A stretch of DNA of 33,013 nt from Candidatus Moranbacteria bacterium GW2011_GWC2_37_8 (GTDB lineage: Bacteria > Patescibacteriota > Minisyncoccia > Moranbacterales > GWC2-37-73): contig LBTS01000015.1 in assembly GCA_000992165.1 (NCBI GenBank), positions 1-33,013 of the forward strand, in the 5' to 3' direction. Below are positions 1 to 33,013 of this stretch, one piece after another. The first letter of the stretch is position 1. Each line of letters starts with the position of its first letter. A program made the position numbers and the translations under genes. The notes beneath the pieces are model-generated. The model did no database searches. It saw nothing but the letters and a program-made list of their open reading frames with translations, and was not told where the DNA came from.

Positions 1-8
1 TGCCAATT

Positions 9-2771
9 GTGGACTTTTCAAAATTAAGATATGATATGTATAGGCATTTAGGGATTTTTTTGATAGTTTATGATATAATTAATTTGCCTATGCCTTCTAA
101 GAATTCAGTCAACAATAAAGAAGTGCTAAAAGACTTGGAAAAGAAAATTTCCCCAGTTTTAGTTGTTAATAATTCCTCATTGAAACCATATGTGGAACTT
201 TTTGATTATGCTCCGGAGAATATCTATCAGCAACCGCTCGGCTCCCTTGTCGGATTCTTCGAAGTTAAAGAATACAGCGATGATTCAGCCTACGTTGTTA
301 ATTTTTTGACATCAGTTCTAAAAAAGGAATACTACATAAATCCAAAAAGACCTGTAACTGAAAGTTTAGATAGCGCCCTGCATAAAGTGAATATGGCGCT
401 AAGTGAGCTAGCAAAACACGGCAATATCGAATGGCTAGGAAAACTTAATGCGGCTATATGCGTTTTAGAAAAAAACAATACTCACTTTTCAGTAGCTGGT
501 AATGCTAAGATTTTCTTATACCGCAAACTTGGACTGACAGAAATCAGCGAAGATTTAGCATCAGATTCATCTGAACCTCATCCTCTTAAAACTTTTGTAA
601 ATGTTTCCAGCGGAAGACTTGAAAAAGATGACCGGCTGCTCATAACATCTGCAGATATTTTTCATATTTTCTCAACTATTGAATTAAAAAAGAACTTTCA
701 ACGCTTTGAGGGTGAAAAATTCGTGCAGTTTCTCAAAACTGCCCTTTCCAATCAAATGGAAATGATAGCTTCCGTGGTTATTGAAATGTGCGAGATTGAA
801 CCAATAATCACACCTAAGAATGTGGCAGATAAAAAGCCGCTTCGCACAGCGAATGTCTTCAGTGAAACAACTTTTGCTGAAATTCCAGCAAAAGACTTGC
901 CAGCACCAGAATCAATGACCATAATAAACACTCCCGAAAGTGATATAGAATATACGGACCAAAAAACTGGACATATATATGTTCAAGGGGAAGCCACTGA
1001 GCCAAGCGAGAATCCAAAAGCCTCCCTCTATTGGGATTCAGCCAAGGAAAAATTGGGCGAAGGTTGGTATCTGACAAAAAATGAAACGCGAAGACGTTTT
1101 TCACTATACAAAAAACAAATAGCCAAAAAAATAGAGCAACGACGTTTGGAGAAACAACGCCAAGCTGAATTGAAGGAGGAAGAAGAGACTCGAATTCGGG
1201 AAGAAATAGCTCTTCACGAAATTGAACTTGAAAAGCAGCTCGCTGAGCAACAAGAAACTGAAAGAATCCTGTCAGAGAAGCGGGAATTGGAAATACGCGA
1301 AGCTGAAATTATTGAGCAGCAAAAATTAGCTGAGCATCAGCAGGAACAAGAAAATCAAAGGAAGTTAGCTGAAAAACAAGAACTTGCGAAACAAAGACTG
1401 CTGGCGCGTCAGTCCAAAATAACAAAAACTACAGAAGCAGTAGCTGAACCAGCCCAGGAGGATACCCAAAGAGAATTAAGTTTCCAGGAAAAACTGCAAA
1501 GAGCAGTCAAAGAACAGCAGCGACAAGCAGTTATAGATTTACGAACACCTCAAAAGACAAATGCGAGCCAGTCTCAGGCTATTGAGGATAATGAAACAAC
1601 TTTATCTGTACCGATTCATCTTCAAACCGAAATTGAAGAATTAAAAAAACAAGAAAGAAATGAGGCTGTAAAAACCACTGCAAACAAAATAGTAACCGAG
1701 GTCAAACATTTTTTTGAGTCTGCCTTCGAATTCGCAAAAAAACAAACCGCCGCCTTCATTGAAAAAAGAAAAGTGAATTCAATGGACGAAAACCGCGCGC
1801 ACATCATTCCTCGCTTTTCAAAAATAAAAACGACATATTCCCGATTTTCATTGAAACAAAAACTATACGCTGTTGGAATTCTAGCGTTCATCTTTATTGT
1901 ACCTATTTTTATTGCGCGCTATTTAGACAAGCCAAAGCAAGCAACAATCAATGAGCTACAAGCCATTCCCACAGCACAAACTACCCCACTATCTGAAGAA
2001 AAAAATATGAAAGCCAGTACTGAAAAACAAACACTACTCCCTCGCACAGACTTAACTGTCGGCACAATCATTAGCAATGTAGGAGTAGCTACTTTTACTA
2101 AAAATAGCGTTTTAATTTCCGATGGCAATGCTCAATTCAAAGAACATCCCCTTCCAGAGAATCAAGGCTCAATTGTAAATGCCGCATTTATGAATGACCT
2201 CTCACTGATATTAATCATGACTGACCAAAATAAAGTGATTTCATTTAGTCCAATCTCTTTGAAATTCGCAGACAACAACATCAATCTTTCAGGGAAAGCA
2301 CAGGGTAGTTTCATTGGAACATATCTTACCTATCTATACGTTCTTGATTCTGATGCTAATCAAATTTATCGTTACCCTCGCGCCGATGGAGGATTTGGAG
2401 AAAAAACCAATTGGCTGAAAGCCGAAGCTTCACTTTCAGAAACTTCAAGCATGACCATTGACGACAGTATCTACCTGGTACAAAATAATAAGGTCATGAA
2501 ATTTTTCAAAGGTCAACCGCAAGCTCTTAAACTTGAAGATTCGCAAACTGCGATTAATTTTGATCAAATTTATACCACAATCGATTCTGATTCTCTTTAT
2601 GTATTAGATATTGAAAATGCTCGCCTCATTCAATTCGCCAAAGATGGCGGTTCAATCATTTCGCAACATTACAACGAAGATTTAAAAAATGGTTCATCAC
2701 TGACAGTAGATGAAAAAAATAAAGCAGCCTATATTACAACTTCAGAAGGATTGATATCAATTTCACTTTAA
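9..2771 (+). CDS. Membrane protein: N-terminal PP2C/PPM-like (degenerate) domain, long charged coiled coil, one TM helix, C-terminal extracytoplasmic beta-propeller-like domain
   Basis: 920-aa ORF. 'FSVAGNAKIFLYR' and 'DDRLLITSADIFHIFS' resemble the PP2C 'vGDSRaylyr' and 'DrlLLcSDGl' regions; Glu/Gln/Lys-rich coiled coil; TM 'LYAVGILAFIFIVPIFIARYL'; repeated Y(V/R)LD-type strands at the C-terminus. Exact start uncertain. Confidence 0.75.
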   Translation: MDFSKLRYDMYRHLGIFLIVYDIINLPMPSKNSVNNKEVLKDLEKKISPVLVVNNSSLKPYVELFDYAPENIYQQPLGSLVGFFEVKEYSDDSAYVVNFLTSVLKKEYYINPKRPVTESLDSALHKVNMALSELAKHGNIEWLGKLNAAICVLEKNNTHFSVAGNAKIFLYRKLGLTEISEDLASDSSEPHPLKTFVNVSSGRLEKDDRLLITSADIFHIFSTIELKKNFQRFEGEKFVQFLKTALSNQMEMIASVVIEMCEIEPIITPKNVADKKPLRTANVFSETTFAEIPAKDLPAPESMTIINTPESDIEYTDQKTGHIYVQGEATEPSENPKASLYWDSAKEKLGEGWYLTKNETRRRFSLYKKQIAKKIEQRRLEKQRQAELKEEEETRIREEIALHEIELEKQLAEQQETERILSEKRELEIREAEIIEQQKLAEHQQEQENQRKLAEKQELAKQRLLARQSKITKTTEAVAEPAQEDTQRELSFQEKLQRAVKEQQRQAVIDLRTPQKTNASQSQAIEDNETTLSVPIHLQTEIEELKKQERNEAVKTTANKIVTEVKHFFESAFEFAKKQTAAFIEKRKVNSMDENRAHIIPRFSKIKTTYSRFSLKQKLYAVGILAFIFIVPIFIARYLDKPKQATINELQAIPTAQTTPLSEEKNMKASTEKQTLLPRTDLTVGTIISNVGVATFTKNSVLISDGNAQFKEHPLPENQGSIVNAAFMNDLSLILIMTDQNKVISFSPISLKFADNNINLSGKAQGSFIGTYLTYLYVLDSDANQIYRYPRADGGFGEKTNWLKAEASLSETSSMTIDDSIYLVQNNKVMKFFKGQPQALKLEDSQTAINFDQIYTTIDSDSLYVLDIENARLIQFAKDGGSIISQHYNEDLKNGSSLTVDEKNKAAYITTSEGLISISL

Positions 2772-2788
2772 AACTACTTCGTCTGCAA

Positions 2789-2812
2789 AAAAGCCACCTA
2801 GCAGTGGCTTTT
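2789..2812 (+). terminator. Intrinsic terminator (possibly bidirectional) after the 920-aa ORF
   Basis: AAAAGCCAC-ctagca-GTGGCTTTT perfect 9-bp hairpin 17 nt past the stop codon. Confidence 0.8.
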
Positions 2813-2816
2813 AAAT

Positions 2817-3052
2817 TACACGCAATACATGGTTCTAAAATCACACAGGCATGCGGCTTTGAAAACGTTTTTGCTATCCTGTTTTCCCTGCCTACCGGCA
2901 GGCAGGATTTTCGGCCAATTGATACGAGAGTATCTCTGAGCTTTTGGATAGTGAGTATTTATCCAAAAGCGTGCTCGAAAAAGGAAGCGGGATAGCAAAA
3001 AAACAATATGCACGTCACTAACCTCAATTAACTGAAGCCATGTATTGTGTAT
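2817..3052 (+). repeat. MITE-like structured intergenic element, copy 1
   Basis: TACACGCAATACATGG (2817-2832) versus CCATGTATTGTGTAT (3038-3052) imperfect terminal inverted repeats; inner arms TTTTTGCTATCC.../...GGGATAGCAAAAA; core shared with 16636-16713. Confidence 0.6.
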
Positions 3053-3076
3053 GATTCCTTTTTGCTTTGTTATTAA

Positions 3077-3104
3077 TTGACATTTCTTTCCAAATTGATA
3101 TATT
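3077..3104 (+). promoter_or_regulatory. Sigma70-type promoter for the ncRNA candidate
   Basis: TTGACA (3077-3082), 16-bp spacer, TATATT (3099-3104); predicted start near 3111. Confidence 0.7.
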
Positions 3105-3110
3105 TAAGTC

Positions 3111-3466
3111 GCCACAGAGAGGCAACTTAAGCAATACTGGACCTTAGCGGATTAGATACCCGCGTCAGCGCCCATTAAGTTTTGGAGTAGGAATTTATCC
3201 GTGGATACCAAGACTAGGGACAGCCAAGCTTGCTGCAGATTCTGAAATGCAAAGCGTTTTATATCTCACTGGACTGGGTCTAGGGGATAGGAATTCTGTT
3301 TTTTGAAGAATCTTGACCCTGCACAATTGCGCTACGGAAACGAGCCACATTGCAAGGTGCGCCAACTAAACGAAATTGACTGATGGATTTTCCACGTACG
3401 TGGAGCCAGATGAGGTCAATTTCAGGCTGATTTTTCTTAAAGGGCTACCTCTCTGTGGCCTTTTTA
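3111..3466 (+). ncRNA. Orphan structured RNA of about 350 nt, class not recognised
   Basis: Promoter just upstream; 5' GCCACAGAGAGG (3111-3122) pairs perfectly with CCTCTCTGTGGC (3448-3459) followed by CTTTTTATTTT; internal helices ACTTAA/TTAAGT, GCGG-attagatac-CCGC, GAAATTGAC/GTCAATTTC; no plausible protein. Confidence 0.65.
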
Positions 3467-3560
3467 TTTTGCATACAAAAAATCCACACGCCCAGGACAT
3501 GTGGATTCTCTACTATCTTTAATTATACAACTAAATTAATAAAAAGTCAATACTAACGTC

Positions 3561-3586
3561 AAAAACAGCTCATTAGAGCTGTTTTT
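3561..3586. terminator. Bidirectional intrinsic terminator between convergent units
   Basis: AAAAACAGCTC-ATTA-GAGCTGTTTTT perfect hairpin, T/A tracts on both strands. Confidence 0.85.
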
Positions 3587-3619
3587 GAGTACAAGAATTT
3601 TCAACCTAATTCCTAATTC

Positions 3620-6109
3620 CTAAAAGGCTGTTTCCTTCGTTGCATTTCTCGCAAATCTAGCCCTCTCCATGATTTCCCTATTCACGATATTGGCATCGCG
3701 ACCATACTTCAAACGGGAAAGTTCTTTAAGATAATTAGCAGCTTCCTGATTTCCCCTGGTTGGAGGATTAAAGTTAACATTAAACGGCTTTGATAATTCC
3801 CCATTGACCAGCACACGAGCAAAACCTCTGTAATTATCTACATTCACCAAGTCGCTAGCAGTGAAAACCGGAGCGAATTGTTTTTCTAAAAATTCGCTGT
3901 CCTCAGGTCCAACACGAAGCGCTACCATTGAGCCCACATTACCAAACACGGCTTTAGAGATGTCCTCTTTAAGCTGCCCGATAAATTGATGGGCAATTGT
4001 TAGGCATAGCCTATATTTCCTAGCTTCAGAAAGAATTTGCGAAATAGAATTCGTAGTAACATTTTGGAATTCATCCAGATACAGATAGAAATCACGCCTT
4101 TCATCTTCAGGCATATCGCTGCGCGAGAGTGCATTCATCAATATCTTTCCCACAATCACCATACCCAGAAGGTGCGCGTTAATTTCTCCGATTTTTCCTT
4201 TTGAAAGTTTCACTAATAAAATTTTTCCTCCGTCCATCACTTCACGAAAATTGATAGTGCTTTTTTGCTGGGCAATGATCGGACGCATCATATCATTAGA
4301 AACGAAGGTTGTAAGCTTCGAAGTGATATATGGAACCATATTTGCAAGTGCTGCTTCCCCACCAGCTTTTTCCGCCTCCTTAATCCAAAAGTCGAGAACG
4401 ACTGGATTCTTGCACTTAGTAAGTTTCATCTTGCGGAAATCCTCATCAGCCAAAACCTTGGAAATTTCCATCAAAGTAGAACCTGACTCCGGATCTTCCA
4501 TGATCAATAACATTGCGTTTCTCACATATTGTTCAAACATAGGTCCACCCGTCGCTTTCAAATCATAGAGTTGATCAAAGATTCCAATCATTTCATTGAT
4601 GACGAAAGTTTTTTGCTCAGGGTGAGCCGGATCATATTCGAGCATATTAAGACCAAACGGTCTTTCCATATCAGAAGGATCAAAAACTATCACATCTTCC
4701 GCGCGAGATTTTGGAACCGCGGTTAATATATCCTCGATAGCATCTCCATGTGGATCAATAAAACAAAATCCCTTTCCCTCTCTAGCATCCTGCTTGGCCA
4801 TCTCCTGCAAAAAGTTAGATTTACCTGTTCCAGTTTGACCGATAGCATACAGATGTCTTCTGCGATCAGCATCAGATAGTTTGATTTCAGTTTTTACGCC
4901 GCGGTAATCATTATAACCCAAAACAATTCCTTCTTTGGGAATATTCAAGGGAGGAGGCGCGGCTCCAGCTTTCAACCATTTTATTTTCGGAGTTTCAGTT
5001 GTTGAAATAGGAAAATGGAAAACGCTGGCAATTTCTTCTGTTGATAAAATAACAGCATGGTCTTCATCGAAATTTCTGAAAATGTAATCAAAAGAAATTT
5101 TCTTTTCCTTTACTCGTTTTTGAACTATGAAATGGTTCACGTCATGATTTTCAAACTGAGCAAAAGCATTTTCCATGTGCCCCAGAATTTCATCAGCCTT
5201 TTGCTGACTTGTCGCCGAAGCAACTAATCGAATATTAACTTTAAAACCAGCCTTTCCGGATTTAGCTTCAATCTTTTTGATCAACTCCTGCTCCTCGGGA
5301 GTCAGTTGCACTGATTCTCGTTGCAGAACCTCACTATTAGGTTTATTTTGCAATACTTGCTGATAAATTCCTTTGCCGATGTCCTTAGCAAGTGATGTGG
5401 AATGAGCATCCTTAAGTTGTTTGCCTTGCTGCATTCGATGGGCAACGCCTTGTCCTTGCTTCCTCCATTCCTTACCCGCAGGCCTAAGAATAAGCTGAAT
5501 AGCAGCGCCTTCTCCTTCGGTTTGCAATTTGCTCAAGGCATTGGAAATTTCAGCCAATGGATCAGTTTCCATGTGTTCATAAGTCAAAATTGGCAAAGCG
5601 TGAGAATGCTTAAGTTTGAGCAATGCTGCAGCAGTAAAACTTCCTGGAGAAAAAATAGTGTAGTCAGAAATTTTTTCCACTGAAGCATGTGGAAAATATG
5701 CATGCACTTGCTTCTCAATACTATCTCGAAATTTTTTGGGTACAGCTAAATAAAATTGGATTTCTTCGTTGCCAGCCGGGTTAGCAATTTCCATGGCAAT
5801 ATACGGTTCACTATATAAAAAATGTCCGATAATTGATTTTTTTTCTTTTATATTAGAAAGTGTTGTCAGAAGTTGTTCCATAGATCCGATCTCTTCTTTC
5901 CAAGCGTCGGCATTGTCATTTTGTCCATTCTTTTCTTTGAATATCTTCGTGACACGCACGACTTCCAAATCCATGTTCATTGAGCGGTTGATTTGTGCGC
6001 GATAATTCAAGAAACTACGCAGCACCAAAAAGGCACCAGTCACAAAAACTATTGCCGAAAAACTCCAAGCAAGCGGAATGAGAAATATATTTAGGTCGAT
6101 AGTATCCAT
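3620..6109 (-). CDS. Type IV secretion VirD4/TraG-like or HerA/VirB4-superfamily ATPase with N-terminal TM segment
   Basis: Walker A 'AIGQTGTGKSNFLQEMA', 'GFCFIDPHGD', Walker B-like 'FYLYLDEFQNVTTNSISQILSEARKYRLCLTIAHQFIGQL'; N-terminal hydrophobic segment. Confidence 0.9.
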   Translation of the reverse strand: MDTIDLNIFLIPLAWSFSAIVFVTGAFLVLRSFLNYRAQINRSMNMDLEVVRVTKIFKEKNGQNDNADAWKEEIGSMEQLLTTLSNIKEKKSIIGHFLYSEPYIAMEIANPAGNEEIQFYLAVPKKFRDSIEKQVHAYFPHASVEKISDYTIFSPGSFTAAALLKLKHSHALPILTYEHMETDPLAEISNALSKLQTEGEGAAIQLILRPAGKEWRKQGQGVAHRMQQGKQLKDAHSTSLAKDIGKGIYQQVLQNKPNSEVLQRESVQLTPEEQELIKKIEAKSGKAGFKVNIRLVASATSQQKADEILGHMENAFAQFENHDVNHFIVQKRVKEKKISFDYIFRNFDEDHAVILSTEEIASVFHFPISTTETPKIKWLKAGAAPPPLNIPKEGIVLGYNDYRGVKTEIKLSDADRRRHLYAIGQTGTGKSNFLQEMAKQDAREGKGFCFIDPHGDAIEDILTAVPKSRAEDVIVFDPSDMERPFGLNMLEYDPAHPEQKTFVINEMIGIFDQLYDLKATGGPMFEQYVRNAMLLIMEDPESGSTLMEISKVLADEDFRKMKLTKCKNPVVLDFWIKEAEKAGGEAALANMVPYITSKLTTFVSNDMMRPIIAQQKSTINFREVMDGGKILLVKLSKGKIGEINAHLLGMVIVGKILMNALSRSDMPEDERRDFYLYLDEFQNVTTNSISQILSEARKYRLCLTIAHQFIGQLKEDISKAVFGNVGSMVALRVGPEDSEFLEKQFAPVFTASDLVNVDNYRGFARVLVNGELSKPFNVNFNPPTRGNQEAANYLKELSRLKYGRDANIVNREIMERARFARNATKETAF

Positions 6110-6120
6110 TATTATTTGTT

Positions 6121-6313
6121 TTTATTATCAAGCGAAGTGAGCGAAATGGAAATTAATTTCCATTTCCGAACGAGCGTAGATATCAAAAGGTTTAATACCT
6201 CGAGGCTTGTCCACCTCGGCGAGCCTCGAACGAGACGGGCCTCGTGAGCCCAAAGGGTCCAGGGCCTGCCTACCGGTAGGCAGGCTTGCCCTGAGGTATT
6301 AATACCCTTTTAT
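6121..6313 (-). repeat. About 190-bp structured intergenic element, copy A, upstream of the ATPase start codon
   Basis: Homologous to the opposite-strand copy at 31387-31589: shared TTATCAAGCGAAGTGAGCGAAATG, CATTTCCGAACG, AGATATCAAAAGG, CCCAAAGGGTCCAGGGC, GGTATTAATACC. Confidence 0.85.
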
Positions 6314-6463
6314 TTTCTATTGTGAACTTTTTTATTTGTCTTTTGAATTTCTAATTACTAATTCCTAATTCCTAATTAATTTCAAATTTTTCAATTCCAA
6401 ATTTTGACATTTAGTCATTAGGATTTCATTAGTAATTAGATATTAGAAATTTGATATTTAGTC

Positions 6464-6892
6464 CTATATTTCTTTTATCATTCCATTCTTGACTAAAGCG
6501 TCATGCAAAGCTTCGCCAAGCATGCGGTCATGAAAAGTATCGAGGACAAAATTATCCTGCATATGTTGAGCCACTTTCACTGCATGCACAACGCCTTTAT
6601 TTTGTGCTAAATCAACCAGATGTTGAACTTGAGTTTCAGCGTCAATTTGCACAGCTCCAGTCTGTGCATCATTAGCAACAGAACTTTGATCAAAATCAGT
6701 TGTCTGACCTTGAACTTTAGACAAAATTTTTCCATAACTGTCATCTTTTTCAGCTGCACTTATTTCCTGAGGAATTTCTCGTTCAATATTTGCAAGTGGG
6801 GTATTTTCCGCAGGAGATTCTCCAACACCTCTCAATTTTCCTTCTAAGTTCATGTCAGCATCTTCAATTGGCTCTAGGTTTGATTTAATCAT
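6464..6892 (-). CDS. Hypothetical protein with disordered N-terminus and helical C-terminus, ATPase-cluster associated
   Basis: 142-aa ORF co-directional with the cluster; C-terminal 'LVDLAQNKGVVHAVKVAQHMQDNFVLDTFHDRMLGEALHDALVKNGMI'. Confidence 0.75.
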   Translation of the reverse strand: MIKSNLEPIEDADMNLEGKLRGVGESPAENTPLANIEREIPQEISAAEKDDSYGKILSKVQGQTTDFDQSSVANDAQTGAVQIDAETQVQHLVDLAQNKGVVHAVKVAQHMQDNFVLDTFHDRMLGEALHDALVKNGMIKEI

Positions 6893-6978
6893 TTTTCGTG
6901 AAACGTGAAGCGCGTAGCGTGGAACGTTTCAAATTCCTACGCTGCGCATTTTACGTTATGCGTTATGCGTTATGCATT

Positions 6979-7311
6979 TTATTTATTCGCTGTCATCATC
7001 TCTTCTTTAAATTCTACCACAATTCCTTGAACCATTTCATCGTAATTATGAATTTTTTCCTTGAAAAATGCTTCCATTTGTTCAGGAATAATATCACCCT
7101 CTGTCATTCTTTCATATTCCTCTCGCCCTTTTTCACCAAGCTTTTCCATCGTTTCCAAGAAAATTCTCTTAAGTAGAACTTCCGTCATCTTAATGATAAG
7201 TTCGTTTTGCTTATCCTGAGAAAGAGTGTCTATGCCTAAATCCTTAATAAGTTGAGCAAGGGCTTGAGATTGTAAATTAGATTGCAATTCATCTGTCATA
7301 CCTGGTAGCAT
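6979..7311 (-). CDS. Small helical hypothetical protein (possibly DUF5663-like, from memory)
   Basis: 110-aa ORF co-directional with the cluster; acidic helical composition. Confidence 0.7.
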   Translation of the reverse strand: MLPGMTDELQSNLQSQALAQLIKDLGIDTLSQDKQNELIIKMTEVLLKRIFLETMEKLGEKGREEYERMTEGDIIPEQMEAFFKEKIHNYDEMVQGIVVEFKEEMMTANK

Positions 7312-7387
7312 AAATTCAAAATGGCCTTTGGCCGATCAGAATTTCTACGTTAATTCTTAATATTTTTTTATTTTATTCATATACTAT

Positions 7388-10180
7388 TTACGCAGCCAAT
7401 TTATATTCGCCAGATCTTCGCGCAAGAGTCATTATCCTATATGACCAGACTTTGAAATTTTCTGCTGGTTTCGGTTTGGTCACGTCCGAATTCGCATAAC
7501 CAATGATAAGATTCTTAGCTTTAGTAGAGAGTCCTTTTAAGCTATTATCAGGATCATTCAAAGCCTCGCGCACATTCATTCCTCCGAATTTCAAAATATT
7601 TGATTTTTTATTATCAAAGAAATCTCTTCCAATTTTGCTGAATGTCGCATTGTCTGGCATATCCAAAAGAGCTCGCATATGCTCCTGCGAATGTTTCATA
7701 ACTTCTCCCAATCTTCCAACCTCGTATGAAGGACCCCAATTGTATATATCACTATTAGCTGCCTTGGAGAGCGTATTAGCATATCCAAGATTTTCTCTAA
7801 AGTTTGGACTATTCGGATCAAGTTTCAGCAATTCACCACTCGCAACTGAACTAGCGATAGAATGTTTCTCGCTTTGAGCTGCAAGTTCAACTTTCTCGGC
7901 ATCGATAACTTCCTTATTCCATTGCTTATAAGTTTCATTATCAGTAGCTGCAACAGGTATCTTCAACCCTGCAGACTTGGTAGTAATCTTATCAACACTA
8001 GCGACATGTTTGGCAGCATGATGATGCGATGAATCATCAACAAATTTTATATCTTTGAATTCCATTTTTGGATGACCTTCATCATTCCATTTTATTTCAT
8101 AAGTTGTTCCTGGATGAATTCTGCTTAATTTAGCATAAGCTTGATCATATGTCATTCCATGTGTATTAGCATATTCTTTTGCTGCATCATGAAAAGTAAC
8201 CTCGGCAATATCACCAGCTTCAGCTTTATCAATACCATCATGACTTGTGATATGCTCCTTGAGACTCTTAATGAAACTATCATGTCGCATGCGTCCATGA
8301 GATCCACTTTCCGGCTGCTTGATTTCAACTGTTTCAACCTTAATCGAAGCATCTACTACGGGGGATCCAGCCTTTATTGATTCAACAGTAGATTTTTTCA
8401 ACCCCTCCGTTGATTTTGCGCCAACTTCATTCGCATGACCCGACTGTTCCGTAGTATTTACACCTCCATCTATTGGTGTATTTAGTTCTTTGGCGGTATT
8501 TGAAGTTTCGGGTATACCATTGCCAGTTTCCGTACTATGAAAATTTCCATCCTTTAGACGTTCCAGCTGTTCCAGGGAAGTTACGTTATTTGAATTTCCT
8601 ACTTTAAATCCTATACTTCTCTTATTAATATTATTAAAATCAATTGGCTTTTCTTCGACAACAGCTGTCGGAGTGGACTTTGTTGCCGTTTCTTTAGGTA
8701 ATTCTTGAGATGTATGTCCAAAAAAGTAATCCTTAACGCTATGATATGCGCCAGAAGTCAATTTTCCTACCCATGTGTCACCTAATTGTTCACCAGTAAA
8801 GCGAAGAACATCACTCGCCAAACCCGACCCAAGAAAAACTCCCACCACTGCTCCTTTTGCAAAATGTTTAAAATCCTTATTTCTGATTTCATTTATATAT
8901 TTACCCTCATCCCTAATTGCAATATCCCAGGTATTGCTTCTTAGGAGCTCGAATTTCTCCTCTTCGCTCATTTTTTCAATAGCTTTTTGAAATTGCATTT
9001 TTCTTTTTTCAATCTCATCTTTTCTATTGTTCTTATCTTTTGTTGCTGAACTTTCAGCAACAGCAAAGCCCGTCAATGAAGCCATTATCATTCTCCTGGC
9101 AAGCATAGTGCCAGTAATAGCACCAGCTGAAGCCACACCTACAGTTGCTGCTGCTGCGCCAACATATGCCAATCCAGCAAAAGCTGCTGCGACTCCAAGT
9201 TTTTTAGTCAAACTCCAAGACCTGTAATCCTTGGAGAATTCAACCACACCTTTTCTGAATATCTTCCCATCAAGATGCTCAGATCTGACATCATCATGCA
9301 TTTCAAGAACCTTCAGCTGTTGTTCAGCTAAAAATGATCCGTAGATATCAGCAATTTCAGCGTCGCTTGCATTTCGAAGTTTTGCTTCCGCAATTTGCGC
9401 GTCGCGAAGTTTCAGCAAGCTGTTATCATAGTATGCCCTATAGGCAGCCACATCCGCATCACTTTCAAGTGATTTCCTCTGTTCCCTGGTATAGATACTG
9501 GAATCAGTATTAAAATTAGCATCAAAATATTTCGCTCTATTTTCTTGGAGATCACTCTTGAAGGTACTTTCCGACCAAAAATATTCCCTGACTCTTTTCA
9601 GCGCGGTGTTTTTTTGATAATCAACCTCCAAATATTCTTTTCTGGCTTCCTCAACTTCCTTTTGCAAAGTTATTATTTCTTCTTGAGCTTTCAAAAGTTC
9701 TGCACTAATTGGCTTGTTGATACTTATTTCAGGATCAACTTCTGCATTTTCATCATTTAAGCGTTCTCGCTCTTTTTTACTTATCAAATAATCAACATGC
9801 CTATCCAATATTCTATTAATTTCATTTATTTCCTGATAAACTTCCGCCAAATCTTCCTTATTAAGCCCATTGAAATCAAATTCGTCGCTGCTTAGATAAA
9901 AATCGTAAATATTAAATCCAGGTGCATCAATATTTTTTTCTATTGCCTCCTCAGCAGCCGCTTGCCTCAAATCAATATCATGGAAAATACGTTCTTTTAT
10001 TTTCCGTGATTCAATTTCCATCCCACCATCTTTTTCTTCGGGTTCAACCGTCGCTAAAGATACTACTGGTTTTTCTTCTTCAATATCAACAGGAACGATT
10101 TTATTGAATCGTCCTTTAGCATTTTGCAATGCTTCTTTTCTGTTTTCATCAGCTATTTTAAGAATATCTCCTGACTCCAT
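7388..10180 (-). CDS. Large membrane coiled-coil protein of unknown function
   Basis: 930-aa ORF; charged helical N-terminus, Gly/Ala-rich TM hairpin 'KKLGVAAAFAGLAYVGAAAATVGVASAGAITGTML', long low-complexity C-terminal half. Confidence 0.85.
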   Translation of the reverse strand: MESGDILKIADENRKEALQNAKGRFNKIVPVDIEEEKPVVSLATVEPEEKDGGMEIESRKIKERIFHDIDLRQAAAEEAIEKNIDAPGFNIYDFYLSSDEFDFNGLNKEDLAEVYQEINEINRILDRHVDYLISKKERERLNDENAEVDPEISINKPISAELLKAQEEIITLQKEVEEARKEYLEVDYQKNTALKRVREYFWSESTFKSDLQENRAKYFDANFNTDSSIYTREQRKSLESDADVAAYRAYYDNSLLKLRDAQIAEAKLRNASDAEIADIYGSFLAEQQLKVLEMHDDVRSEHLDGKIFRKGVVEFSKDYRSWSLTKKLGVAAAFAGLAYVGAAAATVGVASAGAITGTMLARRMIMASLTGFAVAESSATKDKNNRKDEIEKRKMQFQKAIEKMSEEEKFELLRSNTWDIAIRDEGKYINEIRNKDFKHFAKGAVVGVFLGSGLASDVLRFTGEQLGDTWVGKLTSGAYHSVKDYFFGHTSQELPKETATKSTPTAVVEEKPIDFNNINKRSIGFKVGNSNNVTSLEQLERLKDGNFHSTETGNGIPETSNTAKELNTPIDGGVNTTEQSGHANEVGAKSTEGLKKSTVESIKAGSPVVDASIKVETVEIKQPESGSHGRMRHDSFIKSLKEHITSHDGIDKAEAGDIAEVTFHDAAKEYANTHGMTYDQAYAKLSRIHPGTTYEIKWNDEGHPKMEFKDIKFVDDSSHHHAAKHVASVDKITTKSAGLKIPVAATDNETYKQWNKEVIDAEKVELAAQSEKHSIASSVASGELLKLDPNSPNFRENLGYANTLSKAANSDIYNWGPSYEVGRLGEVMKHSQEHMRALLDMPDNATFSKIGRDFFDNKKSNILKFGGMNVREALNDPDNSLKGLSTKAKNLIIGYANSDVTKPKPAENFKVWSYRIMTLARRSGEYKLAA

Positions 10181-10233
10181 GTCTTTAACTTGATTTTATT
10201 TTTGCAAATTATCTAAACTATCTAATTTCAATT

Positions 10234-11805
10234 TCAATTATGCTTTTCGATTTTAACAGGTTCAGATATAGGAATCTCCTTTAGGATATCAGCAATGAAA
10301 GCTTCTTTTCGAATGTCAGCTACAATTTTTTCCTGTTCAATTAATTCATCCAAAAAAGCAACGACTTCACCTTCAATAAAACTTTCCTGATATTCACTTC
10401 TTCTCTTTCCCCAGTTAGCATTTCCTTTTAATTTTTCCGCCAAACCATTTCTAAATTCGCTAGCCATTTCCAAAGCTGTTTTGAAATTTTCTTTTTCATT
10501 TTTAAGCTCCTGCTCCAATTCAACATCCTGAATAACTTCTTCGGGCGCATTCGACTGCGGTGATGACGGCAAAATAATATGGGCTCTTTCTTTTAATACT
10601 AATTCTTTTGCATCATCCAATAAATTCTTAATTTCTTGTCTATTTTTTTCAAGCAATAAATACAACTTCTTTTTATCTTCATTTGGATCTTCAATGCGCT
10701 TGGAAAGTTCTTGAAATTCCTTAACAATCGGATTGAAAAGACTTTCGCGAAGCGTGATTGCATCCATCTTATCCTCATCAGTGACAGCATGAGCCTCAAT
10801 TTCCAAAATCACATCAGTAAGCAATTCGCCTTTTTCTCGGCATTCAGCCAAAATAGTGTCGAAATCAATAGCACTTTCTTTGCTTGGCTCGGCTGATTTT
10901 ATTACCTCCTCTTGAGCAACTGATACTGGCGTGGCAGTATCCTTTTTTTCTGGCATTTCCGTATCATCAATAATTATCTTTTCTTCTCCCGCTTGGCTAT
11001 TGCTGATATTTAGCGGTATTGAAACTTCATCTATAATAAGTTTTTCCATTACCGAATTGTGAACCAAAACAGAAATCTCATCTTGTAAATCCTGTTGCAA
11101 GCGTGAATCTAATTTATCATGACGACGATTCAGAAAATCATTTTCTGCTGAACTTATTTTTCTCAAATCTTCCAATATACTATCCGTCAATACAAACTTC
11201 GTATTAGGATCAATCTCCTTAATATTGTTTTGATATATTGACCCTTTTTCAATTGCTCTTTTCAATGCGTCAATCTCTGCGTCTACCTGCCTAAATACAA
11301 AAGCCTGAAACATCAACTTGTTCAAATCTTCAACCGATAATTCACCAATCTTCGCTTCAATTTTTCTTACATAAGCATCGTCCAATACTACATCCTCACC
11401 TTTTCTCAACGTTTCCATGATATCAACCAAAATAAAATCATCTTCGATAATGTTCTTTCCAACCACGGAAGCGATATAAAAAAGCTCTGAATTCAGCAGG
11501 GTTTTATTTTTTATATTAGGCACTGCCAATTCTTCAACGCGCTTTTTCAATTCAACCGCCAATGCATCATTTAAAATTTTCTTTGCTTTTTTCTTTAATT
11601 CAACTTCTTGTTCTAGTTTTGACTCCGTAGAATTTTCAACATCACTTCTTTTTACTTTACTTTTTTTTCCATTATTTTCAATTCTAAAAACATCTTTTTC
11701 GTCATCATCATGTTCTTCTTTTTTATCTATCTTATCAAAAAACCTCCTGCGATTATTCATCGCAGTTGCCCTTAATCCTAATTTTCCTTCTTCAAACTCA
11801 GGCAT
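10234..11805 (-). CDS. Glu/Lys-rich coiled-coil protein of unknown function
   Basis: 523-aa ORF, first gene of the minus-strand cluster; no recognised catalytic motif. Confidence 0.8.
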   Translation of the reverse strand: MPEFEEGKLGLRATAMNNRRRFFDKIDKKEEHDDDEKDVFRIENNGKKSKVKRSDVENSTESKLEQEVELKKKAKKILNDALAVELKKRVEELAVPNIKNKTLLNSELFYIASVVGKNIIEDDFILVDIMETLRKGEDVVLDDAYVRKIEAKIGELSVEDLNKLMFQAFVFRQVDAEIDALKRAIEKGSIYQNNIKEIDPNTKFVLTDSILEDLRKISSAENDFLNRRHDKLDSRLQQDLQDEISVLVHNSVMEKLIIDEVSIPLNISNSQAGEEKIIIDDTEMPEKKDTATPVSVAQEEVIKSAEPSKESAIDFDTILAECREKGELLTDVILEIEAHAVTDEDKMDAITLRESLFNPIVKEFQELSKRIEDPNEDKKKLYLLLEKNRQEIKNLLDDAKELVLKERAHIILPSSPQSNAPEEVIQDVELEQELKNEKENFKTALEMASEFRNGLAEKLKGNANWGKRRSEYQESFIEGEVVAFLDELIEQEKIVADIRKEAFIADILKEIPISEPVKIEKHN

Positions 11806-11965
11806 TTAAATTATTTGAAAAATAATTTTATCTATTAACAAAATTATACCACAAAAAATAAAACAAAACCATAACTCATATGGATAATATAAAATAGTTT
11901 TTGAAAATAGTTTTTTCAATGTTATTTTAAAATTTAAAATTTTTATATTTATTTTTGAGAACGAA

Positions 11966-12000
11966 AAAAGCGCAGCAGGAATTTATCCTACTACGCTTTT
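11966..12000. terminator. Intrinsic terminator downstream of the small membrane protein gene
   Basis: AAAAGCGCAGCAGGA-attta-TCCTACTACGCTTTT hairpin with A/T tracts on both sides. Confidence 0.75.
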
Positions 12001-12029
12001 AGTCTCACCTCCTTTTTGGTTTTAAGTTT

Positions 12030-12653
12030 TTATCGTCTAACCTTGTCAGGCCAGTCGATTTTATCACTTATGAGCCAGACCCTTTCACCCCCATAGAAAT
12101 CACCATTCTTGTTAGGGAGGATCACTTCTGTTAAACCTTCGTGCTTCGGTGAGTCAGGATCCCCATCCAGATCCACCGCCTTTACCAGTGTTCCCTTCAG
12201 GACAAACGCGGTTTTCATAACCGGATCCTCAACATCTTTTCCACGCGAATCGTAGATGCCGGAATCCGCGTTTAGCACACCCTTGCTTCCTGTTTCACCT
12301 TCAGACCGAAGTGAGGCTTTGTTCAGGGTATTGACCACCGCCTTCTTCTTATTACCCAAATATCTATCCACGGCCTTATTAAAGTCAGGGTTCGATATTC
12401 CGATAGACAAAAAGATGAATGCGAATGGCAAAATTATGCAAGCCGCCCACAGCACGCCCCTGTTCAATGTAGTAACCTGAGCAGGAGTCAACAATGGACC
12501 AGCTGCTCCCGGAGCTGGCGCGAATGCACCCACAAGTGCAGCAGCAATAATACCAACCATGATGCCGCTCATGGTTGCGTTAGCCTGCGCTCCAAAAACT
12601 CCAAAAGCAACTATCAGAAAAACCGCTGTGAGATACTTTGCCATTGTGTTCAT
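12030..12653 (-). CDS. Small membrane protein, signal/TM-containing, unknown function (start trimmed from the 256-aa ORF)
   Basis: Start MNTMAKYLTAVF preceded by AGGAGG (minus strand, 12658-12663); promoter lies inside the longer ORF's N-terminal extension; two hydrophobic segments. Confidence 0.75.
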   Translation of the reverse strand: MNTMAKYLTAVFLIVAFGVFGAQANATMSGIMVGIIAAALVGAFAPAPGAAGPLLTPAQVTTLNRGVLWAACIILPFAFIFLSIGISNPDFNKAVDRYLGNKKKAVVNTLNKASLRSEGETGSKGVLNADSGIYDSRGKDVEDPVMKTAFVLKGTLVKAVDLDGDPDSPKHEGLTEVILPNKNGDFYGGERVWLISDKIDWPDKVRR

Positions 12654-12771
12654 ACCGCCTCCTATAGCTTTAGTAAAGGTTAACTTCGATATGTAAATTC
12701 CAAATTTATTTTGTAAAAGAGCCTGTAATAGGCCTTTTTTGACCTCGCTACAGTTCATACTGTAACAATCA

Positions 12772-12800
12772 ATATTAGCACAATATTGAGCAAAAGTCAA
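12772..12800 (-). promoter_or_regulatory. Sigma70-type promoter of the small membrane protein gene
   Basis: Minus strand TTGACT, 17-bp spacer, TAATAT. Confidence 0.65.
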
Positions 12801-12854
12801 TAGCTAGGCAATACCCATTATTTCATGGCTTGAAATAGCCAAAAAATGAACATA

Positions 12855-12883
12855 TTCCAAAAAACATAATTTATTGCTATAAT
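12855..12883 (+). promoter_or_regulatory. Extended -10 promoter for the 522-aa glycosyltransferase gene
   Basis: TTCCAA, 17-bp spacer, TGC-TATAAT; the CDS has SD GGGGGGTGAT before ATG at 12938. Confidence 0.55.
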
Positions 12884-12937
12884 GGAAGCAATATATTGCC
12901 CTTTTCTTTTAACTTGGGGGGTGATTAAAAAATAAAA

Positions 12938-14506
12938 ATGAAAATAAAACAAAAAAATATAATCTTCGGATTACTGCTCGCAATTCTCATCGCAGCTTTT
13001 GCACTCAGAGTCACTAATATCAAAAATATTCCTGCCGGAATTTATCCAGATGAAGCACAAAATGGTGTAGATGCGCAACTTGCAAACTCAACAGGAGAAT
13101 ATAAACTTTTTTACGAAAGTAATAATGGCCGCGAAGGTCTCTTCATCAACCTGCAAGCACTTTCCATAAAAACTTTTGGTCCGACAGAATTTGCACTCAA
13201 GCTATGGTCAATCATTTTCGGCACACTGACAGTGCTTGGTGTTTTCTTATTGACAAGTGAACTTTTCCAAAATAAAGTAGCCGGCCTAGTCGGAGCATAT
13301 CTTATTGCCTTTTCTTATTGGGCGATAAATTTCTCACGCATCGGTTTTAGAGCGATCATGGTTCCCTTCCTGCTTTCCTTTTCTTTCTACTTCCTCTTCA
13401 AGGGTCTTCGCACACGTAAACTTCATGACTTTATTATTGCAGGTTTGATTTATGGTCTTGGCGTTCATACATATATCGCCTTTCGAGTTTCTCCCCTGGT
13501 TTTAGTGGCACTATTTGCTTCGCTCATCATTACTCGCAAAAATTTCCTTGCCAATTATTGGAAACATGTGGCTGTTTTTTCTGCTGCAATGTTTATCGCA
13601 GCTGCACCGATGCTATTGGATTTCTTTGTCTGGAATCCCCAACATTATGCATCGCGTACAAGTGAAGTTTCCATTTTAAGCCCCGAAGTAAATCAAGGAC
13701 ATCTTGCCAGTTCTCTAGCTAAGACATTCGGACTTAGCGTTCAAAAATATTTCATCATGGGAGATTTGAATATGAGGCACAACTATGCTCCATACGCTCT
13801 GCTGAATCCGATTACTGGCGTTGCTTTTTTGATCGGTCTTATCTATGTCGCAAGCAAAGCGCTGCATCTTTTTTGGCTGCGCATCCGCAAGGGAGTTCGC
13901 GATGAAAAACTAGACGTCTATATTTTCCTGCTAGCTTGGTTTATTGCACTGCTTATTCCTGAATTTTTAGCAAATGAAGGAAATCCTCACGCGCTAAGAT
14001 CTATTGGCACACTTCCTGCAGTCATCATAATTTCAGTCATTCCATTCATGTGGATTTTGAAAAAATATAATTCTTTCGGACATGGCTTCAGAATTTTCAT
14101 CTTTTCAACAATGATTGCGGCTTTCGCTTTCATTGCACTTGCAGACCCAATAAAATATTTCTTCTATTTCGCCAACAGCCCAAAGCAACATGAGGTTTTC
14201 GATGCAAACTTGAGAGTTGTTTCCGATTACATAAGAGGCATCCCGCAAGGTCAAGAGAAATATATCATCACCGGCAGCATGCAGAGGCTGCCAATCAAAT
14301 ACTTAAATCCAACCATTTCAAACACATTTTATCTTTATCCCGGAGAAGTTGAATCTATTTCTCCAAGCAATCCTGACTCGGCAGTTTTCATTTTCACAGG
14401 TGCGGATTGGGACGCTATCAATTATCTTCGCACTAAGTATTCAACCCTGACTTTTCAAGAACATCGCAATTCATTTGGTGATACATTTTATACATTAAAA
14501 AAATAA
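12938..14506 (+). CDS. GT39/PMT-like multi-pass membrane glycosyltransferase
   Basis: 522 aa, polytopic, N-terminal 'NIPAGIYPDEAQNGVDA' acidic motif in the first loop typical of the GT-C fold. Confidence 0.8.
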   Translation: MKIKQKNIIFGLLLAILIAAFALRVTNIKNIPAGIYPDEAQNGVDAQLANSTGEYKLFYESNNGREGLFINLQALSIKTFGPTEFALKLWSIIFGTLTVLGVFLLTSELFQNKVAGLVGAYLIAFSYWAINFSRIGFRAIMVPFLLSFSFYFLFKGLRTRKLHDFIIAGLIYGLGVHTYIAFRVSPLVLVALFASLIITRKNFLANYWKHVAVFSAAMFIAAAPMLLDFFVWNPQHYASRTSEVSILSPEVNQGHLASSLAKTFGLSVQKYFIMGDLNMRHNYAPYALLNPITGVAFLIGLIYVASKALHLFWLRIRKGVRDEKLDVYIFLLAWFIALLIPEFLANEGNPHALRSIGTLPAVIIISVIPFMWILKKYNSFGHGFRIFIFSTMIAAFAFIALADPIKYFFYFANSPKQHEVFDANLRVVSDYIRGIPQGQEKYIITGSMQRLPIKYLNPTISNTFYLYPGEVESISPSNPDSAVFIFTGADWDAINYLRTKYSTLTFQEHRNSFGDTFYTLKK

Positions 14507-14600
14507 CTAATAAAAAGATAATTGTTAAATCGTCATATTGCTATATTATTATTAAATCCTTTAACAATATAACAATCTAGCCATTTAGCAATATAAATTC

Positions 14601-16451
14601 ATGGAAGATTTCCTAAAAAAGCACTACAAAAAAATTATTGTAGTGATAATGACATTTTTTGTCACAGTCAGCTTGCTTAATGCGAAAAATGACAGCGCGA
14701 CTTTCGATGAGGTAGCCCATATTCCAGCCGGGTATAGCTACATCCTAAAGCATGACACCAGACTGAATCCGGAACATCCGCCACTTCTCAAAGATTTAGT
14801 TGGAATCCCGCTTTCTTTTCTCGATCTTAACTTCGACACCAATAAACAATTTTGGACTGGCGAAGGACTACCTAGGATTTGGGATGATGGACAATGGGAA
14901 GCTGGGAAGCATCTTCTCTATGGAGCAGGAAATGATCCTGGTCAAATTCTTTTTTGGGCTCGTCTGCCAATCATATTAATTTCAGTGGCGCTTGGGCTTT
15001 TCCTTTTTATGTGGGGAAAAGAAATCGCAGGAACACTTGGAGGATTATTCGTGTTAACCTTATACGCCTTTGATCCAAATATCCTAGGGCACAATCATTA
15101 TGTCACAACCGACATTGGAATTGCGGCTTTTTTAACATTCGCTTTTTATTTCTTTCTCAAATTCATCAAGAATCCGTCCTGGAAAAATGTTTTATTGAGT
15201 GGTCTTTTTCTAGGATTAGTGAATCTTACTAAATTTTCTTCATTGATGGCCTATCCTATTCTTGTGCTTGTTTTAATTGGGTATCCGCTTATTAAAAAAA
15301 CATCTCACAGCAATGAAGAAAATTCGCAATTCATTCTTAGAGCTAAAGTGTTTTTCAGTTATCTTGCGAAAGGAATTATAATACTTTCAATTTCAATGGT
15401 GGTTGTTTGGATAGGATATTTCTTGAATACTTACAGGATGCCTCAAGAAGTCATCAATCGTCAGATAAATTTTTCTTTTCCAATTAGTGATCCTAATAAG
15501 CTGAGTCTCTACACAAATGAAGCGTTAACATTTTTGAATTCTTCAGATTATCTTCGCCCTATGGGAGAATATTTTCTGGGTGTCACTATGGTTTTCAAGC
15601 GTGTAGCTGGTGGAAATGGAACATATTTTCTTGAGAACGTTTCGAGTAAAGCTTCACCCATATATTTTCCATTGATATTCTTAATCAAGGAAACAATTCC
15701 ACTTCTTGCACTTATTGCTTTTTCTTTCATCTTCACCACTTCGCAAATATTCAAAACAACAATAAAATCAATAAGAATGAAGGGGTTGCGAAAGAAATTT
15801 CTGAGATTCTTGCAAACAGGAGTGACCGAATACACAATATTCAGTTTCATCGTTCTTTATTCATTCCTAAGCATTACTGGAAATTTAAATATTGGCTTTA
15901 GACATCTTTTTCCGATTCTTCCATTTCTATATATCCTGCTTACTAAAAAAGTATTCGATTTCTTCAAGAAAAAAAATCCAGCTGCCAGACATCAACTACA
16001 CGTGCTTTTATCTGTAATAATAGTTTGGATCATAGCGATTGCCGTATTTAGTTATCCTGGCTACGTTTCATATTTTAATGAAACTGTTGGTGGCAGCAAA
16101 AATGGATTCAAATATGTTACTGATTCAAACACTGATTGGGGACAAGACTTGAATAGGCTTAAGATTTTCATAAGCCAAAATCCTCAAATTGATAAGATTC
16201 GCGTTGATTATTTCGGAGGTGGAAATCCAGAATATTATCTTGGAGATAAATATATTTCTTGGTGGGATAGTAAGCGCCCAGTTGAAGCTGGATGGTATGC
16301 CATCTCAACCAATGCTCTGCAAACAAGCATCTATGACAAAAATAAAACGCCTGAAAACAACTACACCTGGACTAAGCAATTCCAGCCGGTAGCCATGATT
16401 GGAAATTCTATTTTGATCTTCAATGTCACAGCCCCTCCGATTCAGCCCTAA
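14601..16451 (+). CDS. GT39/PMT-like multi-pass membrane glycosyltransferase
   Basis: 616 aa, polytopic; 'SATFDEVAHIPAGYSYI...RLNPEHPPLLKDL' first-loop signature of phospholipid-carrier-dependent glycosyltransferases. Confidence 0.85.
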   Translation: MEDFLKKHYKKIIVVIMTFFVTVSLLNAKNDSATFDEVAHIPAGYSYILKHDTRLNPEHPPLLKDLVGIPLSFLDLNFDTNKQFWTGEGLPRIWDDGQWEAGKHLLYGAGNDPGQILFWARLPIILISVALGLFLFMWGKEIAGTLGGLFVLTLYAFDPNILGHNHYVTTDIGIAAFLTFAFYFFLKFIKNPSWKNVLLSGLFLGLVNLTKFSSLMAYPILVLVLIGYPLIKKTSHSNEENSQFILRAKVFFSYLAKGIIILSISMVVVWIGYFLNTYRMPQEVINRQINFSFPISDPNKLSLYTNEALTFLNSSDYLRPMGEYFLGVTMVFKRVAGGNGTYFLENVSSKASPIYFPLIFLIKETIPLLALIAFSFIFTTSQIFKTTIKSIRMKGLRKKFLRFLQTGVTEYTIFSFIVLYSFLSITGNLNIGFRHLFPILPFLYILLTKKVFDFFKKKNPAARHQLHVLLSVIIVWIIAIAVFSYPGYVSYFNETVGGSKNGFKYVTDSNTDWGQDLNRLKIFISQNPQIDKIRVDYFGGGNPEYYLGDKYISWWDSKRPVEAGWYAISTNALQTSIYDKNKTPENNYTWTKQFQPVAMIGNSILIFNVTAPPIQP

Positions 16452-16472
16452 GTGACTTCAATTCAATCAATT

Positions 16473-16504
16473 AAAAACACCCTGATTTATGTCATGGTGT
16501 TTTT
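16473..16504 (+). terminator. Intrinsic terminator
   Basis: AAAAACACC...GGTGTTTTT hairpin after the 616-aa ORF. Confidence 0.7.
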
Positions 16505-16547
16505 AATTTGAATGTGAGATAAAATTAAATTAAAAATTTTATGATTC

Positions 16548-16581
16548 AGGGACTAAGTCCCCAATTGGGGACTTAGTCCCT
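16548..16581. repeat. 34-bp perfect palindrome
   Basis: AGGGACTAAGTCCCCAATTGGGGACTTAGTCCCT. Confidence 0.9.
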
Positions 16582-16627
16582 TCCGCAACATTTGATCAGT
16601 GTTTTGTGCAACTTTTTTTTGCTAGCC

Positions 16628-16741
16628 TATTTTGTTTTTCGGCCAATTGATACGAGAGTATCTCTGAGCTTTTGGATAGTGAGTATTTTATCCAAAAGCG
16701 TGCTCGAAAAAGGATTTAACACAGCCATGTATTGCGCGTGA
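16628..16741 (+). repeat. Structured intergenic element, copy 2 (shortened)
   Basis: 16636-16713 nearly identical to 2908-2984 (CGGCCAATTGATACGAGAGTATCTCTGAGCTTTTGGATAGTGAGTATTT(T)ATCCAAAAGCGTGCTCGAAAAAGGA); ends with CCATGTATTGCGCGTGA matching the copy-1 terminus. Confidence 0.75.
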
Positions 16742-16756
16742 CCCGTTATCATTATC

Positions 16757-17647
16757 TTACTCGCTTGGTTTTTCCTCATCAACCTTAACACCTTCAACGC
16801 TTTTAAATTTATAAAAAGCCTTGTATTCACTACGAAGATCAATGTATTCCAGGTTGGATAATTGCTCCTTGGATATCTCCTTTTTCAGTAAGACACCAAG
16901 CGTATTGATTGCACTTTCGAGTGAAAACTGCGTGGAAAAATATATACCAAAACCACTATCGGATTTAGTTTTTATTTCCTCAGCCATGCGCGATGGTGTT
17001 GAATATCCTTCTTCAATCCTGATCCCCAATATTCCAATCGCGCGCCCAATCCCAAGTAAATATTGTTCATATGAAGTATCCATGACTTTAACACCTATTT
17101 CTACGTCAGCATTACTGTCGTCATTTATGCGAAGCAAATTATTCTGCGTGAGTTCCGGAGAATCAAAATCCGCCACACCATAAGCCACACCATCCTCATC
17201 CAAGAGATAACAGTTTTCGTTATTTTTACACCAAACAAGAAGCGCAACGTGCTCATCAATTTCTATATTTATACTTTCCGGGAATTTTTTTTGCACATTC
17301 ACACTGCGTATTTTCTTGTAATTATCCTTTAGATAATTCTGCAGTCTATTTCTTGAGATAAATAAGAAATTATTTTTAGGTAAAATTTTAAAATATTTAC
17401 CTTGAAGATGTTGCTGGATATCATGCCTAATCTCCTGACTATCCAAATCTTTAGTTCCAACGACTTCGATATTGTTGATTTGCATTTGCATGGAAAAAAA
17501 GAGCATGTAAATCAAGGAGAAAATGAATGCTATTAGCAGCAGATAGAAAATTATTCTAGCAATCAATCCGCGTGATTCTATTTTCACTGAAGATTCGCAA
17601 TTATCTCCAGTACAATTTTTAATATATGTTTTTCTTTTTGGCGCCAT
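16757..17647 (-). CDS. ftsQ: Cell division protein FtsQ/DivIB-like, POTRA domain
   Basis: N-terminal TM then 'MQINNIEVVGTKDLDSQEIRHDI...SVNVQKKFPESINIEIDEHVALLVW' POTRA pattern. Confidence 0.75.
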   Translation of the reverse strand: MAPKRKTYIKNCTGDNCESSVKIESRGLIARIIFYLLLIAFIFSLIYMLFFSMQMQINNIEVVGTKDLDSQEIRHDIQQHLQGKYFKILPKNNFLFISRNRLQNYLKDNYKKIRSVNVQKKFPESINIEIDEHVALLVWCKNNENCYLLDEDGVAYGVADFDSPELTQNNLLRINDDSNADVEIGVKVMDTSYEQYLLGIGRAIGILGIRIEEGYSTPSRMAEEIKTKSDSGFGIYFSTQFSLESAINTLGVLLKKEISKEQLSNLEYIDLRSEYKAFYKFKSVEGVKVDEEKPSE

Positions 17648-17686
17648 ATTTAAAGGCTGACAATTAATTTATTCATCAAACACAAA

Positions 17687-18610
17687 TTACATATCCATAA
17701 ATAAAGTTTCGAGCAGCAGTCTGCTGTTTGAATTTGTTCGCTTAAGCACAGTCATGATATTTTGTATTTTCTCTATTTTAACATATAAAGTAGCACGTTC
17801 ATGCTCGCTGCTCAATAATGCTTTTTTCCTTATTTCCCAAATCCAAATATTTAATTTTTCCAAAGTTTTCACAATATCCTTAGAATATTCTTCAGCCAAA
17901 GCGAATTTTTCATTCATTGAACCTGAGCTAATTTTTTCAAACTGAATATGCGCCTGCTTGCGAAAATTTTTCTCATCTTCATTTTTCACCAATAAATTTG
18001 CTAAGCCAGGCCTTCCAATTGCTAAGGTAGCAATATCACCAGGATATAACCCGCCCGCTATTTCCTCATCACTGGTCAGAGAAAAATTAACAACCTGTGA
18101 GCGAGAAAGTATTGTAGCTAAGATCCTATCAAGCTCGTGAGTCACCAGAATTATTATAGTAGTTGGGTTTGGCTCTTCCAGAATTTTAAGCAAAGCATTT
18201 TGAGCTGACACATTCAAGCGATGAGCATCGTCCACAATTAAAACCTTATATTTCCCGCGATAAGGGAACAAACTAAGACTGAGTTTAGCTTCCCTGATTG
18301 CTTCAATAGAAATGTCTCGTTGCTTGGCTATTTTATTTTTTTCTACGATTTCAGGCTTTACAACTATCAAATCAAGCAGTGCATCTTTATCTAGATCTTC
18401 AGTATCCAAAGCAAGCTTTCTATTACCGATAGCACCAAGTGCAAACATTTTAGCCAAAGTGAATTTTCCAACCCGCTCGGGTCCAGAGAAGATATAGGCA
18501 TGATTAAGAGCGCCTTTTGCAAGGGAATTATTAAGAGTTGTAACTATTTTTTTATTTCCAATAAAATCCACTATGTAAAAATAATTTTGAATTTTTAATT
18601 TTGTCCCCAA
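17687..18610 (-). CDS. holB: DNA polymerase III delta' subunit
   Basis: 'LNHAYIFSGPERVGKFTLAKMFA', 'KVLIVDDAHRLNVSAQNALLKILEEPNPTTIIILVTHELDRILATILSRSQVVNF'; the true start may lie slightly inside the ORF. Confidence 0.8.
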   Translation of the reverse strand: MGTKLKIQNYFYIVDFIGNKKIVTTLNNSLAKGALNHAYIFSGPERVGKFTLAKMFALGAIGNRKLALDTEDLDKDALLDLIVVKPEIVEKNKIAKQRDISIEAIREAKLSLSLFPYRGKYKVLIVDDAHRLNVSAQNALLKILEEPNPTTIIILVTHELDRILATILSRSQVVNFSLTSDEEIAGGLYPGDIATLAIGRPGLANLLVKNEDEKNFRKQAHIQFEKISSGSMNEKFALAEEYSKDIVKTLEKLNIWIWEIRKKALLSSEHERATLYVKIEKIQNIMTVLKRTNSNSRLLLETLFMDM

Positions 18611-18727
18611 AGGGATAAGCTCGAAGCAAAAATTTTGAATGAATTTTCCAATGTTCTAATAATTCAAACATTTAATCATTCAGACTTGATTCGAAATTAG
18701 AAATTCAGAATTCGAAATTTATCAACT

Positions 18728-19870
18728 TTATTTAACTTCCAAAATATTTTCAATATATTCCCCAAATTCCCGTTCAAATCTTTCTCTTGAAAATTCTTGA
18801 GCTCTTCGCTTTATCATTTCCTTGTCATATTTATCTTTATTTAGCATGAATCTTCTGACACCATCCGCCAACACTTCAGAAGTCTGAGCATCAAAAAACT
18901 CACCTGTAATTCCCTCTTGAACAGTTTCGCATGCTCCGCCCTTTCTGAAAGCAATAACAGGCACACCAGAGAGCATGGCCTCTACGGGCGCTATGCCAAA
19001 ATCATCAATGCAAGGGAAAATAAACCCGGCTGCGTTTTTATAATATTGTTGAATAATTTCGTCATTCTGCCATCCTAAAATCGTAACATTATCCTTGGCT
19101 ATTTTTTTCAGCAGTTTTTCCTGTTGACCTTGACCTATGACAACCAATGGCAATCCCAATTTATTAAAAGCCTCCACAACCATATCAACTTTCTTATAAG
19201 GAGAAAGACGGGAAACAACAAGGAAGTAATCAGAAACTGGTAACTGGTAACTGGTAACTTTCTCTTCTTGATTACTAGTTGCGGATTGCTGGTTACGATT
19301 GGATACCGGTGGATAAATAATCTTACTGTCGCGTCTATAATATTTTTCTATACGCCTTTGAGTGTATAATGAATTTGCAATCAGGTAGTCGGGCCTTTCC
19401 GCTGCCAAACGATCCCAAATTCTAATGTAGTTCAAAACAAAGCGCGAGATAAAAGATAATTTTTCTCCTTTTAATTCCTTAACATATTGGTCGGAATAAT
19501 CCCAAGCAAATCGCATTGGAGAATGAAGATAGGAAATATGAATTGTATTCAATTTTGTGACAATTCCCTTTGACCAGGCACCCGAAGAAGAAATCACTAA
19601 ATCAAATTCTCGCAAATCAAAAGTTTCACATATCACAGGATAAAATGGAAGCAGCCATCGGTGATGCTTTTTTAAAAATTTTGGAAATTTCTGCAAATAC
19701 GATGATATAATTTCTCTTCCTTTAAATATTTCACCCATCTTGTGCTCATCATACAAAAGCGTATAAATTGGCGCTTCAGGATACATATCACTCAAAACTT
19801 TTAAGACTCTCTCTGCCCCGCCTGGCTGAATTAAAAAATCATGAACTAGTGCTATTTTTATCTTTTTCAT
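18728..19870 (-). CDS. GT4 family glycosyltransferase
   Basis: GT-B fold: 'HDFLIQPGGAERVLKVL', 'YFLVVSRLSPYKKVDMVVEAF', 'GIAPVEAMLSGVPVIAFRKGGACETV'; ATGA overlap with the upstream GT. Confidence 0.9.
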   Translation of the reverse strand: MKKIKIALVHDFLIQPGGAERVLKVLSDMYPEAPIYTLLYDEHKMGEIFKGREIISSYLQKFPKFLKKHHRWLLPFYPVICETFDLREFDLVISSSGAWSKGIVTKLNTIHISYLHSPMRFAWDYSDQYVKELKGEKLSFISRFVLNYIRIWDRLAAERPDYLIANSLYTQRRIEKYYRRDSKIIYPPVSNRNQQSATSNQEEKVTSYQLPVSDYFLVVSRLSPYKKVDMVVEAFNKLGLPLVVIGQGQQEKLLKKIAKDNVTILGWQNDEIIQQYYKNAAGFIFPCIDDFGIAPVEAMLSGVPVIAFRKGGACETVQEGITGEFFDAQTSEVLADGVRRFMLNKDKYDKEMIKRRAQEFSRERFEREFGEYIENILEVK

Positions 19871-21129
19871 TTTATTATTTCATTAGCAATTTCTTGTGCA
19901 CATTTCTCCCAACTAAATCTTTTCACATTTTCTAGGCCTTTTTGAATTATAGCATCTTTAAAGTCTTTGTCCGAGAGTAATTTGTAAATATTTCCAGCAA
20001 TATCTTCGTGACTCATCGGATCAACCAGCAGTGCGCTATCATTGGCAACTTCAGGAATTGAAGAATTATTCGATGCGACAACGGGACATCCCGCGCTTTG
20101 CGCTTCCAAAATCGGGATTCCAAAACCTTCATAGAAAGTAGCAAAAACAAAAACATCCGCTTTTTTGAAGAGCTGCCATTTTTCCTCTTCACTGATATAT
20201 CCAAGTTCAATAATATCCTTTTTAAATTTGGAATTTTCAATTTTCAATTTGATATCTTCATAGCCATAACCTGGTCTTCCCGCCAAAACAAGCTTGTGTT
20301 CTATATCACTTCTTTCCTTAAGTAAATTAAATGCCTCGACAACATTCGATATATTTTTGCGTTGTTCGATACGGCCGACAAAAAGTAGATACGGACAATA
20401 ACTAGTAACTAGTAACTGGTAACTGGTAACTAATTGCTGGTTACCATGTAATTGGTTACGAGTTACTAATTGCTGATTACCGTCAGCGTATCCTTCATAA
20501 ATAACCGTTATTTTTTCTGCTGGAACATTATAAAGATTTATCAAATCCCTTTTGGTATTTTCAGAAACTGAAATAATCTTACTTGCCCACTGACAAGATT
20601 TTTTTATTGTCCAACGCATATAAAATTTTTCTAGAAAAGAATAAGCTTCAGGGCAAAATTCATATTCCAACCCATGCACAACAACGACAGTTTTTTTCGG
20701 CCCGCCTGCAACGCTATGCATATATTTCCATTCTTCTTTGCTGTTGAATAATTTTCTGACTTGCCAAATAAATGCATTATTAAAAAATCGCGTAGCATTG
20801 CGGGCAGGATGAAAAATAGGTACGGTATGCGCTGGCACAAAAAGTGCATCGATTGGATGCAATAGTAATTCCAAAGATAATCCTATTTGTGTCCAAAATC
20901 TTGGCCATTTGATCACTTTCACGCTCCAATTCGCAGGCAATTCCAACTCATTAATTTTCGTATTTCCGTTGTCAGTTGTAAGTTGTAAGTTATCAGTTTT
21001 TCTCACATACAAAACCACCTGCTCATTTTGTAGGTTGTTTTTAAGTCCATCTATGACTCGATATGAATATTCCTCAATTCCCGTCCTGTTTTTTAAAAAC
21101 GCCCTGGAAGCGTCAATACCAATTTTCAT
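19867..21129 (-). CDS. GT4 family glycosyltransferase
   Basis: 'YLLFVGRIEQRKNISNVVEAF', 'FYEGFGIPILEAQSAGCPVVASNNSSIPEVANDSALLVDP'. Confidence 0.9.
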   Translation of the reverse strand: MKIGIDASRAFLKNRTGIEEYSYRVIDGLKNNLQNEQVVLYVRKTDNLQLTTDNGNTKINELELPANWSVKVIKWPRFWTQIGLSLELLLHPIDALFVPAHTVPIFHPARNATRFFNNAFIWQVRKLFNSKEEWKYMHSVAGGPKKTVVVVHGLEYEFCPEAYSFLEKFYMRWTIKKSCQWASKIISVSENTKRDLINLYNVPAEKITVIYEGYADGNQQLVTRNQLHGNQQLVTSYQLLVTSYCPYLLFVGRIEQRKNISNVVEAFNLLKERSDIEHKLVLAGRPGYGYEDIKLKIENSKFKKDIIELGYISEEEKWQLFKKADVFVFATFYEGFGIPILEAQSAGCPVVASNNSSIPEVANDSALLVDPMSHEDIAGNIYKLLSDKDFKDAIIQKGLENVKRFSWEKCAQEIANEIIK

Positions 21130-21203
21130 TAGCTTTTTAGCTTTTTAGGCATTAGCTTTTTAGAAAATTCTAAGAAGCTGACAAGCTAAAGCCTAAAGCC
21201 TGA

Positions 21204-22211
21204 TTATTTAGCTAGCATAATTGTCCGCTTGTAGACATCAAGATTATCAAGTGCGATTCCAACACCTTTAATAACACAAAAGAGCGGATCGTCAGCCACA
21301 TAGCAAGGGACGCCGATAGTTTTTGTAATCAGTTGATCCAAATTGCGAAGCAAAGCCCCTCCGCCGGAAAGAATCATTCCTTTATCCATGATATCAGCCG
21401 CAAGTTCCGGGGGTGTTTCCTGGAAAACTTTTTTAATCGCATTAATAACCTCGCGAAGTTCATCCTGCAAAGCTTCCGTTATTTCGTTTGAGGAAATTTT
21501 AATAGTTTTTGGAAGTCCACCCATAAGGTCGCGACCGCGCACATCCATATGATCCTCTTTCACTTGCGCAATAGCGCTGCCAATTTCTTTTTTAATATCT
21601 TCAGCGGTTCTATCTCCAACAGCCAAGCCGTATTTACGTTTGATATAATCGGAAATTGCCTGGTCAAATTTATTACCACCAACACGTGCACTATGCGCCG
21701 CCACGATTCCACCCAATGAAATAACCGCGATTTCAGATGTTCCGCCTCCGATATTGATTATCATATTTCCCTGCGCGTTATGAATCGGAATGCCTGCTCC
21801 AATTGCAGCCAGCAATGGTTCCTTCACAACGTAAGCAGATTTTGCTCCAGCTCTCACAGCTGCATCAATAACAGCTCGGCGTTCAGTCGAAGTAACTCCA
21901 GCTGGAATTGAAATCATAATTTCCGGTCTAAAAATTCTAACCTTGCCAGTCACCTTATTGATGAAATATTTAAGCATAGCTTCCGTCACACGATAGTCCG
22001 CAATCACTCCATCTTTCATTGGACGAGACGCCACAATATTGTCAGGAGTACGCCCTAGCATTTCCCTTGCCTCATTTCCAACAGCCAACACGATATTTTC
22101 AGTTGGCGAAACAGCCACCACGGATGGTTCATTCACTACAATTCCTTTCCCAGGAATAAATACCAGGGTATTTGCTGTTCCTAAATCAATTCCAATTCTT
22201 CGTACAAACAT
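21204..22211 (-). CDS. mreB: Rod shape-determining protein MreB
   Basis: 'RRIGIDLGTANTLVFIPGKGIVVNEPSVVAV', 'NMIINIGGGTSEIAVISLGGIV', 'GMILSGGGALLRNLDQLI'. Confidence 0.97.
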   Translation of the reverse strand: MFVRRIGIDLGTANTLVFIPGKGIVVNEPSVVAVSPTENIVLAVGNEAREMLGRTPDNIVASRPMKDGVIADYRVTEAMLKYFINKVTGKVRIFRPEIMISIPAGVTSTERRAVIDAAVRAGAKSAYVVKEPLLAAIGAGIPIHNAQGNMIINIGGGTSEIAVISLGGIVAAHSARVGGNKFDQAISDYIKRKYGLAVGDRTAEDIKKEIGSAIAQVKEDHMDVRGRDLMGGLPKTIKISSNEITEALQDELREVINAIKKVFQETPPELAADIMDKGMILSGGGALLRNLDQLITKTIGVPCYVADDPLFCVIKGVGIALDNLDVYKRTIMLAK

Positions 22212-22272
22212 GAATTTAACAAGAATTTTGAATTTCGAATTTTGAATTTCGAATCAATTTCCAATAACTAAT

Positions 22273-22737
22273 TTACAATTTTATATACTTCTTTTCTTGA
22301 TAATTTTTTATAGCTTCCCTTGTATTTTGCACGGTTTTTTTAGGAAATTCAGCTACAGCAAACCATTTCAATTCTTCACATTTATGCGGCTCTAAGTTTT
22401 TAACTGTCCCTTTTTTAATATTAGCAAGATAATTAAAGGCAACCCAGTGCTGACATTCTTTTTTTATAACATGATCAGTATGTGGAAGATATCCCCAGAT
22501 ATCTATATCAACTCCAACCTCTTCTTTTATTTCACGTTTCATAGCAGTCACAACCTTTTCCCCATATTCAACAGTTCCACCTGGCTTTGACCACCAACCG
22601 GCTTCATTTTTAGCATTCTTTCCACGCTTCATTAATAGAATTTCTTTTTTTTCATTAAAAATAAGAACTCCGCCACCAACTCCAATATGCGTTTTTCCTG
22701 CCTTGCAATCACATGTTTTAATTTTCTTTTCAACCAT
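22273..22737 (-). CDS. NUDIX hydrolase
   Basis: Nudix box 'GGTVEYGEKVVTAMKREIKEEVGVDI'. Confidence 0.92.
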   Translation of the reverse strand: MVEKKIKTCDCKAGKTHIGVGGGVLIFNEKKEILLMKRGKNAKNEAGWWSKPGGTVEYGEKVVTAMKREIKEEVGVDIDIWGYLPHTDHVIKKECQHWVAFNYLANIKKGTVKNLEPHKCEELKWFAVAEFPKKTVQNTREAIKNYQEKKYIKL

Positions 22738-22761
22738 AATATTTTTTATAAAAATTCACAA

Positions 22762-22881
22762 TTAATTTCTCGAAGCTATTTTCTTTTGAGGCCGCGGTGA
22801 GCGACAGCGAGGCTAGAGCGAGCTGTCATAGATTTCGACAGCGAGCGTGCTCTCAAAGGGAAATAGCTGAGCAGAAATTAA
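22762..22881. repeat. Long imperfect hairpin between murA and the NUDIX gene
   Basis: TTAATTTCTcgaAGCTATTTtCttTTGAG ... CTCAAAgGGAAATAGCTgagcAGAAATTAA, with inner GCTGTC...GACAGC. Confidence 0.75.
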
Positions 22882-22897
22882 CACAATGCGAACGAAA

Positions 22898-24160
22898 CTA
22901 TTTCGAAATCCTCTTAATATCTGCGCCAAGTGCAGCCAATCTTTCTTCAATTCTTTCATATCCGCGGTCAACCTGATAAATTTCCTCAATAGTCGTTGTT
23001 CCTCTTGCAGTCAAAGCAGCGATAATCAGAGATGCTCCAGCGCGAAGATCAAAACTTTTGATTGAACTCCCCTTCAGCTTTGAAGGTCCAATTATGACTG
23101 CCTGATGAGGGTTGAGAATCTTAGCTTTCGCTCTCATTTTTTCAAGCTCGCTGATGTAATTGAATCTTCCTTCAAACATGGTGTCAAAAATTATAGTTTC
23201 CCCTTCAGCTTGCGTTGCCAGCACGCCAAGCGGCGCTTGAATATCCGTAGGGATTCCAGGATACGTTCTAGTATCTATTTTTTCAATAGCCCTAAGCTTA
23301 TCAGTTGGAATAACTTCTATTGCATTTTCTTCAATTTTAAACTCAGCTCCAAATTCACGAAGTTTTTCCAAAACCAAATCCAAATTTTCTTCGCGAGCAT
23401 TTTCCACCCGAATAGGACTTTTAGTTGCCACTCCCAAAATAAGAAAAGTTGCAGCTTCATTTGCATCTGGAATAATCTCATGATGAGCCCCTCGCAGATT
23501 TTCATTTCCAATAATTTCCAAAGTATGAGTTCCAAGGCCTTTAATCTCAGCGCCCATAGAAACCAAGAATTTTCCTAAATCTTCCACGTGCGGCTCAGCT
23601 GCAGCAATTTTAATTATTGTTTTTCCAGGAAGTGAGGCAGCCAACATCATGGCATTTTCAGTGGCCGTCACCGAAAAACCTTGCAATACAACCTTGGCTG
23701 ATTTTTTTTCTCGAGTATCAATCACATAACACTCTTCGTCTTGAACAATATGCACACCCATTTTTTCTAACGCATCGAAATGTGTTCCAACTGGTCGTTT
23801 GCCAATGGTGCAGCCACCCGGATGCGCAATCTTGAATGATTCAGCGCGCGCACTCAAAGAACCCAAAAGCAAAATTGAAGAACGCAACTTTTTCACAGTC
23901 ACAAGATCAATTTTTGAAGGATCAAGATTTTTAGCACAAATCTTCACAGTCCGCTCGCCTTCCCAAGAAACTTCGACATCCATGCTCTGCAGAATTTCAA
24001 TCATGCGGTACACGTCCTCAATCAAAGGAATGTTTGAAATCACACATTCTCCGCTCGTAAGAACTGTAGCGGCCAAAATAGGCGTAGTGGCATTCTTTGA
24101 GCCTCGCACGTCAATAGTTCCAGACAATTTCTTGCCTCCTTGTATTTCAAAATAATCCAT
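22898..24160 (-). CDS. murA: UDP-N-acetylglucosamine 1-carboxyvinyltransferase (start trimmed)
   Basis: 'MDYFEIQGGKKLSGTIDVRGSKNATTPILAATVL', Cys loop 'HPGGCTIGKRPVGTHFDAL', 'TYPGIPTDIQAPLGVLATQAEGETIIFDTMFEGRFNYISEL'. Confidence 0.95.
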   Translation of the reverse strand: MDYFEIQGGKKLSGTIDVRGSKNATTPILAATVLTSGECVISNIPLIEDVYRMIEILQSMDVEVSWEGERTVKICAKNLDPSKIDLVTVKKLRSSILLLGSLSARAESFKIAHPGGCTIGKRPVGTHFDALEKMGVHIVQDEECYVIDTREKKSAKVVLQGFSVTATENAMMLAASLPGKTIIKIAAAEPHVEDLGKFLVSMGAEIKGLGTHTLEIIGNENLRGAHHEIIPDANEAATFLILGVATKSPIRVENAREENLDLVLEKLREFGAEFKIEENAIEVIPTDKLRAIEKIDTRTYPGIPTDIQAPLGVLATQAEGETIIFDTMFEGRFNYISELEKMRAKAKILNPHQAVIIGPSKLKGSSIKSFDLRAGASLIIAALTARGTTTIEEIYQVDRGYERIEERLAALGADIKRISK

Positions 24161-24354
24161 ATATTCCAGGTTAAAATTGATGTTAATATCTCTGCTCTTT
24201 AGGGTTAGTATAGTGTATAATGGGTTTTTTTTCAAGCATTTAAAGTAATTCAAAATCATAGGTCATCATCCATTCATCTGAACGCTTTTTGTCAAAATTA
24301 TAGCAAAAAGCGTGATGAAATTATTGATAAAAATTAATTATAATTTTGGGTTTT

Positions 24355-24375
24355 AAAAAACCTCGCCTTAGCGAG
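24355..24375 (-). terminator. Intrinsic terminator of the CAP-domain gene
   Basis: Minus strand CTCGC-TAAG-GCGAGGTTTTTT. Confidence 0.8.
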
Positions 24376-24420
24376 ATTTAATGAAACAATACATATCCAT
24401 ACTACAATCTTTTCAAGCTC

Positions 24421-25209
24421 TTATTCCCGTATGAATAAATGATTTTTATGTTTTTTATGCAGCAAAAATAGCATGTCGGTCAGGGTGAAAAGAATAGCAA
24501 GAATAAATACACTTAGCCAACCAGCTAGCGTTAATCTATTATTTTCAAAAATTTCTCCAAGTTTAAGTTGGTTTTTGGCAGTTAAAGACAACGAATCTAA
24601 AGAGGTTTTCGGGGATTCTGGCACATTTATTGAAATGCCAGCTACTGCAGTCTTATTAGGCAATATTTCTTTTTGAACTAATGTTGGCTCAGCAATAATC
24701 ACCATCTTAGTTCCAAATTCCTGCACAGTCACAGTGGTTTTTCTTCCTTCAACCATACCCTTCACGGCAGCCACACCTATTTCTTTATAGTCTGGATTCA
24801 AAATATTTTTACGATGAAGCGGACTATCCATCCATGCTTCTTGCTGCTCTTTAGCACTTGTATAATCAATTGCTAAATTCTCTCCAGCAAAACGATAATC
24901 GTAACCTTCTTGCTGGATCCAATCCCACGGAGATTTGCCTTCGGGAGAAATATGCGCAAAATAATTCTTTTCAACCATGTCCCTGGCTTTCTTCTCAGCC
25001 GCAGCTTTAAGTTTTGGATTTTCCATCAAAAGCCCAACTCCGGCGTCCTTTCTAGCTTCATTAACAAGTTTGATCACTGATGCGGTCGAAATATCGCTCT
25101 CCTTAGCTTTAGTAAGCGAAATATTGGCAAATAGAGCCACGAAAACCAAAACTAAGACCATGAAAGTCTTTTGCGAGTTGATATTGGATTTTTGCTTTGT
25201 ATTAGCCAT
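24421..25209 (-). CDS. CAP (SCP/PR1-like) domain secreted/membrane protein
   Basis: 'LVNEARKDAGVGLLMENPKLKAAAEKKARDMVEKNYFAHISPEGKSPWDWIQQEGYDYRFAGENLAI...AWMDSPLHRKNILNPDYKEIGVA'; N- and C-terminal TM. Confidence 0.93.
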   Translation of the reverse strand: MANTKQKSNINSQKTFMVLVLVFVALFANISLTKAKESDISTASVIKLVNEARKDAGVGLLMENPKLKAAAEKKARDMVEKNYFAHISPEGKSPWDWIQQEGYDYRFAGENLAIDYTSAKEQQEAWMDSPLHRKNILNPDYKEIGVAAVKGMVEGRKTTVTVQEFGTKMVIIAEPTLVQKEILPNKTAVAGISINVPESPKTSLDSLSLTAKNQLKLGEIFENNRLTLAGWLSVFILAILFTLTDMLFLLHKKHKNHLFIRE

Positions 25210-25228
25210 ATTTGGTATTTTATAAAGA

Positions 25229-25262
25229 AAAAGGGCGCTCCTTTCGGAACCACCCTTTCTTT
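25229..25262 (-). terminator. Intrinsic terminator or attenuator upstream of the CAP gene
   Basis: Minus strand AAAGGGTGGTTCC-GAAA-GGAGCGCCCTTTTTCTTT hairpin with GNRA loop and U-tract. Confidence 0.6.
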
Positions 25263-25318
25263 ATTGATAAATCCATTATAGCACACTTTCAAGCTAAATG
25301 CAAGCGTAGCCCGCTGAA

Positions 25319-25424
25319 CAGTTACCAGCTTCTAACTCCTAGTTACAAGTTACTGATTACTAGTTACTGGTTACTAGTTTACTGATTACTAGTTACTGGT
25401 TACTAGTTACTGATTACTAGTTAT
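25319..25424. repeat. Simple-word tandem array (AGTTACT(G/A)(G/A)TTACT units)
   Basis: Repeated CTGATTACTAGTTACTGGTTACTAGTT units next to the murD stop codon. Confidence 0.9.
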
Positions 25425-25427
25425 ATA

Positions 25428-26837
25428 TTATTTCAGCTTCTTGACCGCATCTTTGAATTTATCGCCTCTATCGAATTCATTTGCAAAAAGTCCAAAGCTT
25501 GCTGCTCCAGGCGAAAGCAAAACAACGTCATCTTTCTGAGCAAGCTTCCTAGCACTGACAACAGCCGCTTCCATGGAATCCACTATTTCAATTTTTTCAA
25601 CAAATTCTTCGTCGGAACATTTCTTAATCTTGGTCAATAATTTTTCAGTAGCGTCCCCTTTCAATAGAATAAGGCTTTTTGTCTTTTCGCAAATCTCTTT
25701 TGCAAAATCAGTAAAATCAAGATTTTTATCAGTTCCACCTGCAATGAGAATAATTGATTTCTCAAAAGCGCTCAGCGCAGAAATTGCAGCATCTGGAATT
25801 GTTGCAGCCGTGTCATTGTAATATTTCACTCCAGCAAGTTCGCGCACAAATTCTAAACGATGAGCCACACCTTTTAATTGAGGCAAAACTTTTTTGATTT
25901 CACTTGCGGTTAATCCCCAAGCAAAAACTGCCCCAATGGCTGCCATGATATTTGAAAGATTATGAGTGCCAGGAATCGTGATGTCTTTTAGCGCGATAAG
26001 CTTTTTCACATCAATACCATTATTGAGATAGATTGAGCCGTCATCAATAAAAACTGCTCTGCTTTTTTTAAGCTCACTGTAAGAAAATTTAAGAACTTGT
26101 CCGCGAGCTTCTTTCACGCTTTCACGAAGCATTTCATCGTCGCCATTTATCACAACCCAGTCCTTTGGTTTCTGATTGGCAAAAATATATTTCTTGTCTT
26201 GAAAATACTTTTCCATGGTGCCATAGTAATTCAAATGATCAGGCATGATATTTTTGAAGACTGCAATATGTGGACTTATTTTTGAGCGACCCAAGGCAGA
26301 AAGTCTCCACGAAGAAAGTTCAAAAACAGGAATAGAATCTTTTTTAAGAAGTGCCAGTTTATCCAAAACAGAAACTTGAGAAATACCAATCTTGATAGGA
26401 TTTTTTCCAGCTGCTTTTAATATTTCATATATCAAAGATGCGGTTGTTGTTTTGCCCTTCGTTCCAGTTACTCCGATTATTTGATTTTTGCAAAGCTTAA
26501 AGAAAATACTGGAATCCATTTCAACTGGAACCTTATTTTCCAGCGCAAACTTGATATGCTTATCATTCCACTGCGCTGCCGGATTTTTGATGACCATATC
26601 GACTTTTGAAAAATCTTCCATGCGATGTTGTCCAAGCACGTATTGAACATTTTTTAAGCCCTTCAATTTTTCCAAAGACGCACTCAATTGATCTTTTGAC
26701 CTGAGGTCTGTTGCGATGACTTTTGCTCCGTGCATGGCTAAAAACTTCACAGTGGCAACGCCGCCGCCATGAAGACCAATTCCCATAACTGTAATTTTTT
26801 TATTCTTGAAGAAAGATATATCCATTTCAAATGGCAA
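25428..26837 (-). CDS. murD: UDP-N-acetylmuramoylalanine--D-glutamate ligase (true start may be MDISFF, 26825)
   Basis: 'GVTGTKGKTTTASLIYEIL', 'HNLSNIMAAIGA', 'YYNDTAATIPDAAISALSAFEKSIILIAGGTDKNLDF', 'VLLSPGAASFGLFANEFDRGDKF'. Confidence 0.95.
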   Translation of the reverse strand: MPFEMDISFFKNKKITVMGIGLHGGGVATVKFLAMHGAKVIATDLRSKDQLSASLEKLKGLKNVQYVLGQHRMEDFSKVDMVIKNPAAQWNDKHIKFALENKVPVEMDSSIFFKLCKNQIIGVTGTKGKTTTASLIYEILKAAGKNPIKIGISQVSVLDKLALLKKDSIPVFELSSWRLSALGRSKISPHIAVFKNIMPDHLNYYGTMEKYFQDKKYIFANQKPKDWVVINGDDEMLRESVKEARGQVLKFSYSELKKSRAVFIDDGSIYLNNGIDVKKLIALKDITIPGTHNLSNIMAAIGAVFAWGLTASEIKKVLPQLKGVAHRLEFVRELAGVKYYNDTAATIPDAAISALSAFEKSIILIAGGTDKNLDFTDFAKEICEKTKSLILLKGDATEKLLTKIKKCSDEEFVEKIEIVDSMEAAVVSARKLAQKDDVVLLSPGAASFGLFANEFDRGDKFKDAVKKLK

Positions 26838-26838
26838 T

Positions 26839-26912
26839 TAGTAACTGGTAACTAGTGACTAGTAAATAGTGGTGCTAGTTACTGATTACGAGTTACTAGT
26901 TACTATTTGCTG
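26839..26912. repeat. Simple-word array with inverted halves
   Basis: GTAACTGGTAACTAGTGACTAGT... then ...TAGTTACTGATTACGAGTTACTAGTTACT. Confidence 0.85.
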
Positions 26913-26916
26913 ATAT

Positions 26917-28509
26917 TTAGAATTCAAATAATGATGATTTTCTGCGTAGAACTTCCCCAGCCCGCAGGTCACTTATGATACCATTATTCAAAGCTATTTG
27001 TCCATTCACAACGACACAATCAATGCCTTCACTATATTGATATGGATTTTCAACAGTTGCCAAATCTTTCACTTCTTTTGGATTAAAAACAACCACGTCG
27101 GCAAAATTTCCCTTAGCCAAAATTCCTCGTTTTTCAATTTTGAATTTTTCAGCTGGAAGTCCGCTCATTTTCCTGACAGCTTCTTCCCATCCAACGACTC
27201 CGCGAGACCTGACATAATTAGCTAAGACCCTTGGAAAGGAGCCGAAATTTCTAGGATGGACAACTTCTCCCGTTGCCACATGTTCAACATTGTAGCCAGA
27301 ACCATTGGAAGAAATTATTGAAAAAGGATTAATGACTGCCTTGTCTACATTCTTTTCACTCAGCACTTCCATCATCGTAACAACGTGACCATCACTTGCA
27401 ATCAAAACATCAATAATCGCATCCTCCACACTCTTGCCTTGGATTTGAGCGATATCTTCAATGCGCTTATGATTCAATGTTTTGTCCAAAGCTGAAATAG
27501 AAATAGTTATCTTAGAATAATCATATTCATTTTCTTTCATTTCTTTGATTATCTTCTTGCGTGTGTTTGCATCTTTGAGGCGCGTTAGCATCATGGCACG
27601 TCCACCTTCGGTCGCCCAATCAGGAAGCAGAATATATAAAACGCTTCCCGTTGAAGTGTAAGGATACACATCAAAATGAACATCTATCCCACTTGAGCGA
27701 GCGGTTTCAATCAGATTCAATGCCTCTTCCATGAGCGGCCAATTTTTCTTTCCCATAGCTTTAAGATGGGAAATTTGAAGACGCACTCCAGTAGTTTGAG
27801 CAATGCGAATCGCTTCTTCCACGGCGCGAATAAGTTCATGTGATTCTCCGCGAATGTGTGTCGTATAAACACCTCCAAATTTTTTCACAATTTCAGCCAG
27901 TTCAGCAATTTCTCTGGATGATGCCAATTTTGCATGCGTATAAACCAAACCGGTAGAAAAACCAAGAGCGCCGTCTTTCATTGCCTGTGTTAGCATTTTT
28001 TTCATTTGCTTCATTTCTGAAGGACTAATGTCACGAACCTCATCTCCGACCAAGCCGCGACGCAATGTTCCATGTCCAACCAGACTGGCAAAATTAAGCG
28101 ACAGTTTTTTCTTTTCAACCTCCTTCAAAAAATCTCCCATACTTAACCAATTGAAACTGACTTTTTTTATGTCTGTCCATTTCTGAATAGATTTGATGAC
28201 ATCATGATTAGCAAGCGGTGCCAGAGATGTTCCACAATTTCCACCGATAATAGTTGTTACTCCTTGGTAAAGCAGACTTTCCAAATTAGGATCAAGAAAA
28301 ATTCTCCAATAAGTATCAGAATGATCATTAACATCAATAAAGCCAGGTGCAATATATTTTCCAGTAGCGTCTATTTCCGTTTCAGAATGTTCATTATGAA
28401 GATCACCAATTTCAGCAATCTTACCTTCACGAATTCCAATATCGCCGCGATACATTGGTTCGCCTGTTCCATCAAGAATGGTTCCATTTTTTATGATGAT
28501 ATCAAACAT
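26917..28509 (-). CDS. N-acyl-D-amino-acid deacylase/D-aminoacylase-like amidohydrolase
   Basis: 'YIAPGFIDVNDHSDTYW', 'GVTTIIGGNCGTSLAPL', 'THIRGESHELIRAVEEAIRIAQTTGVRLQISHLKAMG'. Confidence 0.9.
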   Translation of the reverse strand: MFDIIIKNGTILDGTGEPMYRGDIGIREGKIAEIGDLHNEHSETEIDATGKYIAPGFIDVNDHSDTYWRIFLDPNLESLLYQGVTTIIGGNCGTSLAPLANHDVIKSIQKWTDIKKVSFNWLSMGDFLKEVEKKKLSLNFASLVGHGTLRRGLVGDEVRDISPSEMKQMKKMLTQAMKDGALGFSTGLVYTHAKLASSREIAELAEIVKKFGGVYTTHIRGESHELIRAVEEAIRIAQTTGVRLQISHLKAMGKKNWPLMEEALNLIETARSSGIDVHFDVYPYTSTGSVLYILLPDWATEGGRAMMLTRLKDANTRKKIIKEMKENEYDYSKITISISALDKTLNHKRIEDIAQIQGKSVEDAIIDVLIASDGHVVTMMEVLSEKNVDKAVINPFSIISSNGSGYNVEHVATGEVVHPRNFGSFPRVLANYVRSRGVVGWEEAVRKMSGLPAEKFKIEKRGILAKGNFADVVVFNPKEVKDLATVENPYQYSEGIDCVVVNGQIALNNGIISDLRAGEVLRRKSSLFEF

Positions 28510-28614
28510 AATTTTTATTTTTAGAAGTTTTTCTATGCTATTATTATATCATTTTTTGAAATGGCCAGCAATAAAAAATGGTCATTGGAAATTGGAAATT
28601 GAGATTTGGAAATT

Positions 28615-28640
28615 AAAAAGGTCAGCTGTTATAGCCGACC
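28615..28640 (-). terminator. Intrinsic terminator after rnc
   Basis: Minus strand GGTCGGCTataacAGCTGACCTTTTT. Confidence 0.7.
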
Positions 28641-28688
28641 AATTATCAAGAAGATCCTAAATTCAGATTCAAACAATAACCGAAGTTT

Positions 28689-29372
28689 CTATATCCAGCC
28701 CTTAACTTCCAACCCCAGACGGGCTGCTTCACGCTGAGCTTCTTGTTTTGAATTTCCATCTCCTTCAGCCACCAATTCATCAGCTAAGAAAACTCCGACA
28801 ATAAAATGTTTATCATGATCGGGTCCCCATTCTTTCATAACTCTGTAAGATGGCGTTACCTTATTATTTTCTTGAGCCTTCTCTTGAAAATAACTCTTAG
28901 GGTCAAGATATAATTTTTTATCAAGAATTTCTTGAAGTTTAATAGCTACATGAGAAAGCACCAGCTTCTTGCTCACTTCATAACCTTGGTCCAGATAGGT
29001 AGCTCCAATAATAGCCTCCAAAGCATTAGCTAATAAATATTGCCTAGCGCGCCCAGTATCCTTGGCTTCTCCTCGACTCATCAGTAAGAATTTTTCAACT
29101 CCAATTTCAGAAGCCACATGAGCCAGCATTTCACCATTAACCAATGCACTTCTCCAACTCGTAAGCTCCCCTTCTGGATTCTTATAATTATTATAGAGAT
29201 ATTCAGTAATTATGAGCTCCAAAACAGCGTCGCCTAAAAATTCCAGTCGCTCATTGTGATTGAGCGCATAGTCGCGATTCTCATTAAGATAAGAACGATG
29301 AGTTACGGCTTGTCGCAAAAGTTCGATATTTTTAAATTTAACACCAATTTTCTTAGCTAAAGATTCTATCAT
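28689..29372 (-). CDS. rnc: Ribonuclease III
   Basis: 'HNERLEFLGDAVLELIITEYLY', 'ANALEAIIGATYLDQGY', C-terminal dsRBD 'GDGNSKQEAQREAARLGLEV'. Confidence 0.96.
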   Translation of the reverse strand: MIESLAKKIGVKFKNIELLRQAVTHRSYLNENRDYALNHNERLEFLGDAVLELIITEYLYNNYKNPEGELTSWRSALVNGEMLAHVASEIGVEKFLLMSRGEAKDTGRARQYLLANALEAIIGATYLDQGYEVSKKLVLSHVAIKLQEILDKKLYLDPKSYFQEKAQENNKVTPSYRVMKEWGPDHDKHFIVGVFLADELVAEGDGNSKQEAQREAARLGLEVKGWI

Positions 29373-29514
29373 AGAAATACAAAATTTCTAATTTCTAATT
29401 ACTAATTCCTAACAAAAACACACGAATCCAAATGCTAAATTTAAAAATCAGGCATTTAAGAATTTGAAATTAATTAGAAATTGGAAATTAGAAATTTGAT
29501 ATTTAAAAAGTTTA

Positions 29515-30021
29515 TTATTCAGGAATATTTGCAATATCATTCAAAACAACCTCGGATTCAACACCTTCCTTATGTTTCTTACTAGTATCGTCTTTCATTG
29601 GCTCACCCATCTCGCGATATATCGTGCCAAGCACACCATTAACAAAACGCGCGCTACTCTCTCCGCCAAATGTCTTAGCAAGCTCGATTGATTCATTGAT
29701 TGCAACTTTCGGAGGAACTTCCCCGTAATTACCATGCATCAATTCGTAAATCCCCAAACGCAAAATATTACGATCAATAATCGTAACTTGATCCAATGGC
29801 CATTCAGGCGCGCACTTTTCGATAAGCGCATCAATGGTTGGGCGATTTTCTAAAGTTCCTTTCACCAAGGCTTCCACGAAACCGAATTCCTCAAGTCCCG
29901 GGGCAAATTCAGTTACATTGCGATCAACAATTTCCTTGATATGTTCATCATGCCTTCCTTGAAAATCCCACTCAAAAAGAGCTTGCATTGCAACTGAGCG
30001 TTGAAGATGTCGATTCGCCAT
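29515..30021 (-). CDS. nusB: Transcription antitermination factor NusB (start trimmed to MANRHLQ)
   Basis: '[17 protein letters not shown]', '[15 protein letters not shown]', '[32 protein letters not shown]'. Confidence 0.93.
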
Positions 30022-30191
30022 GTTTGTCTGCGAGGTACGAGCAGCTACAAACATGAGCGTCCCGCACCAATTCATTCAAAAATTTTTATTTTAAGTCAAG
30101 ATTGAGCCGAAGGCGTTTCCGTGCAGACAACTTAACATTTCACGAATTTCAATTCGGAATTTGGTGCTGGGAATGCCACCACGAAAACTAA

Positions 30192-30380
30192 TTACTTAGC
30201 TTTTTTAACAGTGTTAACAACTTCTACTCCTTTGTAGAATCCACAGTGAGGACAAACACGGTGTGAAAGCTTTTCCTTTCCACATTTTGTGCAAGTCTGA
30301 GTTTTAACAGGGTCGATTTCAAAACGGCCTCTCTTGGCGTCACGTCGTTGTTTAGTGTGTCGTTGCTTTGGTACTGACAT
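30192..30380 (-). CDS. rpmF: 50S ribosomal protein L32
   Basis: 'MSVPKQRHTKQRRDAKRG...CTKCGKEKLSHRVCPHCGFYKGVEVV' with zinc ribbon. Confidence 0.96.
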   Translation of the reverse strand: MSVPKQRHTKQRRDAKRGRFEIDPVKTQTCTKCGKEKLSHRVCPHCGFYKGVEVVNTVKKAK

Positions 30381-30586
30381 AGCATTACATAAAAATAAAG
30401 CGCCTCTCTCTAACTATATCTTGAAAACTAAAGCTAGTTATTCCGATAATTTTAGGGTTTTAATTTTCAATTTCCAATTTTCAATTTCCAATCAATGACC
30501 GAATTTCTAAATTTCAAATGAAAATGCCGCTCTATTTCGAACTTTTTAAATGTTAAAATATCAAGACTATAATATCATGTCTACTG

Positions 30587-31303
30587 TTATTTGGCAAGGG
30601 TTTGGCTCTTTTTTAGGCTTTTTTTGACGGGAGCGAAGCTTTTTCGGTGAATTGGACATGGTCCAAATTCTATGAGTGCCTGCATATGAACCTTAGTCCC
30701 GTAACCTTTATGCTTATCTAAGCCATAATTAGGATATTTTTCATGCATCTGCTCCATTATTCTGTCGCGAGTCACCTTGGCTACTATTGAAGCCGCTGAA
30801 ATGGATTTCACTAATTTATCCCCTCCAATTACAGGATATTGCTCAATGCTCAGATTAGGAATTTCCTTGTTCCCGTCAACCAGAATCAAGAATTTTGAAT
30901 CATGAATTACGGAATTTGGATTTCCATTCTTGATTCGTGATTCTTCATTCATAATTCTCTGCAAATCTTGGATAGCCTTCTTCATTGAAAGAAAGCTGGC
31001 CTCCAAAATGTTTATCCTATCTATTGTCTCATGGTCACAAAGTCCAATTCCGAGATAAAAATGCTCACCGATAAACTCAAAAATTTCCTCTCTTTGTTTT
31101 TCGGAAAGTTTTTTTGAATCGCGAATCAAATCAAACTGCTTTACTTTCTCCGCAGGAATTTCAAAATTAATATCCTTAAACATAGCCGCACAAGCTAAAA
31201 CTGGACCGCAAAGCGGACCCCTCCCCACTTCATCAGTTCCGATGATATGAGTGTATCCTTGCGACGCAAAATCTTTTTCTAAAATAAAGTTGGAAATTTC
31301 CAT
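30587..31303 (-). CDS. rnhB: Ribonuclease HII (start trimmed to MEISNFI) with an internal repeat-derived insert
   Basis: 'IIGTDEVGRGPLCGPVLACAAMF', 'DSKKLSEKQREE', 'ILVDGNKEIPNL', 'GGDKLVKSISAASIVAKVTRDRIM'. Confidence 0.95.
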   Translation of the reverse strand: MEISNFILEKDFASQGYTHIIGTDEVGRGPLCGPVLACAAMFKDINFEIPAEKVKQFDLIRDSKKLSEKQREEIFEFIGEHFYLGIGLCDHETIDRINILEASFLSMKKAIQDLQRIMNEESRIKNGNPNSVIHDSKFLILVDGNKEIPNLSIEQYPVIGGDKLVKSISAASIVAKVTRDRIMEQMHEKYPNYGLDKHKGYGTKVHMQALIEFGPCPIHRKSFAPVKKSLKKSQTLAK

Positions 31304-31359
31304 ATGAAAGTAGTATATCGTATATAGCCTTTTGTATCCAGTACAGTTGTTAAATTTCT

Positions 31360-31388
31360 TTGCACGCAATTGATTTAGGCTCTATAAT
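31360..31388 (+). promoter_or_regulatory. Possible promoter for the 182-aa gene leader
   Basis: TTGCAC, 17-bp spacer, TATAAT. Confidence 0.45.
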
Positions 31389-31589
31389 AAAAGGTATTAT
31401 ACCCCAGGGCAGAGCCCTGGACCCTTTGGGCCCGCGTTGCAGAGCTGCGAGGTACCTGCCTACCGGCAGGCAGGTTAAGCCTTTTGATATCTGCGCTCCC
31501 GCCCGCTTCGATACGCGAAGCGTTTCGGGCAGGCGTTCGGAAATGAAAAATATTAATTTTTCATTTCGCTCACTTCGCTTGATAATAAA
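31387..31589 (+). repeat. About 190-bp structured intergenic element, copy B, upstream of the 182-aa ORF
   Basis: Reverse-complement homologue of 6121-6313 with additional palindromic inserts. Confidence 0.85.
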
Positions 31590-31619
31590 GAATATCAATA
31601 TTTTTATAAATTAAAATCA

Positions 31620-32168
31620 ATGCAAGATTTTTTTCAAAAATTACAAGGCAAACTATGGATCTATTTAGTAAATCTGTTCAATAAGAGCGTAGATTTAAGC
31701 GTCAACACCTGGCAATCACTTGAACCAATGCGGAAAACTCTTTCAGATTACCTTGTGACTGTTTCAAGTTTCTTTAATAATATTTTAGATTTTTGTCTTG
31801 CTGCCCTAGTACACATAGGAAGCTACATTGAAAAATTAAGCAGTCTCGCAGGTAATGAATATGCCACCGCAAAACCTATTGTTATCAATTGGTCTGAAAA
31901 GAATAAACTTGCAGCTGCAGCTGCAACATTACTAGTACTATTGATTTTATTTTTTTGGTTCTGGATGATTAGACATGCCAAGAAAAATGAAATAGTATGG
32001 AAAAAAACTTGGATTTTCATCATGATATCATTAGGACCAATTGGAGCAATTATTTATTTTTTTCTTCGTAAATTAAGAGTTGAAAAAAAACAGAACGAAC
32101 ATGATAGGGTTATGATGAGCTTTTTCACTCCAATGCATAAGAATGAAGATGAGGTAAAATCTGAATAG
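31620..32168 (+). CDS. Membrane protein with two C-terminal TM segments, the second resembling a PLDc_N-type segment
   Basis: 182-aa ORF; 'LAAAAATLLVLLILFFWFWMI' and 'WIFIMISLGPIGAIIYFFLRKLR'. Confidence 0.7.
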   Translation: MQDFFQKLQGKLWIYLVNLFNKSVDLSVNTWQSLEPMRKTLSDYLVTVSSFFNNILDFCLAALVHIGSYIEKLSSLAGNEYATAKPIVINWSEKNKLAAAAATLLVLLILFFWFWMIRHAKKNEIVWKKTWIFIMISLGPIGAIIYFFLRKLRVEKKQNEHDRVMMSFFTPMHKNEDEVKSE

Positions 32169-32216
32169 CAAATATCGGTATTTTCATTTTTCGAAAAACT
32201 GTGCTAGTATAGAATC

Positions 32217-32337
32217 ACTAAAATATCTTGCAAAACCCAATGGCTAGTCCCTGGGAGATGAAGATTAATATACATATGACACAAAAAATATCTCCATTAT
32301 TCAACGTGACCCTATTTTAACGATAGTGGTTTTTATT
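32217..32337 (+). ncRNA. Candidate small RNA or leader upstream of dnaE
   Basis: Extended -10-like TGCTAGTAT (32202-32210) upstream; CACTA (32216-32220) can pair with TAGTG (32324-32328) followed by GTTTTTATTT; inner GGAGAT...ATCTCC. Confidence 0.4.
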
Positions 32338-32486
32338 TACCTTGAATTTCTAATTTTGAATTTTGAATTTTGAATTTTGAATAAAATCTCAATGACTAAA
32401 TGTTTAAAACATTAGGTCATTAAAAATTCATTCGAAATTCGAAATTAGAAATTCAAAATTAAATCAATTATTTTATTTTGAATTAA

Positions 32487-33013
32487 ATGCAAACACCAAA
32501 ATATACCCACCTCCATGTCCACTCCCATTATTCCCTGCTTGATGGTCTCGGCAAAGTCGATGACCTAATTGATCGCGCACTGGAATTAGGAATGGATTCT
32601 ATAGCTCTGACTGATCATGGAGTGATGTATGGAGCAGTGGAACTTTTCATCAAAGCCAAAGAAAAAGGAATCAAAGCTATCATAGGTTGTGAGATGTATA
32701 TCACGCCTAATGATCTTCACTCCAAAAATCCAATAGCCGAAGATAGAAAAAGACATCATCTTATCCTACTTGTTAAAGATGAGGAAGGCTATCACAATTT
32801 AATGAAACTTGTTTCCATTGCTCATCTGGAAGGTTTTTATTATAAACCTCGCATCGACCGCAAGGTCTTGAGGCAATATTCCAAAGGACTAATCGGCCTT
32901 TCAGCTTGCGTAGAAGGAGAAATCCCAGCTCAAATCGTCATGGGAAATTATGACAAAGCAAAAGAATTAGCACTGGAATACAAAGATATTTTCGATGAAG
33001 GAGGATTTTTTCT
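32487..33013 (+). CDS. dnaE: DNA polymerase III alpha subunit, PHP domain N-terminus (truncated by window end; absent from the ORF track)
   Basis: Own translation: MQTPKYTHLHVHSHYSLLDGLGKVDDLIDRALELGMDSIALTDHGVMYGAVELFIKAKEKGIKAIIGCEMYI... continues open to the edge. Confidence 0.95.
   Translation, partial: MQTPKYTHLHVHSHYSLLDGLGKVDDLIDRALELGMDSIALTDHGVMYGAVELFIKAKEKGIKAIIGCEMYITPNDLHSKNPIAEDRKRHHLILLVKDEEGYHNLMKLVSIAHLEGFYYKPRIDRKVLRQYSKGLIGLSACVEGEIPAQIVMGNYDKAKELALEYKDIFDEGGFF

Follow-up and report, generated by a model that had tools for sequence, protein, structure and literature searches.

Imitation of ribosomal RNA by other RNAs is known from the cis-acting leaders of ribosomal protein mRNAs (review by Meyer 2018, cited in PMC8058203). 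Small RNAs that act as decoys or sequester proteins are also known, GlmY and 6S RNA among them (PMC8058203), and the rRNA genes of Patescibacteria often carry insertions, either insertion sequences or introns (PMC11270868). In the literature searched, made up largely of papers outside subscription journals, we found no description of a free-standing small RNA gene that resembles 16S rRNA.

The window analysed here, 33,013 nucleotides long, is contig C15 of a Patescibacteria genome of 826 kb. In this assembly (G000), which is 80% complete, no 16S gene, tmRNA or rpoB start was found. The window contains an RNA gene, here named W, between two convergent genes: a 920-aa ORF (9-2771, + strand) with no Pfam match, and a TraG/TrwB-like ATPase gene (3620-6109, - strand) that was present in 57 of the 57 relatives searched. 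Adjoining the ATPase gene, at 7388-11805, are two large ORFs (930 and 523 aa), also with no Pfam match. W had been predicted to be a structured, free-standing RNA gene that has a promoter, a closing helix and a terminator of its own (Table 1), and this description is supported by homologues and by compensatory changes. Absent from that prediction were the 16S-like interior of W, with its exact 790-loop hairpin, and a homologue, T, that matches the bacterial SSU model. The anatomy and conservation of W, T and a second intact homologue, S, support a genuine small RNA gene family.

Table 1. Coordinates of the features of W in the window
Feature	Position	Strand	Evidence
sigma70-type promoter TTGACA-16-TATATT (TTGACA 3077-3082, 16-nt spacer, TATATT 3099-3104)	3077-3104	+	11/12 consensus matches
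closing helix, 5' arm GCCACAGAGAGG	3111-3122	+	pairing, fold; kept in S and T
closing helix, 3' arm CCTCTCTGTGGC	3448-3459	+	perfect complement of the 5' arm
helix-24-like domain: outer 7-bp helix, inner helix, apical hairpin	3124-3181	+	predicted folds
GCGGAUUAGAUACCCGCGU, putative mimic of the 16S 790-loop hairpin (apical h24)	3147-3165	+	GCGGATTAGATACC identical in S
stretch aligning to family 16S consensus ~882-969, collinear with the 790 segment	3335-3425	+	weak
GCGCCAACTA, common to W and S; T has GCCGTAACTA	3359-3368	+	sequence comparison
two-storey hairpin GAAAUUGAC/GUCAAUUUC	3372-3423	+	fold, W z -2.7
intrinsic terminator hairpin AAAGGGCUAC-CUCUCU-GUGGCCUUUU, then T-rich tail	3439-3464	+	excludes the closing helix

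The promoter of W had been predicted together with a transcription start at about 3111, and both boxes lie where they had been placed. The 12-nt perfect complementarity between the two arms, followed by a T-run, was likewise found as claimed, CTTTTTATTTT standing directly after the 3' arm, and so was every internal helix that had been named, including ACTTAA/TTAAGT (3125-3130/3175-3180) and GAAATTGAC/GTCAATTTC (3372-3380/3415-3423). The predicted fold of 3108-3470 has an energy of -116.2 kcal/mol (z -3.6, with 0 of 100 shuffles equally stable), and the closing-helix pairs have probabilities of 0.93-1.0 in the fold. As the interior folded alone has a z of only -1.3, the fold signal comes mostly from the closing helix. 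Perfect 12-bp inverted repeats within 450 nt that carry a T-rich tail were counted 23 times among 100 windows shuffled by dinucleotide (one strand), and at 0.23 per strand per shuffled window the closing helix of W alone is not beyond chance; it is counted as real because it is conserved in S and T. The original prediction had also suggested that this helix may serve as the terminator stem. That holds for the 3' arm, which is shared with the terminator, but the local hairpin excludes the closing helix, and the two are mutually exclusive structures in which the terminator loop CUCUCY pairs with the 5' arm once the closing helix forms.

A search for homologues yielded, besides W, the two intact members and one remnant, R, all within one family of Ca. 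Moraniibacteriota (Patescibacteria). S was found by reading the spacer adjoining the ATPase gene in relatives; it belongs to another genus of the family (G017; LBTZ01000001, Parcubacteria GW2011_GWD2_38_11), occupies the same locus as W and has the layout CCACGGAGAGG...GGCGGATTAGATACCTGC...GCGCCAACTA...CCTCTCCGTGGC-T7. BLAST of S led to T, which lies between a 112-aa gene and rpoB (G015; JAQTLF010000037, Moraniibacteriota STA_10), and to R, at the ATPase locus of G009 (JAAXUC010000003), which comprises the 3' arm and the T-run only. At that locus (L132, L049) the arm and T-run stand after the upstream gene; R is apparently what a deletion has left, and it apparently still acts as a terminator. 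In the same-genus genome G004 the spacer that holds T is without the RNA. An assembly chimera as the origin of T was ruled out, the flanking genes (p97, p112, rpoB) being syntenic in G004 and others.

The predicted housekeeping role is contradicted by this distribution, with intact copies in 3 of the 19 family genomes, one deletion remnant and two different loci. Among the genomes compared, the RNA is sporadic in the family, hence not housekeeping, and its absence from most of the family indicates that it is not essential. At the sensitivity applied, the RNA was missing from the remaining family members searched. With W as BLAST query, 142 relatives gave nothing credible, a 25-nt match in G059 lying antisense within an Lnt-like protein gene and being taken as chance, and T, searched in 381 relatives, found only itself. 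When 133 genomes were searched for the 3' arm, allowing two mismatches, many sites were returned, with no new complementary 5' arm among the sites inspected. A scan of the genome contig collection recovered S, T, R and a single unrelated site in Acidiferrales, and nothing else; neither an IMG/VR scan for further members nor a plasmid search with W produced any.

Between the ATPase gene and the ORF of the 920-aa type, the spacer (L010-L014) is variable: in close relatives it contains small ORFs, repeats, the RNA or hardly anything. In the window, a palindromic multicopy repeat occupies 2790-3075, directly upstream of W, and occurs again at 16636-16714; it has 23 matches in its own genome and 18-19 in two relatives of the same family, and includes inverted repeats at 2814-2832/3038-3056 and 2868-2884/2985-3001. 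The terminator of the upstream ORF, AAAAGCCACCTAGCAGTGGCTTTT (2787-2812), is like the 3' end of S at 19 of 22 positions and may be a remnant similar to R of G009.

The promoters of S (TTGACT-17-TATATT) and T (TTGACA-15-TATATT) stand at a distance similar to that in W, and the closing helix has 12 pairs in W, 13 in S and 14 in T, with a T-run in all three. Across the three members this helix carries two two-sided changes and one one-sided change; the compensatory changes are A-U in W against G-C in S and T, and an outer G-C in W against A-U in T. With three sequences only, the same level of covariation was reached in 90 of 500 shuffles. The equivalents of the terminator are AAGCCAC-CUCUCC-GUGGCUU in S and AAAACCAC-CUCUCC-GUGGUUUU in T and R, and, as read from the sequences, the stems differ by G-C to A-U on both sides. 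The interiors of W and S are alike beyond shuffles (0/500) along most of their length, as are those of S and T (0/500); W and T gave no direct match. In the place of the two-storey hairpin of W, S has a candidate hairpin of different sequence that is not significant (z -0.1).

The 790 loop is among the most conserved loops of ribosomal RNA. Its 16S hairpin at the tip of helix 24, GCGGAUUAGAUACCYGC, is the best-conserved element of W and S; the 14-nt motif GCGGATTAGATACC is the longest identity between them, and the 17-mer of W recurs without a mismatch as the 790-loop hairpin in genuine 16S genes of the same class. When the window was scanned on both strands with an h24 covariance model built from 17 real 16S genes, the best match over the 33 kb was 3147-3165 with an E of 0.0011, the next having an E of 0.6. 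A 16S profile of the h24 region placed W at 3141-3195, with 0 of 1000 shuffles equally good. For S alone the model gave an E of 0.45, which is background, and the profile returned the 14-nt motif only. Both domains and 16S h24 have a common topology of outer helix, internal loop, inner pairs, 4-bp tip and 9-nt loop, that of S being built with a different stem sequence. GCGGATTAGATACC is a 16S surface element conserved above background between W and S; T is without the 790 hairpin. Farther along W, the alignment to ~882-969 was equalled by 13 of 500 and 5 of 500 shuffles and was not significant by profile; this collinear similarity is retained as no more than weak. Elsewhere in the class, pattern matches to the 790 hairpin proved to be genuine 16S genes rather than homologues, and the 15 IMG/VR matches to the 17-mer of W fall mostly within long ORFs, have no SSU profile match and look like chance.

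T matches RF00177 at positions 1041-1198 (h34-h40) over 158 positions with 85-91 bits (E 7e-25 at 85 bits), and in blastn is 75-77% identical to proteobacterial and actinobacterial 16S. Smith-Waterman scores were 125-140 against seven non-Patescibacteria 16S and at most 58 against any Patescibacteria 16S tested, its own genome included. Because the non-Patescibacteria 16S score far higher, the segment was not copied from the genome's own rRNA, and that origin was ruled out; by these similarities, T carries a fragment of 16S from another bacterium, now diverged. Of 49 SSU pairs it preserves 42-43, where about 31 would be expected with scattered substitutions (0 of 2000 randomisations), and it has 7-10 two-sided changes against the nearest references, compensated changes that may predate capture and be partly normal 16S variation. 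Since near-universal stretches are altered (GACGUCA to GACUUCA, CAACGAGCGCAACCC to UUAGCGAGCACAAUUCC), T is not a working 16S. S has in common with T the h34 segment TATGCGCAAGTCG..AGCTGTCGTCA as well as AGGCCACTGCCC, so a helix-34 element is common to these two members; in W nothing h34-like reached significance. A permuted order of the 16S segments of S need not be assumed if GCGCCAACTA is not the 900 region.

As 16S surface elements occur in all three members, imitation of the 30S subunit is supported as their theme. We tentatively propose, as a possibility that falls somewhat short of probable, that W, S and T are a trans-acting small RNA, derived at least partly from 16S, that imitates pieces of the 30S subunit and titrates a 30S ligand; their expression, stability and ligand titration are inferred. 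Transcription would start at about 3111 and stop at about 3470 at the terminator hairpin. This hairpin would probably form first, and after release the 5' arm would pair with the 3' arm, of which the terminator loop CUCUCU is a part. The pairing would close the RNA into a compact, stable domain displaying the helix-24/790-loop hairpin (W, S) and helix 34 or an h34-h40 head element (S, T), a surface that could titrate an initiation, assembly or modification factor, one of the ribosomal proteins, or else a drug or toxin that targets the ribosome. Contacts of the 790 loop include IF3, KsgA, S11 and drugs such as kasugamycin and edeine; those of h34 include S3, S5, spectinomycin and tetracycline. 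Which surface is mimicked depends on the member, T having no 790 hairpin. In E. coli 16S, G1193A leads to spectinomycin resistance (PMC5882664), and the equivalent of G1193 in T is U, which weakens the case for a spectinomycin decoy.

The sporadic presence of the RNA at two loci, and the same spacer standing empty in a same-genus genome, would also suit an rRNA-derived relic that is mobile or decaying. In this view a piece of 16S became enclosed by a promoter and a terminator, spreads or moves occasionally and serves no cellular function. The bare 3' remnant in G009, the foreign 16S type of T and the position of W directly after a multicopy repeat are all in its favour. However, promoter, closing helix and terminator are intact across genera despite turnover of the interior, the 14-nt 790 motif and, in T, the SSU pairing have been kept, and neither a mobility gene nor a terminal repeat belonging to the RNA was seen; we consider a relic rather unlikely.

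That the 16S similarity of W is weak beyond the 790 hairpin, that S alone yields the 14-nt motif only and that Rfam finds nothing in W or S could also mean that this is an ordinary regulatory or protein-binding sRNA, whose 790-like hairpin arose by convergence or coincidence, the interior of T being a secondary 16S capture. The 790 motif is, however, the best-conserved part shared by W and S, and the h34 segment recurs in S, so that the 16S-like part is not private to T. This explanation seems to us unlikely.

The original prediction that W belongs to none of the known classes (RNase P, tmRNA, SRP, 6S, introns) is borne out by Rfam (15), in which no family, including SRP, 6S and group I and II introns, reached its gathering score over the 33-kb window. 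Over 3050-3500 there was no family match and nothing meaningful at E<=10, and S likewise matched no family. The bacterial SSU model RF00177 matched T only, with nothing in W at E<=10 and nothing in S, and the ~350 nt of W and S and ~250 nt of T are short of a full-length 16S, the real 16S genes of the family lying elsewhere. RNase P (RF00010) is absent from the W locus, the genome's own copy being at C29:13736-14091 (127.9 bits), and for tmRNA (RF00023) the locus has no tRNA-like domain or tag frame. Its place between convergent genes and its terminal terminator set W apart from a ribosomal protein leader. A divergent housekeeping RNA (RNase P, tmRNA, SRP, 6S) or intron is very improbable, for although size, promoter and closing helix fit and the 80%-complete assembly yielded no tmRNA, RNase P lies on a different contig, neither W nor S has an Rfam match, the locus has no tRNA-like domain, and the RNA is absent from most relatives.

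The preferred reading, a trans-acting imitator of the 30S subunit, has a more specific form that is speculative and on balance doubtful. Here the RNAs would be a class of mini-16S decoys, evolved from rRNA, that shield or tune ribosomes, the 790-loop and helix-34 surfaces being offered to factors, drugs or toxins, the source of T perhaps being the non-Patescibacteria 16S of a host or neighbour. If true, a small RNA gene evolved from 16S in so reduced a genome would mean that parts of the ribosome are reused as a regulator or decoy. A further caution is that partial SSU matches in Patescibacteria bins are not necessarily contamination or broken rRNA genes.

Compared with bacterial SSU rRNA (RF00177), the RNAs are alike in the 790-loop hairpin (W, S) and the paired h34-h40 (T), but they are free-standing genes with a predicted transcript of 250-350 nt, each having a promoter and a terminator to itself; RF00177 has no match in W or S, and T is without near-universal bases. 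The r-protein leaders (Meyer 2018, cited in PMC8058203) are RNAs outside the ribosome that imitate an rRNA surface for a ribosomal ligand, and the same is proposed for W. In contrast to those cis-acting operon leaders, W is a separate gene between convergent non-ribosomal genes. With GlmY and 6S RNA (PMC8058203) the proposed shared logic is to mimic a natural substrate and titrate its binder, except that here the 30S subunit would be mimicked and there is no sequence relation. The insertions in Patescibacteria rRNA genes (PMC11270868) concern the same bacteria and rRNA-linked mobile sequence; whereas those insertions interrupt rRNA genes, W, S and T are rRNA-like sequence outside them.
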